Source: Allofournierella massiliensis (GTDB lineage Bacteria; Bacillota; Clostridia; Oscillospirales; Ruminococcaceae). Taken from it: 64,000 bases of DNA. The notes beneath the pieces were generated by a model. The model did not search any database, had not been told where the DNA came from, and saw nothing but the letters and a program-made list of their open reading frames with translations. Shown here piece after piece: positions 1 through 64,000 of the stretch. The DNA is taken from NCBI RefSeq assembly GCF_004345265.1, contig NZ_SLUM01000018.1, positions 1 to 64,000 of the forward strand, written 5' to 3'. The position numbers were made by a program, and so were the translations under genes. Position 1 is the first letter of the stretch. Each line of letters starts with the position of its first letter.

Positions 1-2
1 AA

Positions 3-47
3 CAGGAAGTGGAAATCTTCTACCGCTTTATCGGCAAAATCGAATGA
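3..47 (+). CDS. C-terminal tail of a putative serine recombinase (partial)
   Basis: A plus-strand frame enters from outside the window. It ends with the 14 residues QEVEIFYRFIGKIE and a TGA at 45-47. This tail resembles the very C-terminus of large serine recombinases of Firmicute conjugative transposons (DUF4368-type ends with an E-I-x-Y-x-F-I-G pattern). Such recombinase genes often lie at the extreme end of their element, beside the attachment site, and the next feature is a regulator gene cut off at its 5' side. The family call rests on 14 residues plus this context, so it is tentative. Confidence 0.4.
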   Translation, partial: QEVEIFYRFIGKIE

Positions 48-84
48 CACATCTTGAGATACCCAACAATATCTTTAACTAAGG
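48..84. mobile_element. probable end / attachment junction of an integrated element
   Basis: This short AT-rich stretch separates the recombinase-like tail from GC-rich sequence that begins inside an XRE regulator gene. Read upstream from the regulator, the frame is sensible back to about base 82 (E-T-G-Q-T-A-P-D-L). There the Trp expected before that motif is replaced by Arg, and a TAA follows at 76-78. The junction therefore probably lies near 82-84. Only one side of the element is in the window, so the core repeat cannot be defined. Confidence 0.45.
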
Positions 85-600
85 GAAACGGGCCAGACCG
101 CGCCGGATCTGGAACGGCTGCTGGCGGTGAGCAGGCAGCTGGGCACCACCACGGATTATCTGTTGACCGGGCAGCACCCGGCGCTGCGGGAGCAGGGGCC
201 GGACGCGGCCATCTTTTCGGTGGTGGCCACCGGCAGCACCATTGCGGGCCTGCTGGTGGCGGTAATGCTCTGGTACGAAAAGCAGAGCGCCATTGCCACC
301 GCAATCGGCCTGCTGGTCATGGTGATGGGCTGTGTGATCTACGCCATCGGCATGACGGTGGGCGAGCCTGCCAGCCGCCCCCGGGCAAGGCGGCGGTTCT
401 GGGCGGTGAATCTGTGGCTGCTGCCCTTCATCCCCCTGTCCCTGCTGTACAACGTCCTGCTGGGCGGCTTTGTCACTGCGCCCTATCCCGTCCCGGTATC
501 CCCGCTGGCGGGCTATGTGCTGTTCTGGGTGGTCTATCTGGGCGGCTGCGGCATGCTGGAATGGCGGCTGCTGCACGGCGCAAAAGGCAGGCAGAAATAA
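79..600 (+). pseudogene. XRE-family regulator with membrane domain, 5' truncated
   Basis: The frame encodes the last part of an XRE helix-turn-helix domain (PDLERLLAVSRQLGTTTDY followed by LLTG), the usual end of the Cro/C1-type fold. A C-terminal region with four hydrophobic segments follows, in two pairs, so the intact protein would have been a membrane-anchored DNA-binding regulator. The first helices of the HTH and the start codon are missing, and a stop at 76-78 blocks the frame upstream. A GTG at 127 could restart translation but would give a protein without a DNA-binding domain. The gene was probably interrupted by integration of the element to its left. A strong hairpin follows the stop codon. 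Confidence 0.7.
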
Positions 601-602
601 AA

Positions 603-637
603 ACGAGCACCTGCGTTTTCCGTGCAGGTGCTCGTTT
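603..637. terminator. bidirectional intrinsic terminator
   Basis: A perfect 12-bp stem (603-614 with 624-635) has a 9-nt loop and T-rich flank. It starts 3 bases after the regulator stop and lies just before the convergent M20 peptidase stop, so it can serve both transcripts. Confidence 0.85.
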
Positions 638-646
638 GCGTTTGGA

Positions 647-2434
647 TTATTCTTCCCGGGGCTCGTCCGCCTCCACCGGGGCTTCCTCCGCTTCGGGCTT
701 CGGTTCGGCAGCTTCAGCAGTCTCCACAGCCTCGGCAGGCTCAGTGGTTTCCGCCTTCTTGGGGGCAGCGCTCTTTTTGGGCTTTGCGGCCTTCTTCGGC
801 TGCTCTGCCGGGGCCTCCGGGGCGGGCTGTTCGTCTTTTGGCTGTGCAGTTTCCGGCGCAGGCTCAGCAGTTTCGGTCACAGGGGCCTCCGCTTCGGCCT
901 TGGCCCTGGGGGCTGCCTTTTTGCGGGCAGGGGCCTTGCGGGCGGGCTTTTCGGGGGCCAGCTCCGGCTTGCCGTTGCGGGCGCAGTAGCTGCGCAGCAG
1001 CTCCTGATAGAAGTTCACAGCCGGGGGCAGCGCCAGAATGGACAGGTTCTCGTTGGCCGCGTGAATGCTGGCGTACTGCTGTTTGTTGATCTCCAGCGGG
1101 GCAAAGCGCAGGGCGTTTTCCACCACGCCCTCATACATGTAGAACCGGGCATCGGTGCCGCCGGTCATGATGTAGGGGGCCACCCCGTAGCCGGGGTAGA
1201 TCTTGCCCATGGTCTCCTCCAGCAGCCGGAAGGCATCGCCGTTAAAGTTCACCTCGGCGCAGGCCGGGTCGGCCTTCAGCACCTCGGTATCCAGCCCGCA
1301 CTTTTTGGCAGCAGCGCGGATGATCTCGATGCTCTCGTCGGTACCCTGATGGGGCATGCAACGCATGTTAGCGGTGACCCAGGCCTGCTGGGGCAGCACG
1401 TTGTAGGCGGGGGAGCCCTGTGCCATGGTGAAGGCGCAGGTGGTGCGCATCATTGCGCCGGCCAGCGGGTTCACACGGGGCAAAAGGAAGCACAGCAGCG
1501 GCTCGAACAGCCACAGGTTGCCCAGCAGCAGCCGCATGCCGAAGCTCATGTTGGGGGCAAGGCGCTGGAACATCTCCCGCAAAGTGGGGGAGAAGCGGGC
1601 CTGGAAGGGGCTGTGCCGGTCGGTTTTGCAGATGAACCTGGCCAGCTGCACCAGAGCGGTGTTCGGCCCGGGGGCGCTGGCATGGCCGCCGGCGGAATTG
1701 GCGGCGAACTTCACGTCCGCATAGCCCTTTTCCACCACGCCCACCATGGCGTAGCGGCCCTTGACCCCGGCCATGGGGGAATCCATGATCATGCCGCCCT
1801 CGTCCAGCAGCAGGCCCAGATGGACCCCCTGCTCCTTGAGCCATGCGGCAATGGCGGGCGCGCCGTCGCCGCCCCATTCCTCGGTGCAGCTGGAGGCCAG
1901 GTACACGTCGCACTCGGGCTTCCAGCCCCCGGCCAGCAGCTCCTCCACCGCCTGCATGAAGCAGAACAGGCTGCCCTTGGTGTCCACGGTGCCGCGGCCC
2001 CATACCGAGCCCTCGGCGATCTCGCCGGAGAAGGGCGGGTATTTCCACTCGCCCTCAGCGGGCACCACGTCGTGGTGGCTCATGATCAGAATGGGCGCAC
2101 CGACGCCGCCGTCCTGCCCGGGGATTTTATAAATCAGGCTGCCGTTGAGCACCGTGCGGGTGGCCGCCTTGTGCACCAGCGGGAACTGCTCCCGCAGCAA
2201 TTTATGGAAGGCCTGGAACTTGCGGCGGCTCACCTGATCCTTTTCCGATACCGTCTCGCACTGAACCAGTTTGGACAGGGTCTCCGCATACTGCTGGGCC
2301 CGCTCCAGATCGGAATCCGGGAACTGGGCCGTGGCGGCGGAGGTAGGCTTCATCTGGATGGCACGGGCGGCTGCAACGCCCAGCAAAACGAGTAAAATCA
2401 GGATGAGAATGAGCAGGATCCATAAAGCGATCAT
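647..2434 (-). CDS. M20-family carboxypeptidase with N-terminal anchor and charged tail
   Basis: This 595-residue zinc peptidase belongs to the M20 Gly-Xaa carboxypeptidase/PM20D1-like group. One membrane segment (residues about 3-22) should anchor it, with the catalytic domain outside. Visible motifs are MSHHDVV (zinc His near 120), WGRGTVDTKG (bridging Asp near 151), TEEWGGD (catalytic and metal Glu near 185) and TGGTDARFY in the C-terminal lid. From about residue 488 an Ala/Pro/Lys/Glu-rich tail of about 107 residues follows; the catalytic family does not need it and it may bind cell wall. The ATG at 2434 was chosen because GGAGG precedes it by 7 bases; a longer open frame to 2557 lacks such a site and runs through the promoter. 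It converges on the broken regulator. Confidence 0.88.
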   Translation of the reverse strand: MIALWILLILILILLVLLGVAAARAIQMKPTSAATAQFPDSDLERAQQYAETLSKLVQCETVSEKDQVSRRKFQAFHKLLREQFPLVHKAATRTVLNGSLIYKIPGQDGGVGAPILIMSHHDVVPAEGEWKYPPFSGEIAEGSVWGRGTVDTKGSLFCFMQAVEELLAGGWKPECDVYLASSCTEEWGGDGAPAIAAWLKEQGVHLGLLLDEGGMIMDSPMAGVKGRYAMVGVVEKGYADVKFAANSAGGHASAPGPNTALVQLARFICKTDRHSPFQARFSPTLREMFQRLAPNMSFGMRLLLGNLWLFEPLLCFLLPRVNPLAGAMMRTTCAFTMAQGSPAYNVLPQQAWVTANMRCMPHQGTDESIEIIRAAAKKCGLDTEVLKADPACAEVNFNGDAFRLLEETMGKIYPGYGVAPYIMTGGTDARFYMYEGVVENALRFAPLEINKQQYASIHAANENLSILALPPAVNFYQELLRSYCARNGKPELAPEKPARKAPARKKAAPRAKAEAEAPVTETAEPAPETAQPKDEQPAPEAPAEQPKKAAKPKKSAAPKKAETTEPAEAVETAEAAEPKPEAEEAPVEADEPREE

Positions 2435-2527
2435 TGGCAGGGGCCTCCTTTGGCTTGTATCAAAAAACGCGCGGAGGGCGCGGAAGATAGCTGTATCTGG
2501 CTGGCGGGCATCTGCCCGCCATGTTTT

Positions 2528-2557
2528 AGTATACCACAGACCAAAACCTTCTGGCAA
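2528..2557 (-). promoter_or_regulatory. promoter of the M20 peptidase gene
   Basis: On the minus strand TTGCCA (2552-2557) and TATACT (2528-2533) are separated by 18 bases. The leader to the ATG at 2434 is about 85 bases. Confidence 0.6.
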
Positions 2558-2591
2558 GGCACGGGGAAAGGCCTTTTTTCAGAGTCCGGAA

Positions 2592-2645
2592 AAGAAAAAA
2601 CGGCGGCTGCCGTATCCCGCTTTCGGGGAAATACGGCAGCCGCCG
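2592..2645 (-). terminator. glnS terminator
   Basis: A perfect 15-bp stem (2601-2615 with 2631-2645) is followed on the minus strand by a T-rich tract (complement of 2591-2600). It lies 29 bases beyond the glnS stop. Confidence 0.85.
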
Positions 2646-2673
2646 GTGTAATTTAAAGCAAGTGTGCGAAAAC

Positions 2674-4341
2674 TTATTTCTGCTCCAGAGTCTTGCTGAA
2701 GCTGTCCTTCAGGGTGACGATGCGGTTCCACACGCCCGGGTGCTTGGAGTCCGGGGTGAAGTAGCCCATGCGCACGAACTGGAACTTCTCGCCGGGCTTG
2801 GCGTCGGCCAGGCTGGCCTCCAGCTTGGCGCCCTTCAGAACCTTCACGGAATCCGGGTTCAGGAAGTCCTTGTAGTCGCTGCCTTCGGGCAGCTCGCCCA
2901 TGTTCTCCTGAGTGAACAGCTTGTCGTACAGGCGAACCTCGGCGTCCACCGCGTGGGCGGCGCTCACCCAGTGGATGGTGCCCTTCACCTTGCGGCCGTC
3001 CACGGGATTGCCGTTGCCGGTCTCCAGGTCAGCGGTGCAGCGCAGCTCCACCACTTCGCCGTTCTCGTCCTTGATGACCTCGTTGCACTTCACGATGTAA
3101 GCGCCCATCAGGCGAACCTCGCCGTCCGGCTTCAGGCGCTGGAACTTCGGCGGGGGTACCTCGGCAAAGTCGCTCTTCTCGATGTACAGGCTGCCGGAGA
3201 AGGCCACCTTGCGGGTGGAGGTGTCGTTTGCGGCCTTGTTGGGGTTGTTGGGAATATCGAAGTACTCCACCTTGCCCTCGGGGTAGTTGGTGATGGTGAG
3301 CTTGATGGGCTCGGTCACGGCCATCCGGCGCAGAGCGGTGGTTTCCAGCTCGGTGCGGATGCAGTACTCCAGCAGGCGGTAGTCCACCAGGCTGTATACC
3401 TTGGAAACGCCGGCCTTCTTCACGAACTCAAAGATGCTGGAGGGGGTGTAGCCGCGGCGGCGCAGACCGCACAGGGTGGGCATGCGGGGGTCGTCCCAGC
3501 CGTCCACGATATTTTTCTCCACCAGCTCGCGCAGGTAGCGCTTGCTCATCACGGTGTTGGACACATTCAGGCGGGCGAACTCGCGCTGGATGGGGAAGGG
3601 CCCCAGATGCAGGTTGTTGATGACCCACTCGTACAGGGGGCGATGGTTCTCGAACTCCAGGCTGCACATGCTGTGGGTGATGCCCTCGATGGCGTCCTGA
3701 ATGGGATGGGCAAAGTCGTACAGGGGGTAGATGCACCAGGCATCGCCCTGACGGTGATGGTGGGCGCGCACGATGCGGTAGATGGCCGGGTCACGCATGT
3801 TCATGTTGGGGCTGGCCATGTCGATCTTGGCGCGCAGGGTGCGGCTGCCGTCCGGGAACTCGCCGGCGCGCATGCGGCGGAACAGATCCAGGTTTTCCTC
3901 CACGCTCCGGTCGCGCCAGGGGCTGGGCTTGCCGGGCTCGGTCAGGGTGCCCCGGTACTCCTGCATCTGCTCGCGGGTCAGATCGCACACATAGGCCTTG
4001 CCTTCCTTGATCAGCTGCTCGGCGTACTCGTAGCACTTCTCAAAGTAGTCGCTGCCATAGTAGATGCCGCCGTTGGGCACAGCACCCAGCCAGCGCAGAT
4101 CCTCTTCGATGCTCTTCACATACTCGTCGTCCTCGCGCACGGGGTTGGTGTCGTCGTAGCGCAGGTTGAATTTGCCGCCGTAGGCGTTGGCAATGCCCCA
4201 GTTGATCCAGATGGCCTTGGCGCTGCCGATGTGCAGGTAGCCGTTGGGCTCCGGCGGGAACCGGGTGTGAATCTCCTTTACGCGGCCTTCCGCCAGATCC
4301 GCGTCGATGATCTCGGTGAGAAAATTGTTCGGCTTTTCCAT
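2674..4341 (-). CDS. glnS: glutaminyl-tRNA synthetase
   Basis: This class I synthetase charges tRNA-Gln with glutamine in the cytosol. Its 555 residues match the usual bacterial GlnRS length. The HIGH signature appears as HIGS (residues 37-40) within PPEPNGYLHIG, and the KMSKS loop as VMSKR near residue 270. The C-terminal half has the two beta-barrel anticodon-binding domains. The ATG at 4341 gives the family-typical N-terminus; a GAGGAG lies about 14 bases upstream, a long spacing. Many Clostridia instead make Gln-tRNA through GatCAB, so GlnRS here implies direct charging, although GatCAB could still serve Asn-tRNA. It is monocistronic, with its own promoter and terminator. Confidence 0.97.
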   Translation of the reverse strand: MEKPNNFLTEIIDADLAEGRVKEIHTRFPPEPNGYLHIGSAKAIWINWGIANAYGGKFNLRYDDTNPVREDDEYVKSIEEDLRWLGAVPNGGIYYGSDYFEKCYEYAEQLIKEGKAYVCDLTREQMQEYRGTLTEPGKPSPWRDRSVEENLDLFRRMRAGEFPDGSRTLRAKIDMASPNMNMRDPAIYRIVRAHHHRQGDAWCIYPLYDFAHPIQDAIEGITHSMCSLEFENHRPLYEWVINNLHLGPFPIQREFARLNVSNTVMSKRYLRELVEKNIVDGWDDPRMPTLCGLRRRGYTPSSIFEFVKKAGVSKVYSLVDYRLLEYCIRTELETTALRRMAVTEPIKLTITNYPEGKVEYFDIPNNPNKAANDTSTRKVAFSGSLYIEKSDFAEVPPPKFQRLKPDGEVRLMGAYIVKCNEVIKDENGEVVELRCTADLETGNGNPVDGRKVKGTIHWVSAAHAVDAEVRLYDKLFTQENMGELPEGSDYKDFLNPDSVKVLKGAKLEASLADAKPGEKFQFVRMGYFTPDSKHPGVWNRIVTLKDSFSKTLEQK

Positions 4342-4407
4342 AGCTGATTCTTCGCTCCTCTTATTTTGAAGGGGCCCACGGCGGGGCCCCAAGCGCTCTA
4401 TTCTCCC

Positions 4408-4436
4408 ATTTTACAGGATTTTGCCCCGCTTTGCAA
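4408..4436 (-). promoter_or_regulatory. glnS promoter
   Basis: Minus-strand TTGCAA (4431-4436), a 17-base spacer and TAAAAT (4408-4413). The leader contains a GC-rich hairpin (about 4372-4390) before the glnS ribosome binding site. Confidence 0.7.
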
Positions 4437-4472
4437 CACAGAAAGCGGGGCAGAAAAGGGGCAAATGGACGC

Positions 4473-6380
4473 TTAAAGCCGATCGGGATGCAGAAACCGG
4501 CGCAGCTCGTCGGCATCCATGGGCATGGCGTAGTAAAAGCCCTGCAGATAATCCGCCCCCAGCTTCACCAGCTGCTGGGCCTGCTGGCGGCTCTCCACGC
4601 CCTGGGCGATCACCAGTTTGCCGCAGTCGTGCACGAAGTCGATCAGGTGAGCCAGCAGCTTCGGATCCCGGGCAAGGCAGGTGCGCATCACATAGCGGTC
4701 CAGCTTCACCGCCCCCGCCTCGGGCAGATCCAGAATACGGGTCAGGTTGGAATGCCCCGCGCCGAAGTCGTCCACCGTGATGGCGGCCCCGGCCGCAAAC
4801 AGCTGCCGGATAAGCAGGGGCACTCCGTCGGTGCCCCGCAGGCTGCGGCTTTCGGTGAGCTCGAAGGCCAGCCGGGAGCAGGGAACCCTCTTTTCCCGGG
4901 CCATGCGCACGAAGCGGTCGGCAAGATCCGGCGCGGCCAGCTGCAGCGGGCTCAGGTTCACGCTCACCCGCTCCACCGACCGGAACAGCTCTGGATCGGC
5001 AGCCATGGCTTCCAGAAGAGAATCAAAGATCACATCGCCCATCCGCTCTGCCAGCCCGCTGCGCTCGGCAATGGGCACAAAGGCGTCCGGCCCAAGCAGA
5101 CCCAGCTGTTCGTCGTCGATGCGGGGCAGCACCTCCAGCTGCACCGTTCGCCCGGTGCGGGCATCCAGCACCGGCAGATAGCGCAGCGCAAAGCGGCCCC
5201 GGTCCAGCGCGCCGGTCAAAGCGCGGCGCACCGCCAGCGTGCGCTGCAGGCGGGCCAGTGCCTGATCGTTCACCCACTGGGGCGCGGCATGAACCGGCCC
5301 GTCCGGGGTGAATTCCTCCAGAAGATCCAGCAAAAGCAGCGCCTGATCCAGATCCGGTGCGCAGCGCAGCCCGTCCATCAGGATGGCGGGCTGGGTCAGG
5401 GTGACGGTGCAGCCCTTCAGAGCCCAGCCTTCGTTCAGCCCGGTGGCCAGCTCGGCCATCTGGCTGCTGAAGCCCTCCCGGCTGCCCTGGCTGAACACCA
5501 CAAAGCGGCCTGCCTGGCTGAGGTAAAACACCGTGCAGCGGGGCGTTGCGGCGCGCAGCCGTTTTGCGGTCGGGGCCAGCCATTGGGCGGGGGAAATACC
5601 GCCTGCGTCGTTTGCAGGGGCGAGGCGCAGAAAGGCAAGGCAGTATGGCTTGTGGAACTGGTAACAGTCCCACAGGGTATCGGAAAGGGCGCGGTAGTTG
5701 GGGCATCCGCTGGCGGAGTGAATCTGGCTGCCGGGCAGCGGCGCACCCAGCGCCGCGGGAAGCAGAGCCAGCGCCACCACAAACCAGAACAGGCGCACGT
5801 TGCCCGCGGTCAGCTGCAGCGGCATTGCTGCCAGCACAAAACCGGCCATGCAGCCGGCGCATTGCCGCCCCGGGCCCGGTTTGGCCCTGCGCATCCAGAG
5901 GCAGCCGAAGACCAGCAGCAGCCAGCAGCAGGCCAGAAGCGGCAGATACAGCGGCTCGTTTTCAAAGCCGCCCTGTGCCCGGGGCCGGTAAAGCAGCCCC
6001 AGCCAGGGGCTGAGCAGCGCGGCCAGAATTCCGACGCAGCACACAAGGCCGGTCAGCCGCATCATCCGGCGCAGCTGCTTCCCGGAGACCTTTGCCAGAA
6101 ACAGGGTGCACAGCACAAAACAGGCAAAAAACAGAAACTGGCTGATCATCCAGGCTGCCAGCAGCAGACAGGCTGCCCGGTCCGGCAGCCAGGGCCAGGC
6201 CCCGGCGCGCACCGGGGTGGCCAGAACATCCAGCGCGGTGGCGGCAAGGGCGCTGGCGAACGTGCGATACAGGGCGGCGCGGGTCAGGGTGTGCGCGCCA
6301 CGCCGCATCAGGCAGATCAGAGCCAGCGCGGCCAGAAACACAAATGCCGCCATCTGAAAATAAATGTTGTAGTGGATCAT
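4473..6380 (-). CDS. membrane EAL-domain protein, probably catalytically impaired
   Basis: This 635-residue protein has about seven N-terminal membrane segments (residues 1-230), a linker that may be a remnant GGDEF fold, and a C-terminal EAL domain. EAL enzymes hydrolyse cyclic di-GMP. Seen motifs are LEVLPR in place of EALxR, VNLSPLQL, FELTES, VDDFGAGHSN (Asp537/Asp538), VKLDR (Lys559) and LQGFYY (Gln613). The AEGVE motif reads AQGVE, so the metal-site Glu is Gln593 (codon at 4602-4604). Loss of this acid in the family is expected to abolish or greatly lower hydrolysis, so the protein may act as a c-di-GMP sensor. Its ATG overlaps the GGDEF stop (ATGA), and GGAGG precedes it by 7 bases, so the two genes are translationally coupled. 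Confidence 0.85.
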   Translation of the reverse strand: MIHYNIYFQMAAFVFLAALALICLMRRGAHTLTRAALYRTFASALAATALDVLATPVRAGAWPWLPDRAACLLLAAWMISQFLFFACFVLCTLFLAKVSGKQLRRMMRLTGLVCCVGILAALLSPWLGLLYRPRAQGGFENEPLYLPLLACCWLLLVFGCLWMRRAKPGPGRQCAGCMAGFVLAAMPLQLTAGNVRLFWFVVALALLPAALGAPLPGSQIHSASGCPNYRALSDTLWDCYQFHKPYCLAFLRLAPANDAGGISPAQWLAPTAKRLRAATPRCTVFYLSQAGRFVVFSQGSREGFSSQMAELATGLNEGWALKGCTVTLTQPAILMDGLRCAPDLDQALLLLDLLEEFTPDGPVHAAPQWVNDQALARLQRTLAVRRALTGALDRGRFALRYLPVLDARTGRTVQLEVLPRIDDEQLGLLGPDAFVPIAERSGLAERMGDVIFDSLLEAMAADPELFRSVERVSVNLSPLQLAAPDLADRFVRMAREKRVPCSRLAFELTESRSLRGTDGVPLLIRQLFAAGAAITVDDFGAGHSNLTRILDLPEAGAVKLDRYVMRTCLARDPKLLAHLIDFVHDCGKLVIAQGVESRQQAQQLVKLGADYLQGFYYAMPMDADELRRFLHPDRL

Positions 6381-8274
6381 GGCCGTTCCTCCCGTGCTCC
6401 AAGCTCCCGCAGCCCGCGGGTGGATACCCAGCAGCCCCGGTTCCGCTTGGCCGCGTAAAGGGCCACGTCCGCCTCCTGATAGGCCTGATTCAGGGGGACG
6501 GCAGCCGGGTCGAACAGATGAACGCCCACGCTCACGCCCACCGGAACGCCCAGCTCCAGCTTGCTGGCAAGGCCGGGCAGCTCGGTGCAGATGCGGCCGG
6601 CCAGTGCCTCGGCAGTGGCCCAGTCCGCGCCGGGCAAAAGCACAAGAAACTCATCGCCGCCCAGCCGTACGGGGGTACCGGAGGCGGCACTCAGCTGCTC
6701 CAGCAGCCGGGCAACCTCCCGCAGCAGCACATCGCCCACCGGGTGGCCCAGCAGGTCGTTCACTTCCTTGAAATGGTCCAGATCCATCATCAGAAGGGCT
6801 GCCTGTTTGGGCGGGTCGGGCCGGGCCGGGCCAGCAGCTCGTTTATCTTTACGCGCAGCACCCGCCGGTTGTACAGATTGGTCAGGGGATCCCGGTTGGC
6901 CCGCTGGCGCAGCTCATCCTCCCGGCGGCGTTCCTCGGTGATGTCCTCAAAGGTCACGATGGCGTGGGTGGGGGCCTGCCCGGGAATGCGCACGGCGGTC
7001 AGGGTCACACGGGTCCAGCGGTATTCGCTCTGATCCGGCCTGCGCACCAGAAAATCGCCCTGCACCGGCTCCTGGGTGGTGCGGATCCGATGGAACAGCG
7101 CCAGGAATCCGGTGGAGTGCTGGGGAGCCACTGTGCCGTTCTGAGCCAGAGTGGCAGGTTCCACCGGCGCCCCGGTCCGGGTGGTGTCGGTCTCATCGCA
7201 GGCGGTCATGGTATGGCCGGCCAGATCGTAAACAAACAGGGTGATGGCGGTGTGCTGAAGAGCCATTGCCAGCAGCTGATTGCTGGTGCGCAGCGAATCC
7301 TCGGCCCGCTGTACCTGGCCCTCCCGCTGGCGGTGATAGATGGTCAGCAGCACCAGCATCACCACCGAAGCGGCCAGCATTTTCAGCGCCATGATCATCA
7401 CCAGCCTGGTCTCCTGGGCGTTGGTGGCCAGCAGGGCGCTCCGGGGTACATCCTGATAGAGATACCAGTCCCGGATGCCGGTGGAAACGCACAGCCAGGC
7501 CACCGCCCCGTCGCCGGTGCCGGCGGTGCCGAAGCTGCCGGTTTCCTCTTCCGGCAAGCTGCCCAGCGTGCGGCCGGCATCGGTGTTCCAGAAGCTGCCG
7601 CCGGGCTCCAGCTGGTATTTCAGGTTGTCGCAGGCATAGATCACCATGCCGTCTGCCTGGAACACCGCCACCCGGCTTTCGTCCGACAGGCCGTACAGCG
7701 TGAGTGACCGGGCCACCTGCTCCACCTTCAGAACGCCCAGCACCGCGCCGGTTACCGGCTGCTCCGGGCTCACCCGCACCGGCACATACACATAGAACCG
7801 GTCGTCCTTGTAGGTGGGGCTGTTGTAAACGGCGGAATAGCCGCTCTGCCCGTCGAAGGCGCTTTCCAGCGCTTCCTCACTGGAAAGATCCAGTGAAATG
7901 CCCTGGGACGAGATGGCCTGTTTGTCCAGCGAGACGGCCCACATCTGGGCAAAATCGCTGCGCTGGAAGTATTCGTCCAGCAGCTGGCGCACATCCTCCT
8001 CGCTGCTGCCGGCGGGCAGGCTGGCGATGGCGGTGGCCGCCCGCTGCACATAGCTCATCTGCTGTTCCAGATAACTGTTCAGCGCAGCGATGCTGGAGCG
8101 GGCGGTATTCTGCAAAGAGTCCTGGCTGGAAGCAATGGTGTAACGGTTAAGCTGAAGAGTGAAATCCAGTGTGCTGAACACCAGCGTTACAAACAGAAGC
8201 ACAAGCCCCAGAAGGGCGAGCCAAAGCTGCCGGGCGGTGGACCTCCAGCGGCGGAAAACGGACAAATGTTTCAT
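6377..8274 (-). pseudogene. Cache-PAS-GGDEF diguanylate cyclase, frameshifted
   Basis: Two overlapping frames form one gene. The first (8274 to about 6790) encodes a membrane segment, an extracellular Cache-like sensor domain, a second membrane segment, a PAS-like domain, and the start of a GGDEF domain (DPLTNLYNRR). It ends early in a TGA. The second frame continues exactly with LLMMDLDHFKEVNDLLGH and the intact active site LGGDEF. The break falls in three tandem GGGCC units (6818-6832). Removing one unit joins the frames as ELLARPDPPKQAALL, a natural GGDEF sequence. A product of the first frame alone would be a sensor without cyclase activity. The ATG at 8274 has AGGAG about 10 bases upstream. 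The gene is either a recent pseudogene, phase-variable, or carries a sequencing error. Confidence 0.8.
6818..6832. repeat. (GGGCC)3 tandem repeat at the GGDEF frameshift
   Basis: Three perfect copies of a 5-bp unit lie inside the GGDEF coding region. Each unit gained or lost changes the reading frame; two copies would restore it. Confidence 0.85.
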
Positions 8275-8482
8275 CAGAAGATCACTCCTCTGGCCTTGGG
8301 ATTCCGGGCAAAAAACAGCCATGGCGGCGTGGAAAAGCAGAATTGCCCAATCTTTGGCTTTTCTGGTTAAAATTATAGTAAAAAGCAGCCGGGCGTGCAA
8401 GCTTTAACCATACAATTCGCGCAGGAATTTTTCCGCCTGTGACCCCAAAATCGGTAAGATGTGCCAAAGTAAGCTGTAAACA

Positions 8483-8511
8483 TTGACAGGAACACGGCAC
8501 TGTGGTAATGT
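8483..8511 (+). promoter_or_regulatory. promoter of the YitT-family gene
   Basis: Consensus TTGACA (8483-8488), a 17-base spacer and TAATGT (8506-8511). The start site would be near 8518. Confidence 0.7.
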
Positions 8512-8517
8512 AAAATA

Positions 8518-8741
8518 GCGAACGCCCATGCGCGTATTTAATAGGTAAAAGCGCGGGGCAAGGCGTGACCGCGCGCAAAAGAATAACGGTCCGCCGCCGG
8601 CGGCAGCAGTGCCCCGGGGCGGGCGAAAAGCGAACGCTGCCCGCGCGGCGCCGCCCGGTTTTGGGTGGCCTGTTTGCGGGCAACGGGTTTTTTTGTGCGA
8701 AACAAAGCTGGGCGTCAAAGGTGAAAAAGGAGCGATGAGGC
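8518..8741 (+). other. long GC-rich leader of the YitT-family gene
   Basis: About 225 bases lie between the promoter and the GTG start, with no credible reading frame. The stretch is rich in self-complementary GC blocks. Around 8659-8694 a possible hairpin (CCCGGTT pairing with AACGGG) ends in seven Ts, which could act as a conditional terminator before the gene. No known riboswitch class is recognised. The remaining 8275-8482 is the upstream region of the divergent GGDEF gene and shows nothing else. Confidence 0.35.
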
Positions 8742-9656
8742 GTGGAAAAACCGCAAAAGGCCGGCAAGGGGCGGCAGCTGATCCCCTTTCGACTGGAGCA
8801 CGTGGGCAGCCCCGGTGAATTTGCAAAATATGCATTTTTGTTGAATCTGGGGCTCTTCCTTACCGCAGCGGGCATCCATCTGTTCAAAACCCCCAACCAC
8901 TTTGCCATGGGCGGCACCAGCGGCATGTCCATCATCATGGCCACCCTGTGGCCGGGCATGAACGTGGGCGGCGCGCTGTTCATCATCAACGGCATTCTGG
9001 TGGCGCTGGGCATCATCTTCCTGGGCGTAAAGACCATGGGCGTTACGATTTATTCCTCGTTTGCTCTGTCGGCCTTTGTAAGCCTGCTGGAAAAGGTGTA
9101 TCCCATGAGCGCGCCCTTCACAAACGACACGCTTCTGGAGCTGTGCTTTGCGGTGGCCCTGCCTGCCGCCGGCAGCGCCATTGTGTTCAACGTGGGCGCC
9201 TCCACCGGCGGCACCGACATCGTGGCCATGATCCTGTCCAAATACACCAGCATGGAGATCGGCCGTGCGCTGCTCATCTCGGACCTGGCCATTGCGGCCT
9301 GGGCGGGCGGTCTGTACGGCATCGCCACCGGCCTGTACTGTGTACTGGGTACCTTTGCCAAGGCCTTTATGGTGGACAGCTTCATCGAGAGCCTGAACCA
9401 GCGCAAGGTGGTCACGGTGATCAGCAGCCACCCGGAGGATGTGAAGAACTTCATTCTGGAAAAGCTGCACCGCAGCGCCACGGTCTACACCGCCGAGGGC
9501 GCGTATACCGGTCAGTCCGAGCAGGTGTTCACCACCGTGCTCACCCGCCGTCAGGCGGTGCTGCTGCGCAACCATCTGCGCCGGGTGGACCCCAAAGCCT
9601 TCCTCACCATCGTGAATTCCTCCGAAATTGTGGGCAAGGGCTTCCGGGCGCTGTAA
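8742..9656 (+). CDS. YitT-family membrane protein (DUF161/DUF2179)
   Basis: This 304-residue protein has five to six N-terminal membrane helices with the Gly-rich family signatures MGGTSGMS and STGGTD. A cytoplasmic C-terminal DUF2179 domain begins near residue 220 (VVTVISSHPE) and has the ligand-binding-like beta-alpha fold. The length fits the family (about 280-300). The biochemical role of YitT proteins is unknown; a transport function is often assumed. The GTG start follows an AGGAG by about 12 bases. It has its own promoter and a long leader. Downstream, near 9730-9765, a GC-rich bulged hairpin may end the transcript, but it lacks an immediate T-run. Confidence 0.85.
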   Translation: MEKPQKAGKGRQLIPFRLEHVGSPGEFAKYAFLLNLGLFLTAAGIHLFKTPNHFAMGGTSGMSIIMATLWPGMNVGGALFIINGILVALGIIFLGVKTMGVTIYSSFALSAFVSLLEKVYPMSAPFTNDTLLELCFAVALPAAGSAIVFNVGASTGGTDIVAMILSKYTSMEIGRALLISDLAIAAWAGGLYGIATGLYCVLGTFAKAFMVDSFIESLNQRKVVTVISSHPEDVKNFILEKLHRSATVYTAEGAYTGQSEQVFTTVLTRRQAVLLRNHLRRVDPKAFLTIVNSSEIVGKGFRAL

Positions 9657-9824
9657 GTGCCGCAGGGCGCAACAATTCGTTCAAAATTGCGCGGTATCAT
9701 AAGCAAAGGGGGCGCGCCGCGCCGCTCCCCATGCCGCCGGGGCCGGGAAAAGCCCCTGGGCGGTCCGCATTCGTTTTTTTCGCGGGGGCGCGGCTCCCGT
9801 ACAGCAAGAAGGAGTGTTTGTTAC

Positions 9825-12743
9825 ATGCGGGTAGGCCTGGACATTGGTTCCACCACCATCAAATGCGTCGTGCTGGATGAGCACGATCAGGTTATCTACG
9901 ATACATACGAGCGCCACGGCAGCCACATCACCGAAAAGGCCGGTGAGCTTCTGGCCCGCCTGGCAAAGGAGCAGGTGCCCGGCGGCAAGGCATATCTGGC
10001 CATTTCCGGCTCCGCGGGCATGGGCCTCGCGGACGGGTGCGGCGTACCCTTCGTGCAGGAGGTGTTCGCCACCCGGGTGGCCGCAAAGCGGCTGGCCCCT
10101 CAGGCGGACGTGGTCATCGAGCTGGGCGGCGAGGATGCCAAGATCCTGTTCCTTTCCGGCGGCACCGAGGTGCGCATGAACGGCAGCTGCGCCGGCGGCA
10201 CCGGCGCCTTCATCGACCAGATGGCCACGCTGCTCAAGATGAGCCCGGAGGAGCTGAACGAGGCGGCCAGCCGGGCGGAAAAGACCTATACCATCGCCAG
10301 CCGGTGCGGCGTGTTCGCCAAAAGCGACATCCAGCCCCTGATCAACCAGGGCGCCGCCGCGGGCGACATCGCCGCCAGCATCTATCAGGCGGTGGTAAAC
10401 CAGACCATCGCGGGTCTTGCCCAGGGCCGGCCCATTCAGGGCAATGTGCTGTATCTGGGCGGGCCGCTCACCTTCAACAGCGAGCTGCGCAAGAGCTTTG
10501 ACCACACGCTGGAGCTCACCGGCCTGTGCCCGGAGCACAGCCTGCATTTCGTGGCCATGGGCGCGGCCTTCTATGCGGACAGGGAGATGGATCTGGCTCA
10601 GGTAGCAAAAACCATCGGCAGCATCCAGCAGGTGGGCGAATACACCAGCCAGCCGCCTCTGTTCGCCAATAAGCAGGAATACGAGGATTTCCACGCCCGC
10701 CACATGCGCGCCAGCGTGCCCTGCGTGCCCTTCGGCGCGGACGTGGGCCCGGTGCACATCGGCGTGGACTCCGGCTCCACCACCGTGAAGGTGGCCGTCA
10801 TCGACGACAACGCGAACCTCCTGTTCACCGATTATCAGCCCAATCTGGGCAACCCGCTGCCCCTGATCCGGGACGTGCTGCTCAAGCTGTATCAGAACCA
10901 CCCCAATCTGGAGGTGGCCAGCGTGACCAGCACCGGCTACGGCGAGGAGCTGGTCAAGCACGCCTTCCGGGGCGACTTCGGCGTGGTGGAAACGGTGGCC
11001 CACTTCACCGCCGCCCGTCACTTTCTGCCGGATGTGGACTTCATCATCGACATCGGCGGCCAGGACATGAAGTGCTTCAAGATTGAGGACGGCGCCATCA
11101 GCGACATCTTCCTGAACGAGGCCTGCTCCAGCGGCTGCGGCAGCTTTCTGCAGACCTTTGCCCAGGCGCTGGGCTACGACGTGAAGGAGTTCGCGGCGCT
11201 GGGCCTGTTTGCGGACAAGCCCGTGGATCTGGGCAGCCGCTGCACCGTGTTCATGAACTCCAGCGTGAAGCAGGCCCAGAAGGACGGCGCCTCCATCCAG
11301 AACATCTCGGCGGGCCTGTCCATCAGCGTGGTCAAGAACGCCATCTACAAGGTCATCCGCGCCGCCAGCCCCGAGGAGCTGGGCCGACGCATCGTGGTGC
11401 AGGGCGGTACCTTCTACAACGAGGCGGTGCTGCGGGCCTTTGAAAAGGAGATGGGCGTGGAGGTGGTCCGGCCGGACATCGCCGGTCTGATGGGCGCCTT
11501 CGGCGCGGCGCTGCACGGCCGTTCTCTGGTGGAAAAGGGTCATAAGAGCAGCCTGCTCAGCCGGCAGGAGCTGCTGGAATTCACCCAGAAAACCCAGAAT
11601 GTGCAGTGCAACGGCTGCACCAACCACTGCCAGCTCACCGTGAGCACCTTCGCCGGCGGCCGCCGGCTGATCAGCGGCAACCGGTGCGAAAAGCCGGTCA
11701 CCGGCAAGACCGCCCAGGACGATCTGAACCTGTATGCCTACAAGCAGAAGATGCTGGCGGGCTACAAGCCCGGCCCGGCGGTACGGGGCACCATCGGCAT
11801 TCCGCTGTGCCTGAATATGTACGAGCTGCTGCCCTTCTGGCATGCCTTCTTCACCAGCCTGGGCTTTGCGGTGGTCACCAGCCCGGTATCCACCCGTGCC
11901 ATGTACATCAAGGGTCAGGCCAGCATTCCCAGCGACACCGTCTGCTTCCCGGCCAAGCTGGCCCACGGCCACATCCGGGCGCTGGCGGATATGGGCATCA
12001 AGACCATCTTCTACCCCTGCATGAGCTACAACATCGACGAGCACCTGGGCGACAACCACTACAACTGCCCGGTGGTGGCCTACTACCCGGAGGTTCTGGC
12101 GGTGAACTGCCCCGAGCTGGCCGATGTGACCTTCATCAACGAGTTCGTGGGCCTGCATCGCCCGAAGGACTTCAAAAAGAAGATGTACGAGATCATGAAC
12201 CGCTATTTCCCCGGCATCAAGCGGGGGGAAGTGGAGCGCGCGGCCGATATGGGCTACGCGGAATACAACGCCCACATGCAGCGCCTGCGGGACAAGGGGG
12301 CCGAGATCATCGCCGCCGCCCGTGCCGAGGGCAAGCGGATCGTGGTGCTGGCCGGCCGGCCCTACCATGTGGATCCGGAGGTGAACCACGGCATCGATGC
12401 GCTGCTGTGCCGCCATGGCGCGGCGGTCATCACCGAGGACAGCGTGGCCTGGCATGAGGAGAAATTCCCCACCACCGTGCTGAACCAGTGGACCTACCAT
12501 TCCCGCCTGTACGCGGCCGCCAAATACTGCACCACCCAGAAGGATATGGATCTGGTGCAGCTGGTGAGCTTCGGCTGCGGTGTGGACGCCATCACCACCG
12601 ACGAGACCCGTGAGATTCTGCACGAGGGCGGCAAGCTGTATACCCAGCTGAAGATCGACGAGATCACCAACCTGGGTGCGGTAAACATCCGAATCCGCAG
12701 CCTGTTTGCCGCACTGGACGAAAAAGAACGAAAGGGGGAATGA
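9825..12743 (+). CDS. acyl-CoA dehydratase activase-related protein, two BadF-type ATPase domains plus DUF2229
   Basis: The 972-residue protein holds two ASKHA ATPase domains in tandem, each beginning with a phosphate loop (GLDIGSTTIK; GVDSGSTTVK). Each has the paired cysteines that hold the bridging [4Fe-4S] cluster in HgdC-type activators (GSCAGGTGAF with SRCGVF; EACSSGCGSF with SRCTVF). Two domains in one chain could form the two-fold dimer internally. A Cys motif (CNGCTNHC, then NRC) and a DUF2229 region follow. Known relatives couple ATP hydrolysis to low-potential electron transfer into a dehydratase or double-cubane reductase. Close relatives are usually near 1,400 residues; here the missing C-terminal part is the next gene, 4 bases on. 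The ATG at 9825 is preceded by AGGAG. Confidence 0.85.
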   Translation: MRVGLDIGSTTIKCVVLDEHDQVIYDTYERHGSHITEKAGELLARLAKEQVPGGKAYLAISGSAGMGLADGCGVPFVQEVFATRVAAKRLAPQADVVIELGGEDAKILFLSGGTEVRMNGSCAGGTGAFIDQMATLLKMSPEELNEAASRAEKTYTIASRCGVFAKSDIQPLINQGAAAGDIAASIYQAVVNQTIAGLAQGRPIQGNVLYLGGPLTFNSELRKSFDHTLELTGLCPEHSLHFVAMGAAFYADREMDLAQVAKTIGSIQQVGEYTSQPPLFANKQEYEDFHARHMRASVPCVPFGADVGPVHIGVDSGSTTVKVAVIDDNANLLFTDYQPNLGNPLPLIRDVLLKLYQNHPNLEVASVTSTGYGEELVKHAFRGDFGVVETVAHFTAARHFLPDVDFIIDIGGQDMKCFKIEDGAISDIFLNEACSSGCGSFLQTFAQALGYDVKEFAALGLFADKPVDLGSRCTVFMNSSVKQAQKDGASIQNISAGLSISVVKNAIYKVIRAASPEELGRRIVVQGGTFYNEAVLRAFEKEMGVEVVRPDIAGLMGAFGAALHGRSLVEKGHKSSLLSRQELLEFTQKTQNVQCNGCTNHCQLTVSTFAGGRRLISGNRCEKPVTGKTAQDDLNLYAYKQKMLAGYKPGPAVRGTIGIPLCLNMYELLPFWHAFFTSLGFAVVTSPVSTRAMYIKGQASIPSDTVCFPAKLAHGHIRALADMGIKTIFYPCMSYNIDEHLGDNHYNCPVVAYYPEVLAVNCPELADVTFINEFVGLHRPKDFKKKMYEIMNRYFPGIKRGEVERAADMGYAEYNAHMQRLRDKGAEIIAAARAEGKRIVVLAGRPYHVDPEVNHGIDALLCRHGAAVITEDSVAWHEEKFPTTVLNQWTYHSRLYAAAKYCTTQKDMDLVQLVSFGCGVDAITTDETREILHEGGKLYTQLKIDEITNLGAVNIRIRSLFAALDEKERKGE

Positions 12744-12747
12744 CCCG

Positions 12748-14076
12748 ATGGAAACCAATTATCCCCGTTTTACGCAGGAGATGAAAAAGACCCACACCAT
12801 CCTGATTCCCAACATGCTGCCCCTGCATTTTTCCATGCTGGCGGCGGCGCTGGAATATGAGGGCTATCATGTGGAGGTGCTGGGCAACTGCGGCAGTCAG
12901 GTGGCGCAGCTGGGCCTGAAGTATGTGCACAACGACACCTGCTACCCGGCGCTGCTGGTCATCGGCCAGTTTCTGGACGCTTTGCAGAGCGGCAAGTATG
13001 ACCTGGATCACACCGCCCTGCTCATCACCCAGACCGGCGGCGGCTGCCGCGCCTCCAACTACATCCATCTGCTGCGCAAGGCGCTGCACCGGGCAGGCTA
13101 CGGCCACATTCCCGTGGCCAGCCTGAACTTCTCGGGCCTCGAGAAGGACTCCGGCTTCCAGATGAATCTGTCCATTGCCCGCAAGGCCATCGCCGCCATC
13201 TTCTACGGCGATCTGATCATGGCTCTGCGCAACCAGACCTCCCCCTACGAGGTTACCAGAGGGCAGGCGAAGGAACTGGCCGAAAAATGGGTGGATACCA
13301 TCTGCGACTGGTTCCACCAGAACAAGGGCTTTACCGGCGGCGAGATGAAGGCCACCTTCCCCAAAATTGCCAACGACTTTGCCGCCATTTCGGTGGTGCG
13401 CACCCCCAAGGTGAAGGTGGGCATCGTGGGCGAGATCTATGTGAAATACTCGCCGCTGGGCAACAACAACTTGGAGGAGTTCCTGGCCAGCCAGGACTGC
13501 GAGGTGAACCTGCCGGGCCTTCTGGGCTTTGTGGATTACTGCATCAGCAACATGGGCGATACCGTGCGTTTCTATGGCGGCAGCCTGGCCGAGGTATGGG
13601 GCAGCGAGGCGCTGCTCAAATATCTGGACGGCTTCGAGCGGGCCATGGGCAGCGCCATGCGGGCGGCGGGCTTCCACGCTCCGGCCCGTTTCCTGGAGCT
13701 GCGAGAGATGGCAAACGGCATCATCAGCCGGGGCAACAAGATGGGCGAGGGCTGGCTGCTCACCGCCGAGATGGTGGAGCTGGTCACCACAGGCTACGAG
13801 AACATCGTCTGCGCCCAGCCCTTCGGCTGCCTGCCCAACCACATCTGCGGCAAGGGTATGATCAGCCGCATCCGGGCCATCTATCCCAATGCCAACATCA
13901 CCCCCATCGACTACGATCCCAGCGCCACCCCGGTCAACCAGGAAAACCGCATCAAGCTGATGATCAGCGTGGGCAGGGAACGGCTGGAGGAAAAGATCGT
14001 CGCCCAGCCCGCCCCGGTGCAGGAGCCGGTGGCCGGCCTGGAAAGCAAAATCGAGAGCATTCCCGGCGTTCAGTGA
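12748..14076 (+). CDS. 2-hydroxyacyl-CoA dehydratase (HgdB)-like partner protein
   Basis: This 442-residue protein matches the C-terminal portion usually fused to the activase-related protein encoded just upstream. It carries conserved cysteines in GNCGS, NDTCYP, GGGCRASNY, FGCLPNH and HICGKG. Several of these are candidate iron-sulfur ligands, as in the D component of dehydratases and in double-cubane cluster proteins. Its ATG lies 4 bases after the upstream stop with GGGGG before it, so the two are co-translated and probably form one complex. The substrate is unknown; no CoA-transferase, electron-transfer flavoprotein or acid-activating gene lies beside it. The last 35 residues are variable and Pro/Glu-rich. 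Confidence 0.8.
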   Translation: METNYPRFTQEMKKTHTILIPNMLPLHFSMLAAALEYEGYHVEVLGNCGSQVAQLGLKYVHNDTCYPALLVIGQFLDALQSGKYDLDHTALLITQTGGGCRASNYIHLLRKALHRAGYGHIPVASLNFSGLEKDSGFQMNLSIARKAIAAIFYGDLIMALRNQTSPYEVTRGQAKELAEKWVDTICDWFHQNKGFTGGEMKATFPKIANDFAAISVVRTPKVKVGIVGEIYVKYSPLGNNNLEEFLASQDCEVNLPGLLGFVDYCISNMGDTVRFYGGSLAEVWGSEALLKYLDGFERAMGSAMRAAGFHAPARFLELREMANGIISRGNKMGEGWLLTAEMVELVTTGYENIVCAQPFGCLPNHICGKGMISRIRAIYPNANITPIDYDPSATPVNQENRIKLMISVGRERLEEKIVAQPAPVQEPVAGLESKIESIPGVQ

Positions 14077-14113
14077 AACGCCGCCTACAAAACAGCAGGA
14101 AAGGAAGCCGCAG

Positions 14114-15109
14114 ATGAGCGACTTTGTGATTTTTGACATGGAATGGAACATGGGCTATCAGCCCAGAACCTTCCAGTATCAGGGCGTGGAGCAGACCTTG
14201 CGGGGTGAGATCATCCAGATCGGCGCGGTGAAGCTGCGGGATGGTCAGCCGGTGGATCGCTTCTCGCTGACCATGAAGCCCCGCATCTTCCCCCGGCTGC
14301 ATCACCATGTGGCCAAGGTCACCGGCCTGACCCAGGCTCAGCTGGATGCGGGCGTGCCCATTAAGGAGGGCCTGCGCCGTTTTGCCGAGTGGTGCGGGCC
14401 GGATACCCCGCTGGGTGAGTGGGGGCAGGACGACGTGCCCGTGCTCAAGCAGAATCTGGTGCTGTGCAGTCTGGATGAGAGCTGGCCCCGCAAATGGTAC
14501 GATCTGCAGCGGGTATTCACCAGCCAGCGCCCCCGGCAGGAGGGCGAGGGCATGACGCTGGAGGCGGTGGTGGAGCGGCTGGGCATTCCCAAAAACGACG
14601 CCTTCCACGACGCGCTCAGCGACGCGGAATACACCGCCGCGGTCTGCGGCTTTCTGGACTTTGAGCGGGGGCTTGCGGAATACCCCGACGAGGCGCAGCA
14701 GCTGAAAGAGCTGCTCTGCCCGGAAGGCAGGGACCGGCGGGATTTCCGGCTCTGGCCCGCCCAGGTGGACGGCGAGGCCTGGTCCACCAGCAGCGAGCTG
14801 CGGGGGGCGGTGTGCCCGGAGTGCGGCGCGCCGCTGGAGCTGGATAAGGACGATATCTGGCTGCGCAAGGGCAACAACTGCCTGTACAGCATGGGCGAGT
14901 GCGCCCAGCACGGCCCGGCCATGATCTGGCTGCGGCGCATGCGGCTGGACGGGCTGCACTTCACCTTTGCCCGGGCCACCGAGCCTGCGGGCAAGGAGGC
15001 CCAGGCCAAGTGGGCCAGGGAAAAGAAAGCCGCGCTGGAGCGGGCCCGCCGCAAGCGGGAGAAGGAAGCAGCCGAAGCGCTGGAACGGGTCCGCAACGCG
15101 GGCCGCTGA
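14114..15109 (+). CDS. DEDDh 3'-5' exonuclease with C-terminal zinc-ribbon-like extension
   Basis: The first about 190 residues form a DnaQ/KapD-type exonuclease domain. FDMEW gives the first Asp and Glu, WGQDDVP an Asp, and HDALSDAEY the His and last Asp, so the active site looks complete. After residue 230 a CPECG knuckle with a later Cys (MGECAQH) suggests a small zinc-ribbon fold. A basic, Arg/Lys/Glu-rich helix ends the protein and may bind nucleic acid. The role is probably RNA or DNA 3' trimming; the exact substrate is not evident. It starts 38 bases after the dehydratase-like gene with AAGGAAG upstream and may belong to the same operon. Confidence 0.8.
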   Translation: MSDFVIFDMEWNMGYQPRTFQYQGVEQTLRGEIIQIGAVKLRDGQPVDRFSLTMKPRIFPRLHHHVAKVTGLTQAQLDAGVPIKEGLRRFAEWCGPDTPLGEWGQDDVPVLKQNLVLCSLDESWPRKWYDLQRVFTSQRPRQEGEGMTLEAVVERLGIPKNDAFHDALSDAEYTAAVCGFLDFERGLAEYPDEAQQLKELLCPEGRDRRDFRLWPAQVDGEAWSTSSELRGAVCPECGAPLELDKDDIWLRKGNNCLYSMGECAQHGPAMIWLRRMRLDGLHFTFARATEPAGKEAQAKWAREKKAALERARRKREKEAAEALERVRNAGR

Positions 15110-15139
15110 AAATTGAAGAATTGAGGAGGGATCCCGGCA

Positions 15140-15622
15140 ATGAAACGCAATCGGTTGATTATTTGCCGCCAGTGGGTGGCGCGAATGGCCAGCATCATCG
15201 AAACGGTGGTTGCACTGGTGGTTCTGCTGGCGATTCTTGTGGCCGGCGTGCGGGTGCTGTTTGAAGTGAAGGATCTGGTGCTGGCTCCGGATGTGGACGA
15301 GGCCTTTACCACCTTTTTGAGCAGCGCCTTCAACGTGGTCATCGGCATCGAGTTCGTGAAGATGCTGGCCAAGCACAGCCCCGGCAGCGCCATCGAGGTG
15401 CTGCTCTTTGCCATTGCCCGCCAGATGGTGGTGGAGCATACCTCCCCGGTGGAAAATCTGGTGAGCATTCTGGCCATTCTGCTGATCTTCGTGATTCGCA
15501 AGTATCTGTTTGTGCCTGCCTTCGGCGCGCACCTGCCCGGTGAGGATGCCTTTGGTACCTCCAGCCTGATGGCTGCGCGGGAACAGGCGCTGCGGGACGC
15601 GGATGCAGAGGAAGAGGACTGA
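15140..15622 (+). CDS. PsiE-like small membrane protein
   Basis: The 160-residue protein has three to four hydrophobic helices, with charged loops and an acidic C-terminus (DADAEEED). The pattern VIGIEFVKMLAKHSPGSAIE resembles the phosphate-starvation-inducible PsiE family, whose function is unknown. It is preceded by GGAGGG, begins 30 bases after the exonuclease stop, and is the last gene before a strong terminator. No Pho-box was recognised, so phosphate control is not supported here. Confidence 0.65.
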   Translation: MKRNRLIICRQWVARMASIIETVVALVVLLAILVAGVRVLFEVKDLVLAPDVDEAFTTFLSSAFNVVIGIEFVKMLAKHSPGSAIEVLLFAIARQMVVEHTSPVENLVSILAILLIFVIRKYLFVPAFGAHLPGEDAFGTSSLMAAREQALRDADAEEED

Positions 15623-15663
15623 GCGCGTGGCCTGATCCCTTTTCGCAATACAGCCAATAAGAA

Positions 15664-15707
15664 AACGCCCGGCGCACGGTTTTGATTCCGTGCGCCGGGC
15701 GTTTTTT
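15664..15707. terminator. bidirectional terminator
   Basis: A perfect 16-bp stem (15664-15679 with 15688-15703) is flanked by A-tract and T-tract. It separates PsiE (+) from the metallophosphoesterase (-). Confidence 0.9.
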
Positions 15708-15722
15708 CCTTTTGGGCGGGGA

Positions 15723-16541
15723 TTATTCCAGAACCACCACTTCCGGCGGGGTGAGCAGCCGGAAGGGCACGCCGCTCATGCCGATGCCCCGGCTCACAAA
15801 CAGCTGGGCGGGCCGCTGGGGCTGGGGCCGGTAAAGCCCGCTGGGGAACATTTTGCCCCCCGGCGGCAGAATCATCTGTGTGAGCACCGGCACCTGCAGC
15901 TGACCGGCATGGCTGTGGCCGCTGAGCATCACATCCACATGGGAGAGGTTCAGGTACCGGGCCTTGTCCGGCATGTGGCACAAACAGATCCGCCAGCCCT
16001 CGGCGGGCATTTCCCGAAGAACCTTTCCGTCGGAATAGGGGGCAAGGCCACAGATCGTTATCCCGGGCGCGGGCTGCACAATCTTATCCCACAGGGGCAC
16101 AAAACCGCCGTGCTCCATCAGCATCCGGTAAAAGGGGGCAGCGCCCTGGCGCACGTCGTGGTTGCCCCACACCGCATACTTGCCCAAAGGGGCTTTGATG
16201 CGCTGCAGCTGGGCGGCCAGCCAGGAAAAATTCAGCATGTGGGCATCCCGGCCGAACTTTGCAAAGAAATCGCCGCCAAACAGCACCATCTCGGGAGCCT
16301 CGGCGTTGATGGCGTCCACCAGCGGCTCCAGAAATTCGGGGGAATACATGGGGCCGAAGTGAACGTCCGAGAAAAAGAGGGTTTTCACCGGTGGACGGCG
16401 GCAGAGCTCCGGCCGGGTGACGGTGAGCCGATGGGGCTCCACCTTTGCGGCGTACCAGCCCACCGCCGCGCCTGCGGCAGCAGCTCCGGCGGCCGCGCCC
16501 AGAAACAGCCGGGCGGCCCGGTCGACACGGTTTTGATCCAT
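15723..16541 (-). CDS. YaeI/YkuE-type metallophosphoesterase
   Basis: The 272-residue protein has a small, Ala-rich N-terminal membrane segment (residues about 12-30) and then a calcineurin-like phosphoesterase domain facing outside. All five metal motifs are visible: FSDVHFG, GGDFF, GNHD, CHMPD and SGHSHAGQ. Relatives such as YkuE and LpxG-like enzymes act on lipid or cell-wall phosphates; the substrate here is not known. The ATG at 16541 has AGGAGG about 10 bases before it. A TATAAT (complement of 16577-16582) lies just upstream and may be its promoter, with a weak -35 in the degV terminator stem. Confidence 0.85.
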   Translation of the reverse strand: MDQNRVDRAARLFLGAAAGAAAAGAAVGWYAAKVEPHRLTVTRPELCRRPPVKTLFFSDVHFGPMYSPEFLEPLVDAINAEAPEMVLFGGDFFAKFGRDAHMLNFSWLAAQLQRIKAPLGKYAVWGNHDVRQGAAPFYRMLMEHGGFVPLWDKIVQPAPGITICGLAPYSDGKVLREMPAEGWRICLCHMPDKARYLNLSHVDVMLSGHSHAGQLQVPVLTQMILPPGGKMFPSGLYRPQPQRPAQLFVSRGIGMSGVPFRLLTPPEVVVLE

Positions 16542-16590
16542 AGGGTCTGACCTCCTGTGTTGCGTTCGTTACATTTATTATAACAAAAAT

Positions 16591-16619
16591 GCACCCTGCT
16601 TGAAAAGCAAGCAGGGTGC
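16591..16619 (-). terminator. degV terminator
   Basis: An 11-bp stem (16591-16601 with 16609-16619) is followed on the minus strand by a T-run (complement of 16585-16590), 18 bases after the degV stop. Confidence 0.85.
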
Positions 16620-16636
16620 GAAGAAATCGTGAAAAA

Positions 16637-17473
16637 TCAGTAGCCCACGATGATGCCGCCATCCTGAGCGTAGAAGCTGGTCAGGCCGCTGCAGGGAAGA
16701 ATGGTCACGTCCGCGCCGGGCCACTTGGTCTCGATGCCGTGACGCAGCAGCTGGGCAGCGTTTTCGTTGAAGCAGTGGCTGATGACCACCGGTGTGCCCT
16801 GATAGCCCCGCCGGTCCATCTCTTCCAGAATGAAGGCCAGGGTGCGGGTTTCGCCGCGGGTCTTGTGCAGCATTTCCAGCTTGCCGTCGTCGCTGCCGCG
16901 GCCCACAATGCGCATGCCCATCTTGCCGGCAACAAAGCCGACCACCCGGTTCAGCCGGCCGTTCTTCACCAGATTGTCGAAGCAGGAAAGGGCAAACAGC
17001 ACCTGCCGGGGTGCATAGTATACCTCCAGCTCCTTCACCACGTCCTCAAAGGCCAGGCCCTCACCGATCAGTTCATTGGCCTTGCGGATGGCCAGCGCCA
17101 TCTCGCCGCCGGTGGACAGGCTGTCCAGCACATAGATGTTTTTGTCCGGGTGGCTTTCCAGCACCATTTCCTTTGCAATCATGGCGCTGTTGTAGCTGCC
17201 GGAAAGATTGCTGCTGATGGTCACTGCAATGATGTTATCGCCCAGCAGGAATTTTTCCGCCCATTCCTCGGGGCTGGGGCAGGCGGTGGTGGAAGCGCCG
17301 TTGTAGTTGCGCATCTCGGCCATCATGACGGCCACGTCCAGCGCGGCATTGTCCACAAATTCCCGGTCGGCCACACGGATCTTCAGCGGCACGGTGGCGA
17401 AACCGGTCTCGGGCGCGGGTGCGGGCAGGCTGCGCAGTTCGCAGGAGGAGTCGGCAACGATCATCCAAGTCAT
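16637..17473 (-). CDS. DegV family fatty-acid-binding protein
   Basis: DegV/FakB proteins bind a fatty acid, which FakA phosphorylates to acyl-phosphate for phospholipid synthesis. The 278-residue length is typical. Features seen are the N-terminal ADSSCEL (phosphate-contacting Ser motif), STTACPSPEEW, and the SNLSGSYNSA motif that holds the fatty-acid carboxylate, plus LSTGGEMAL. No fakA is beside it, and genomes often carry several degV copies. The ATG at 17473 is preceded by GGGAG at 10 bases. It is transcribed alone from a near-consensus promoter. Confidence 0.9.
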   Translation of the reverse strand: MTWMIVADSSCELRSLPAPAPETGFATVPLKIRVADREFVDNAALDVAVMMAEMRNYNGASTTACPSPEEWAEKFLLGDNIIAVTISSNLSGSYNSAMIAKEMVLESHPDKNIYVLDSLSTGGEMALAIRKANELIGEGLAFEDVVKELEVYYAPRQVLFALSCFDNLVKNGRLNRVVGFVAGKMGMRIVGRGSDDGKLEMLHKTRGETRTLAFILEEMDRRGYQGTPVVISHCFNENAAQLLRHGIETKWPGADVTILPCSGLTSFYAQDGGIIVGY

Positions 17474-17538
17474 AGTAAATACACTCCCTTTAGGTGGCGC
17501 GGTGCCGCGCGATTTACATAGTTTTTAATACTAGATAT

Positions 17539-17567
17539 ATTATAGAGGCTTTGGCGCTGTTCGTCAA
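17539..17567 (-). promoter_or_regulatory. degV promoter
   Basis: Minus-strand TTGACG (17562-17567), a 17-base spacer and TATAAT (17539-17544). It sits 12 bases after the tsaD stop. Confidence 0.8.
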
Positions 17568-17578
17568 GGCGAAACGGG

Positions 17579-18592
17579 TCAGCCGCAGTTGTAGTCGATG
17601 GGCAGGGTGGGCAGGCCGTTCAGGTCAAGGCCTGCCACGTTGCCGCTTTGCAGCTCGTAAAAGCCCTGGGAAGCGATCATGGCCCCGTTGTCGCCGCAGA
17701 ATTCCACCGCAGGCAGGCAGAGCTTTGCCCCCAGCTTCTGGGCGCCCTCGTTCACAAGGCAGCGCAGCAGGCTGTTGGCGGCCACACCGCCTGCAAGGCA
17801 GAGGGTGGAAGCGCCGGTGTCCTTCGCGGCGGCCAGCAGCTTGTCGGCCAGAATTTCGTCGATCCGGTGTTCAAAGCTGGCGGCCATGTCTGCCACATTC
17901 ACGGTTTCGCCCCGCATCTCGGCCTGATTCACCGCATTCAGCACGGCGGTTTTCAAGCCGGAAAAGCTCACGTTGTATTTGCCCTCCACATGGGGCACCG
18001 GCAGCTTGTAGGCTTTGGGGTTGCCGGTGCGGGCCGCCTTGCTGATGGCCGGGCCGCCCGGGTAGCCAAGGCCCAGGGTGCGGGCCACCTTGTCGAAGGC
18101 TTCGCCCGCCGCGTCGTCCACCGTGCGGCCCAGCACCGTGAAGTGGGTGTAGTCACTCACCTGCACGATATGGCTGTGGCCGCCGCTGGCCACAAGGCAC
18201 AGAAAGGGGGGCTTTAAGTCCGGGTGGGTCAGGTAGAGGGCGGCGATGTGCCCCCGCAGATGATGCACCGGGATCAGGGGCTTGTTTGCCGCGTAGGCAA
18301 GGCCCTTGGCAAAGTTCACGCCCACCAGCACCGCGCCGATCAGCCCCGGCGCGAAGGAGACGGCGATGCCGTCCAGCTGGGCGGGGGTCATGCCCGCATC
18401 CGCCAGCGCCTTTTCCACGGTGGCGCTGATGTATTCCGCGTGGCGGCGGCTGGCGATCTCCGGCACCACGCCGCCATACAGGGCCTGCTCCGCCACACTG
18501 GTGGAGATCACATTGCTCACCAGCTCGCGGCCGTCCTTCACCACGGCGGCGGCGGTTTCATCGCAGGTGCTCTCGATTCCTAAAATATACAT
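17579..18592 (-). CDS. tsaD: tRNA N6-threonylcarbamoyladenosine transferase TsaD
   Basis: TsaD transfers the threonylcarbamoyl group to A37 of ANN-decoding tRNAs in the cytosol, working with TsaB and TsaE. The 337-residue length is standard. The ASKHA fold begins with GIESTCDET; the iron-binding motif is HHLRGH, and SGGHSH, GEAFDKVAR and CLAGGVAANS are also present. Its partners tsaB and tsaE lie 24 kb away in this window. It follows rimI and polA on the same strand and may share their transcript. The upstream ribosome site is weak (GGTGAT), suggesting modest translation. Confidence 0.97.
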   Translation of the reverse strand: MYILGIESTCDETAAAVVKDGRELVSNVISTSVAEQALYGGVVPEIASRRHAEYISATVEKALADAGMTPAQLDGIAVSFAPGLIGAVLVGVNFAKGLAYAANKPLIPVHHLRGHIAALYLTHPDLKPPFLCLVASGGHSHIVQVSDYTHFTVLGRTVDDAAGEAFDKVARTLGLGYPGGPAISKAARTGNPKAYKLPVPHVEGKYNVSFSGLKTAVLNAVNQAEMRGETVNVADMAASFEHRIDEILADKLLAAAKDTGASTLCLAGGVAANSLLRCLVNEGAQKLGAKLCLPAVEFCGDNGAMIASQGFYELQSGNVAGLDLNGLPTLPIDYNCG

Positions 18593-18653
18593 TTTGTAAT
18601 ATCACCATGCTTTTCAACAAATATCTGGGAAATCCGGGCCGGTTCTGCCTGTT

Positions 18654-19106
18654 TCACAGCGCCCGGTGCATGAGGACCGCGTCCTCGGTGGGGTTCTGGT
18701 AAAAGCGGGGGCGGCGGCCGTCCGCCACAAAGCCCGCCTGCTCATACAGGGCAATGGCTCCTGCATTGGAAGCCCGCACCTCCAGAAAGGCGGTCTCGGC
18801 GCCCTCACCGCGCAGCGCCTCCATGCTTTCCCGCAAAAGGGCGCTGCCCGCACCGGTGCGCCGGGCTGTGGGGGATACGGTCAGGGTGTACAGGCTGGCT
18901 TCTCCGGCGGCCAGCTGCCAGGCGGCAAGGCCCACCACCGGCTGGCCGGGCAGTTGGGCCACGAACAGGCGGGACGCGCCGCCTGCCTGCTGGTTTTCCA
19001 GCTCTTCGGTGAGCTGGGCAAGGCTCCAGGGGTCGCCTGCGCTCTGCTCAATCTGCCCACAGATCTCCAGATCGGCCCGTTCCATGGGCCGGATAAAGTA
19101 TTCCAC
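18654..19106 (-). CDS. rimI: ribosomal-protein-alanine N-acetyltransferase-like GNAT
   Basis: This 150-residue GNAT-fold acetyltransferase has the acetyl-CoA loop RRTGAGSALL (motif A, usually Q/RxxGxG/A) and the terminal NAGAIALYEQAGF motif typical of RimI. RimI acetylates the N-terminus of ribosomal protein S18. The gene lies next to tsaD, as is common in Firmicutes; the usual tsaB neighbour is elsewhere here. Translation starts at a GTG (19106) 9 bases after GAGGAGG. It follows polA by 31 bases. Confidence 0.85.
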   Translation of the reverse strand: MEYFIRPMERADLEICGQIEQSAGDPWSLAQLTEELENQQAGGASRLFVAQLPGQPVVGLAAWQLAAGEASLYTLTVSPTARRTGAGSALLRESMEALRGEGAETAFLEVRASNAGAIALYEQAGFVADGRRPRFYQNPTEDAVLMHRAL

Positions 19107-19137
19107 GAAAAAACGCCTCCTCTGTGGAAAACCCGCC

Positions 19138-21657
19138 TTAGTGGGATTCCAGCCAGGTCTTGCCCTGGCCCACGTCGGCGGTCAGGGGCACGGAATAGCT
19201 CACCGCACCCTCCATCTCCTCCTTCAGGATGCGGGCCACGGTCTCGGCTTCCGCCTCCGGGGCCTCCACGATCAGTTCGTCGTGCACCTGCAGAATCAGC
19301 TTTGCGGCCAGGCCCTCGGTGCGCAGCCGCCGCCATACCTTTACCATGGCCAGCTTGATCACGTCCGCCGCAGTGCCCTGAATGGGGGTGTTCATGGCCA
19401 TCCGTTCGCCCAGCGCCCGCAGGTTATGGTTTTTGCTGGCCAGCTCGGGCAGGGCCCGGCGGCGGCCGAACAGGGTGGTCACATAGCCCTTCTCGGTGCC
19501 GTGGGCGATGGTCTCGTCCATATAGTTTTTCACGCCGGGGAAGGTGGCCAGATAGTTCTTGATGAACTGATCCGCCTCCTTCACCGACACGTTGATGTCA
19601 CGGGAAAGGCTGAACGCGCCGATGCCGTACACGATGCCGAAGTTCACCGCCTTGGCGGAGGAGCGCAGGGCGGGAGTAATCATCTCCGGAGGCAGGTTGT
19701 AGATCTTCGCGGCGGTGCTGCGGTGGATGTCCTGCCCGGTCAGAAAGGCCTGCCGCATGGATTCATCGCCGGAAATGTGGGCCAGCAGCCGCAGCTCGAT
19801 CTGGCTGTAGTCCGCGTCCACCAGGGTGCAGCCGGGCTTTGCCACAAAGAACTGGCGCAGCTGGCTGCCCAGCGGGGTGCGGATGGGAATGTTCTGCATG
19901 TTGGGCTCGCTGGAGGAAAGCCGCCCGGTGCGGGCCTCGGTCTGGTTGAAGGTGGAGTGCATCCGCCCGTCCGGCCCGATCACCTTCAAAAGACCCTCCA
20001 CATAGGTGGAGTTCAGCTTCTGGTAGGTGCGGTACTGCAGAATGTCGTCGATCACCGGGTGCTCACTGCGCAGGCTTTCCAGCGTTTCCGCGTTGGTGGA
20101 GTAGCCGCTCTTGGTCTTTTTGCGGGGCGGCAGGCCCAGCTTCACAAAGAGAGCCTCGCCCAGCTGCTTGGGGCTGTTCACGTTGAATTCATAACCCACC
20201 TGCTCGTAAATACGGGCAAGGCAGCCTTCCAGCTCCTGCTTCATCTTTTCGCCAAAGGCCACAAGGCCCTCTTTGTCCACCAGCATGCCGGTGCGCTCCA
20301 TGTCCGCCAGCACCAGCGCCAGCGGCAGCTCCACCTCAGCCAGCAGCCGGTCCATGCCCTCCTCGGTCACCTTGGCGGAAAGGGTATCGTACAGGCCGGC
20401 CAGTACCCCGGCCAGCGGGGCGGACTCGCACCGGAAAGCAGGCTGGATGCCGTATTCTGCGGTCAGATTTTCCACCGTGTAGCTGCTGGCGGCGGGGTTC
20501 AGCAGATAAGCGGCCAGCTTTGCGTCGAACACGATGCTCTTGCCCTCACCGCCGTTTGCCAGCGCCAGATGATAGAGCGGCTTTGCGTCGAATACCCGCA
20601 GGGTGGCGTCGCTGTCCAGCAGGCGGGCCAGTGCGGCCTCGTCCAGCGGGTAGACGGCATTTTCCTGCACCGCGTACCAGCTGCCATTTTCCTGCGCCAG
20701 CTCATACCGGCCCTCGGGCAGCATGGGCAGCACGTCCGGTTCCACCACTGCCAGCTCCGGCGCGGGGGCGGCAGCCTTGGGGGTTACGCCGTCCAGACCC
20801 AGACGGGGGGCAAGGCTGTGGATCTCCAGTTCGGCCAGCAGCCCGGCGGCCGCGGCCGCGTCGCCCTCGCCCCGTTTGTAGGTGCCGGGGGCAGTTTCCA
20901 CAGGAATGGCGCAGTCGATCTCCGCCAGCTTGCGGGAGAGCTCGGCCTCCTCCTTGTGGGTGGTCAGCTTGGTGCGCACGCCGGGCTTGATGGCGCTGTC
21001 GTCGATGTTCTCGTACACGCCCGCCAGACTGCCGAATTTCTGAATCAGGGCAAGGGCGGTCTTTTCGCCCACGCCCGCCACGCCGGGGATGTTGTCCGAG
21101 GTGTCGCCCATCAGGCTCTTCACCTCGATGAGCTGCTTCGGGGTTACGCCGTATTTTTCCTCCACGGCGGCCTTGTCCATCACCACGGTCTCACTGCGGC
21201 CCATCCGGGTGGCGGCCAGCAGCACGGTCACATGCTCGTTTACCAGCTGCAGGCTGTCCCGGTCACCGGTGGCCAGATAGCACTCGTCGCCCCGGGCGGC
21301 AGCGGCCGCGCTCAGGGTGCCCAGAATGTCGTCCGCCTCGTAGCCCTCCCTGGAGACCATCACAAAGCCCAGATCCGCCAGCAGCTCTTTCAGCACCGGC
21401 ATCTGCTGGGCCAGCTCCTCGGGCATGCCCTTGCGGGTGGCCTTGTAGCCGTCGTACATCTTGTGGCGGAAGGTGGGGGCCTTCAGATCAAAGGCGATGG
21501 CCACCTCGTCCGGCTGAACCTCTTTTAAAAGGTTCAGCAGAATATTCATAAAGCCGTAGATGGCGTTGGTGTAACGGCCATCCTTGGTGGTAAGCAGCTT
21601 GATGCCGTAAAAGGCGCGGTTCACAATGCTGTTGCCGTCCAAAACCAGCAGTTTCAT
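19138..21657 (-). CDS. polA: DNA polymerase I
   Basis: The 840-residue enzyme has an N-terminal 5'-3' exonuclease (residues 1-290: VLDGNS, FDLKAPTFRH, GYEADDILG, KSLMGDTSDN). The middle domain lacks the acidic residues of a proofreading site. The C-terminal polymerase is complete (VDADYSQIELR, the KAVNFGIVYG O-helix, LQVHDEL). It fills gaps in repair and removes RNA primers. Absence of 3'-5' exonuclease residues is usual for Pol I of many Firmicutes. The ATG at 21657 has GGAGG 8 bases upstream. It is first of polA-rimI-tsaD and shares a compact divergent promoter region with dusB. Confidence 0.97.
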   Translation of the reverse strand: MKLLVLDGNSIVNRAFYGIKLLTTKDGRYTNAIYGFMNILLNLLKEVQPDEVAIAFDLKAPTFRHKMYDGYKATRKGMPEELAQQMPVLKELLADLGFVMVSREGYEADDILGTLSAAAAARGDECYLATGDRDSLQLVNEHVTVLLAATRMGRSETVVMDKAAVEEKYGVTPKQLIEVKSLMGDTSDNIPGVAGVGEKTALALIQKFGSLAGVYENIDDSAIKPGVRTKLTTHKEEAELSRKLAEIDCAIPVETAPGTYKRGEGDAAAAAGLLAELEIHSLAPRLGLDGVTPKAAAPAPELAVVEPDVLPMLPEGRYELAQENGSWYAVQENAVYPLDEAALARLLDSDATLRVFDAKPLYHLALANGGEGKSIVFDAKLAAYLLNPAASSYTVENLTAEYGIQPAFRCESAPLAGVLAGLYDTLSAKVTEEGMDRLLAEVELPLALVLADMERTGMLVDKEGLVAFGEKMKQELEGCLARIYEQVGYEFNVNSPKQLGEALFVKLGLPPRKKTKSGYSTNAETLESLRSEHPVIDDILQYRTYQKLNSTYVEGLLKVIGPDGRMHSTFNQTEARTGRLSSSEPNMQNIPIRTPLGSQLRQFFVAKPGCTLVDADYSQIELRLLAHISGDESMRQAFLTGQDIHRSTAAKIYNLPPEMITPALRSSAKAVNFGIVYGIGAFSLSRDINVSVKEADQFIKNYLATFPGVKNYMDETIAHGTEKGYVTTLFGRRRALPELASKNHNLRALGERMAMNTPIQGTAADVIKLAMVKVWRRLRTEGLAAKLILQVHDELIVEAPEAEAETVARILKEEMEGAVSYSVPLTADVGQGKTWLESH

Positions 21658-21729
21658 GGGCAGACCTCCGAAAAATGTGTGTTGACCGCCCGCCCCCAAG
21701 GGGCCCGGCGGCGATTGCTGTATTTATTA

Positions 21730-21762
21730 AGTATACCACAAGGGCGGGTTTTGTGGTACAAT
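21730..21762. promoter_or_regulatory. overlapping divergent promoters of polA and dusB with dyad
   Basis: An 8-bp inverted repeat (TACCACAA at 21734-21741, TTGTGGTA at 21751-21758) overlaps both -10 elements: TATACT for polA on the minus strand (21730-21735) and TACAAT for dusB on the plus strand (21757-21762). Each promoter would use TACCAC as a poor -35 at 17 bases. The two cannot be occupied at once, so polA and dusB transcription should compete, and a dimeric regulator could bind here. Confidence 0.5.
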
Positions 21763-21817
21763 AAACCCTGGATTTATCCCGGGCAAAGCCGCCCGGTCAT
21801 TCAAAGGAGAAACCTCA

Positions 21818-22792
21818 ATGCAGCTTGGCAATATGACCTTTGCCCCCGGCGCGGTGCTGGCCCCCATGGCCGGCTTTACCGACGCCGCCTGCCGCCGTCT
21901 GGCGGCCAATCACGGGGCGCTTTACACCATCAGCGAGATGGTCAGCGCGAAGGCCCTGACCTTTGGCGACAAAAAAAGCGCCCAGCTGATCTATAATGAA
22001 AACAACCCGGCCCCCTACGGGGTGCAGCTGTTCGGCGCGGAGCCCGAGACCATGGGGCAGGCCACCGCGCTGATTCAGAAGTACAAATTCGATTTCATCG
22101 ACATCAACATGGGCTGCCCGGCCCCCAAGATCAACTCCAGCGGAGCGGGCAGCAAGCTGATGCTGGATCCCAAAAACTGCGGCGACATCGTGGCCGCCGT
22201 GGTGAAGGAGAGCCAGGGCAAGCCGGTCACCGTGAAGATGCGCGCCGGCTGGGATGCCGATCACATCACCGCCGTGGAGGTGGCCAAGGCCTGCGAGGCC
22301 GCGGGCGCGGCGCTGGTGGCGGTGCACGGCCGCACCCGGGAGCAGATGTATCAGCCCGGCACCGTGGACTGGAAGATCATCGAAGCGGTGAAAAAGGCGG
22401 TGAAGATTCCGGTGCTCGGCAACGGAGACATTGAATCCGCCGCCGACGCGGTTGCCATGGTGAACGCCACCGGCTGCGACGGCGTGATGGTGGGCCGGGC
22501 CGCGCTGGGCGACCCCTGGATCTTTGCCGAGATCAAAGCCGCGTTGAACGGCGAGCCCGCCCCGGAAAAGCCCACCCTGCGCCAGCGTCTGGAAGCGCTG
22601 CGCACCCAGGTGTATGAGATGTGTGAGGAAAAGGGCGAGTGGGTGGCCATGCCCCAGGCCCGCAGCCAGGCCCTTTACTACATGAAGGGCCTGAAGGGCG
22701 CGGCGGGGCTGCGCCGGGCCTGCTGCCAGCTGAGCCATTACGAGGATCTGGACGAGCTGTTCCAGAAGGTATACGACGCGGGCAACCGCTGA
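21818..22792 (+). CDS. dusB: tRNA-dihydrouridine synthase
   Basis: The enzyme is FMN-dependent and reduces uridines in the tRNA D-loop. The 324 residues form a TIM barrel (APMAGFTDAACRR, the flavin and substrate motif INMGCPAPK with the catalytic Cys, VKMRAGW, HGRTREQMY, GNGDI, GVMVGRAALG) and a C-terminal helical domain. The sequence fits the DusB group of Firmicutes. The ATG at 21818 follows AAAGGAG by 9 bases. It converges with yfbR, with only 5 bases between stops and no hairpin, so the transcripts may overlap. Confidence 0.95.
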   Translation: MQLGNMTFAPGAVLAPMAGFTDAACRRLAANHGALYTISEMVSAKALTFGDKKSAQLIYNENNPAPYGVQLFGAEPETMGQATALIQKYKFDFIDINMGCPAPKINSSGAGSKLMLDPKNCGDIVAAVVKESQGKPVTVKMRAGWDADHITAVEVAKACEAAGAALVAVHGRTREQMYQPGTVDWKIIEAVKKAVKIPVLGNGDIESAADAVAMVNATGCDGVMVGRAALGDPWIFAEIKAALNGEPAPEKPTLRQRLEALRTQVYEMCEEKGEWVAMPQARSQALYYMKGLKGAAGLRRACCQLSHYEDLDELFQKVYDAGNR

Positions 22793-22797
22793 GCGGC

Positions 22798-23397
22798 TCA
22801 GTCTGCGCTCTGGCCGGTCAGCTCATCCAGCGGCTGGGCGTAGCAGGGCAGCATGTGCACGATGAAGTAGTCTGCCTCCGGGCAGTGCATCTCCTTCAAT
22901 GCGGCCCGCTGCTGGGTCAGCGCGGCGGCAAATTCCCGGTTGCCCGCCTGCACCTCCTCGGTGCATTTGATCAAAGCGCTTAGCCGGTCCGCCGCCTTGA
23001 GCAGCTTTGCCTCCGCTTCGGTGAGCAGGCTGCCGGTCACATAGCCGGCCATCTCGCCCCGCAGCTGGGGCGGCAGATACCCCAGAAGGGCAGTGGCGCT
23101 TTCCTCCTCCAATGCCTTGTAGGCTTTGCGCAGCCGTTCGTTTTTGTATTTCACCGGGGTGGGCATGTCGCCGGTGAGGATTTCCTGTGCGTCGTGATAC
23201 AGCGCCGCCACCGCCACCGTCTCCGGCCGCACCGGCGTGCCGGTGATCTTTTGTGCGATCAGGCACAGGGTGTGGGCCAGAATGGCGGTGTCCGCCGCGT
23301 GCTCGCTCAGGCTCTCGGTGCGGGAGGCGTGCATCAGGCTCCACCGGCGGATGTATTTCATCCGGCTCACCAGTGCGTTGAAGGAATAGATTTTCAT
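22798..23397 (-). CDS. yfbR: HD-domain 5'-deoxynucleotidase (YfbR type)
   Basis: The 199-residue protein has the YfbR pattern: RRWSLMHASRTESLSEHA at the N-terminus, the metal HD pair in ALYHDAQEILTGD, and a distal Asp in AADRLSALIKC. YfbR dephosphorylates deoxynucleoside 5'-monophosphates and so helps balance dNTP pools. The ATG at 23397 was chosen for the AGGAG 10 bases upstream; the open frame extends 15 codons further without support. It overlaps nothing and shares a short upstream region with the divergent YfhO gene. Confidence 0.88.
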   Translation of the reverse strand: MKIYSFNALVSRMKYIRRWSLMHASRTESLSEHAADTAILAHTLCLIAQKITGTPVRPETVAVAALYHDAQEILTGDMPTPVKYKNERLRKAYKALEEESATALLGYLPPQLRGEMAGYVTGSLLTEAEAKLLKAADRLSALIKCTEEVQAGNREFAAALTQQRAALKEMHCPEADYFIVHMLPCYAQPLDELTGQSAD

Positions 23398-23531
23398 TTC
23401 TTTCACACTCCTGTGCGTTAAACTTGTATAGATTGCGTCCAATGGGCGCGTTACGAAAACACTATACCATATTTTCCCGCCCGGGGGCAGCCCCGGCGCG
23501 CCGAAAAGGGGAAGGATGTGAGGTGCGTTCT

Positions 23532-25910
23532 ATGATACGCCCACTGGAAAAACCACAGAACAAATACTGGCTCACCTTCGCGCTGTGCGGCCTTGCCGCC
23601 GCGCTGATGTTCCTGTTTTTTTACATTGTGGATAAAGGTTTCTTTTTATACGCGGGGGACTTTAACAGCCAGCAGATCGCCTTTTATTATTCCGCCAATG
23701 AATTTGTAAAATCCGGCGGCGGCTCCTTCAGCTGGGCCACCGATCTGGGCAGCGGCTTTCTGAACAGCTACGCCTTTTATCTGGCGGGCAGCCCTTTCTG
23801 GTGGCTGAGCCTTTTGTTCCCGGCGGCCTGGATGCCCTATCTGATGGTGCCGCTGCTCTGCCTGAAATTCGCGGTGGCAGGCGGGGGCGCTTACCTGTGG
23901 ATGCGCCGCTACACCCGCAAGGCAAACATGGCGGTGCTGGGCGCCTGTATGTACGCCTTTTCCGGCTTCACGGTCTACAATGTGTTCTTCAACCATTTTG
24001 TGGACGTGGTGGCCCTGTTTCCCTATTTTTTGTGGGCGCTGGATGCGGCGGTGTATGAAAAGCGGCGCGGGCCGTTCGCGGTGCTGGTGGCGCTGAACTT
24101 ACTCAACAACTACTTCTTCTTCGCCGGTCAGGTGGTGTTCCTGGCCATCTATTTTGTGTGCATGGTTCTGGCCGGGCGCTACCGCATCAACGGCCGCACC
24201 TTCGGCGCGCTGGCCTTCGAAAGTCTGGCCGGCGTGGGCATGGGGGCCATTCTGGCCATCCCCACCATGCTCAGCCTGCAGAACAACCCACGGGTGTCCA
24301 GCTTCTCCGAGGGCTTCGGCCTGCTGCTTTACGGCAACGTGCAGCAGTACGCCGCCATTCTGTACAGCTTTTTCTTCCCGCCGGACTGCCCCTACATGCC
24401 GGTGATCTTTGATTCCGGCGTGATCAAGTGGACCAGCATGGCCGCCTATCTGCCGCTGGTGAGCATGATGGGCGTGCTGGCCTACTGCCGGTGCAAAAAG
24501 GGCACCCCCTTCAAGTGGATTCTCAGCGTCTGCCTGGTGATGGCGCTGGTGCCGGGGCTCAACTCCATGTTCTACGCCATGAACTCCAGCTACTATGCCC
24601 GCTGGTACTACATGCCGGTGCTCATCATGTGTGCGGTCACCGTCTACGGGCTGGAGCACGAGGACGAGGTGGATTTGAAAAAGGGCCTGCGCCCCACGCT
24701 GGCGGTGCTGCTGGCCTACTGCGCCTTCGCGCTGGTGCCCACCGAGACCGACGACGGCGGCTGGAAAATCGGCGTGATGGACTACCCGGAAAAGTTCTTT
24801 TTGAACTTCGGCATCGCCTTCATCGGGGTGCTGCTGTTCTGGGTGCTGTGGCTCATGTACAAGCGCACTCCCCAGCTGCCCCGGCGGCTCACCGCGGCGG
24901 TGCTGGCCTTCGGCTGCCTGTATGGCGCGGTGCACATTTCCATCGGCAAGTTTGCCCAGTGGGACAACGACAAGGACTTCTACCAGCAGCAGTATGTGGA
25001 CGCCCGCGCTCTGGCGGACATTCTGCCGGAGGGCGCCTACCGCATCGACGACTACGAATGTTACGATAACCTGGGCCTGTGGGTGAACCGGAGCGATCTG
25101 CAAACCTTCAACTCCACCGTGGCCCCCTCCATTCTGGAGTTCTACCCCCAGGTGGGTGTGAAGCGGGATGTGCGCAGCGCCCCCGAGCTGGACAAGTACG
25201 CCCTGCGCGGCCTGCTCAGTGTGAAATACACCATCTGCCCGGTGGACAAGCAGGAGGAATTTGAGGAAAAGGCCGGCGATAACTGGCGCTACTGGACCAC
25301 TCAGGGCCAGCTGGCAGTGTATGAAAACACCGACTGGCTGCCCATGGCCTACTCCTACGACGCCTACATCACCGAGGAGGAGTATGAGGAGATTCCGGAG
25401 GATTACCGGGCAAACCTGCTCATGCGGGCCATCGTGCTCAGCGAGGAACAGATCAACACCTGGGGCGGCGGGCTGCGCCATCTGACCGAAGAGGAACAGA
25501 CCGACTTCGACCGGGCCAGCTACGAGGAAGATCTGGACGCCCGCCAGGCCATGGCCGCCAGCAGCGTTGTGCTGGACAACTGGGGCCTTACCGCCAACAT
25601 CCAGCTGGAAAACAGCACGCTGGTCTTCTTCCCGGTGCCCTACGACGCGGGCTTCACCGCCATTGTAAACGGCGAGGAGGCCCCGGTGCTCAAGGTCTCC
25701 GGCGGACTGATGGCGGTTCCTGCCCAGGCGGGCGACAACAGCATCCGGCTGGAATACCACACCGAAGGCCTGAACGTGAGCCTTGCTCTGGCGGGAGTGA
25801 GCGCCGTGGCCTTTGCCGGGTATCTGGGGCTGAATGCCTATGCCCGCAAAAAGCGCCGGGCGGCTCTTGCGGAAAAATATCATCTGGACCCGCCGCAGCC
25901 CCGGCAGTAA
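23532..25910 (+). CDS. YfhO-family polytopic membrane glycosyltransferase-like protein
   Basis: This large membrane protein (792 residues) has about 12 hydrophobic helices in the first 500 residues and a C-terminal soluble, probably extracellular, domain. The early loop AGDFNSQQIAFYY contains the acidic motif typical of GT-C enzymes. FSGFTVYN and NNYFFFAGQ fit YfhO/DUF6044-type proteins. YfhO in Bacillus and Listeria is implicated in adding sugars to lipoteichoic acid from a lipid-linked donor; the substrate here is unknown. The ATG at 23532 was chosen because GAGGTG lies 8 bases upstream. Tex follows after 28 bases, so they may be co-transcribed. Confidence 0.85.
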   Translation: MIRPLEKPQNKYWLTFALCGLAAALMFLFFYIVDKGFFLYAGDFNSQQIAFYYSANEFVKSGGGSFSWATDLGSGFLNSYAFYLAGSPFWWLSLLFPAAWMPYLMVPLLCLKFAVAGGGAYLWMRRYTRKANMAVLGACMYAFSGFTVYNVFFNHFVDVVALFPYFLWALDAAVYEKRRGPFAVLVALNLLNNYFFFAGQVVFLAIYFVCMVLAGRYRINGRTFGALAFESLAGVGMGAILAIPTMLSLQNNPRVSSFSEGFGLLLYGNVQQYAAILYSFFFPPDCPYMPVIFDSGVIKWTSMAAYLPLVSMMGVLAYCRCKKGTPFKWILSVCLVMALVPGLNSMFYAMNSSYYARWYYMPVLIMCAVTVYGLEHEDEVDLKKGLRPTLAVLLAYCAFALVPTETDDGGWKIGVMDYPEKFFLNFGIAFIGVLLFWVLWLMYKRTPQLPRRLTAAVLAFGCLYGAVHISIGKFAQWDNDKDFYQQQYVDARALADILPEGAYRIDDYECYDNLGLWVNRSDLQTFNSTVAPSILEFYPQVGVKRDVRSAPELDKYALRGLLSVKYTICPVDKQEEFEEKAGDNWRYWTTQGQLAVYENTDWLPMAYSYDAYITEEEYEEIPEDYRANLLMRAIVLSEEQINTWGGGLRHLTEEEQTDFDRASYEEDLDARQAMAASSVVLDNWGLTANIQLENSTLVFFPVPYDAGFTAIVNGEEAPVLKVSGGLMAVPAQAGDNSIRLEYHTEGLNVSLALAGVSAVAFAGYLGLNAYARKKRRAALAEKYHLDPPQPRQ

Positions 25911-25938
25911 GACCGGAACACAAAGGAGAAAGAACCCA

Positions 25939-28089
25939 ATGGATTTTGCAAAGATTCTTGCCGGGGAGCTGAACGTCCCCGAGCAGTATGTTTCGGCGGC
26001 CATCCGCCTGATCGACGAGGGCAACACCATTCCCTTCATTGCCCGTTACCGCAAGGAGGCCACCAACGCCATGGACGACCAGGTGCTGCGCCAGCTGGCC
26101 GACCGGCTGGAGTACCTGCGCGGTCTGGAAAAGCGCAAGGGCGAGGTGGCGGCCACCATTGAAGAGCTGGGCGCCATGACGCCGGAGCTGAAAAAGGCGC
26201 TGGACGCCGCCAAAACGCTGGCCGAGGTGGAGGACATCTACCGGCCCTACAAGCCCAAGCGCAAGACCCGGGCCAGCGTGGCCAAGGCCCGTGGGCTGGA
26301 GCCGCTGGCCCAGGCCATCTTCGCCCAGAAGCCGGGCCTGGATGTGAACGCCGAGGCGGCAAAGTACATCAATGACGAGGTGCCGGACGCCGAGGCTGCA
26401 CTGGCCGGTGCGCGGGACATCATCGCCGAGCAGGTGAGCGACGACGCGGCCCTGCGGGCCCAGCTGCGCCGCTTCTACCAGACCTTCGGCCTTGTGAAGA
26501 GCAGGGCTGCAAAGGAAGAGGACAGCGTCTACGCCGGGTACTACGATTTCAGCCAGGCGGTGAATAAGATCGCCGGTCACCGGGTGCTGGCGCTGGATCG
26601 TGGCGAGCGGGAAGGCTTTTTGAAGGTGACTGTGGAGGTGGACGCGGAAAAGGCCGTGGGCGGCATCCGCCGCATGTTTGTGAAGGCGGGCGGCGGCCCC
26701 AGCGCGGCTCAGGTGAGCGCCGCGGTGGAGGACGCCTACACCCGGCTGATCCATCCCAGTCTGGAGCGTGAGGTGCGCTCCAATCTGTCGGAGGAAGCCG
26801 CCGAGGGCGCCATTCAGGTGTTTGGCGAAAATCTGCGCCAGCTGCTTCTGCAGCCGCCCATCAAGGGCAAAGTGGCCCTTGGCATGGACCCGGGCTACCG
26901 CATGGGCTGCAAGCTGGCGGTGGTGGACGAAACCGGCAAGGTGCTGGATACCGCGGTGGTCTACCCGGTGCCTGAGTTCAAAAAGGTGGAGCAGGCCAAG
27001 GCAAAGGTGAAGGATCTGATCCGCCGCCACCATGTGCAGATCATTGCCATCGGCAACGGCACTGCCGGCAAGGAGACCGAGATCTTTGCCGCCGAGGTCA
27101 TCCGGGAGCTGGGCGGCGGTGTGCAGTATATGGTGGTCAGCGAGGCAGGGGCCAGCGTTTACTCCGCCAGCAAGCTGGCCGCCGAGGAGTTCCCCCAGTT
27201 CGACGTGAACCTGCGCAGCGCGGTGAGCATCGCCCGCCGCCTGCAGGATCCGCTGGCCGAGCTGGTGAAGATCGACCCCAAGGCCGTGGGTGTGGGCCAG
27301 TATCAGCACGATATGCCCCAGAAGCGGCTGAACGAAACGCTGGACGGCGTGGTGGAGGACTGCGTGAACAGCGTGGGCGTGGACCTGAACACCGCCAGCG
27401 CCCCGCTGCTGGCCCGTGTGGCGGGCCTGAGCGCCTCCACCGCCAAAAACGTGGTGACATGGCGGGAGGAGAACGGCGCGTTTGCCAGCCGTGCCCAGCT
27501 GAAAAAGGTGAAGGGCCTTGGCCCCAAGGCCTTTGAGCAGTGCGCGGGCTTCCTGCGCATTCCCGGGGCGAAAAAGGCGCTGGACGGCACCGCCGTCCAC
27601 CCGGAAAGCTACCCGGCGGCGGAAAAGCTGCTGAGCCTGTGCGGCTTTGCGGATAAGGACATCGGCACCGAGGCCATTCAGGCCCTGCCCAAAAAGGCGA
27701 AGGAGATCGGCTTTGCCACCCTGTGCGCCGAGACCGGTGCGGGCGAGCCCACCCTGAAGGACATCATCGCCGAGCTGCTGCGTCCCGGGCGGGACATGCG
27801 GGACGAGCTGCCCGCGCCCATGCTGCGCAGCGACGTGATGAGCCTGGAGGACTTAAAGCCCGGCATGGAGCTGATGGGCACCGTGCGCAACGTGATCGAC
27901 TTCGGCGCCTTTGTGGACATCGGCGTTCATCAGGACGGTCTGGTGCACATCAGCCAGCTGAGCGACAAGTTCATCAAGCATCCCAGCCAGGCGGTGAAGG
28001 TGGGCGACGTGGTCAAGGTGAAGATCCTGGACGTGGACCAGAAGAAAAAGCGCATCAGCCTGACCATGAAGGGGCTGAACAAGCAGTAA
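25939..28089 (+). CDS. tex: Tex-family RNA-binding transcription accessory protein
   Basis: The 716-residue protein has the full Tex architecture: an N-terminal helical domain, a YqgF/RNase-H-like domain starting near residue 310 (GMDPGYRMGCKLAVVD), helix-hairpin-helix motifs (NTASAPLLARVAGL), and a C-terminal S1 RNA-binding domain (GTVRNVIDFGAFVDIG). Tex is related to eukaryotic Spt6 and affects transcription and gene expression; the molecular role is not settled. It starts 9 bases after AGGAG and is followed within 28 bases by a ModE-like regulator on the same strand. Confidence 0.96.
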   Translation: MDFAKILAGELNVPEQYVSAAIRLIDEGNTIPFIARYRKEATNAMDDQVLRQLADRLEYLRGLEKRKGEVAATIEELGAMTPELKKALDAAKTLAEVEDIYRPYKPKRKTRASVAKARGLEPLAQAIFAQKPGLDVNAEAAKYINDEVPDAEAALAGARDIIAEQVSDDAALRAQLRRFYQTFGLVKSRAAKEEDSVYAGYYDFSQAVNKIAGHRVLALDRGEREGFLKVTVEVDAEKAVGGIRRMFVKAGGGPSAAQVSAAVEDAYTRLIHPSLEREVRSNLSEEAAEGAIQVFGENLRQLLLQPPIKGKVALGMDPGYRMGCKLAVVDETGKVLDTAVVYPVPEFKKVEQAKAKVKDLIRRHHVQIIAIGNGTAGKETEIFAAEVIRELGGGVQYMVVSEAGASVYSASKLAAEEFPQFDVNLRSAVSIARRLQDPLAELVKIDPKAVGVGQYQHDMPQKRLNETLDGVVEDCVNSVGVDLNTASAPLLARVAGLSASTAKNVVTWREENGAFASRAQLKKVKGLGPKAFEQCAGFLRIPGAKKALDGTAVHPESYPAAEKLLSLCGFADKDIGTEAIQALPKKAKEIGFATLCAETGAGEPTLKDIIAELLRPGRDMRDELPAPMLRSDVMSLEDLKPGMELMGTVRNVIDFGAFVDIGVHQDGLVHISQLSDKFIKHPSQAVKVGDVVKVKILDVDQKKKRISLTMKGLNKQ

Positions 28090-28117
28090 TGCAAACCGGA
28101 AAAGGGAGGAAACGGCC

Positions 28118-28495
28118 ATGCAGGTAAAATTCAGCGTGTATTTCTGCAGCGAGGAGGGCGAGCGCTTTTTCGGCGCGGGGCCCTGTGAGCTGCTGCTGGC
28201 GGTGGAGCGGCTGGGCAGCCTGCGGGCTGCCGCCCACGAGATGGGTATGGCCTACACCAAGGCCTTCTCCATGATCAAGCGGGCGGAAAAGGAGTTCGGC
28301 TTTGCCATGACCCAGCGCACCATTGGCGGCAAGGGGGGCGGCGGCAGCACCCTCACTCCTCAGGCGCAGGAGCTGCTCATGCGCTATCAGGCCTACCGTA
28401 CCGCCTGCGGCCAGAGCGCACAGGATCTGTACAACACCTATTTTTCCACCTTCCACCCGGTGCGGGATCTTCCGCCGGAGAAAAACCGGGAATAA
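28118..28495 (+). CDS. ModE N-terminal-type winged-helix regulator
   Basis: The 125-residue protein is a single LysR-like winged helix of the ModE N-terminal kind. The pattern is GPCELLLAVERLGSLRAAA, then MGMAYTKAFSMIKRAE, and a glycine-rich wing GGKGGGGSTLT. It has no molbindin (TOBE) domain, so molybdate sensing is not shown. Short proteins of this type often sit near molybdate or molybdoenzyme genes; here the neighbours are tex and a TSUP transporter. An XdhC protein and selenium genes elsewhere in the window make a molybdoenzyme link plausible but unproven. GGGAGG lies ahead of the ATG. Confidence 0.8.
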   Translation: MQVKFSVYFCSEEGERFFGAGPCELLLAVERLGSLRAAAHEMGMAYTKAFSMIKRAEKEFGFAMTQRTIGGKGGGGSTLTPQAQELLMRYQAYRTACGQSAQDLYNTYFSTFHPVRDLPPEKNRE

Positions 28496-28500
28496 ACAGC

Positions 28501-28546
28501 AAAAAAGCCGCGGAGCATTCCAAACGAATGCCCCGCGGCTTTTTTC
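28501..28546. terminator. bidirectional terminator
   Basis: A long stem with one mismatch (28501-28520 with 28526-28546), A-tract on the left and T-tract on the right, lies between the ModE-like gene (+) and the TSUP transporter (-). Confidence 0.9.
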
Positions 28547-28557
28547 TGCCGCAAAGG

Positions 28558-29325
28558 CTACAGGTAGTGCACCGCGATCATGATCACGCCCAGCACGGTG
28601 AGCACTGCGCCGGTGGCCCGGTTGAGCACCACAGGGCTTGCCCGGTTGGCGAAACGGGCGGCAATGAGCGCCCACACCAGTGTAAACAGCATGCACAGCA
28701 CCAGCACAAAAACATCCGGTGTGCCGCCGATGGCGAAGTGGGAAACCGCGCCGGTGAGGGCGGTGAAGGTCATGATGAACACGCTGGTGCCCACCGCGGT
28801 TTTCAGCTCGTAGCCAAGCACACTGGTGAGGATGAGCAGCATCATCAAACCGCCGCCTGCGCCCACAAAGCCGCAGATGAAGCCGATCACCACGCCGCAG
28901 CCCAGCGATTGCAGGCAGCTTACCAGCGGCGAAAGCCCGGCCCGCTTTTCCTTGGTGGTGGTCACCGGCAGCACGATGAATTTCAGGCCCAGGAACAATG
29001 TCATGAACAGAGAGAAGCCGCCCATGGTCTGGCTGGGCATCAGGCTGGCAGCCCAGCTGCCCACCATGGTGAACACCAGCACGGCGGCCATCATCACCAG
29101 CCCGCCCCGGATGTCCAGATTTTTGTTTTTTCCATAGGTAATGGCGGAAGCGGCGCTGGCCAGCACGTCGCTGGCTAGGGCGATGCCCACCGCCAGGTAG
29201 GGATCCATGTGCAGGAAGGTGATGAGCATGGGGCTGATCACCGCGGCGGCGCTCATGCCGGCGAATCCGGTGCCCAGGCCCGCGCCCATCCCCGCGAAAA
29301 AGCATACGATCAGGGTCAAAAGCAT
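28558..29325 (-). CDS. TSUP (TauE/SafE) family transporter
   Basis: The 255-residue membrane protein has seven to eight helices in two repeats, with the family Gly/Pro-rich motifs GTGFAGMSAAAVISP and GFVGAGGGLMM. TSUP proteins move organic or inorganic sulfur compounds or sulfonates, some as exporters. The substrate cannot be told from sequence. The ATG at 29325 follows GAGG by 12 bases. It is transcribed alone toward the shared terminator. Its place beside a ModE-like regulator could point to an oxyanion, which is inference only. Confidence 0.85.
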   Translation of the reverse strand: MLLTLIVCFFAGMGAGLGTGFAGMSAAAVISPMLITFLHMDPYLAVGIALASDVLASAASAITYGKNKNLDIRGGLVMMAAVLVFTMVGSWAASLMPSQTMGGFSLFMTLFLGLKFIVLPVTTTKEKRAGLSPLVSCLQSLGCGVVIGFICGFVGAGGGLMMLLILTSVLGYELKTAVGTSVFIMTFTALTGAVSHFAIGGTPDVFVLVLCMLFTLVWALIAARFANRASPVVLNRATGAVLTVLGVIMIAVHYL

Positions 29326-29403
29326 CTTGTTATCGGCCTCACTTTGCTCAGAAAATCGTAAAAAACAGCATAGCGCAAAAACGCGAAAAAACTGTGAAAA
29401 TTC

Positions 29404-29437
29404 AAAAAAAGCCCGGCCTTCCAGAATGGAAGGCCGG
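29404..29437 (-). terminator. asnA terminator
   Basis: A perfect 11-bp stem (29413-29423 with 29427-29437), followed on the minus strand by seven Ts (complement of 29404-29410). Confidence 0.9.
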
Positions 29438-29460
29438 AAATCCGTAACATCAGAAAAATA

Positions 29461-30468
29461 TCACAGCAGCGGAACACCGGCAGCGCGGCAGGCGGCGCGG
29501 GTTTCGTCGTCCCACAGGCTCACCTGCACCTCGCCCACATGTACCTTGCCCAGCAGCAGCATGCACAAACGGCTCTGGCCGATGCCGCCGCCGATGGTCA
29601 GGGGCAGCTCGCCCGCCAGCAGCATCTTGTGGAAGGGCAGTTCGCGGCGGTCGTCGCAGCCGGCCTCGGTGAGCTGCCGGTCCAGCGCGGCCGGGTCCAC
29701 ACGGATGCCCATGCTGCTGATCTCGATGGCCTGGCCCAGAGGCTCGTGCCAGAACAGCAGATCGCCGTTCAGGGTCCAGTCGTCGTAGTCGGGGGCGCGG
29801 CCGTCGTGGGGCTTGCCACTCTTCAGCTTGCCGCCGATCTGCATGATGAAAATGGTGCGGTGCTCTTTGGCAAAGGCGTTCTCCCGCTCCTTGGGGGAAA
29901 GCCCGGGGTACAGATCCTCCAGCTCCTGGCTGGTCACAAAGGTGACCTCCCGGCACAGGCTGGTGTTCAGGTCTGCAAACTGCCATTTCAGCTCGTCCAG
30001 TGTGGAGCTGATGGCGTACACGATGTTCTGCACCGTGTGCTTGAGAAATTCCGGGGTGCGGTCCTGAGCAGTGATCACCTTTTCCCAGTCCCACTGGTCC
30101 ACATAGATGGAATGCAGGTTATCCATTTCCTCATCCCGGCGGATGGCGTTCATGTCGGTCACCAGGCCGTTGCCCACCCGGAACCCGTACTGATGCAGGG
30201 CCAGCCGCTTCCACTTGGCCAGGCTGTGCACCACCTGGGCGCTGGAGCCGGTGGCGGGCACGTCGAAGCTGACCGGGCGCTCCACGCCGTTCAGGTCGTC
30301 GTTCAGGCCGGTGGCCGGATCCACGAACAGGGGCGCGGTGACCCGCTTCAGGTGCAGTGCGGCGCAGAGCTTCACCTCGAAGATCTGCTTGATCAGGCCG
30401 ATGGCCTTCTGGGTGTCGTAAAGGCCCAGGCAGGGGATGTAGCCGCCGGGCAGTACGGTCTTGTTCAT
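29461..30468 (-). CDS. asnA: aspartate-ammonia ligase (asparagine synthetase A)
   Basis: AsnA makes asparagine from aspartate, ammonia and ATP. The 335-residue length and class II synthetase-like fold are typical. Visible blocks are VTAPLFVD, QWDWEKVI, YAISSTLDELKWQF and the C-terminal motif GGGIGQSRLCML. The presence of an ammonia-dependent enzyme fits an anaerobe living with free ammonia. It begins 5 bases after the stop of the CorC/HlyC-type gene upstream on the same strand, so the two are almost certainly one transcript ending at the hairpin at 29404-29437. Confidence 0.97.
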   Translation of the reverse strand: MNKTVLPGGYIPCLGLYDTQKAIGLIKQIFEVKLCAALHLKRVTAPLFVDPATGLNDDLNGVERPVSFDVPATGSSAQVVHSLAKWKRLALHQYGFRVGNGLVTDMNAIRRDEEMDNLHSIYVDQWDWEKVITAQDRTPEFLKHTVQNIVYAISSTLDELKWQFADLNTSLCREVTFVTSQELEDLYPGLSPKERENAFAKEHRTIFIMQIGGKLKSGKPHDGRAPDYDDWTLNGDLLFWHEPLGQAIEISSMGIRVDPAALDRQLTEAGCDDRRELPFHKMLLAGELPLTIGGGIGQSRLCMLLLGKVHVGEVQVSLWDDETRAACRAAGVPLL

Positions 30469-30473
30469 TGGTC

Positions 30474-31748
30474 TTATTCCTCCTCGGGCTTGGGTTCAAT
30501 GCGCACCAGCAGGCTGAGAATGCGCTTGTCCTCCACCTTTTCCACCGTGACATGCAGGTTCTGGAACTCGAAGCTCTCGCCGGGTTCGGGAATGTGCTCC
30601 AGGCACTCCAGAGCCCAGCCGGCCACGCTGGAATAGTCGCTGTCGAAATCCTTGATCTTCAGGTCCAGCTCGTCGAACAGATCGTCGATGTTCACCTCGC
30701 CGGCCACCCGGTACAGGTTCTCCTCCAGCTTCTGGATGGGAGTCTCCTCCACCTCGTCGGTCTCGTCGAAGATCTCGCCCACCAGCTCCTCCAGCACGTC
30801 CTCCATGGTCACAAGGCCCAGTGTTCCGCCGTAGTCGTCGGTCACAATGGCCATGTGCTGCTTTTTGCGGCGCAGCTCGGCCAGCAGATCATTGATGTGC
30901 TTGGTGCGGTACACGAAGGGAATGTCGCGGCAGAGTTCCCGCACGTTCACGGGTTTATTCTGCGCCAGGCAGCTGAACAGATCCCGGGTGTGGAGCATGC
31001 CGATGATGTGATCGATGTCGTTTTCATACACCGGAATGCGGGTGTAGCTGTTGGCCAGCACGGTGGCGATGATCTGATCCACCGGGTCATTCACGTCCAC
31101 AGCCAGCATATCCACGCGGGGAATCAGAATCTCCTGCACGGTAATATCGTCGAAGTCGATGACCGATTGGATGATGTCGGTCTCCTGACTGTCCAGCACG
31201 CCTTCTTCCTCCACCGTATCGATGATGGTTTTCAGCTCATCCTCGGTCACGCTGGGCTGGTCGTCCGCTGCCTTGCGGCCGAAGGCCAGCTTTTTCAGCA
31301 GCACAAAGAACAGCACCAGCGGGGTGAACAGCTTGCGCAGCAGGTCAATGATGCCTGCCACCCGGATGGCGATGGCCTCCGCGTGCTCCTTGGCAAGGCT
31401 CTTGGGCAGAATCTCGCCGAAGATCAGCACCAGCAGGGTCATTACCACGGTGGAAACCATGGGGCCCCACTGCTGGCCCACAATGGCAACTGCCATCACG
31501 GTGCCCAGCGAGGAGCTGGCCATGTTCACGATATTGTTACCGATCAGAATGGTGGAGATGGTCTTGTCGTAGTCGTCGGCAATTTTCAGCGCCAGAGCCG
31601 CGCCCTTGTCGCCGCTTTCGGCGCGGTTGCGCATGCGGATGCGGTTGAAGGAGGAAAGCGCGGTTTCGCTGCCGGAGAAAAACGCCGAACCGGCAACCAG
31701 AAGAAGAATGAACAGGTACATACTAGGGCCAGGAGTATCCAAAAACAA
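30474..31748 (-). CDS. CNNM/CorC/HlyC-type transporter with CBS pair
   Basis: The 424-residue protein has an N-terminal CNNM domain with four membrane helices (SAFFSGSETALSS near the start is the signature). It continues with a tandem CBS domain (PRVDMLAVDV, YTRIPVYEND, DDYGGTLGLVTMEDVLEE) and a C-terminal CorC_HlyC domain. Relatives such as MpfA and CorB export or exchange magnesium and other divalent ions; CBS domains bind ATP-Mg. The TTG at 31748 was chosen because AAAGG lies about 8 bases upstream; the internal ATG at 31721 has no ribosome site. It leads the operon with asnA. Confidence 0.9.
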   Translation of the reverse strand: MFLDTPGPSMYLFILLLVAGSAFFSGSETALSSFNRIRMRNRAESGDKGAALALKIADDYDKTISTILIGNNIVNMASSSLGTVMAVAIVGQQWGPMVSTVVMTLLVLIFGEILPKSLAKEHAEAIAIRVAGIIDLLRKLFTPLVLFFVLLKKLAFGRKAADDQPSVTEDELKTIIDTVEEEGVLDSQETDIIQSVIDFDDITVQEILIPRVDMLAVDVNDPVDQIIATVLANSYTRIPVYENDIDHIIGMLHTRDLFSCLAQNKPVNVRELCRDIPFVYRTKHINDLLAELRRKKQHMAIVTDDYGGTLGLVTMEDVLEELVGEIFDETDEVEETPIQKLEENLYRVAGEVNIDDLFDELDLKIKDFDSDYSSVAGWALECLEHIPEPGESFEFQNLHVTVEKVEDKRILSLLVRIEPKPEEE

Positions 31749-31819
31749 TCACGAACCTTTCTGAATTTCACATGTAGTTTATCGAATGCAGCCCCCGCAT
31801 CAGGGGCAGGGGTTACCTT

Positions 31820-31847
31820 ATTATATATAACAGAACATGGCCGTCAA
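31820..31847 (-). promoter_or_regulatory. promoter of the CNNM/CBS-asnA operon
   Basis: Minus-strand TTGACG (31842-31847), a 16-base spacer and TATAAT (31820-31825). The leader of about 65 bases contains a C-rich hairpin (about 31788-31812). Confidence 0.75.
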
Positions 31848-32028
31848 TGCAACAAAAATATGGCGGATGCTGGTGCCGGAGGACAAGGTGTTTTTGCCTG
31901 AGGGACAAAGGAATATGGATAAATGTTTCCTAAGTGTGAATCAATCTCAATGTTAAAGACAAAAGTAACAAAAAGTAACTGAGGAAAACTGCGCTTTTGG
32001 TACATCGGGGAGAAACTTTTGAAAAGTG

Positions 32029-32057
32029 GCGACAAATGGATTATTCCGTGCTATAAT
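32029..32057 (+). promoter_or_regulatory. promoter of the HPr-like gene
   Basis: TATAAT (32052-32057) is preceded at 17 bases by GCGACA (32029-32034), a poor -35. The rest of the gap 31850-32028 shows no gene or clear signal. Confidence 0.6.
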
Positions 32058-32063
32058 GCCTAC

Positions 32064-32217
32064 CAAGGAGCAAGGGTGTGTTTGAGGGGCGGCTGTTTCG
32101 GCCATACTAAGCACATCGGTGTTTGCTCCGGAAGAAAACCGGAATGCCGCGCGCAGGGGAAAGGCGCGCCGCCGGGAAAAAACCAATTTATTTGATTTTT
32201 TGGGAGGCATGAGAACA
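32064..32217 (+). other. 155-base leader of the HPr-like gene
   Basis: No reading frame with a ribosome site is seen. GGAGCA near 32068 can pair with TGCTCC near 32125, closing a possible long stem-loop. A GC-rich hairpin (about 32150-32175) and an A/T-rich run precede GGGAGG at 32202-32207. No known riboswitch is recognised. Confidence 0.35.
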
Positions 32218-32439
32218 ATGATGAAAGAGATCAAGGTTTCCAGCTTCAAACAGGTTAAGGACATTGTAAGCGCCGCAGCTTCCTGCGAGTGCGAGCTGAA
32301 CGTGCAGGATCTGAAGGGCGTTATCGCCGATGCCAAGAGCATCTTGGGCCTGATGAATCTGGATTACAAGCACCCCGTCAAGCTGATGGGGGAGAACGCC
32401 GAGGAAGTAGAGCAGGTCTACAACGCGGTTGTTCAGTAA
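32218..32439 (+). CDS. HPr-fold protein lacking the phosphotransfer histidine (Crh-like)
   Basis: The 73-residue protein aligns with HPr over its whole length. It keeps the HPr regulatory serine region (DAKSILGLMNL, the Ser that HPr kinase modifies) and the C-terminal helix (AEEVEQVYNAVV). The N-terminal active loop, normally GLHARPA, reads AASCECELN and has no His. It therefore cannot take phosphate from enzyme I. Bacillus Crh shows the same combination and acts as a regulator through its phosphoserine. The start at 32218 is 10 bases after GGAGG; ATG codons at 32209 and 32221 are less well placed. A perfect terminator follows, so it is a single-gene unit. Confidence 0.75.
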   Translation: MMKEIKVSSFKQVKDIVSAAASCECELNVQDLKGVIADAKSILGLMNLDYKHPVKLMGENAEEVEQVYNAVVQ

Positions 32440-32461
32440 TCAAGCGCAAAACAAGGGAACG

Positions 32462-32498
32462 AAAGCCCGGCTGGTGCCAAGCACCAGCCGGGCTTTTC
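32462..32498 (+). terminator. terminator of the HPr-like gene
   Basis: A perfect 16-bp stem (32462-32477 with 32481-32496), 3-base loop and T-run. Confidence 0.9.
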
Positions 32499-32525
32499 CT
32501 TTGCCGGAAAGCGCCTTTTTCTTCA

Positions 32526-32697
32526 GGCAGCGCCGCACAATTCACGCCGCATGGCTCAGGCGGACGTATCGCGCCCAAAATTTCCGTGCGATTCACCCAA
32601 AATGCTCACAGGTCCACCAGGGATCGACTGCGCTTCCGGGTTGCTGTCATAAAAATTTTCCGGCGCGCTGCACCATCTGGAATTGTGCGGTATTGCC
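32526..32697 (-). repeat. 172-bp inverted-repeat element, copy A
   Basis: In minus orientation this copy aligns end to end with copies at 42516 and 46331. Its ends are GGCAATACCGCACAATT and the complement of AATTGTGCGGCGCTGCC. It is the most diverged full copy. It directly abuts the -35 box of the CotH promoter. No coding capacity for a transposase exists, so it is MITE-like. Confidence 0.8.
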
Positions 32698-32726
32698 TTT
32701 ACAGCCTCCGGGCGGCATGGTAAAAT
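32698..32726 (+). promoter_or_regulatory. promoter of the CotH-VTC-DUF4956 operon
   Basis: TTTACA (32698-32703), a 17-base spacer and TAAAAT (32721-32726). The -35 begins at the first base after repeat copy A. The -10 overlaps an in-frame ATG at 32725, which argues against that ATG as the start. Confidence 0.65.
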
Positions 32727-32769
32727 GAAAACAACTGTGACGCGAATATACGGGAAATGGGGCAATTTC

Positions 32770-34416
32770 TTGAAGAAAACAGTCAAATGGATCCTGGTCA
32801 TCTGCTGTTTGTGCGGACTGGCCGGGTTTTTGGCGTTCAGCGGCTGGCAGCAGTCCCGCCAACTGTTCGGGGCCCGGCTGGCCGGGCAGAGCCAGATCGA
32901 GCGCATTACCCAAACCGCCGCGCTGACCGCCGACGAATGCGCACTGTACTGGAACGGGGTGGAGCTTGCCTATAATCGGGAGCTGGGGGCCTATTGCCTG
33001 CCTCAGCCGCTGGAAGGCGAGCCCACCGGTACGCTCAGTGCCCAGTGGGGCAGCATCTATCTGCCGGACTGGCTGTGGCAGGAGGATGGCGCCGAGGCCA
33101 TCGCCAGCGGCAGCCCGCAGGCGGTGTATGTGAGCGATGGTAAGCAGTGGAAAAAACTGTATGTATACCGCAGCGGTATGCCGGTAATCGCCATCGACAG
33201 CCAGGTGCGGGTGAGTATCCCCCGCGACCGGGACGTGGTGGGCTACACCATGGGCCGCCTGCCGGTGGAAAACAACTACGGCAGCATCCGGGTGTTCTGG
33301 CCGGAGGGCAACCTGCGCCAGCAGGTGGTGAGCACCGGTGTGGAATGGCACTGGAGGGGCAACGCCAGCTATTTTGCGGACAAAAAGTCCTACCGGCTGA
33401 ATCTGCTGGACGAAAACGGCAACCCGGACGCCCAGGACCTGCTGGGTCTTGGCTCGGATGCGGACTGGATTCTCTTGAACCTGGCCACCGACGTGACCCG
33501 CGTGCGGGACAAGGTGGCAAACGATCTGTGGAATCAGATGAGCGCCACCTGGGAGTTTGACCCGGCAGGGGCTGTCTGCGAGTTCGTGGAGCTGTATCTG
33601 AACGACGAATACATGGGTGTATACCTGCTGTGCACCAACATCGACCGGGAGCTGCTGGATCTTCAGGGCGGCGACCGGCTGTACAAATACCGCCAGGCTA
33701 CCATGATTCAGGATGAGGACTTTGACCAGCTGGAGCAGGAGCAAAGCCTGGAATGGCTCAATAAGCTGGAGGTGGTCTGGCCCAAACTGTGGACCGAGGG
33801 CGTCTGGCAGGAAATGCGGGACTATGTGACCGCCTTCTACCGGCCCGAGAGCCATCCGGAGGCGGAAGAGCTGGAGCAGATGGTCAATGTGGACAACCTG
33901 ATCGATGTGGCCCTGTTCAAGCAGTTCACCTGCGCCATCGACAACTCCTACCAGAACCAGTATTATCTTTACCGCTCCGATGAAGGAAAAACCTATCGCA
34001 TCCCCTGGGATCTGAACTACACCTTCGGCGACACCCACGACGGCCTGTTTGAGCTGGATTTCTCCACGCTGGTGGTGCCGGACATGGAGCTGAACAAGCT
34101 CTATGAGGCGGACCCGGAGGGCACCGCCGAACGGGTGGCCAGCCGCTGGGCTGAGCTGCGCGAGACCGTGTTCGACTGGGATGCGGTGTATGAAGCCATG
34201 GAGAACGAGACCGACTATCTGGTTCGCAGCGGGGCCATGGGCAGGGACTGGGATCTCTGGGGGGCCGAAGGGGCCTATGCCAGCGGCCTTTCCGCCCACC
34301 GCACGCTGGATCTGGACGAGACCGACCAGCTGATGGAAAAGCGGCTGGAGTATCTGGATGAATATATGGCGGATTACCGGCCGGAAAGGGTGGAAGCGTT
34401 TGGATTACCGGAATGA
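32770..34416 (+). CDS. CotH kinase family protein, membrane-anchored
   Basis: This CotH-type protein (548 residues from the TTG at 32770) has one N-terminal membrane segment (VKWILVICCLCGLAGFLAF), with the rest outside. The CotH domain covers about residues 190-450: KKSYRLNL, LGLGSDADWILL, DPAGAVCEFVELYLNDEYMG, then the DNSYQNQYYLYR and WDLNYTFGD blocks that hold the catalytic and metal Asp residues. CotH in Bacillus is a protein kinase of spore coat proteins; relatives act on surface proteins. The TTG was preferred because the promoter -10 overlaps the ATG at 32725; that ATG remains possible. It starts a three-gene operon with VTC and DUF4956 proteins. Confidence 0.88.
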   Translation: MKKTVKWILVICCLCGLAGFLAFSGWQQSRQLFGARLAGQSQIERITQTAALTADECALYWNGVELAYNRELGAYCLPQPLEGEPTGTLSAQWGSIYLPDWLWQEDGAEAIASGSPQAVYVSDGKQWKKLYVYRSGMPVIAIDSQVRVSIPRDRDVVGYTMGRLPVENNYGSIRVFWPEGNLRQQVVSTGVEWHWRGNASYFADKKSYRLNLLDENGNPDAQDLLGLGSDADWILLNLATDVTRVRDKVANDLWNQMSATWEFDPAGAVCEFVELYLNDEYMGVYLLCTNIDRELLDLQGGDRLYKYRQATMIQDEDFDQLEQEQSLEWLNKLEVVWPKLWTEGVWQEMRDYVTAFYRPESHPEAEELEQMVNVDNLIDVALFKQFTCAIDNSYQNQYYLYRSDEGKTYRIPWDLNYTFGDTHDGLFELDFSTLVVPDMELNKLYEADPEGTAERVASRWAELRETVFDWDAVYEAMENETDYLVRSGAMGRDWDLWGAEGAYASGLSAHRTLDLDETDQLMEKRLEYLDEYMADYRPERVEAFGLPE

Positions 34417-35113
34417 ATGGAAATACCAGGTGAGCGGGGCTCAGCTGGCGGTGCTGGCGGCCCGGCTTTCGCCCATTCTGCGGCCGGACGGTCATCACCG
34501 GCCCGGCGGCTACGCCATCCGCAGCCTGTATTTTGACGATTTTTCCAACAGCTGCCTGTGGGAGAACGAGGCTGGCGTGGACGACCGGCGCAAATACCGG
34601 CTGCGCATCTACAACGGCGATGCAAGCCTCATCAAGCTGGAGATCAAGGAAAAGCTGCACGGCATGACCCACAAGACCGCCTGCACCATCACGCCGGAGC
34701 AGTGCCGGGCCATTATCCGGGGCACGCCCCCGCCGCTGGGCAAGGACAGCCCGCCTCCCATGAATCTTCTGGCGGCGGCCATGCGCACCCGGGGTCTTGC
34801 GCCCAAGGTGATCGTGGAATACGAGCGCACCGCCTACATAAGCCGATTGGGCAATGTGCGCATCACCTTTGACCGGAATATCGCGGCCAGCGCGGCGGTG
34901 GGGCTTTTTCTGGAACCCCGGGTGCCCCTCACGCCGGTGCTTCCGGCGGGCCAGCATGTGCTGGAGGTCAAGTACGACGAATTTTTACCGGATCCGGTGG
35001 CTCAGGTGCTGGAACTGGGCCATCTGCGGCGCACCGCGTTCTCCAAATATTATCTCAGCCGGCTGGTTTTGAGCGAGCCGCTGGCGGAAAGGGCAATGCA
35101 ATATGAGTTTTAA
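34400..35113 (+). CDS. VTC-domain protein (polyphosphate polymerase-like)
   Basis: The protein of about 237 residues is a VTC/CYTH-like tunnel-fold domain. Basic and acidic strand motifs are visible: YRNEWKYQV at the start, IRSLYFDD, RRKYRLRIYNG, KLEIKEK, VIVEYERTAY, RITFDRNI and LEVKYDEFLP. In the yeast VTC complex the domain makes polyphosphate from ATP; bacterial homologues are little studied. It overlaps the CotH stop by 17 bases and is followed by DUF4956, so the three are translationally linked. A TTG at 34400 with GGTGG upstream gives the family N-terminus; an ATG at 34358 would lie deeper in CotH. Confidence 0.85.
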   Translation: MDYRNEWKYQVSGAQLAVLAARLSPILRPDGHHRPGGYAIRSLYFDDFSNSCLWENEAGVDDRRKYRLRIYNGDASLIKLEIKEKLHGMTHKTACTITPEQCRAIIRGTPPPLGKDSPPPMNLLAAAMRTRGLAPKVIVEYERTAYISRLGNVRITFDRNIAASAAVGLFLEPRVPLTPVLPAGQHVLEVKYDEFLPDPVAQVLELGHLRRTAFSKYYLSRLVLSEPLAERAMQYEF

Positions 35114-35777
35114 CGACGTGATCAAAAACAGCGTGCTGGAGGGCTTTGCCTCCACCGACATCACCCCCGCTGCGCTGGCGGTGGTGCTGGGCATCACCAC
35201 CCTGCTGGGCGTGTATCTGTATGTGGTGTACCGGCTGGCCAGCCGCAACGCCTTTTACAGCCGGGATTTCAACAAGGCGCTGGCCCTGATGCCGGTGATC
35301 ACCGCCGCCATCGTGCTGGCCATGCAGAGCAGCATCGTGATCAGCCTGGGCATGGTGGGTGCGCTGTCCATCGTGCGTTTCCGCAACGCGGTGAAGGATC
35401 CCATGGATCTGGTGTTCCTGTTCTGGAGCATCAGCATCGGCATCGTGTGCGGCGCCCGGCTGTATTCCATTGCCATCATCGCCAGCCTGGTGGTCACCGT
35501 GCTGGTGTTCCTGCTGGATCTGGTGCCGGCGGGCAAGGCCCCCTTTCTGCTGGTGGTCAATGGCAGCGACCCCGATGTGGAACATGCGCTGGAGCCGGTG
35601 CTGCACCGCTTTGCCAAGAGCTGCCGGGTGAAGAGCCGCAACCTGACCGCACAGGGTGTGGATCTGATTGTGGAGCTGCGCACCAGCAAGGAGGCTCAGC
35701 TGGTGCAGGCCTGCGCCGCGGTGCCCGGTGTGGAGAGCGTGAGCCTGCTGGCCCACGACGGCGAGGCCCGGTTCTGA
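35103..35777 (+). CDS. DUF4956 membrane protein
   Basis: The 224-residue protein has four to five helices in its first 145 residues and a soluble C-terminal domain. MVGALSIVRFRNAVKDPMDL is the family signature. DUF4956 genes are commonly adjacent to VTC and CotH genes in bacteria, as here, and the protein may be the membrane partner or channel for the VTC product. Its ATG overlaps the VTC stop by 11 bases. The function is not known experimentally. Confidence 0.88.
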   Translation: MSFNDVIKNSVLEGFASTDITPAALAVVLGITTLLGVYLYVVYRLASRNAFYSRDFNKALALMPVITAAIVLAMQSSIVISLGMVGALSIVRFRNAVKDPMDLVFLFWSISIGIVCGARLYSIAIIASLVVTVLVFLLDLVPAGKAPFLLVVNGSDPDVEHALEPVLHRFAKSCRVKSRNLTAQGVDLIVELRTSKEAQLVQACAAVPGVESVSLLAHDGEARF

Positions 35778-35830
35778 GCCCTGCGCTTATCGTTTTTTGC
35801 TTTCCAGTGTCCGGTCAATTCAGGCAAACA

Positions 35831-35872
35831 AAAGTCGCCCGGTTTTCCAAACGGAAAACCGGGCGGCTTTTG
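35831..35872. terminator. bidirectional terminator
   Basis: An 18-bp stem with one G-T pair (35831-35848 with 35853-35870) lies between the DUF4956 gene (+) and ackA (-). Confidence 0.9.
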
Positions 35873-35899
35873 TTATTGTGCTTTATCTGGCGGAATGAA

Positions 35900-37099
35900 T
35901 CAGCCGTTCACCAGAGCCAGGGTGTCGCGGGCGATCATCAGCTCTTCGTTGGTGCAGACCATCAGGATCTTCACGCGGCTGTCCTCAGCGGACAGGTCGA
36001 TGATGTCGGCGCCGCGCTGCTTGTTCTTCTCCTCGTCCAGCTTGATGCCGAAGAACTCCATGTTCTCGCAAACCTCTTTGCGCAGGGGAGCGTCGTTCTC
36101 GCCGATGCCGCCGGTGAAGACCACGCAGTCCAGACCGCCCATGGCAGCGGTGTAAGCGCCGATGTACTTCTTGATCTGGTAGTTCAGCATCTCCTCGGCC
36201 AGGCGGGCGCGCTTGTTGCCGGACTGAGCGGCAGTCTCAACGTCACGCTTGTCGCTGGAAACGCCGGAAATGCCCAGCAGGCCGCTGTTCTTGTTCAGGT
36301 AGTCGGCCATCTCCTGACCATGGATGCCCAGCTTCTGCTCCATGTAGGTCACAACGCTGGGGTCAACGTCGCCGCAGCGGGTGCCCATCAGCACGCCGGC
36401 CAGCGGGGTCAGGCCCATGCTGGTGTCCACGCACTTGCCGCCGTCCACAGCGGTGATGGAGGAGCCGTTGCCCAGGTGGCAGGTGATCATCTTCAGCTCG
36501 CTGGGATCCTTGCCCAGGAACTTGGCGGCAGCCATGCTCACATAGCGGTGGCTGGTGCCATGAGCGCCGTAGCGGCGGATGGAGTACTTTTCGTACATCT
36601 CGTAGGGCACGCCGTAGATGTAAGCCTTGGGAGGCATGGTCTGATGGAAGGTGGTGTCGAATACAACCACGTTGGGGGTCTCGGCGCCGAACACAGCCTT
36701 GGCGCTGCGCAGGCCCTGCACATGAGCCATGTTGTGAACGGGAGCCAGAGGAGCAATCTCCTCGATCTTGTCGATGATGGCGTCGGTCACGATCTCGCTC
36801 TTGGTGAAGAACTCGGCGCCCTGCACAACGCGGTGGCCGATGGCACCGATCTCGCTCTTGTCCTTCACAACGGCGCCCTCGCCGGTGGTCATCATCTCAA
36901 CGACCTTGGAGAAAGCCTCGGTGTGAGTGGGGAAGGGAACCTCTTCGGTCCAGGCGCCGCCGTTGGCCTTATGGGTGATCTTGCTGCCTTCGATGCCAAT
37001 GCGCTCGCACAGGCCCTTGCACAGCACGTTCTCATTGTCCATGTCGATGAGCTGGTACTTCAGAGAAGAAGAACCACAGTTGATAACCAGAATCTTCAT
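35900..37099 (-). CDS. ackA: acetate kinase
   Basis: AckA converts acetyl-phosphate and ADP to acetate and ATP, the main energy-yielding end step of acetate fermentation. The 399 residues show all signatures: VINCGSSSLKYQL, the DTTFHQTMP loop, GTSHRYV, the ITCHLGNGSSI phosphate loop, GTRCGDVDPS and FTGGIGENDA. The ATG at 37099 has AGGAGG 11 bases upstream. More T-ending codons appear here than in many neighbours, which fits high expression. No pta gene is beside it. It is divergent from tmcAL, an enzyme that uses acetate. Confidence 0.98.
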   Translation of the reverse strand: MKILVINCGSSSLKYQLIDMDNENVLCKGLCERIGIEGSKITHKANGGAWTEEVPFPTHTEAFSKVVEMMTTGEGAVVKDKSEIGAIGHRVVQGAEFFTKSEIVTDAIIDKIEEIAPLAPVHNMAHVQGLRSAKAVFGAETPNVVVFDTTFHQTMPPKAYIYGVPYEMYEKYSIRRYGAHGTSHRYVSMAAAKFLGKDPSELKMITCHLGNGSSITAVDGGKCVDTSMGLTPLAGVLMGTRCGDVDPSVVTYMEQKLGIHGQEMADYLNKNSGLLGISGVSSDKRDVETAAQSGNKRARLAEEMLNYQIKKYIGAYTAAMGGLDCVVFTGGIGENDAPLRKEVCENMEFFGIKLDEEKNKQRGADIIDLSAEDSRVKILMVCTNEELMIARDTLALVNG

Positions 37100-37190
37100 G
37101 TGAAAGTTTCCTCCTGCAATCATGTAAAATCAAAAAATCGGCGCAAAAACCCGCGCCCAGGAAAAAGAGAACCTTTGACTGAGCCGGGTT

Positions 37191-37219
37191 TTTACATTTT
37201 GCTGTTTTTATTATATAAT
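37191..37219 (+). promoter_or_regulatory. tmcAL promoter
   Basis: TTTACA (37191-37196), a 17-base spacer and TATAAT (37214-37219). It implies a start of translation at 37287, not at the earlier ATG 37218. Upstream, AAAAACCCG (37145-37153) and CGGGTTTTT (37185-37193) can pair over a 31-base loop, possibly part of the ackA leader on the other strand. Confidence 0.75.
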
Positions 37220-37286
37220 GGAACCAATTCGTTTTCAAGAAGGTAGCCGGTTTTCCGGCAATAAGCCAGAGAAAGGCGGCGAAAAC

Positions 37287-38489
37287 ATGCGTCTGGCGGG
37301 CATTATCACAGAATACGACCCCTTTCATGCCGGTCATGCCTGGCAGCTGCGCCGGGCGCGGGAGCTGGGGGCACAGGTTATTGCGGTGTGCATGAGTGAG
37401 GATCTGACCCAGCGAGGCTCGGCGGCGCTGCTGCCTCCGGCGGTGCGGGCGGCGGCGGCGCTGGACGCGGGTGCCGATCTGGTGATCGGCCTGCCAAACC
37501 CCTGCGCGGTGCAAAGCGCCGAGGGCTTTGCCGCCGCCGGCGTGGCCGCTCTCAGCGCCCTTCCCGGGCTGGACAGTCTGGTGTTCGGGGCGGAAACGCC
37601 GGATACGGATGCTCTGATGGAGACCGCCCGGGTGCTGTGCAGCCCGGAATTTGACCGAACCGTGAAGCAGCTGGCGGGGCAGGGCATGGCCTTTGCCGCG
37701 GCCCGGGCCGCGGCGGCGGGCTCGCTGCACCCCTGTGCGCGGGAGATTCTGGCTCACCCCAACAACAATCTGGGGGTGGAGTACTGCAAGGCCATCCTGC
37801 GGCAGGGCAGCAGCCTTGTGCCGGTGCCGGTGCAGCGCACCGGCGCGCAGCACGGCCAGCAGACTCCCGGCGAGGAGGGCTTTGCCAGCGCCAGCTATCT
37901 GCGGGGGCTGTGGCGCCGGCAGGGCGTGCAGGCCCTTGCCCCCTATGTGCCCGCCGCGGCGCTGGAGCGGTATCAAAAAGCTGCGGCCCAGGGGCAGGAT
38001 CTGGACGGGCGGGCCTTTTCCGTTGCGGTGCTCAGCCGGCTGCGGGCCATGGACCCGGCCCGGCTGGCCGCTGCCCGGGGCGCAGCCGAGGGGCTGGAGC
38101 ACCGGCTGGCGGCGGCGGTGCGCTGTGCGCCGGATCTGGAAAGCCTGTACGCCGCCATGAAAACAAAACGGTATGCCCACGCCCGGCTGCGCCGCTATGC
38201 GCTGTGCGCGGCGCTGGGCTACGGGCCGGATCTTCCCCAGACGCCGCCCTATCTGCATGTGCTGGCGGCAAACCGGGCAGGGCTTTCCCTGCTGAAGGGA
38301 GCAGCGCTCCCGGCGGATACCTCGCTGGCCGCGCTGGAAAAAAAGAGCGAAGCGGCCCGGCAGATGGCCCGGGCCCATGCGGCAGGTGCGGATCTGGCGG
38401 CGCTGTGCCGGCGGATTCCCGGCCCGATGGGGAGTAGCTATACCCAAAAACCCTGCCTGATTACCGGGGGGTCTGGAAATAATTTCTAG
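37287..38489 (+). CDS. tmcAL: tRNA(Met) cytidine acetate ligase
   Basis: TmcAL forms N4-acetylcytidine at the wobble base of elongator tRNA-Met, using acetate and ATP through acetyl-adenylate. The 400-residue protein has the nucleotidyltransferase HIGH-like motif TEYDPFHAGHAWQL at the N-terminus, the SEDLTQRG substrate loop, and HPNNNLGVEYCKAIL, which are diagnostic of the family. The C-terminal half is helical and Ala-rich. The ATG at 37287 follows the ribosome site AAAGGCGG. It is transcribed away from ackA, whose product is the acetate TmcAL uses. Confidence 0.93.
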   Translation: MRLAGIITEYDPFHAGHAWQLRRARELGAQVIAVCMSEDLTQRGSAALLPPAVRAAAALDAGADLVIGLPNPCAVQSAEGFAAAGVAALSALPGLDSLVFGAETPDTDALMETARVLCSPEFDRTVKQLAGQGMAFAAARAAAAGSLHPCAREILAHPNNNLGVEYCKAILRQGSSLVPVPVQRTGAQHGQQTPGEEGFASASYLRGLWRRQGVQALAPYVPAAALERYQKAAAQGQDLDGRAFSVAVLSRLRAMDPARLAAARGAAEGLEHRLAAAVRCAPDLESLYAAMKTKRYAHARLRRYALCAALGYGPDLPQTPPYLHVLAANRAGLSLLKGAALPADTSLAALEKKSEAARQMARAHAAGADLAALCRRIPGPMGSSYTQKPCLITGGSGNNF

Positions 38490-38527
38490 GCAAAACCGAC
38501 AAATCACTGTTCGACTTTTTGTGGAAG

Positions 38528-38556
38528 TTGCATTTCGGAGAAAAAAGTCCTATAAT
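38528..38556 (+). promoter_or_regulatory. promoter of the YoaK-like gene
   Basis: TTGCAT (38528-38533), a 17-base spacer and TATAAT (38551-38556), 39 bases upstream of the GTG. Confidence 0.8.
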
Positions 38557-38595
38557 GGAGCCCGGAATAAACTACGGATCAGGAGGAAATCGACG

Positions 38596-39321
38596 GTGAA
38601 TCAGACGCAGCATACCGAGGTGCAGAGCAGCGAAAATGCCACAGTCCAGAGCAGTGAGGCCATGCGGGTTGGGCTGCTGCTGGCGCTGACAGGCGGCTTT
38701 CTGGACGCATATACCTATCTGGTGCGCGGGCATGTGTTCGCCAATGCCCAGACCGGTAACATCGTGATGATGGGGGTGGACATCGCCCAGGGCAACTGGT
38801 GGGGCGTGGGCCGATACCTGCTGCCGGTGCTGGCATTTGTTGCCGGTGTGCTGCTGGCCGAAACCATTCGCGCCCACGGCAAGGCGCAGGGCAGCGGCGT
38901 GCTGCACTGGCGGCAGTGGGTGCTGTGCATCGAGCTGGTGGTGCTGGCCGCAGTGAGCTTTATGCCGGTAAACGATATCTGGAACACGGTGGCCAACGTG
39001 TGCGTGTCCTTTGTCTGTTCGCTGCAGGTGCAGTCCTTCCGAAAGGTGCATGGCCGGGCTTACGCCACCACCATGTGTACCGGCAACCTGCGCAGCGGCA
39101 CCGAACTGCTGGTGCAGTATCTCCACAGCGGAGACAGGGTTCTGCGCATGCACATGATCAATTATTATGGTGTAATTCTGGCCTTTCTGGTGGGTGCGGC
39201 CATCAGTGCGCTGGCGGTGGGGCCGCTGGGGGCAAAGGCCATCTGGCTGGGCTGTCTTGTGCTGGCGGTGGTGCTTGGCATGCTGTTCAGCAGCGAATGG
39301 GAGACCGTTGGCCCGGTGTAA
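38596..39321 (+). CDS. YoaK-family (DUF1275) membrane protein
   Basis: The 241-residue protein has six hydrophobic helices and the DUF1275 signatures GGFLDAYTYLVRGHVFANAQTGN (first part of helix 1 and loop) and TTMCTGNLRSGTE. DUF1275 proteins are of unknown function; some affect membrane or antimicrobial phenotypes. The first 25 residues are polar and likely cytoplasmic. The GTG at 38596 was chosen because a perfect AGGAGG lies 9 bases upstream and the promoter lies just before it. It is a single-gene unit closed by a bidirectional terminator. Confidence 0.88.
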   Translation: MNQTQHTEVQSSENATVQSSEAMRVGLLLALTGGFLDAYTYLVRGHVFANAQTGNIVMMGVDIAQGNWWGVGRYLLPVLAFVAGVLLAETIRAHGKAQGSGVLHWRQWVLCIELVVLAAVSFMPVNDIWNTVANVCVSFVCSLQVQSFRKVHGRAYATTMCTGNLRSGTELLVQYLHSGDRVLRMHMINYYGVILAFLVGAAISALAVGPLGAKAIWLGCLVLAVVLGMLFSSEWETVGPV

Positions 39322-39333
39322 AGAGAATATAAT

Positions 39334-39371
39334 AAAAAAGTTCCGTGTGCCTGGGCACACGGAACTTTTTT
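39334..39371. terminator. bidirectional terminator
   Basis: A perfect 18-bp stem (39334-39351 with 39354-39371) between the YoaK-like gene (+) and the membrane protein gene (-). Confidence 0.92.
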
Positions 39372-39383
39372 GTTTTGACAAGA

Positions 39384-40085
39384 TTACTGCTCGCCGTTTT
39401 TCCAGTCCACCCGCTTTTTGGGGGCGGCGGATTTTTTCCGGGCAGCCTCTGCACGCAGCTCCTCCAGCTTTTTCTGCTGGCGGGCGGCATCCTCTTCCAG
39501 TTTGCGGGCCCGGCGGGCCTGCTTTTCCTGGGCGGCCTGCTGCAGCTTGCGGGCTTTCTCCGCGGCCTTCTCCTCCGCCGTCTTGCGGGCAGATGCGGCG
39601 CGGGTGGACTTTTGAGCCGGGCGCTCGGCGCTTTCCGGCGCTGCAGCCCAGCCCTGAGGCTCCGGGTCCGCTTTTGCGCTTTCCGGGGCAGCGGTTTGCG
39701 CTTCAGGCTCCGGCTGAGGCGGAATGAACACCGTGGCCTCCGGCCCGTTGACAGGCTCGGGCTCCGGAGCGGGCTCCGGCTCTTCCGGCTTTTGCTCCTC
39801 CGGCTCCGGTTCAGGCGCAGGCTCGTCCGGTTCCGGCTTCGTTTCCGGTTTTGGCTCCGGCTGGGGCAGTGCATCCAGCACCCGCTGTTTGCGCTGCATG
39901 TGGTGGAACCACAGGTTCGAGAAGAACAGGTACCACACAATAGCCAGCAGCAGCACCAGGCAGGCCATGGTGATCCGGTTTACCACCGGGTCAAAAAAAG
40001 TGCCCTGTTGGAACAGCCAGAATGCGGCTCCGATCACGCCTGTAAGCAGCAGGCTGAGCAGCAGCGTACGAATAAATTGTTTCAA
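39384..40085 (-). CDS. unknown membrane protein with Pro/Glu linker and Lys/Ala coiled coil
   Basis: No family is recognised. The protein (233 residues from the TTG at 40085) has two N-terminal membrane helices (residues about 6-25 and 37-56). A Pro-Glu repeat region (about 70-125, many P-E-P-E units) follows, then a charged region rich in Ala, Lys, Glu and Gln that is predicted to be a long helix or coiled coil. It ends in a basic stretch (KKRVDWKNGEQ). The TTG was chosen because GAGGTG lies 6 bases upstream; the GTG inside that site is poorer. It is last in a minus-strand run behind upp and shows the same rigid-linker style as the M20 peptidase tail. Confidence 0.6.
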   Translation of the reverse strand: MKQFIRTLLLSLLLTGVIGAAFWLFQQGTFFDPVVNRITMACLVLLLAIVWYLFFSNLWFHHMQRKQRVLDALPQPEPKPETKPEPDEPAPEPEPEEQKPEEPEPAPEPEPVNGPEATVFIPPQPEPEAQTAAPESAKADPEPQGWAAAPESAERPAQKSTRAASARKTAEEKAAEKARKLQQAAQEKQARRARKLEEDAARQQKKLEELRAEAARKKSAAPKKRVDWKNGEQ

Positions 40086-40126
40086 AGGGCACACCTCGTT
40101 TCCGCTTTGATTCGATGCAGGGAAAA

Positions 40127-40759
40127 TTACTTGGTGCCGAAGATGCGGTCGCCAGCATCGCCCAGGCCGGGGATGATGTAGCCGTTCTCGTTCAGCTTCT
40201 CATCCAGAGCGGCCACATAGATATCCACGTCGGGATGAGCGGCATGCAGGCGCTCCAGACCTTCGGGAGCGGCGATGATGGCCAGGAACTTGATGCTCTT
40301 GGCGCCGCGCTTCTTGATCTGGGCAATGGCGTCCACGGCGCTGCCGCCGGTGGCCAGCATGGGATCCAGCACCATTACGTCACGCTCGGCAATGTCGCTG
40401 GGCAGCTTGCAGTAGTATTCCACAGGCTCCAGAGTTTCCTCGTTGCGGTACAGGCCGATGTGACCAACCTTGGCAGCGGGCAGCAGGGTCAGCATGCCGT
40501 CCACCATGCCCAGGCCGGCGCGCAGGATGGGCACCAGAGCCAGCTTGCGGCCGCTCAGCACGCGGGTCTTGGCGATGGCCACGGGGGTCTCGATCTCCAC
40601 CTCTTCGGTGGGCAGGTCACGGGTGGCCTCGTAGCACAGCAGCATGGCCAGCTCGCTTACCAGCTCCTTGAACTCCTTGGTGCCGGTGTTCCGGTCACGC
40701 AGGTGGCTCACCTTGTGCTGTACCAGGGGATGATCCAGGATCATGGGATTCTTACTCAT
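40127..40759 (-). CDS. upp: uracil phosphoribosyltransferase
   Basis: Upp salvages uracil to UMP with PRPP. The 210-residue protein has the family length and motifs: [13 protein letters not shown], the PRPP loop [14 protein letters not shown], and the C-terminal uracil-binding [17 protein letters not shown] precedes the ATG at 40759. It follows rpiB by 63 bases on the same strand. RpiB feeds ribose-5-phosphate, from which PRPP is made, so the linkage makes metabolic sense. Confidence 0.98.
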
Positions 40760-40822
40760 TGTTAACCGCTCCTTATTTATTGTGATTGATAAATTGCCGA
40801 TGGTTGAAGCTGCAAAAACAGC

Positions 40823-41269
40823 TCAGGTGTTTTCCAGAGCCATCATCTTGTCGATCCGGCGCTGGTGCCGCCCACCCTCGAAGGGGGTGTTCAGGAACAG
40901 ATCCACCAGATAGATGCCCAGACCAGGGCCCACCACGCGGCCGCCCATGCACAGGGCGTTGGCGTCGTTGTGGCGGCGGGTGTATTCCGCGCTGAAGGCG
41001 TCGCTGCAGCAGCAGGCGCGGATGCCGTGGATCTTGTTGGCACTCATGCTGATGCCCACGCCGGTGCCGCAGAACAGCAGCGCCTTGTCGCATTCGCCGG
41101 CAACCACCGCACGGCAGGCGGCCTCGGCCATATCCGGGTAATCGCAGGCTTCGCCGGTGTAGCTGCCGAAATCCTTGTAGGCAACACCGATCTCATCCAG
41201 ATGCTTACGGATGGCTTCCTTCAGTTCGTAGCCGCCATGGTCGGCGGCAAGGGCAACGGGTTTGGTCAT
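40823..41269 (-). CDS. rpiB: ribose-5-phosphate isomerase B
   Basis: RpiB interconverts ribose 5-phosphate and ribulose 5-phosphate. The 148 residues carry LAADHGGYELK (Asp and His of the phosphate site), FGSYTGEACDYP, the catalytic FCGTGVGISMSANK and the RRHNDANAL motif. Its ATG overlaps the tsaB stop (ATGA), so it is translationally coupled to tsaB. The LacA/RpiB family also includes sugar isomerases for allose or galactose phosphates, but the sequence fits RpiB. Confidence 0.95.
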   Translation of the reverse strand: MTKPVALAADHGGYELKEAIRKHLDEIGVAYKDFGSYTGEACDYPDMAEAACRAVVAGECDKALLFCGTGVGISMSANKIHGIRACCCSDAFSAEYTRRHNDANALCMGGRVVGPGLGIYLVDLFLNTPFEGGRHQRRIDKMMALENT

Positions 41270-41970
41270 GGCATCGATTCTCCTTTGATGCGGGCCTGGC
41301 GCTCCCGTTCCGCCTGGCTCAGCCGCAGATAGCTGGGCAGAAGCCGGGCAGGGGGTACGCAAAGACCCTTTTGATTCATTTCCAGTGCCGCGAGGCAGAC
41401 CGCGCTGGCCCGGGGCCGCTGCAAGGCGGGCGGGCAGGGCAGAACCCCCGGCAAAGAGCCGTACCTATTATAGCACAGGGCGGCCCCGTCACCAACAAAA
41501 AACACCGGCTTTTTGCAATTTTGCAAAAATTCGTCCATATCCTCCAGCCCGGCGGCGGCGTCCGGCACAAGGCGGGCGTGGCCGGGGGCCAGATCGAAGG
41601 CTGCCCAGTACACCTGGCCGCGGCGGGCGTCCAGCGCGCTGATCACAGTACCCTCGCCCACAAAGCTGTAAGCCAGCGCCTCCAGCGTGGAGACCGGCGC
41701 ACAGGGCGCTCCGGTGCAGAAGGCCAGCCCCTTCACTGCCGCGAGGCCGATGCGCAGCCCGGTGAAGCTGCCCGGCCCGGCGCACACGCCCCAGAGCTCC
41801 ACGTCCGCGGGGGTCAGGCCGGTGGCCTTGAATGCCGCGTCCACCAGCGGCATCAGGGTTTCGCTGTGGGTCAGGCCCGCGTCCTGATAGCACTCATACA
41901 GCAGCTGGCCGTCCCGCATCAGGGCCACACTCACGGTGCGGCCGGCGGTGTCCATTCCGAAAACGGTCAC
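41266..41970 (-). CDS. tsaB: tRNA threonylcarbamoyladenosine biosynthesis protein TsaB
   Basis: TsaB is the ASKHA-fold scaffold that pairs with TsaD in making t6A37 of tRNA. The protein of 234 residues begins GMDTAGRTVSVAL, has HSETLMPLVDA and the diagnostic GPGSFTGLRIGLAAVKGLA block, and a divergent C-terminal half. The GTG at 41970 overlaps the tsaE stop by 4 bases (GTGA), and rpiB overlaps its own stop, giving a tightly coupled tsaE-tsaB-rpiB unit. The rimI gene, often beside tsaB, is instead next to tsaD. Confidence 0.92.
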   Translation of the reverse strand: MTVFGMDTAGRTVSVALMRDGQLLYECYQDAGLTHSETLMPLVDAAFKATGLTPADVELWGVCAGPGSFTGLRIGLAAVKGLAFCTGAPCAPVSTLEALAYSFVGEGTVISALDARRGQVYWAAFDLAPGHARLVPDAAAGLEDMDEFLQNCKKPVFFVGDGAALCYNRYGSLPGVLPCPPALQRPRASAVCLAALEMNQKGLCVPPARLLPSYLRLSQAERERQARIKGESMP

Positions 41971-42392
41971 AGGCTCACCCCCTCGATGGAAATGCGCCGG
42001 CTCTCCGGCCCGGTGACCTGAATGTCCACGGTGACCGGATGCTCCAGCGCCAGCAGAGCGGCGAAGTTCTCGCTCCACTCGGCGGCCACCACCGCGCCCT
42101 GATCCAGATAGTCGTAGAAGCCGGCGGCGTTCAGGTCCTCCTCGGTGGAGATGCGGTACAGGTCAAAATGGGCCAGCGGCCGGGGGCCCCGGTAATAATT
42201 CACGATGGCGAAGGTGGGGCTGCTCACCGGATCGGTGCAGCCAAGGCCTTTGGCAAGCCCCTCGGTGAAGGCGGTCTTGCCCGCGCCCAGCCCGCCGGTG
42301 AAGCACACCAGACTGCCGGGGGCAAGGCGGCCGGCCAGCCGCTCGCCCAGAGCCACGGTCTCGGCGCGGCTGGCGGTGTTGAAGATGGCCAT
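41967..42392 (-). CDS. tsaE: tRNA threonylcarbamoyladenosine biosynthesis ATPase TsaE
   Basis: TsaE is the small ATPase that drives turnover of the TsaB-TsaD complex. The 141-residue protein has the Walker A motif GGLGAGKTAF, SSPTFAIVNYY, HFDLYRI and the Walker B-like region VVAAEWSEN. The ATG at 42392 has AGGAG 10 bases upstream. The open frame runs much further upstream, through the repeat element at 42516-42687, but that part has no ribosome site and does not belong to the protein. It is the first gene of the tsaE-tsaB-rpiB run. Confidence 0.94.
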   Translation of the reverse strand: MAIFNTASRAETVALGERLAGRLAPGSLVCFTGGLGAGKTAFTEGLAKGLGCTDPVSSPTFAIVNYYRGPRPLAHFDLYRISTEEDLNAAGFYDYLDQGAVVAAEWSENFAALLALEHPVTVDIQVTGPESRRISIEGVSL

Positions 42393-42515
42393 GAAACATT
42401 TGCTCCTTAACGATGGGATTCCGGCCGGGGCAGGCAAAGAAGCCCGCCGGCCGTGAAATAAAACGGGATGCAGCCTCGTTTTCATAAAAGAAACACGAAA
42501 AACATGCATACTTAC

Positions 42516-42687
42516 GGCAGCACTGCATAATTTCAGGTGGTGGAGCACGCCGGAAAATTTTTTGCGATACGAACCAAAAAGCACAGCCAATCCTTGGTGG
42601 ATTGGCGAGCATTTTTGGAAAGTATCACGGGAAATTTTGGCGGGATACGCCGCCTGAGGTGCTAGCCGTAAATTGTGCAATGCTGCA
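42516..42687 (+). repeat. 172-bp inverted-repeat element, copy B
   Basis: It aligns end to end with copy C at 46331 in the same orientation. The left end is GGCAGCACTGCATAATTTC; the right end is AATTGTGCAATGCTGC. It sits between the divergent tsaE and rodA genes. The rest of this 440-base gap holds a short stretch without signals (42393-42515), then a direct repeat and the rodA promoter. Confidence 0.85.
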
Positions 42688-42710
42688 TTGTAATAAGTAT
42701 ACTCAATCAA

Positions 42711-42751
42711 CCCCTAAAGTTCAACACAATCAGCCCCCAAAGTTCAACACA
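42711..42751 (+). repeat. tandem 18-bp direct repeat upstream of rodA
   Basis: CCCCTAAAGTTCAACACA (42711-42728) recurs as the same 18-mer with one change (42734-42751). The period is 23 bases, about two helical turns. It ends 17 bases before the rodA -35, a position suited to a regulator. Confidence 0.7.
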
Positions 42752-42768
42752 AAGCCGTGGGGAAATGA

Positions 42769-42797
42769 TTGTCAGCCGCCCTCAACTGGGCTATAAT
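42769..42797 (+). promoter_or_regulatory. rodA promoter
   Basis: TTGTCA (42769-42774), a 17-base spacer and TATAAT (42792-42797). The leader is about 30 bases. Confidence 0.82.
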
Positions 42798-42834
42798 AAG
42801 AAAACACAAAGGCAAATACAGAAGGAGCCATGGA

Positions 42835-44022
42835 ATGTTCAAGATCATTCGTCAATATATAAAAGCCACCGACTGGTTTTATCTTTTGCTGTGCGTGTGC
42901 TGCTCCACCCTCAGCGTGATCACCCTCATCAGCATCGGCATGGACAACGGCGGCTTTGCTGTGGATTCGTTCACCGGCGAGATTACCGGCCTGGGCAATT
43001 ACCGGGATGCGATGATGCAGGCGGCAGCCAGCCTGCTGGGACTGCTCTGTGCGGTGATGCTCTCCTGCATCGACTACCGGGGCCTGGCCAAGATCTGGCC
43101 GGTGCATGTGACCATCACATGGGGGCTTGTGCTGCTCACCCTGACCCGACTCTCCATCGGGCCCATCGAACTGGGATATGCGCCCAGCAACACCGATAAC
43201 CACAGCTGGATTCTGTTCGGCCCGCTGAGCCTTCAGCCCACCGAGCTGGCCAAAATCAGCTTTATCCTCACCTTCGCCATGCACCTGGACAATGTGCGCG
43301 AACACATCAACGAGCCCAAGGTGCTGGCCAAGCTGCTTTTGCACATTCTGGTGCCGGTGGGTATCATCCACATTCAGGGCGACGACGGCACCGGCATTGT
43401 GTTTGCCACCATGGGCTGCATGATGCTGTTTGCGGCGGGCCTTTCCTGGAAATACATCCTCAGTGCCATTGCGCTGGGCTCGGCGGGGCTTGCGGCGATC
43501 CTGAACTTCTTCCCGGATCAGCTCAAGGGTTATCAGGTGGACCGGATCATGGCTCTGTTCTATCCGGATGATCCCCAGTATCGGGACATTATGCAGCAGC
43601 AGAAGGGCGGCCGGGTTTCCATCGGTTCGGGTCAGATCTTCGGCAACGGATTTTTCCACGATGACCACTCCTATGTGATCAACGCCCAGGACGACTTTAT
43701 CTTCAGCTACATGGCCCAGTGCATCGGCTTTGTGGGCTGCGCGGTGGTGCTGGCGCTTCTGTTCGGCATCGCCATCCGCACCCTGATCACCGGCCTGCGC
43801 AGCGAGGACCACATCGGCACCTATATCTGTGTGGGCGTATTCGCGGCCATGGCCTGGCAGATCATCATCAATCTGGGCATGAACACCATGCTGCTGCCGG
43901 TCATCGGCGTCACGCTGCCCTTCTTTTCGGCGGGCGGCAGCAGCGCACTGATGATGTACCTGTGTGTGGGGCTGGTTACCAGTGTTTACATGCACAACAA
44001 AAAACGCCTGTTCAGCGACTGA
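42835..44022 (+). CDS. rodA: FtsW/RodA/SpoVE family peptidoglycan polymerase
   Basis: SEDS proteins polymerise glycan strands from lipid II together with a class B penicillin-binding protein. The 395-residue protein has about ten membrane helices. Family blocks are IQGDDGTGIVFATMG (with the catalytic-loop Asp region), SIGSGQIFGNGF, DDFIFSYMAQCIGF and LLPVIGVTLPFFSAGGSSALM near the C-terminus. RodA (elongation) is favoured over FtsW by its size and lone context, but the subfamily is not certain; no pbp or mre genes are adjacent. The ATG at 42835 follows AGGAG by 9 bases. The gene is closed by a terminator. Confidence 0.85.
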   Translation: MFKIIRQYIKATDWFYLLLCVCCSTLSVITLISIGMDNGGFAVDSFTGEITGLGNYRDAMMQAAASLLGLLCAVMLSCIDYRGLAKIWPVHVTITWGLVLLTLTRLSIGPIELGYAPSNTDNHSWILFGPLSLQPTELAKISFILTFAMHLDNVREHINEPKVLAKLLLHILVPVGIIHIQGDDGTGIVFATMGCMMLFAAGLSWKYILSAIALGSAGLAAILNFFPDQLKGYQVDRIMALFYPDDPQYRDIMQQQKGGRVSIGSGQIFGNGFFHDDHSYVINAQDDFIFSYMAQCIGFVGCAVVLALLFGIAIRTLITGLRSEDHIGTYICVGVFAAMAWQIIINLGMNTMLLPVIGVTLPFFSAGGSSALMMYLCVGLVTSVYMHNKKRLFSD

Positions 44023-44041
44023 GCCGGCCAGACAGAAAAAC

Positions 44042-44086
44042 AAACCGCCCGCTGTGTGCAGCCAAAGCACACGGCGGGCGGTTTTT
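44042..44086. terminator. bidirectional terminator
   Basis: A long stem with one G-T pair (44042-44059 with 44067-44084) and T-run, between rodA (+) and the lysR gene (-). Confidence 0.9.
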
Positions 44087-44101
44087 GTGTCATTTCCTGT
44101 G

Positions 44102-45007
44102 TTATTCCAGAGACTGCGGGGCGCGGTAGAACTCCCGAACAAAGGCGGAAAAACGCAGGCTGTCCGCATTGGCGTGGCGGGGCAGCAGAAGATACAGGTT
44201 CCGCTCGGCGCTGCCCGGCGGCAGCGGAAAGGCCAGCAGCCGTTTTTCCGCCACGAAATCCCGCACCGCCTTTTCCGACACGATGGATACCCCCAGCCCG
44301 CCGGATACCAGATTCTTGATGGATTCCTGATCGTTCACCCGGGCGGTGACCCGCAGCTCGCTTTCCCGAAGACCCATCTGGGCCAGAAAGCGGTCGGCGC
44401 TTTTCTGGCTGCCGCTGCCCGCCTCCCGCAGAATGATGGGTTCGGCCAGCAGCTCGGGCAGGGCGGCCTCTCCCTGGGATTGAAGCGCCAGAAACCGGCG
44501 GCTCACCGGGGTGATCAGCACCATCCGGTCCCGAAAAAAGGGCTCGCAGCGGATGGACTCGTCCTGGCAGGGCATGCCGCTCATGCCCACGTCGAACAAT
44601 CCCTCCGCCACCCCCTGAATCACCTGGCGGCTGTCGCTCTGGTGCACCACGAAATAGCTGCCCGGATTCTCTTTCCCGTAGCGGGGCAGCACCTCCGGCA
44701 GGATGTAGGCCGAGGGGATGGTGGAAGCCCCCAGCTGGATGATATGCTGGTCGCTCTGCCGCCAGCGCTGCAGCAGGTTGTCCTGCAATTCCAGCATCCG
44801 GCAGGCGCATTCGTACAGCTCCTGTCCCCGGGGCGTGACCTGCAGATTCTTGGTGTCCCGCAGAAGGAGCTGGGTGTTCAGCTCCTCCTCCAGCGCCCGG
44901 ATGTGGGTGCTGATGGTGGGCTGGGAAAGATAGGTGTTCTCCGCCGCCCGGGTGAAGCTGCCATAGCGCACCACCGCCGCGAAGGAGCGCAGCTGCTTAA
45001 GCTCCAT
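44102..45007 (-). CDS. LysR-family regulator of the selenium locus (putative)
   Basis: The 301-residue protein is a full LysR regulator: a winged helix at residues 1-60 (SFTRAAENTYLSQPTISTHIRALE) and a two-lobe effector domain (LGASTIPSAYILPEVLPRYG). The effector part resembles the CysL/CysB-like group that senses small sulfur or related metabolites. The ATG at 45007 follows a perfect GGAGGTGA. It overlaps the end of the cysteine desulfurase gene, with which it forms an operon. A perfect palindrome in the divergent control region (46253-46277) is its likely binding site, so it probably controls both its own operon and yedE-selD. The inducer is unknown. Confidence 0.85.
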   Translation of the reverse strand: MELKQLRSFAAVVRYGSFTRAAENTYLSQPTISTHIRALEEELNTQLLLRDTKNLQVTPRGQELYECACRMLELQDNLLQRWRQSDQHIIQLGASTIPSAYILPEVLPRYGKENPGSYFVVHQSDSRQVIQGVAEGLFDVGMSGMPCQDESIRCEPFFRDRMVLITPVSRRFLALQSQGEAALPELLAEPIILREAGSGSQKSADRFLAQMGLRESELRVTARVNDQESIKNLVSGGLGVSIVSEKAVRDFVAEKRLLAFPLPPGSAERNLYLLLPRHANADSLRFSAFVREFYRAPQSLE

Positions 45008-46160
45008 GAACAATCACCTCCAGCGCGGCCAGGGCCGCGTCCACGTCCGCTTCGGTGCTGAAGGCTCCGAAGGAAAACCGGATGGTTCCGGCGGGCCAGG
45101 TGCCCAGACTTTTGTGGGCGGAAGGGGCGCAGTGCAGCCCCACCCGGGTCTGGATACCGAATTCACTGTCCAGCCGGTAGGCCACTTCGGCCATCTCGTG
45201 GCGGGGTGTCTGGATGGACACCACGCCGGTGCGGCCTTCCAGACCCCGCTTGCCCGCCAGCCGCACAAGGCCCTCGGCCTCCAGCGAAGCCAGCCCGGCC
45301 AGAAACCGGCCGGTGAGCGCCAGCTCATGGGCCAGCACCGCCCCCTCCGGCTGCTGCCCCAGCCACAAAAGCCCCTGCCGCAACCCCAGAATGCCCGGCA
45401 GATTCAGAGTACCCGGCTCGAACCGGTCGGGCAGGAAAGCGGGAATCTCCTCGGTATGGCTCAGGCTGCCGGTGCCGCCGCTGAGCAGCGGGTCCAGCTT
45501 CTGTTCCAGCCCCTCGGCCAGCACAAGGCCGCCGGTGCCCTGGGGCCCCAGCAGCCCCTTGTGGCCGGTGAAGGCCACCGCGTCGATGAAATCCTCCGTC
45601 ATGGAGATGGGCAGCACCCCGGCGGTCTGGGCGGCGTCCACAAAAAAGCGCAGCCGATGGCGGCGGCAGATTTCGCCCACCTGCCGGATGGGTATCACGG
45701 TGCCGCACACGTTGCTGGCGTGGGTCAGAATCACCGCCCGGGTATTCGGGCGGATCAGCCCCTCCATCGCTTCGATGCAGAGCGAGCCGTCTGCCCGGCA
45801 GGGAATGCGGGAAAACTCCACCCCGTGGGCGGTCATCTGCACCAGCGGGCGCATCACCGCGTTGTGCTCCATGGCCGAGACCAGCACATGATCCCCCGGG
45901 TGCAGAAAGCCCTTGATGAGCAGGTTCAGGCTTTCGGTCACATTTTTTGTGAAGATCACGTTTTTGCAGTCCGGCCCGTCGAACAGCTCGCACAAAAGCT
46001 GGCGGGTCTCGAACACCTGTTCCTCGGTATCGTAGGCGGTCTGGTAGCCGCCCCGGTTGATGTTGCAGCCCCCGTTGGTCATGTAATCGAACACCGCCCC
46101 GGCCACCTGAGGCGGCTTGGGAAAGCTGGTGGCGGCATTGTCCAGATAAATGCGCGGCAT
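44997..46160 (-). CDS. class V aminotransferase / cysteine desulfurase-like (EF2568 type)
   Basis: This PLP enzyme (387 residues) begins IYLDNAATSFPKPP. It has the PLP-stacking His in SAMEHNAVMRP, DAAQTAGV (PLP nitrogen Asp), the Schiff-base Lys in AFTGHKGLLGPQG, and the mobile catalytic Cys loop VGLHCAPSAHK. It resembles the aminotransferase V subgroup typified by Enterococcus EF2568, which occurs with orphan SelD. There it is thought to deliver selenium or sulfur from selenocysteine or cysteine. The ATG at 46160 has GGGAGG 9 bases upstream. It is co-transcribed with the LysR gene and divergent from yedE. Confidence 0.88.
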   Translation of the reverse strand: MPRIYLDNAATSFPKPPQVAGAVFDYMTNGGCNINRGGYQTAYDTEEQVFETRQLLCELFDGPDCKNVIFTKNVTESLNLLIKGFLHPGDHVLVSAMEHNAVMRPLVQMTAHGVEFSRIPCRADGSLCIEAMEGLIRPNTRAVILTHASNVCGTVIPIRQVGEICRRHRLRFFVDAAQTAGVLPISMTEDFIDAVAFTGHKGLLGPQGTGGLVLAEGLEQKLDPLLSGGTGSLSHTEEIPAFLPDRFEPGTLNLPGILGLRQGLLWLGQQPEGAVLAHELALTGRFLAGLASLEAEGLVRLAGKRGLEGRTGVVSIQTPRHEMAEVAYRLDSEFGIQTRVGLHCAPSAHKSLGTWPAGTIRFSFGAFSTEADVDAALAALEVIVHGA

Positions 46161-46200
46161 GGTCGCGTCCTCCCTCTGTTCCGGTGTATGATCTGCTTCC

Positions 46201-46229
46201 AGCATACCACAGGTATAGCCGCGGTACAA
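46201..46229 (-). promoter_or_regulatory. promoter of the cysteine desulfurase-lysR operon
   Basis: Minus-strand TTGTAC (46224-46229), a 17-base spacer and TATGCT (46201-46206) preceded by TG, an extended -10. Confidence 0.7.
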
Positions 46230-46252
46230 TTGATTTATTAAGATAATGGATA

Positions 46253-46277
46253 AATCTATTAATTGGATTAATAGATT
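46253..46277. promoter_or_regulatory. palindromic operator, probable LysR binding site
   Basis: AATCTATTAAT (46253-46263) and ATTAATAGATT (46267-46277) form a perfect 11-bp inverted repeat around TGG. The centre lies about 24 bases upstream of the desulfurase -35 and just upstream of the yedE -35, the usual place for a LysR activator site. Confidence 0.75.
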
Positions 46278-46280
46278 CTA

Positions 46281-46310
46281 TTGGAAAACAAAAGTATTAC
46301 TCTTTATAAT
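46281..46310 (+). promoter_or_regulatory. promoter of yedE-yedF-selD
   Basis: TTGGAA (46281-46286), an 18-base spacer and TATAAT (46305-46310). Transcription from here would run through repeat copy C before reaching yedE. Confidence 0.65.
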
Positions 46311-46330
46311 TGGAAACAGGAGAACCCCAA

Positions 46331-46501
46331 GGCAGCACCGCATAATTTCGGGTGGTGGAGCGCGCCGGAAAATTTTCGTGAGATGAACCAAAAAGCACAA
46401 CTAATCCTTGGTGGATTGGCGCGCATTTTTGGAAAATATCACGGAAATTTTGGGCGTGATACGCCGCCTGAGCCGTTAGGCGTGAATTGTGCGGTGTTGC
46501 C
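46331..46501 (+). repeat. 172-bp inverted-repeat element, copy C, within the yedE leader
   Basis: The left end is GGCAGCACCGCATAATTTC and the right end GAATTGTGCGGTGTTGCC, complementary over about 17 bases with two mismatches. Internal self-complementary blocks (AGCGCGCC/GGCGCGC; GGCGTGATACGCC) predict a strongly folded RNA or cruciform. It lies between the predicted start of transcription and the yedE start codon. Confidence 0.88.
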
Positions 46502-46531
46502 CAAAAAAAGAAAAGTGAGGGATCGTTTGGT

Positions 46532-47617
46532 ATGGACTTGAAAAAGGAAAAGATCACAATCGTGATCGCGGGGCTGATCATCGGCGTCATTGCGGCGGCG
46601 CTGGTGTTCTTCGGCAACCCGGTGAACATGGGCTTCTGCATCGCCTGTTTTTTGCGGGACACCGCGGGTGCGCTGGGCCTGCACCGGGCGGGCGCAGTGC
46701 AGTACATCCGGCCGGAGATCATTGGTCTGGTGCTGGGCAGCTTTGCCATGGCGCTGGCCAAGAAGGAATTTTCCGCCCGGGGCGGCAGCGCCCCGCTGAC
46801 CCGCTTTGTGCTGGGCTTCTTTGTGATGATCGGCTGCCTGATGTTTCTGGGCTGCCCCTTCCGCATGATTCTGCGTCTGGCGGGCGGCGATCTGAACGCG
46901 CTGCTGGGTCTGGCCGGTTTCGTGGCGGGCATTCTGGTGGGTGTTGTGTTCCTGAACCGGGGCTACTCACTGGGCCGCACCTTTAAACAGCCGGTGCTGG
47001 AGGGCGCAGCCTTCCCGGCGGTGCAGGTGGTCATGCTGGTGCTGCTGGTGGCGGCTCCCGCCTTCATCTTCTTCTCCGAGGCGGGCGCAGGCCCCGGCGC
47101 GCTGCATGCTCCCATCCTGATCAGCCTGATCGCGGGCCTTGTGGTGGGCGCTCTGGCCCAGCGCACCCGCCTGTGCATGGTGGGCGGCATCCGCGATATG
47201 GCCCTCTTCCGGGAGAGCAAGCTGCTGCTGGGCTTTGTGGCCATCTTTGCCAGCGCTCTGATCTGTAACCTGATTCTGAGCGCGGTTACCGGCCAGGCCT
47301 ACTTCACCCTGGGCTTTGAGGGCCAGCCCGTGGCCCATACCGACGGTGTGTGGAACTTTCTGGGCATGCTGCTGGCCGGCTTTGGCTGCGTGCTGCTGGG
47401 CGGCTGCCCCCTGCGCCAGCTGGTGCTGGCCGGCGAGGGCAATTCCGACAGCGCGGTGGCCGTTCTGGGCCTTGTTGCAGGCGCTGCCTTTGCCCACAAC
47501 TTCGGTCTGGCCTCCAGCGGCACCGGCAGCACCCCTGCCGGTCAGGTGGCTGTGATCATCGGCATCGCGGTGGTGGCGGTCATCGCCTGCGTGAACACCT
47601 TCCGCAAGAACGCATAA
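46532..47617 (+). CDS. yedE: YedE-family putative selenium transporter
   Basis: The 361-residue polytopic protein has about ten helices in two YeeE/YedE repeats, each with a characteristic Cys: NMGFCIACFLRD in the first, and LGCPFRM, RTRLCMVGGI, GGCPLRQLVLAGEGNSD. YedE proteins of this type are found with SelD and are predicted to import selenium compounds; sulfur-compound import (as in YeeE/TsuA, which takes up thiosulfate) is the alternative. The ATG at 46532 follows GAGGG by about 12 bases. It begins the four-gene selenium operon. Confidence 0.9.
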   Translation: MDLKKEKITIVIAGLIIGVIAAALVFFGNPVNMGFCIACFLRDTAGALGLHRAGAVQYIRPEIIGLVLGSFAMALAKKEFSARGGSAPLTRFVLGFFVMIGCLMFLGCPFRMILRLAGGDLNALLGLAGFVAGILVGVVFLNRGYSLGRTFKQPVLEGAAFPAVQVVMLVLLVAAPAFIFFSEAGAGPGALHAPILISLIAGLVVGALAQRTRLCMVGGIRDMALFRESKLLLGFVAIFASALICNLILSAVTGQAYFTLGFEGQPVAHTDGVWNFLGMLLAGFGCVLLGGCPLRQLVLAGEGNSDSAVAVLGLVAGAAFAHNFGLASSGTGSTPAGQVAVIIGIAVVAVIACVNTFRKNA

Positions 47618-47630
47618 GGAGGAAACAACT

Positions 47631-47840
47631 ATGGTTATCGTGGACGCAAGAGGGCTTTCCTGCCCGGAGCCGGTGGTCATGACCCGCAAGGCCATGGCGG
47701 ACAAGCAGGCCCGGTATCAGGTGCTGGTGGACAATCTGGCCAGCAGGGAAAATGTGACCCGCTATGCCCAGCATCAGGGCTACACGGTTCAGACGGAGGA
47801 AAAGGGCGGCGAATATACCCTGACCCTGACCAAGACATGA
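47631..47840 (+). CDS. yedF: TusA-like sulfurtransferase domain protein (YedF type)
   Basis: The 69-residue protein is a complete TusA/SirA fold with the motif DARGLSCPEPVVMTRK; the Cys carries persulfide or perselenide in this family. Selenium-locus YedF proteins often have an added C-terminal DsrE-like domain; here only the TusA part is present. It starts 14 bases after yedE with AAGGAGG, and its stop overlaps the next ATG. It probably passes selenium or sulfur between the desulfurase and SelD. Confidence 0.85.
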   Translation: MVIVDARGLSCPEPVVMTRKAMADKQARYQVLVDNLASRENVTRYAQHQGYTVQTEEKGGEYTLTLTKT

Positions 47841-48082
47841 GCTACATTGCCACCTTTTACTCGCATTTCGGCGCGATCCGCTTCAAAAAGCTGTGCCAGC
47901 AGCGGGGCATTCCGGTGAAGGTGATGCCGGTGCCCCGGGCGCTGAGCAGCAGCTGCGGAACCTGCGCGGAATATGAGGGCGACGATCCCTGCCCCGGCGG
48001 GGAATATCTTCCGGAGGTGGAGCAGGTGGTCCGGCTGACCGGCCAGGGCTACCAGCCGGTCTACCGGGCGGAAGGCAGCTGA
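47837..48082 (+). CDS. putative Se/S carrier-like protein (DUF3343)
   Basis: The 81-residue protein belongs to DUF3343 (Pfam Se/S carrier-like), known from its steady linkage to SelD, YedE and YedF. The N-terminal strand-helix YIATFYSHFGAIRFKKLC and the pattern PVPRALSSSCGTC fit; the CGTC pair and a later Cys (DDPC) could carry selenium or bind metal. Its ATG overlaps the yedF stop (ATGA), so it is translationally coupled. Confidence 0.85.
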   Translation: MSYIATFYSHFGAIRFKKLCQQRGIPVKVMPVPRALSSSCGTCAEYEGDDPCPGGEYLPEVEQVVRLTGQGYQPVYRAEGS

Positions 48083-48096
48083 AGGAGGCGCCGTTT

Positions 48097-49137
48097 ATGG
48101 AAACCGAAGTGAAACTGACAAAGCTGGCCAGCTGCGCGGGCTGCGGGGCCAAGGTGGGCGCGGGCACGCTGGCCCGGATGCTGGAGGGCTTTGAAACCCA
48201 TTATGACCCCCGGCTGATTGTGGGCTACGACAAAAGCGACGACGCCAGCGTGTATGTGATCACCGATGAGGTGGCGCTGGTGCAGACCACCGACTTTTTC
48301 CCGCCCATTGTGGATGACCCCTATCTCTTTGGCCAGATCGCGGCGGCCAATGCCCTGAGCGACGTGTACGCCATGGGCGGCGAACCCCGCACCGCGCTGA
48401 ACATCATGTGCCTGCCCGAATCCATGGACAGGCACACCGTGCACGAGATTCTGCGGGGCGGCTACGCCAAAGCCTACGAGGCGGGGGCCATCATCACCGG
48501 CGGGCATACCATCCACGGGGCCGAACCCATCTACGGGCTGGCGGTGGCGGGCTTTGTCCACCCCCAAAAGGTGCTCACCAACAGCGGAGCCAAACCCGGC
48601 GACGTGCTGCTGCTCACAAAGCCGCTGGGCGTGGGGGTCATCACCACCGCCGCCAAGGCGGAGCTGGTGGAAGCGCCGGTGCTGGAGCGGATCTACCGGC
48701 AGATGGCCACCCTGAACAGGGCCGCCCGGGACGTGCTGGTGGAATATCCGGTGCACAGCTGCACCGACGTGACCGGCTTCGCCCTGCTGGGCCACAGCTT
48801 CGAGATGGCTCAGGGCAGCGGCTGCACCCTGCACATTCAGGCCCATGCGGTGCCCTTCCACCCGGAGGCGCTGGAGCTGGCAAGGATGGGCTTCATTCCG
48901 GCCGGGGCCTACCGCAACCGGGAATACGCCCAGGCGGGCGTGCAGGTGAACGGGCAGGTTGAGCTGGCGCTGGAGGATCTGTTCTACGACCCCCAGACCA
49001 GCGGCGGCCTGCTGGCCGCCGTGCCGGAAGAGTGCGCCGACGAATGCCTCGAGCGGCTGCTGGCCGCGGGCGTGGAGGCTGCGCGCATCGGCTATGTGAC
49101 CGAACAGCAGGATGCGGCGGTGTATCTGGAAGATTAG
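48097..49137 (+). CDS. selD: selenide, water dikinase SelD
   Basis: SelD makes selenophosphate from selenide and ATP, the selenium donor for Sec-tRNA, selenouridine, or the labile selenium cofactor of molybdenum hydroxylases. The 346 residues have the AIRS N- and C-terminal domains. The active site near the N-terminus is SCAGCGAK, with the catalytic position as Cys (no in-frame TGA) and the conserved Lys. ATP and metal motifs include TTDFFPPIVDDP, ANALSDVYAMGGEP, GGHTIHGAEP and DPQTSGGLL. Neither selA, selB nor a selenouridine synthase is in the window. The neighbours match the orphan-SelD set described for Enterococcus. Confidence 0.96.
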   Translation: METEVKLTKLASCAGCGAKVGAGTLARMLEGFETHYDPRLIVGYDKSDDASVYVITDEVALVQTTDFFPPIVDDPYLFGQIAAANALSDVYAMGGEPRTALNIMCLPESMDRHTVHEILRGGYAKAYEAGAIITGGHTIHGAEPIYGLAVAGFVHPQKVLTNSGAKPGDVLLLTKPLGVGVITTAAKAELVEAPVLERIYRQMATLNRAARDVLVEYPVHSCTDVTGFALLGHSFEMAQGSGCTLHIQAHAVPFHPEALELARMGFIPAGAYRNREYAQAGVQVNGQVELALEDLFYDPQTSGGLLAAVPEECADECLERLLAAGVEAARIGYVTEQQDAAVYLED

Positions 49138-49163
49138 AAAATTCCTTTTTCTCTTTTTTATAA

Positions 49164-49208
49164 CAAAAAGCGCGCTTTTCCCCAAACGGAGGGAAAGCGC
49201 GCTTTTTG
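49164..49208. terminator. bidirectional terminator after selD
   Basis: A perfect 15-bp stem (49164-49178 with 49194-49208) and T-run, also ending the DUF378 gene from the other side. Confidence 0.88.
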
Positions 49209-49220
49209 TGCTGTGTGGGA

Positions 49221-49427
49221 TCAGCGCTCGTTGTCGGACGACATGAACAGGCTGGGAATGGCGCCCAGAGCGGAAAGGCCGACCAGCGAGTAGACGATGC
49301 GGCTGAGCACACTGGCGGAACCGCCGAACAGCCAGGCCACCAGATCGAAACGGAACAGGCCCACAAGGCCCCAGTTCAAACCGCCCACGATCAGCAGCAG
49401 AATGCAGATCTTATAAAAAACAGACAT
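49221..49427 (-). CDS. DUF378 small membrane protein
   Basis: The 68-residue protein has two membrane helices and the DUF378 pattern: ICILLLIVGGLNWGLVGLF, then DLVAWLFGG and SRIVYSLVGLSALG. The function is unknown. The ATG at 49427 follows AGGAGG by 8 bases. It is a single-gene unit, divergent from the ROK-like kinase. The 300-base gap 49428-49726 contains a TATATT-like -10 for this side and a TACAAT for the kinase, neither with a convincing -35, and a small dyad TACAAATTGTA near 49578. Confidence 0.85.
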   Translation of the reverse strand: MSVFYKICILLLIVGGLNWGLVGLFRFDLVAWLFGGSASVLSRIVYSLVGLSALGAIPSLFMSSDNER

Positions 49428-49726
49428 GTTTTTTCCTCCTTTTCTGGCCTTAGTCTGCCCCGCTTTTTGCCCGGTTATACAGCCCGGCAGCGGACGCACT
49501 TCCATCTAATAATATAGCGAAAAAGCTGTGAACATGGGGCAGTGATTTTGGCCACAGCGCCCAAAAATACACGAAAGTACAAATTGTAAAGCCGCTTTGC
49601 ACTAGACGCTGCGCCGCGGGATGTACTACAATGAAAGCAAGAGAAGCGGCCGGGCCCGCAGCCCGGCGCAGTGCGCAGCGGGCCACGGGCCGAAGCGCCG
49701 GTGATGACACGAAAGGACGGAAAAAC

Positions 49727-51130
49727 ATGAAATTCTTGAATGTTGAGATCCCCGTAAAGAATCTGCCTGAGCTGGACCAGGGCTTTGTGCCTCTGGGCCT
49801 GTTCTTCAAGCACTACTCCATGGGCGCCACCAAGCCCCTGTGCATCGCTGTGGAGCGCAGCGGCGGCCAGATCGGCACCTGGGAGTGCAAGGTATACGAC
49901 ACCCCCGAAATGGCCGAGGCCGACGCCTACTATGTGGATCGTCTGGTAAAGTTCCTGCTGTGGAGCTGGGGCGGCTTCAAGGTGTACATCTGCGGCGACG
50001 ACAAGCTGGCTGAGGGCATCAAGAAGGCCTACTCCGTGGGCGGCAGCCGTGAGTTCGACAAGAACTTCATGGAAGGCGTTTACGAGCGTGAGTTCGAAGT
50101 AGTGGCCCTGCCCTACGACCAGAAGCCCGCTCCCTTCCAGAAGACTGAGAGCGTTGGCCGCCACACCAACGGCGCCCGCATCGGCTTCGACGCCGGCGGA
50201 TCCGACCGCAAGGTAAGCGCCGTGATCGACGGCGAGACCATTTACAGCGAAGAGGTTGTGTGGTACCCGAAGGTCAACTCCAACCCCGACTACCACTATC
50301 TGGGCATCCTGGCTGCCATGGAGACTGCTGCCGCCAAGATTCTGGAGAAGGGCCGCAAGGTGGACGGCATCGGCGTTTCCTCCGCCGGTGTTTACATCGA
50401 CAACAAGTGCATGGTTGCCAGCCTGTTCCTGAAGGTGGGCAAGGAAGACTTCGACGCCAAGGTGAAGAACATCTACACCCGCGCTGCCGAGGATCTGAGC
50501 CGCATCCTGGGTTACGAGATCCCCGTTGTGGTTGCCAACGACGGCGACGTTTCCGCTCTGGCCGGTGCTATGGGCCTGGGTGAGAACGGCATCATGGGCA
50601 TCGCCATGGGCACCAGCGAGGCGGTTGGCTATGTGGACGGCGAGGGCAACATCTGCGGCTGGCTGAACGAGCTGGCTTTCGCCCCCGTGGACGGCCAGCC
50701 CGACGCCATGGAGGACGAGTGGAGCGGCGACATCGGCTGCGGCGTGAAGTACTTCAGCCAGGACGGTGTGAACAAGCTGGCTCCCCGCGCCGGCATCGAG
50801 CTGGACGAGACCGAGCCCCCGGCAAAGCGCCTGAAGGTTGTTCAGGGCCTGATGGCTGAGAACGACGAGCGCGCCATCAAGGTGTACGAGAGCATCGGCG
50901 TATACCTGGGCCACACCATGGGCCTGTACGCTCAGTTCTACGACATCCATCATGTGCAGATGATGGGCCGCGTGATGAGCGGCCGCGGCGGCGACATCAT
51001 TCTGGAGACCGCTGCCCGCGTGATGGACGAGGAGTACCCCGAGGTGAAGTTCCGCCCCGAAGCTCCGGACGAGATGACCCGCCGCGTTGGCCAGAGCTCC
51101 GCTGCTGCCAGCCTGCCCGAGGTCAAGTAA
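49727..51130 (+). CDS. ROK/hexokinase-like sugar kinase with extra N-terminal domain
   Basis: The C-terminal 310 residues are an ASKHA sugar kinase domain: a phosphate loop GFDAGGSDRK, the catalytic region VANDGDVSALAGAMG, and an adenosine-side loop GIAMGTSEAVGYVDG. The first about 155 residues are an extra domain not seen in standard ROK glucokinases. The ROK zinc motif CxCGxxGC is absent. The probable role is hexose phosphorylation, but the substrate is unknown. Codon use favours GCT, GTT and CGT compared with neighbours, as in highly expressed genes. The ATG at 49727 follows AAAGGA by 10 bases, and a strong terminator ends the single-gene unit. Confidence 0.75.
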   Translation: MKFLNVEIPVKNLPELDQGFVPLGLFFKHYSMGATKPLCIAVERSGGQIGTWECKVYDTPEMAEADAYYVDRLVKFLLWSWGGFKVYICGDDKLAEGIKKAYSVGGSREFDKNFMEGVYEREFEVVALPYDQKPAPFQKTESVGRHTNGARIGFDAGGSDRKVSAVIDGETIYSEEVVWYPKVNSNPDYHYLGILAAMETAAAKILEKGRKVDGIGVSSAGVYIDNKCMVASLFLKVGKEDFDAKVKNIYTRAAEDLSRILGYEIPVVVANDGDVSALAGAMGLGENGIMGIAMGTSEAVGYVDGEGNICGWLNELAFAPVDGQPDAMEDEWSGDIGCGVKYFSQDGVNKLAPRAGIELDETEPPAKRLKVVQGLMAENDERAIKVYESIGVYLGHTMGLYAQFYDIHHVQMMGRVMSGRGGDIILETAARVMDEEYPEVKFRPEAPDEMTRRVGQSSAAASLPEVK

Positions 51131-51149
51131 GATTCCACAAAAGCATTTC

Positions 51150-51180
51150 TGCCCGCCCTCTTTTTGAGGGCGGGCATTTT
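51150..51180 (+). terminator. terminator of the ROK-like kinase gene
   Basis: A perfect 11-bp stem (51150-51160 with 51166-51176) with a 5-T loop, followed by TTTTGTGTT. Confidence 0.88.
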
Positions 51181-51190
51181 GTGTTATAAT
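51162..51190 (+). promoter_or_regulatory. promoter of the glycosyltransferase-like gene, inside the terminator
   Basis: TTTTGA (51162-51167) in the hairpin loop, a 17-base spacer and TATAAT (51185-51190). The terminator and promoter overlap. Confidence 0.6.
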
Positions 51191-51226
51191 AGTACCTGAC
51201 GCTGCAAGTAAAAGGAGAAAATCCCC

Positions 51227-52780
51227 TTGAAATATTTCACCCAACAATGGAAAAAGCCCCTTGTGGCCTGGGTCTGGGCGTTTGCCTGCGCGGCGGGCGT
51301 GGTCTCGGTTTGCAGCCGCAGCTCGTTTTTTTACCCGCTGAACAACTGGGGCGACGCCCAGTGCTTTTTCACCGTGGGCAAGAGCATGGTGCGGGGGCAG
51401 GTGCTTTACCGGGATATTTATGAGCAGAAGGGCCCGCTGGTGCTGTTTCTGCATGGTCTGGCCAGCTTTGTGCAGCGGAACGGCTTTCTGGGCGTGTTCC
51501 TGCTGGAGATGCTGGCGGCCGGTGTGTTTTTGTGGTTCTGCCAGAAGATCATGGCCCTGTACGGCGCAGGGTCGCTGCGCTTTGCGGCGCTGCCGCTGGT
51601 GCTGGCGGTGAGCTTTTCCTGCCCCAGCTTCCAGATGGGCGACAGCATGGAAGAGCTGTGCCTGCCGCTGTTTGCGGCGGGGCTGTATCTGGGCCTGCGG
51701 GCGCTGCGGGAGAACCGGCCGCTGGGCTGGGGCGGCGCACTGGCGCTGGGCGTACTGTGCGGCGCGGTGTTCTGGACCAAATATACCCTGTGCGGCATCT
51801 TCGCCGCGCTGGGGCTGGTGCTGTTCGTTCACGAGATTTACCGGGGCGGGCCGAAGGCCGCGGCGCGGCTTACAGCGGGCTTTTTCGGCGGCTTTGCGCT
51901 GGCCTGCCTGCCCTGGCTGCTCTACTTTGGCATGAACGGTGCGCTGGGCGATCTGTGGCAGTGCTATTTCTACAACAATCTGTTCCTCTACGGCTCCGGC
52001 GGTTCGCTGAGCCTTGCCGGGGTGTTGGCCGCGGTGACGAACAGCCTTGCCTACATGCTGCGCCTGAACTGGACCTTCGCGGTGTTTGCCGTGGCCGGTC
52101 TTGTCTGGTTTGTGTTCTGGCCGGGAAAGGGGCGCGGCATCTGGGAGCGGGTGCTGGTTCTGGCCTGTGCCGTGCTCATGGCCGTGGGCATTTATGGCGC
52201 CACCTCCAACGCCTACATTTATTACGGCATGCCCTTTGTGCTGTTCGTGCCGCTGGGCTTTCTGGCTCTGCTGGGCCCGGCGCAGCTACTGCTGGAGCGC
52301 ATGCCCCTGCCCGCCGGGCTGCTGAGCCGCGTTGCGGTGGCTGCGGCGCTGGTGCTGGGGGTGGGCTACGCGCTGTGGCACAGCCCCAATCGGCAGGCGT
52401 TTTTGCAGCCGCTGGAGCAGACGGTGCAGTACCAGTTCAAGCAGGTGGTGGATCAGTCCGAGGACCGGAGCATGGCGATGCTCCACCTGCTGGACGGTGG
52501 GTTTTACACCGTGTGCGACGTGATGCCCACGCAGAAATTCATCGGCGTGTTCAACCTGCCGCTGGACGAGATGAACCGGCAGATGGAAACCACCCTGCAA
52601 ACAGCGGATGTGGAGTTTGTGATCGCCCGCACCGAGGAAGAGGACAAGGAACAATACAAGCAGGAGAAGGAGCCCGCGATTCTGGAGCGGTACGAGCTGG
52701 TGGCGGACGGCACCGAGGAGTATCTGCGCAACAAGGGTTACAGCACCATGCACTATTACCTGTACCAGCGGCGCAGCTGA
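51227..52780 (+). CDS. polytopic membrane glycosyltransferase-like protein
   Basis: The 517-residue protein has about eleven membrane helices and a soluble C-terminal region after residue 390. An early extracellular loop NNWGDAQCFFTVGKSMVRG carries an acidic residue placed like the catalytic Asp of GT-C/PMT-type enzymes, and GQVLYRDIYEQKGPLVLFLHG is common in GT39-like proteins. It probably transfers a sugar from a lipid carrier to a cell-surface acceptor; donor and acceptor are unknown. Translation starts at TTG 51227 after AAAGGAG. A small membrane protein gene follows 45 bases later. Confidence 0.75.
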   Translation: MKYFTQQWKKPLVAWVWAFACAAGVVSVCSRSSFFYPLNNWGDAQCFFTVGKSMVRGQVLYRDIYEQKGPLVLFLHGLASFVQRNGFLGVFLLEMLAAGVFLWFCQKIMALYGAGSLRFAALPLVLAVSFSCPSFQMGDSMEELCLPLFAAGLYLGLRALRENRPLGWGGALALGVLCGAVFWTKYTLCGIFAALGLVLFVHEIYRGGPKAAARLTAGFFGGFALACLPWLLYFGMNGALGDLWQCYFYNNLFLYGSGGSLSLAGVLAAVTNSLAYMLRLNWTFAVFAVAGLVWFVFWPGKGRGIWERVLVLACAVLMAVGIYGATSNAYIYYGMPFVLFVPLGFLALLGPAQLLLERMPLPAGLLSRVAVAAALVLGVGYALWHSPNRQAFLQPLEQTVQYQFKQVVDQSEDRSMAMLHLLDGGFYTVCDVMPTQKFIGVFNLPLDEMNRQMETTLQTADVEFVIARTEEEDKEQYKQEKEPAILERYELVADGTEEYLRNKGYSTMHYYLYQRRS

Positions 52781-52825
52781 AGCCGCTGCAAGCAATGTAA
52801 TTAAAACGAAAGGGGGCTTTGCCCT

Positions 52826-53470
52826 GTGAAAAAACGATTCTGGATGGCGGCTGCCGCCTGCTTTGTGCTGGCTGCCGTGTGTATTCTTCTTCCCAGCCCC
52901 TGGGGCTGGCTGCGCACCACGCTCACGATTCTGTCGGTGCCGCTGCTGGTGGGTGGCATGCTGCTGGTGGTGAACGCCCTGCTGCCTGCCCATGTGCTGC
53001 CGGTGCTGGGGTTGGATGAGCCGGAGCATGCTCCGGTGCCCGTACCCCCGCCGCCCAGCCTGCCGCAGAATCTGCCGGTGGAGCAGCGGGTGCTGGGCAG
53101 CCTGCGGGGTGCGGTTCGCGCCATGGAAGGCATGGGCAGCACCTTCGACCAGCCCCCCATGCTGGCCTGGCAGTTTGAGCGGCTGAAAAGCAGTTGCGCC
53201 GGGCTGCTGGCGGCGCTGGAGGCCGAAGGGGCGGACCCCGCCCAGGCGGCGGATTTTGCGGTGCAGTATCTGCCCAACGTGATGCAGTATCTGCTGGCCT
53301 GCAGCCACGAGGGCTGCCCCGCCGAAGCGGCGCACACGCTGGCCCGGGCCGCCTGCGCCTGCGAGCGCCAGCTGGATGCGCTGGCCGCCGGCGAGTATGT
53401 GACCTTTGAGCAGGAGTATTACGCGGTGCGCGGCGATCTGCAGGCCGCCGGTTTCCGGTGGGACTGGTAA
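52826..53470 (+). CDS. unknown membrane-anchored protein
   Basis: No family is recognised with confidence. The 214-residue protein has two hydrophobic helices (residues about 5-22 and 30-53), a Pro-rich linker (PVPVPPPPSLP), and a helical domain with several Cys (SSCAGLL, ACSHEGCP, ACACERQ). It could be a 5-bromo-4-chloroindolyl phosphate hydrolysis-type (XpaC-like) protein judged by layout only. GTG at 52826 follows AAAGGGGG by 9 bases. It lies downstream of the glycosyltransferase-like gene and ends at a bidirectional terminator. Confidence 0.55.
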   Translation: MKKRFWMAAAACFVLAAVCILLPSPWGWLRTTLTILSVPLLVGGMLLVVNALLPAHVLPVLGLDEPEHAPVPVPPPPSLPQNLPVEQRVLGSLRGAVRAMEGMGSTFDQPPMLAWQFERLKSSCAGLLAALEAEGADPAQAADFAVQYLPNVMQYLLACSHEGCPAEAAHTLARAACACERQLDALAAGEYVTFEQEYYAVRGDLQAAGFRWDW

Positions 53471-53497
53471 ACCTGCCCGCTGAATCAGCAAAACAAA

Positions 53498-53542
53498 AAA
53501 GACCCGTGGGGCTGCCAAATTGGCAAGCCCGCACGGGTCTTT
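53498..53542. terminator. bidirectional terminator
   Basis: A long imperfect stem (53498-53518 with 53521-53542) with A- and T-rich flanks, between the unknown membrane gene (+) and the L,D-transpeptidase gene (-). Confidence 0.85.
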
Positions 53543-53567
53543 CTGTTTGTGAAAAAAGGAAGAGAGG

Positions 53568-54473
53568 TCAGCCCCGGGTGCCCACAATGGCGCTGTCGTG
53601 GCTCCAGCCCTGCAGGTCGGTGGGAGTCAGATTCTGAGTAAAGGCCTCGCTGGATTTGAAGGCATCCCAGTCGGCCTGTGCGGCGGCGCTGCGGATGGCG
53701 GTGCCGTCCAGATATTCATCGCTCCAGGGGTTGGCCGGGTCCGGGTCGGTGGGGTCCCAGCCGCGCAGGTTCTCGTCTGCCGGGTCAATGGTCAGGGTGT
53801 CCGGCTTGCCCATGGGGCCGGGGTTGGATGCGTCGTCATAAATGGCCACCGGGGTGCCGATGGGGCAGTTTTCGTAAATCCAGCGCACGTCCACAACCGC
53901 CAGCCGGATGCAGCCCAGCGAAGCCGTGGTGCCCAGCTTGTTGAACTCGTCGTATTCCAGATCATCCTTGTGCTGGGTGTAGTAGGGAACCGAGTGGAAC
54001 AGGTACGGCCCGTCGATGCGGGTGGCGTACTGGCCGTAGCAGGGGCCGGAGAGCAGCCGCCAGTCGTAGTTCACCGGGGTGTTCCAGTAGCCGGTTGGGG
54101 TGTCGGTGCCGCCGCTGCACACCATGGACATATAGGGTTTGGTGTACTGGCCGTTCTCATCGGCGGTGTAAACGGTCACGGTGTTGGCGTCCCGGTTCAC
54201 CGCCAGAAAATAGGGGAAGCCCTCCTGTACGGTCAGATCCAGCTCCTCAAAGCCGGGCTGGCTTTGCAGCCAGGCCATGGTGTCCTTGCCGGCCTGGGCC
54301 CAGACCGCCTCCGGATCCGGCGTGGGAGTGGGTTCGGCGGTGGGTTCGGGTGTGCTCTGGGGCGTGGCAGCCGGAGCGGAAGGGGCTTCGGAAGCGCCTT
54401 CACCGCCGCAGCCTGCCAGAACGCCGCCCAGCATCAGGGCGGCAAACAGAACGGATGCAATGCGTTTGATCAA
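53568..54473 (-). CDS. lipoprotein L,D-transpeptidase (YkuD domain)
   Basis: The 301-residue protein starts with a lipoprotein signal (VLFAALMLGGVLAGC; lipobox LAGC), then a Ser/Pro/Thr-rich linker (PTPEPTPTPDPE style). A YkuD catalytic domain follows (about residues 105-250), with a His in YLFHSVPYY and the catalytic Cys in ASLGCIRL. Such enzymes make 3-3 peptidoglycan cross-links or attach proteins to peptidoglycan outside the cell. The TTG at 54473 was chosen for AGGAGG 10 bases upstream and because it gives a clean signal peptide. It lies 29 bases after another lipoprotein gene and is likely in its operon. Confidence 0.88.
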   Translation of the reverse strand: MIKRIASVLFAALMLGGVLAGCGGEGASEAPSAPAATPQSTPEPTAEPTPTPDPEAVWAQAGKDTMAWLQSQPGFEELDLTVQEGFPYFLAVNRDANTVTVYTADENGQYTKPYMSMVCSGGTDTPTGYWNTPVNYDWRLLSGPCYGQYATRIDGPYLFHSVPYYTQHKDDLEYDEFNKLGTTASLGCIRLAVVDVRWIYENCPIGTPVAIYDDASNPGPMGKPDTLTIDPADENLRGWDPTDPDPANPWSDEYLDGTAIRSAAAQADWDAFKSSEAFTQNLTPTDLQGWSHDSAIVGTRG

Positions 54474-54502
54474 AATTGAGTTCCTCCTGTGGTCAGATTG
54501 AT

Positions 54503-55600
54503 TCATTGGCCCCCGCCGGATTCGGCAAGGGCGTCGGGCAGCCGGGGTTGCCGGGCGATGGCCGGGCAACCGGCTTCCATACGGCGGCCCGGCTGGAAGA
54601 TGCCCTCCGGGGTGCCCGGCTCGGGAAGGGGCTGGCCGGGGGTCAGGGTGAGATGGCAGCACTGCCAGCCCCAGTCAAAATCCCCGTAGCGCAGGTTCAC
54701 GTCCACCGTGCCGTCGCCCCGGTACAGAAACGTGTATTCACTGTCCAGCGTATCCTCCCGAACCAGACGGGTCTCGTGTTCCAGCATCCGGGCCAGCCAG
54801 TCACTGCCCTCGGGGAACAGCTGCAAAAACTGCTCCTCCTCCAGCGGAACGGCCCCCAGCTCATAAAAGCTGCCGTTTTCCAGCACCAGAGGATAGTGAT
54901 GCACACTGCGGCCGGTGGGCAGAAAGCTCCCCGCCTCGGTGACCCAAAGATAGGAATTGTCCATCCCGTCCGCGGGTTCTATGCGGGTGCAGCCGCCGTC
55001 CAGCCGGCTGACCACCAGCGAAAACCGGGTGCGGTCCTCCTCTGCCTGAGCGGACACCGCCAGCGGCTGGCCGCTCTCGGGATCCCGCAGAGAAAAGCTG
55101 GTCAGCGCGCCGTCCTTATCCAGATGGAAAAAGTAGCTGGCCGGGGGCGAAACGCCCAGCTGCTGTTCGGTGATCATCACCCAGGTTTCGCCCTCCTCCA
55201 CCGAAAGGCGCTGTATGCTCCGGGGCCCGCAGGGGCCGATGTCCAGCGGCAGGGCTTCGGTTTCGGTCACGTAAAAGGCGGCCTGGGGCACGCTCAGCTC
55301 CGGCTTTCCCACCAGCACCACCGCGTCCTGCCCGGTCAGAGCAGGCATCAGAAATTCCATGACCGGAAGATCGGTGGCCAGCGTCAGCGCCTGACGCAGA
55401 GCCACCGGGGCCTCCGATTTCCAGCGCAGCTGGGCCTCGTTTACCGCGCCCTGTGCAGGCGGTGCGGCGACGGAAGAAGATGCATCGGCAGAGGACTGGC
55501 TGGCGGGAGCGGATTTCCCGTTCCCCTCCGAAACAGAGGGGGAGGAGCAGCCGGAGAGAACCGCAGCAGATAGAATCAACGCAAACAGGGCCCGGCGCAT
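54503..55600 (-). CDS. putative lipoprotein of unknown function
   Basis: The 365-residue protein has a lipoprotein signal (LFALILSAAVLSGCSS), a Ser/Ala-rich linker to about residue 55, and a beta-rich domain with no recognised family. Motifs such as YFFHLDKDG and LYRGDGTVDVNLRYGDFD suggest extracellular repeats of strands. The C-terminus is Pro/Gly-rich. The ATG at 55600 follows AAGGAAG; a GTG three codons earlier is possible. It precedes the L,D-transpeptidase on the same strand, so a cell-envelope role is likely. Confidence 0.7.
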   Translation of the reverse strand: MRRALFALILSAAVLSGCSSPSVSEGNGKSAPASQSSADASSSVAAPPAQGAVNEAQLRWKSEAPVALRQALTLATDLPVMEFLMPALTGQDAVVLVGKPELSVPQAAFYVTETEALPLDIGPCGPRSIQRLSVEEGETWVMITEQQLGVSPPASYFFHLDKDGALTSFSLRDPESGQPLAVSAQAEEDRTRFSLVVSRLDGGCTRIEPADGMDNSYLWVTEAGSFLPTGRSVHHYPLVLENGSFYELGAVPLEEEQFLQLFPEGSDWLARMLEHETRLVREDTLDSEYTFLYRGDGTVDVNLRYGDFDWGWQCCHLTLTPGQPLPEPGTPEGIFQPGRRMEAGCPAIARQPRLPDALAESGGGQ

Positions 55601-55640
55601 GGAGGGCACTTCCTTTCTTTATTTATGTAACATAAACCTC

Positions 55641-56741
55641 TTACAGAACGCCCAGACCGTGGGCCAGCTTGGTGATGAAATCCTGCACGTTGGTCACCAT
55701 GGTGGTGGCGCACAGGCTGCCCCGGTCCAGCAGCTTGTTCACCACAAATTCGTCCGCGTCCACGGTGTACAGATACACCGGGCGGATGGTGCCGTCCGGC
55801 AGCACCCGGAAGCTGGGGGTCATGTTGCCGGCGGCGATGGTGTGCAGCATGGTGGCCAGGCAGATCACGGTGGTGGCCTGCTTCACCAGCCCCCGCATGG
55901 CGGCCTGGCCCTGATAGGCATCACCGATTACCTCAGGCAGGGGGCCGTCGTCCCGGATGGAGCCGGTAAGCACAAAGGGTACGCCCTGCTTCACAATGCT
56001 GTACATGATGCCATCCTGAATGTTGTATTCCTGAATGAAACGGGGAATGCTGCCGCAGCGGCGTACCCGGTTGATCACATCCAGATGATTGTAATGGCCG
56101 CCGGGCATGCTCTGCTGGGTGTAGATGTCCTGCCCCAGGGCGGTGTGCAGGTGCGCGCCCTCCAGATCGTGGGTGGCCAGCGCGTTGCCTGACAGCAGGC
56201 CGTGGGCATAACCGGCCTCCACCAGCGCCTGCATGGCGGCGCGGGCGCCCGCGTCAAAGGAGAAGGCGGGCCCCATCACCCAGAGGATGTTGCCGTGCTC
56301 CTTCTCGTGGCGCAGCAGCTGAATCAGCCGGTCATAATCTCTGGTGTAGGAGGTCTCCCGGCTGCGCCCCTGCCGGAAGGTGAAGGCGTCGGTTTCGGCC
56401 TGCTCCTCCGGGGCGGCAAAACCGCCGGTGTGCAGGTAGATGCCATCCGCTCCGTCATCGGTGCGGCCCAGGGCCACCCGGTCGCCCGCTTTCAGGTTGC
56501 GCAGCTCCACCACGTCCAGCCGGCCGCTGCCCCGCAATACCACGCAGCTGTCCATCCGGCTTTCCTCGGCCAGCGTCCAGCATCCGTTGATGCGGAAGTA
56601 TTCCGGATACATGCTGGTGCTGTGGTAGCCCTCCGGCGCGGCCCCGTCACAGGGGGCGGGAACAAAGCGGGCGTCAGGGCAGCGGGTGAAGGCGGGCGCG
56701 GAAAAATCCGGCGCGCGGTAAACGGGCAGTGTGAATGACAT
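55641..56741 (-). CDS. TIGR00300-family protein, probable ornithine cyclodeaminase (LOR/SDH type)
   Basis: The C-terminal 230 residues match the LOR/SDH-type family (TIGR00300): VMGPAFSFDAGARAAM, GLLSGNALATHDLEGA, GGHYNHLDVINRVRRCGSI, GIMYSIVKQGVPFVLTGSIRDD, and LATMLHTIAAGNM. A methanogen member converts ornithine to proline and ammonia with NAD, and the AgrE/ArgZ C-terminal domain is related. It is not the mu-crystallin type of cyclodeaminase. The N-terminal about 130 residues are more divergent. The ATG at 56741 follows AGGAGG. It is divergent from xdhC and shares no operon with other arginine genes here. Confidence 0.72.
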   Translation of the reverse strand: MSFTLPVYRAPDFSAPAFTRCPDARFVPAPCDGAAPEGYHSTSMYPEYFRINGCWTLAEESRMDSCVVLRGSGRLDVVELRNLKAGDRVALGRTDDGADGIYLHTGGFAAPEEQAETDAFTFRQGRSRETSYTRDYDRLIQLLRHEKEHGNILWVMGPAFSFDAGARAAMQALVEAGYAHGLLSGNALATHDLEGAHLHTALGQDIYTQQSMPGGHYNHLDVINRVRRCGSIPRFIQEYNIQDGIMYSIVKQGVPFVLTGSIRDDGPLPEVIGDAYQGQAAMRGLVKQATTVICLATMLHTIAAGNMTPSFRVLPDGTIRPVYLYTVDADEFVVNKLLDRGSLCATTMVTNVQDFITKLAHGLGVL

Positions 56742-56912
56742 GGTTCCTCCTTTGCCGTCATGGGTGCGGCGGTATCGGGATTGCTTGGTGTAAGATCAGC
56801 GGCCGCAGAAAGGGCAACTGCTGTAAAAACGATTCGGTTCGGCATTTTCTTTCAAAAAAGCCGTGGATCGCTGTTCCAGCGTACCGCGAAAGAAGGATGT
56901 TTGTCAACCGGC

Positions 56913-56941
56913 TTGTCATCTGCAAGCAGGCGTGATATGCT
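56913..56941 (+). promoter_or_regulatory. xdhC promoter
   Basis: TTGTCA (56913-56918), a 17-base spacer and TATGCT (56936-56941). The leader of about 90 bases contains a possible end fragment of the 172-bp repeat. Confidence 0.7.
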
Positions 56942-56959
56942 AAAGGAAATAACGCATGA

Positions 56960-56976
56960 GAATTGTACGGTGTTGC
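56960..56976 (+). repeat. possible end fragment of the 172-bp repeat (copy E)
   Basis: GAATTGTACGGTGTTGC matches the right terminal repeat of copy C with one change. Nothing else of the element is recognisable nearby. Confidence 0.4.
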
Positions 56977-57037
56977 TCTAACAGTAATATGAAACGGGGC
57001 CGGTGCGATATGCCCGGCGCACAGAAGGAGAAAAGCG

Positions 57038-57895
57038 ATGAATCAGGGCATGAAGCAGCTGGCCCGGCGGCTGGAAACCGAACCGGCGGTGCTGGTGACC
57101 ATTCTGGAAAGCAAAGGCTCTGCCCCCCGGCACGCGGGGGCTTTCATGGCGGTGCTGGCCGGTGGCGAGAGCATCGGTACCATTGGCGGCGGCAGGGTGG
57201 AGGCGGTGTGCCAGCAGCGGGCCGCCCGGGCACTGGCCGAACAGCAGAGCGCTGTGGAGGAATACGACCTGAACGACAGGGGCCCCAACCAGGTGGGCAT
57301 GGCCTGCGGCGGCCAGGTGCGGGTGGAGTTTCTGTATCTGCCCGCAGGCAGGGAATCGGCGCAGGAGCTGGCCCGGCGGGCGGCGCAAAGCGGCTCCGGC
57401 CGGGTGCTGCTGTTCGGCGCGGGCCATGTGGCCCGGGCGCTGGCGGCGCTGCTGCCCGCACTGGAATTTGAATATTGGGTGGTGGACGACCGGCCGGAAT
57501 TCGCGGTGAAGGATGCGTTCCCCGGCGCGGCGGGTGTGCTCTGTGAAGAGATGGCCGCCGCGGTAAACCGGCTGGAGCCCACCGAAGAGGACCTGATCGT
57601 CATCATGACCCGGGGCCACGAGCACGATTACGAGGTGCTGCGCGAGGCGCTGGCCACCCCGGCGGGCTACATCGGCCTGATGGGCAGCCGCCGTAAGATC
57701 GCCATGACCCGCCAGAAGCTGGAAGAGGAGGGCTTCGGTCCGGAGCAGTTCGCCCGGGTGAGCACCCCCATCGGCCTTTCCATCGGGGCGGAAACCCCGG
57801 CGGAGATTGCCGTGAGCGTGGCGGCCCAGCTGATTGCATGGCGGGCCGAACACCGGGGCCAGGGTGCAAAGCCGCTGGATCTGATCCACAGCTGA
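57038..57895 (+). CDS. XdhC/CoxI family molybdoenzyme maturation protein
   Basis: XdhC-type proteins bind molybdenum cofactor and help insert or sulfurate it in xanthine dehydrogenase-like enzymes. The 285-residue protein has the N-terminal XdhC/CoxI domain (VTILESKGSAPRHAGAFM, GTIGGGRVEA, GMACGGQVRVEFLY with the conserved Cys) and a C-terminal Rossmann domain (VLLFGAGHVARALA, VVDDRPEFA, RGHEHDYEVL, YIGLMGSRRK, IGLSIGAETPAEIAVS). The orphan-SelD pathway in other bacteria includes such a protein, and selD lies 8 kb upstream in this window. The hydroxylase subunits are not in the window. AAGGAG precedes the ATG at 57038. Confidence 0.93.
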   Translation: MNQGMKQLARRLETEPAVLVTILESKGSAPRHAGAFMAVLAGGESIGTIGGGRVEAVCQQRAARALAEQQSAVEEYDLNDRGPNQVGMACGGQVRVEFLYLPAGRESAQELARRAAQSGSGRVLLFGAGHVARALAALLPALEFEYWVVDDRPEFAVKDAFPGAAGVLCEEMAAAVNRLEPTEEDLIVIMTRGHEHDYEVLREALATPAGYIGLMGSRRKIAMTRQKLEEEGFGPEQFARVSTPIGLSIGAETPAEIAVSVAAQLIAWRAEHRGQGAKPLDLIHS

Positions 57896-57902
57896 ATACA
57901 GC

Positions 57903-57932
57903 AAAAAAGGGGCAGTATCCGCTGCCCCTTTT
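57903..57932. terminator. bidirectional terminator
   Basis: An 11-bp stem (57905-57915 with 57922-57932) with A and T flanks, between xdhC (+) and the reductase gene (-). Confidence 0.88.
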
Positions 57933-57939
57933 GCTTTGC

Positions 57940-58809
57940 TCATTTTTTGCGATAGAAATCGATCAGAGCCTGGGTGCCCTCGTTCTCGCCGCCCGCCGCG
58001 GCGAACTCCTCATACAGATGGAGCACACTGTCCAGCATTTCCAGCTCCACGCCCCGCTGGGCGGCTTCCTCCCGGATGATCTTCATGTCCTTGATGAAGT
58101 GCTTCACAAAGAAGCCGGGGGCGAAGTCGCCGGCCAGCGCACGAGGGGCCATGTTGGCAATCTGCCAGCTGCCCGCTGCGCCGCCGCCGATGGCCGCCAG
58201 CATCTTGTGGGGGTCCAGCCCGGCCTTCTCGGCATAGAGGATGGCCTCGGTGTACGCTGCCGTTGCGCCGGCCACCGCAATCTGGTTGGCCGCCTTGGTG
58301 TGCTGACCGTAGCCCGCGGGGCCCATCAGCAGCACACTCTTGCCCATGCACTCAAACAGGGGCAGAGTTTTTTCAAAAGCTTCCTCGTCGCCGCCCACCA
58401 TGATGGACAGGGTGGCTTCCCGGGCGCCTTTGTCGCCGCCGGAGACCGGGGCATCCATCACGGCGATGCCCTTCTCCTTGCCCAGCGCATACAGCTTCTG
58501 GGCGAGCGTGGGGCTGGAGGTGGTCATATCCACCACCACCGCGCCGGCAGGGGCGTTCTCCAGAATGCCCTCGGGGCCGCAGAACACCTGCTCCACGTCT
58601 GCCGGGTAGCCCACCATCACGAACACGAATTCCGCGTCGGCAACCGCCTCGCGGATGGTGGCGCAGGGGGTAAAGCCGAATTCCTCGGCCTGCTGGCACA
58701 CCGCCTCATAGCGGCGGCTGTAAGCCTTCACCGAATGCCCGGCCTTTACCAGATGGCCTGCCTGCTGACGGCCCATTACGCCGGTGCCGATCCATGCGAT
58801 CTTGCTCAT
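57940..58809 (-). CDS. 3-hydroxyisobutyrate dehydrogenase-family NAD(P)-dependent reductase
   Basis: This beta-hydroxyacid dehydrogenase has 289 residues. The Rossmann motif is WIGTGVMGRQQAGHL, the substrate motif DAPVSGGDKGA, and the catalytic Lys motif GYGQHTKAANQ; the terminal block is DMKIIREEA. The family includes 3-hydroxyisobutyrate dehydrogenase, tartronate semialdehyde reductase and succinic semialdehyde reductases; the substrate here is not determined. The ATG at 58809 follows GGAG by 10 bases. The open frame extends 29 codons further into the short repeat copy but without a ribosome site. Confidence 0.88.
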   Translation of the reverse strand: MSKIAWIGTGVMGRQQAGHLVKAGHSVKAYSRRYEAVCQQAEEFGFTPCATIREAVADAEFVFVMVGYPADVEQVFCGPEGILENAPAGAVVVDMTTSSPTLAQKLYALGKEKGIAVMDAPVSGGDKGAREATLSIMVGGDEEAFEKTLPLFECMGKSVLLMGPAGYGQHTKAANQIAVAGATAAYTEAILYAEKAGLDPHKMLAAIGGGAAGSWQIANMAPRALAGDFAPGFFVKHFIKDMKIIREEAAQRGVELEMLDSVLHLYEEFAAAGGENEGTQALIDFYRKK

Positions 58810-58881
58810 AACAACACATCTCCACTTTCTTTTAAAATTCACCACCCCTGTCCCTTGTGGGAAGGGGTGGAAAAAATAGAG

Positions 58882-58944
58882 GGCAATGCCGCACAATTTT
58901 GGCGTGATACAGCCTTGAGCCTTTCGCCGTGAATTGTGCGGGGG
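58882..58944 (+). repeat. internally deleted copy (D) of the 172-bp repeat
   Basis: About 63 bases keep both ends (GGCAATGCCGCACAATT and GAATTGTGCGG) and the right-hand internal block TTTTGGCGTGATAC seen in copy C. About 110 internal bases are missing. It lies between the MATE and reductase genes, both on the minus strand. Confidence 0.7.
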
Positions 58945-58953
58945 CGGCTGTGC

Positions 58954-60327
58954 TCAGGCGGCCTCCCGGGTGACCACCCGGATCCACTTGCCGCTGCGCA
59001 GCCGGATCAGGCCCGCGATGCTCTTCACAATGTTGTCGCACCGCAGGAAGAAGAACACCACCGGGGCGCTCCAGTGCAGCACAAAGCCGGTGAGCAGGCC
59101 CAGGGGGATGGCCAGGCACCACTGAAGGCCGCTGTCCAGAATCAGGTTGGTGCGCACGTCGCCGCCGCCGCGCAGCACGCCCACAATCATCACGCAGCCC
59201 ACCGCCTGGAAGGGCTGCATCAGGGCCAGAATGGTCATCATGGCAAAGGCGGTTTCGTGGGCCAGCTGGCTCACGTTGTAAAGGCTGAGAATGTAGGGCC
59301 GGCCCACCAGCAGCAGGGTCATGCAGATAAGGCTCAGGCACAGACCCACCAGCACCGAGCTGTTGGCGGCGCGCTTTGCGTCCTGAATGCGCCCTTCTCC
59401 GATGGTCTTGCCCACCACCACCGCGCTGGCGGCGGACATGCCGAAGGTGAACACGCTCACCAGCTGGTTGAACACGTTCACGATGCTCATGGCGCTGGTG
59501 TAGCTGGCGCCCATGTGGCCGATGGTCAGGTTTACCACCGAAAGCCCCACGCCCCACAGCAGCTCGTTGCTCACCACCGGCACGCTGTTGCGCACGTAAT
59601 CCCAGCCCAGGCCGCTTTTCAGCTGCAGCAGCCAGCGGGGGGTGAAGCAGACCCGCTTTTCAATGAAGCACATGTACACCAGCGTGGCGCACAGCTCGAA
59701 CAGGCGGGCCATCACGGTGCCGAAGGCCGCGCCCCGCACGCCCCAGGCCGGTGCGCCCAGCTTGCCGAAGATGAAGCAGTAGTTGAAAAACACGTTGATA
59801 AAGAAGCTGCAGCCGTATACCACCATGCTGATGCGCACCTGCTCCACCGCCCGCAGGCACATGATGTAGCAGTTGGAAAAGCTGAACAGCACAAAGCTGA
59901 TGGAGAGCAGCTTCAGGTACTCCGCGCCGGATGCAATCACCGCCGGGTCATTGGTGTAAATGGCCAGCACCTGCCGGGGCAGAAAATGCCCCACCAGAGC
60001 GAACAGGCTGCTCACCACCAGCACCACCCGCAAGGTGAGCGCGAAGATCTGGCGGATGCGCAGCATGTCCCGCTTGCCCCAGTACTGGGCAATCAGCACC
60101 GCCGCGCCGCTGGCCAGGCCGAAGCCCACCACGTCCAGAATGGTGAACAGCTGGCCGCCCAGGTTGGCCGAGGCAATGGCCACGTCGCCCAGCTGGCCCA
60201 GCATGATGGTGTCCATCATGTTCACGCCCAGGCTGATCACGTTCTGCAGAGCGATGGGAATGGTGATGGCCAGCATTCGCTTGTAGAATGACCAGTCGGT
60301 ATAAAAATATTGTTTGAATCGCTGCAT
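58954..60327 (-). CDS. MATE-family efflux transporter
   Basis: The 457-residue membrane protein has twelve helices and the two-fold MATE repeat. Family motifs are IALQNVISLGVNMMDTIMLG in helix 1-2, GASYTSAMSIVNVFNQL, and MQPFQAVGCVMIVGVLRGGGD. MATE pumps export cationic drugs, metabolites or cofactors with a sodium or proton gradient. The ATG at 60327 follows AAGGA; the open frame extends further without a ribosome site. A TGTTATACT extended -10 on the minus strand (about 60396-60404) may be its promoter. It is divergent from an AraC regulator, which is a candidate controller. Confidence 0.92.
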   Translation of the reverse strand: MQRFKQYFYTDWSFYKRMLAITIPIALQNVISLGVNMMDTIMLGQLGDVAIASANLGGQLFTILDVVGFGLASGAAVLIAQYWGKRDMLRIRQIFALTLRVVLVVSSLFALVGHFLPRQVLAIYTNDPAVIASGAEYLKLLSISFVLFSFSNCYIMCLRAVEQVRISMVVYGCSFFINVFFNYCFIFGKLGAPAWGVRGAAFGTVMARLFELCATLVYMCFIEKRVCFTPRWLLQLKSGLGWDYVRNSVPVVSNELLWGVGLSVVNLTIGHMGASYTSAMSIVNVFNQLVSVFTFGMSAASAVVVGKTIGEGRIQDAKRAANSSVLVGLCLSLICMTLLLVGRPYILSLYNVSQLAHETAFAMMTILALMQPFQAVGCVMIVGVLRGGGDVRTNLILDSGLQWCLAIPLGLLTGFVLHWSAPVVFFFLRCDNIVKSIAGLIRLRSGKWIRVVTREAA

Positions 60328-60463
60328 TGGTCCTTCCTCTCTTTGTTTTTCCTCCGGAGCAGCCCGGTGGGGGCTGCCCGCATTTGCAGTATCAGTTTCA
60401 GTATAACATATCGGCGCAAACGCTGCCAGAGCGGGCTGTTTTTGGCGGAAAAAAAGAAAACAT

Positions 60464-60492
60464 TTGCACAATCGGTCGTTTTAGGATATACT
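60464..60492 (+). promoter_or_regulatory. promoter of the AraC-type gene
   Basis: TTGCAC (60464-60469), a 17-base spacer and TATACT (60487-60492). Confidence 0.75.
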
Positions 60493-60572
60493 ACAAACTA
60501 GAAGAAACCGGAATACGGGTGAACAAGCAGGGGCGAACCGCCCCTCTTCCACAGGAGAGGAGCTGCAAGCAG

Positions 60573-61475
60573 ATGGGCTATCAGGCACTGGAGCTGGAAA
60601 AGGTGCTGCGCATCGACCGCATTTATTCGGTACATTATTTTGAATATGGCCCGGACTATGCCTTCACCGGCGAAAGTCATGACTTTTGGGAATTTGTCTA
60701 TGCGGACAAGGGCGAAGTCTATGTGACCGCGGGCGAGGAGGAAAAGCTGCTGAAAAAGGGGCAGATGATCTTCCACGCACCCGGCGAATACCATAATATC
60801 CGGGCCACCGGCAAGGACGCGCCCAACATTGTGATTGTGTCCTTCGAATGTTCCAGCCCTGCCATGGAGTTTTTCAAGGGCCGGGTGCTCATGGCCAGCG
60901 ACACCGACCGGGTGCTCATGGCCCGCATTGTGGAGATGGCCGGTGCGGCCTTCTCCACCCCGCTGGACGACCCCCTGGCCCAGCATCTGACCCGCCGGGA
61001 AGATGCGGCCTTCGGCGCCGAGCAGGTGATCGGCCTTTCGCTGGAGACCATGCTGCTGGATATGGTACGCCGGGGCGACAGCCCGGTGGTGGCAAAGCCC
61101 ACCAGCCTGATCCGGGAGCGCAGCCAGAACGAGTTTTTGAGCCGGGTACAGCAGTATCTGGAAAATAACATCCAGCGCCGCCTGACCCTGAGCGACATCT
61201 GCCGCGACAATCTGGTGGGCCGCAGCTATCTGCAAAAGGTCTTCCGGGAAAAGACCGGCGGCGGCGCCATGGAGTACTTCGGCAATCTGAAGATCCAGAA
61301 GGCCAAGGAGATGATCCGGGAGGGCAGCCATAACTTCACCGAGATCGCGGCCCTGCTGGGGTACAATTCCATCCACTATTTTTCCCGCCATTTCAAAAAG
61401 GTTACCGGCATGACCCCCTCGGAGTATGCCAGCAGCGTGAAGGTTCTGGCCCGGCGTGGCCGGGGCGAGGAATAA
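60573..61475 (+). CDS. AraC-family regulator with cupin sensor domain
   Basis: The 300-residue protein has an N-terminal cupin ligand-binding domain (HDFWEFVYADKGEVYVTAGEE; FHAPGEYHNIRATG) and a C-terminal double helix-turn-helix (about residues 195-295: LTLSDICRDNLVGRSYLQKVFREKTG and FTEIAALLGYNSIHYFSRHFKKVTG). It probably senses a sugar or other small ligand. The ATG at 60573 follows AGGAG by 10 bases. A small membrane protein gene follows 25 bases downstream, and the MATE gene is divergent. Confidence 0.9.
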   Translation: MGYQALELEKVLRIDRIYSVHYFEYGPDYAFTGESHDFWEFVYADKGEVYVTAGEEEKLLKKGQMIFHAPGEYHNIRATGKDAPNIVIVSFECSSPAMEFFKGRVLMASDTDRVLMARIVEMAGAAFSTPLDDPLAQHLTRREDAAFGAEQVIGLSLETMLLDMVRRGDSPVVAKPTSLIRERSQNEFLSRVQQYLENNIQRRLTLSDICRDNLVGRSYLQKVFREKTGGGAMEYFGNLKIQKAKEMIREGSHNFTEIAALLGYNSIHYFSRHFKKVTGMTPSEYASSVKVLARRGRGEE

Positions 61476-61499
61476 GGCAGAAGGAGAGAAGGGCAAAGC

Positions 61500-62024
61500 A
61501 TGAGCGCATTTTTCTTTCAGATGCTGCTTCCGGTGCTGCTGGGAGTGCTGGTGGTTGTGATGCTGGGGCTGGCGATTTATTCCACTGTGCGTGCCCGCCG
61601 AAGGGATCGGCAGGCCATTGAACGGCGCAGGGAAGAGCAGCGCCGCCAGCGGCTGAACCCGGGCCTGCCGGAGGAGCAGCGCCCCGGCCGCAAAAACGAC
61701 ACCGGCCTGTGGCAGCTGACCGTGGAGGGCGAGCCAGCCCGCCAGCCGGATGCCGCCGCTTTGAGCCGTGCGGTGGAAGCGGTGGGCGTGAGCGCGGGTT
61801 ATCTGGTGCTGACCCCGCCCGAACCCCTTGCAGGCTGCCGCTCCATGCACTGTACCACCGACCCGGACGGCGGGCTGGCGGTGCAGGTGGTGATGGAGCA
61901 GCCCGGCGGGCCGGCCATCACCCGGGAGCTGGGCGGCGTAAGCCGGCCCCGGGCCGCAGAGATTCTGGCCGGCTTCTGGGCCGGTCATCTGCCGGACGGG
62001 CTGGACAGCTGGCGAAGCTTTTAA
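61500..62024 (+). CDS. unknown protein with one N-terminal membrane helix
   Basis: No family is recognised. The 174 residues contain one long hydrophobic helix (about 8-30), a strongly basic, Arg/Gln/Glu-rich segment (about 31-62), and a small soluble domain with two Cys (AGCRSMHCTTD). AAGGG precedes the ATG by 7 bases. It is probably co-transcribed with the AraC-type gene and is closed by a hairpin terminator. Confidence 0.6.
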   Translation: MSAFFFQMLLPVLLGVLVVVMLGLAIYSTVRARRRDRQAIERRREEQRRQRLNPGLPEEQRPGRKNDTGLWQLTVEGEPARQPDAAALSRAVEAVGVSAGYLVLTPPEPLAGCRSMHCTTDPDGGLAVQVVMEQPGGPAITRELGGVSRPRAAEILAGFWAGHLPDGLDSWRSF

Positions 62025-62033
62025 CAGAACACA

Positions 62034-62073
62034 ACAAAAAACAGCGAGTGGAGAATTCCGCCCGCTGTTTTTA
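62034..62073 (+). terminator. terminator after the small membrane protein gene
   Basis: AAAAACAGCG pairs with CGCTGTTTTT over a 16-base partly paired loop, followed by ATTTTTA. Confidence 0.75.
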
Positions 62074-62094
62074 TTTTTAGCACGACAATAAAAA

Positions 62095-62119
62095 ACTCCC
62101 CGGTTTTTCACCGGGGAGT
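62095..62119 (-). terminator. nagB terminator
   Basis: A 9-bp stem (62095-62103 with 62111-62119) followed on the minus strand by a T-run (complement of 62089-62095). Confidence 0.88.
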
Positions 62120-62144
62120 AATTGTTTTGTGGAAAACGAAACGC

Positions 62145-62882
62145 TTAGCCCTTGTAGCCAACCGCGTCAGCCAGCTCCTGATCAATCACGACAACCACGT
62201 TCTCGTGCATCTTCAGCATGCTGCTGGGGTTCTGGGTGGTGATCACGTTGTCCATAACCAGGCCCTTGATGGCGTCGGTCTTGGCCAGGCCGGTGGCGAT
62301 CAGAACCACGCACTTGGCGGCCATGATGTCGCCCATGCCCATGGTGATGGCGGTGGTGGGAACGTCCTCCTTCTTCTCGAAGAAGCGGGCGTTGGCGTTG
62401 ATGGTGCTCTCGGTCAGCTTCTCGATGTGAGCAACGCTGATCAGATGGTCGCTGGCCTCGTTGAAGGCGATATGACCGTTGTTGCCGATGCCCAACAGCT
62501 GCAGGTCGGCAACGCCGCCCTCACGAACCTTGGCTTCCAGCTCGGCAGCGTTGGCTTCCGCGTCACCCATGCCCTTGGCAACGTAGGTGTTGGCCTTGTC
62601 GATGTTGATGTGATCGAACAGGTTGGTGTTCATGAAGTAGCGGTAGCTCTGGTCGTGGGTCTCGGGGATGCCGCAGTACTCATCCAGGTTCACGGTATGT
62701 ACCTGAGAGAAGTCCACCTTGCCGGCTTTGTTGGCCTCGATCAGCTTCTTGTACATGGGTACGGGGGTGCCGCCGGTGGCCAGGCCCAGCTTGCAGTTGG
62801 GCTTCTCGTTCACCAGTTTGCAGATCATATCGGCCACATAGGCGCAGCTTTCATCGTAGCTTTTGGTAACAACAACTTTCAT
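62145..62882 (-). CDS. nagB: glucosamine-6-phosphate deaminase
   Basis: NagB converts glucosamine 6-phosphate to fructose 6-phosphate and ammonia, the last step of amino-sugar use. The 245 residues show LGLATGGTPVPMY, VNLDEYCGIP (catalytic Asp), LLGIGNNGHIAFNEA (active-site Asn/His/Glu region) and TMGMGDIMAAK. The length is that of the short Firmicute type, without the allosteric tail of E. coli NagB. Codon use suggests high expression. GGAG precedes the ATG by about 10 bases. An AraC-type gene lies upstream on the same strand, 228 bases away. Confidence 0.96.
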   Translation of the reverse strand: MKVVVTKSYDESCAYVADMICKLVNEKPNCKLGLATGGTPVPMYKKLIEANKAGKVDFSQVHTVNLDEYCGIPETHDQSYRYFMNTNLFDHINIDKANTYVAKGMGDAEANAAELEAKVREGGVADLQLLGIGNNGHIAFNEASDHLISVAHIEKLTESTINANARFFEKKEDVPTTAITMGMGDIMAAKCVVLIATGLAKTDAIKGLVMDNVITTQNPSSMLKMHENVVVVIDQELADAVGYKG

Positions 62883-63110
62883 TGTGATACACTCCGTTCT
62901 TTGTATTTTTCGGTGAAACTCGCAAAGCGGGGGCGCACCCTGCCTGCAAATCGCGGTCTTATCTTTATCATACAGCCTTCCGGAGGAAATTTATAGCCCA
63001 AAATATGCAGAAATTTTGCACAAAAAACAAAATCTTTTCTGAAATGGGGGTGGGATTTGTTAAAAGCATGGGCTGCGGAGATTTTCTCTTACTATATAAG
63101 GAGAAAAAGC

Positions 63111-63899
63111 TCACACATACAGCTCCCGTTCCTGGGGCAGCTCCGGAAGCTCCGGCACCCCGGCGGCGGCCGCCCGCCAGGCGGTGGGGCTCTGGCCGGT
63201 GGCCTTCTTGAATACCCGGCACAGATAGTTGGCCCCGGAAAAACCGCACAGACTGGCCACCACCTCCAGCGGATACTCCCGGTGACACAACAGCTGTTTG
63301 GCGGCCTCGATGCGCACCCCGGTCAGGTACTGGCCCGGCGGCACACCCACCGCCGCCTTGAACACCCGCACCAGATGGCTCTTGCTCACCCCGAGACTTT
63401 CGCTCAGCTCCTCCACGCCATACAGCCCGGCGTAGTGTTCCCGCATGGCGGCAATGGCCATGGTGACCAGCGGCGGGTAGCTGGGGGCGGCGGCATCCGC
63501 CCGGGCGCTCTCGCACAGCAGCTGGTAGCCGAGGGAGGAGGCCCGGCGGGGGGAAGGAGCGCTTACCAGCTGGGCCACCAGCTCGGCTGCGCCGGGGCAG
63601 GATGCACCTGCCGCGAACATGGGGCCTTCCAGACCGGCGGCAAAGGCGGCGGGGGCCTGCCCCACCAGACGCACCGCCGCCAGATGACAGGGCTCGGCGG
63701 GCACCAGCCGCAGGGGGGAGGCGCCCAGCAGCAGGCTGCCCGCCCCGGCAAGCTGGGGGGCTTCCTCGTCGGCCAGGGCACACTGCCCGCTGGACAATAC
63801 CCCCACCCACAGCCCTTCGCCCTCCAGCGACAGGGGGGTGGAGAACTGCAGGTCCCGCGGCTCGGCCAGCTCGCAGAAAGCAAGCGGATCAAAAATCAA
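63111..63899 (-). CDS. AraC-family regulator, small sensor domain
   Basis: The 262-residue protein has a C-terminal AraC DNA-binding domain (about 150-245: YGVEELSESLGVSKSHLVRVF, and YPLEVVASLCGFSGANYLCRVFKKATG). Its N-terminal half is Ala/Leu/Gly-rich and cupin-like but divergent. It starts at TTG 63899, 7 bases after a strong GAGGTGA. The nagB gene follows on the same strand, and a gene outside the window probably lies on the other side, with a palindrome between. Which one it controls is not known; a role in amino-sugar or glycoside use is a fair guess. Confidence 0.85.
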   Translation of the reverse strand: MIFDPLAFCELAEPRDLQFSTPLSLEGEGLWVGVLSSGQCALADEEAPQLAGAGSLLLGASPLRLVPAEPCHLAAVRLVGQAPAAFAAGLEGPMFAAGASCPGAAELVAQLVSAPSPRRASSLGYQLLCESARADAAAPSYPPLVTMAIAAMREHYAGLYGVEELSESLGVSKSHLVRVFKAAVGVPPGQYLTGVRIEAAKQLLCHREYPLEVVASLCGFSGANYLCRVFKKATGQSPTAWRAAAAGVPELPELPQERELYV

Positions 63900-63972
63900 T
63901 TTTACGTCACCTCATATCAATAAAGTGCTATTTAAATCCGGAAAAAGTCTGGTATTATTATATTAGCAACGA

Positions 63973-63992
63973 GATACGCGGTCAAGCGTATC
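63973..63992. promoter_or_regulatory. dyad operator near the right edge
   Basis: GATACGC (63973-63979) and GCGTATC (63986-63992) form a perfect 7-bp inverted repeat with a 6-base centre. It lies 74 bases upstream of the AraC-type gene, beside AT-rich TATTATTATATT (63953-63964), which could be a promoter for a rightward gene beyond the window. Confidence 0.5.
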
Positions 63993-64000
63993 AACAAAAG

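Follow-up and report, generated by a model that had tools for sequence, protein, structure and literature searches.

The window, that is, the whole stretch of 64,000 bases that was analysed (G000:C18:1-64000, from a contig of 85,489 bases in an assembly of 76 contigs), opens inside the right end of a mobile element that has split the gene of an XRE-family regulator. The splitting, which the initial annotation had put forward, is confirmed as an observation, and the accompanying interpretation, according to which a serine-recombinase element lies to the left and has inserted into the XRE gene, is supported by the empty site in relatives. The finding is wider than was noted at that time, as the target is a protein family and not one gene. 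Judged from sequence, the structure is very probably an integrated element of the mobilizable type, the DUF4368 recombinase of which uses a bipartite, GG-centred site that makes the XRE family its attachment site. The broader proposition, which we consider likely though somewhat less firmly so, is that in one clade of serine integrases a bipartite site has evolved on the XRE codons K-W-E-x-G-x-x-x-P-D, so that the family is targeted in any host and a different regulator is knocked out with each landing.

The features at the window start are listed in Table 1.

Table 1. Features at the left end of the window (window coordinates).
Feature	Position	Strand	Basis
End of a DUF4368 large serine recombinase (14 codons and the stop)	3-47	+	Alignment; Pfam DUF4368 on the C7 and C42 copies
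Terminal arm on the right side of the element (attR arm), with CTTTAACTAAGGGAAACG at its end; gives codons E-T before the host frame	48-90	+	Near-invariant across XRE targets
GG, putative crossover dinucleotide; bases 1-2 of the Gly codon in XRE W-E-x-G	91-92	+	Common to both ends
Remaining 3' portion of the interrupted XRE gene: HTH_3 second half and, after it, stretches that are hydrophobic by eye	91-600	+	

Translation of the recombinase remnant yields QEVEIFYRFIGKIE followed by the stop codon, and the recombinase-like C-terminus that had been seen to stop at 47 is borne out, the same C-terminus being present in a recombinase fragment on contig C7 and in the complete recombinase on C42. Likewise, the regulator had rightly been described as in frame back to about 82: the frame is open from 79 to the stop codon at 598-600, with an in-frame TAA at 76-78. 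The bases up to 90, including the E and T codons at 85-90, belong to the element and not to the host, whose DNA begins with the shared GG. The left and right arms of the element form imperfect inverted repeats around the core (by eye), as is to be expected of a serine integrase attP. Since base 1 of the window is the contig end and lies inside the element, no sequence exists further left on this contig.

The 5' half of the regulator, carrying the 5' part of the helix-turn-helix that is missing from the window, was found on contig C58, where the other end of the element occupies C58:5806-5830. It comprises 46 codons, the last of which are element sequence. On the HTH_3 profile the C58 half extends over positions 1-33, the window half over 22-55; the window fragment alone gave no Pfam match. 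Homologues of this fragment (84% identity) lie in long stop-free frames in three of the six other genomes of the genus (G025, G137 and G261), which provides the comparison with relatives having an intact gene that had been called for. In the intact G025 locus (L174), whose uninterrupted gene matches HTH_3 at E 1e-18 (Pfam), the C58 flank aligns with bases 13-1508 (90.1%) and the window, from its base 91 onwards, with bases 1507-3504 (90.8%). The two flanks thus lie end to end with an overlap of two bases, GG, and this 2-base core is the short direct repeat whose presence had been anticipated. In G137 and G261 (L172 and L173) the flanks are adjacent as well, with an overlap of 10 bases, as the element arm is similar to the target over 8 bases and the window alignment accordingly begins at base 83, inside the arm. 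Adjacency of the flanks on an intact gene settles that the window gene was split at this place. Neither an upstream region devoid of a recombinase nor a truncated regulator conserved in element-free strains, the two outcomes that would have spoken against the initial reading, was encountered. From its sequence, the split regulator is most likely without function, its 3' part lacking the first half of the DNA-binding domain. That the left end of the window is instead an assembly chimera formed at a repeat is hardly credible: base 1 is indeed a contig end within a multi-copy element, but this assembly also contains the other half of the gene, and the junction type recurs in 77 loci (among the best 80 of 411 matches, described below), some of them in records titled complete genome.

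The same genome holds further copies. Window bases 1-120 recur at C7:559-678 with 93% identity, and a second, shorter recurrence at C42:3544-3623 shows 78% identity; both of these right ends also enter XRE genes, which differ from that of the window and from each other. Altogether, searches of the assembly gave three right ends (C18, C7 and C42) and three left ends (C58, C39 and C48); the host DNA at each of the six is one half of an XRE (HTH_3) domain gene, and the break falls at the same codons every time. The three left halves match HTH_3 positions 1-33, 3-34 and 1-33, the domain breaking off behind position 33 or 34. By exclusion and resemblance, C39 is the putative partner of C7, and C48 that of C42. 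In addition, C61 carries a partial match of 80% from which the terminal bases are absent. HTH_3 matches number 66 in this genome and make up only about 0.3% of its bases by our own arithmetic, yet all three right ends lie in HTH_3 genes, which is beyond chance.

With respect to the content of the element, the complete recombinase on C42 comprises Resolvase, Recombinase, Zn_ribbon_recom and DUF4368 domains, of which the C7 fragment (200 residues; Pfam DUF4368 at E 1.1e-23) retains the last two only. Genes for a Mob_Pre relaxase and for a RepA_N protein lie upstream of the recombinase on C42, the body of the window copy being off the contig. The small gene preceding the recombinase had no Pfam match; presumably, it is TnpW-like. 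Hence, features of an integrative mobilizable element are found in the form of an integrase of its own and of defined ends, whose arms are inverted repeats and which share a 2-base core, together with the relaxase on C42. Where both ends could be located (30 loci), the element measures 6.9 to 11.4 kb, a length that would be small for a self-transmissible one. A contig of 7,518 bases (L083) consists of one whole element from core to core and may represent either several repeat copies collapsed into one or the element in the form of a circle.

Relatives were collected by a scan of genome contigs, from which the best 80 of 411 matches were taken, with recombinases 73-98% identical to the query. 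According to their record titles these 80 represent many genera of Clostridia, besides a few genera that we take to be Negativicutes and Erysipelotrichia. A right flank was considered readable at a length of at least 100 bases, which retained 77 of the 80 loci and dropped L083, L093 and L118. XRE domains were scored in the expected frame at E 0.01 by an HMM for which 28 HTH_3 copies from the genome of the window were the only input. Within these best 80 of 411, 70 of the 77 right flanks enter the second half of an XRE domain; strict calls (expected frame, E <=0.01) account for 68 of the 77, and the leniently counted remainder are L074, with its XRE in another frame, and L150, a weak match at E 0.047. 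The HMM detected 0/76 in reversed peptides and 0/36 and 1/46 in the other frames, the single case being L074. The seven non-XRE right flanks among the 77 are L075, L077, L085, L086, L096, L111 and L115. Joining both flanks at GG restored an XRE domain in 25 of 31 loci drawn from the same 80, against none for reversed sequences, where the 25 include L104, in which only the 3' half looks like XRE. The expected phase was observed in 28 of the 31 joined loci, with L074, L096 and L111 as exceptions. For each joined locus the best of the three phases was taken, a minimum of 8 codons being required on either side; an open frame in 31/31 is therefore by itself no test. The joined set is made up of loci whose left end is present in the stretch analysed for each of them, leaves aside L083, which has no host flank, and was cleared of one false left-end match (L081). 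Thirty further right-end loci (L023-L052), which partly overlap the genome-contig set, were kept out of the 77; among them L036, L039 and L050 are non-XRE by eye and the flank of L041 is too short.

At 75% identity, 76 of the right flanks from the best 80 of 411 fall into 67 target groups, and most of them are therefore separate targets. This diversity bears on the notion that the XRE gene is a regulator borne by the element itself at its end, in which case nothing would have been split. XRE regulators are often carried by mobile elements, and this speaks for the notion; against it stand the 67 groups, the three different XRE genes entered by the copies within one genome and the three relatives that possess the same DNA on both sides with no element in between. 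It is already refuted for the window copy and exceedingly improbable in general.

Beyond the genome contigs, seven matches at about 60% identity or more were obtained from plasmid and phage records, of which five were examined (all except H1 and H3); their flanks are XRE in three cases and non-XRE in two. The two are an Enterococcus faecium plasmid, in which a 60% identical recombinase is followed by a non-XRE flank with a permease-like frame by eye, and a Lactobacillus amylovorus plasmid relative. In the latter record (L236), after position 7458, the relative of the element adjoins short repeats that look CRISPR-like by eye. The annotation of an independent record agrees with this picture: on a plasmid of Pusillibacter faecalis the element is located between a 165-base gene annotated as 'helix-turn-helix transcriptional regulator' and one annotated as 'XRE family transcriptional regulator', and it carries a predicted aadE gene for aminoglycoside resistance. 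Hence, target choice bears on the spread of resistance.

The XRE preference is accordingly strong but not absolute, and the question arises whether it calls for specific recognition. A recombinase of low specificity, demanding little beyond the GG core, might strike XRE genes frequently just because such genes are abundant and can be spared; the accessible text of a survey (PMC10083194) portrays DUF4368 recombinases as multi-targeting for the most part, disruption of XRE genes is plausibly tolerated, and non-XRE targets do exist. Nevertheless, HTH_3 amounts to about 0.3% of the genome as against XRE in 70 of 77 targets (best 80 of 411), and the XRE insertions, L074 excepted, fall at the same codon and thus at a fixed position within the domain, which renders low specificity an improbable account, if the least improbable of the alternatives weighed here.

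At left junctions the target reads ...AARTGGGARNNN-GG and is followed by element sequence AGTTTCCC, GGTTTCAC or close variants, while right junctions consist of element sequence ...CTTTAACTAAGGGAAACG-GG or CTTTAACTATGTGATACC-GG followed by the target. The E-T or D-T codons preceding the right-hand core are supplied by the element and consequently hardly vary. Information in the target is high at AAATGGGA, at GG and, further on, at C-C-x-G-A, which correspond to codons K-W-E, G and P-D, respectively. Since XRE codons are conserved anyway, conservation of the flanks is by itself no proof of recognition. Behind the core, the right half-site [CT]CNGA is present in 67 of the 77 loci (best 80 of 411; 64/70 XRE and 3/7 non-XRE), compared with a mean of 1.6/77 in shuffled flanks and 1/76 at a distance of sixty bases downstream. 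That the non-XRE targets L075, L096 and L111 carry this half-site, against the 1.6/77 of shuffled flanks, favours recognition of that half at the level of DNA, and the very existence of non-XRE targets (7/77, and 2/5 in plasmid or phage records) likewise argues that recognition acts on DNA. The left motif occurs 228 times across 41 genomes, versus 140 times for the reversed control; taken alone, it lies in XRE genes at 6 of its 10 sites in the window's genome and, among relatives, at 12 of 22 sampled sites (one locus per genome, 22 genomes). As the full explanation of the XRE preference the left half-site alone was considered and found insufficient, the XRE share of insertions (70/77, best 80 of 411) exceeding these 12/22 with a Fisher p of 3e-4. 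For the both-flank set, 25/31 against the same 12/22, the excess is non-significant (p 0.068).

As for the core, GA had been considered first, after the core of TndX, until comparison of left and right ends led to the GG of the Gly codon. GG is present at both ends in 30 of the 31 both-flank loci and in 31 of 32 compared rows when L083, which lacks a host flank, is included. GA at both ends, as in the central GA of TndX-type targets, was found in L104 only, and GA replaces GG at the right end in L090, L124 and L136.

In mechanistic terms, the window begins with the right terminus of an integrated element, very probably an integrative mobilizable one, whose DUF4368 serine recombinase would perform a single crossover at GG between two recognised DNA half-sites. 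The left half-site would be approximately AARTGGGAR-NNN (codons K-W-E-x) and the right one approximately [CT]C-N-GA, about ten bases past GG (codons P-D), such that jointly they would span codons K-W-E-x-G-x-x-x-P-D. In the XRE helix-turn-helix fold, these codons presumably cover the last part of the recognition helix together with the turn behind it. Both half-sites may well be read by the recombinase itself, GG would then be the point of crossover, and integration would probably proceed via a circular form. As the XRE domain is conserved and present in dozens of copies per genome, the whole gene family would in effect be the attachment site, and targeting of a family may have been favoured since hardly any new host would lack a site. 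Every insertion would cut one regulator short about 33 positions into the 55-position HTH_3 domain and is thereby expected to inactivate it.

Inactivation need not be final if the element acts as a reversible switch, in which precise excision restores the regulator in the manner of gene-intervening elements of sporulation genes. Such elements are known, according to the accessible part of the literature (PMC5595907), and a crossover at identical GG should restore the codons exactly, but the targets are many different XRE genes, unlike those of a dedicated switch; we therefore deem this improbable too, slightly more so than low specificity. If targeting of the XRE family holds true, it would explain how one type of element can reside in many genera of gut Clostridia, as well as in a few Negativicutes and Erysipelotrichia, without one conserved address, and every arrival amounts to the knock-out of a regulator. 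Moreover, an attachment site formed by a family of paralogues offers a clear-cut natural system in which to study the evolution of specificity in serine integrases.

The nearest precedents are Tn5397 and an XRE-gene IME of Streptococcus suis. Tn5397 of C. difficile, a conjugative element of 21 kb related to Tn916 and moved by TndX, prefers DNA coding for the Fic domain, the ubiquity of which has been suggested to make it a suitable target, and a central GA was reported for its target in B. subtilis (PMC4430133, in the sections accessible). Tn5397 and the present element are both serine-recombinase elements with a preference for DNA of a widespread protein domain, as far as those sections describe Tn5397, yet domain and core differ, being Fic and GA there and XRE and GG here; furthermore, many paralogues in many genera are struck at one codon in the present case. 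In S. suis, an IME with a serine integrase resides within an HTH_XRE regulator gene, which was reported as a new integration site (PMC7168690, accessible part). This resembles the present situation, although the accessible text lists one such site, places related integrases at various intergenic sites and gives neither a codon position nor targeting of the whole family. Tn4451/Tn4453 (TnpX) likewise combine a serine recombinase with a mobilization gene and a 2-bp target site (PMC3158075, text seen in part), but TnpX elements are characterised by low integration specificity in the accessible portion of another source (PMC5704250). The survey mentioned above found closely related DUF4368 recombinases to hit many clusters of target genes and called them relaxed or endowed with more complex motifs; the DUF4368 domain is common to these multi-targeting recombinases and to the element described here. 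Because the Pfam enrichment of target genes in that survey omitted the multi-targeting clade, an XRE family target would not show there (PMC10083194, accessible text). In summary of these comparisons, domain-coding DNA as a target has precedent, to which the present case adds XRE as the family that is hit, the precise codons and the spread over many genera.

Within the genome, the preference appears to be restricted: downstream of eight more distant recombinases (28-38% identical to the query) no XRE half was seen by eye, so that the XRE preference is seen only in this clade. Several of the eight stand in a tandem array, in which the next gene is another recombinase. Outside the window, G000:C5:126558-133284 contains five recombinase matches, one of them partial, arranged head to tail.

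Two further observations concern other parts of the window. On the minus strand of 6377-8400 a GGDEF domain is spread over two frames, owing to a frameshift or a sequencing error: a frame of 536 codons ends in what looks by eye like the start of GGDEF, and the next frame matches GGDEF positions 37-157. Also on the minus strand, 650-2440 encodes an M20 peptidase whose long C-terminal tail has a high content of Ala, Lys, Pro and Glu.
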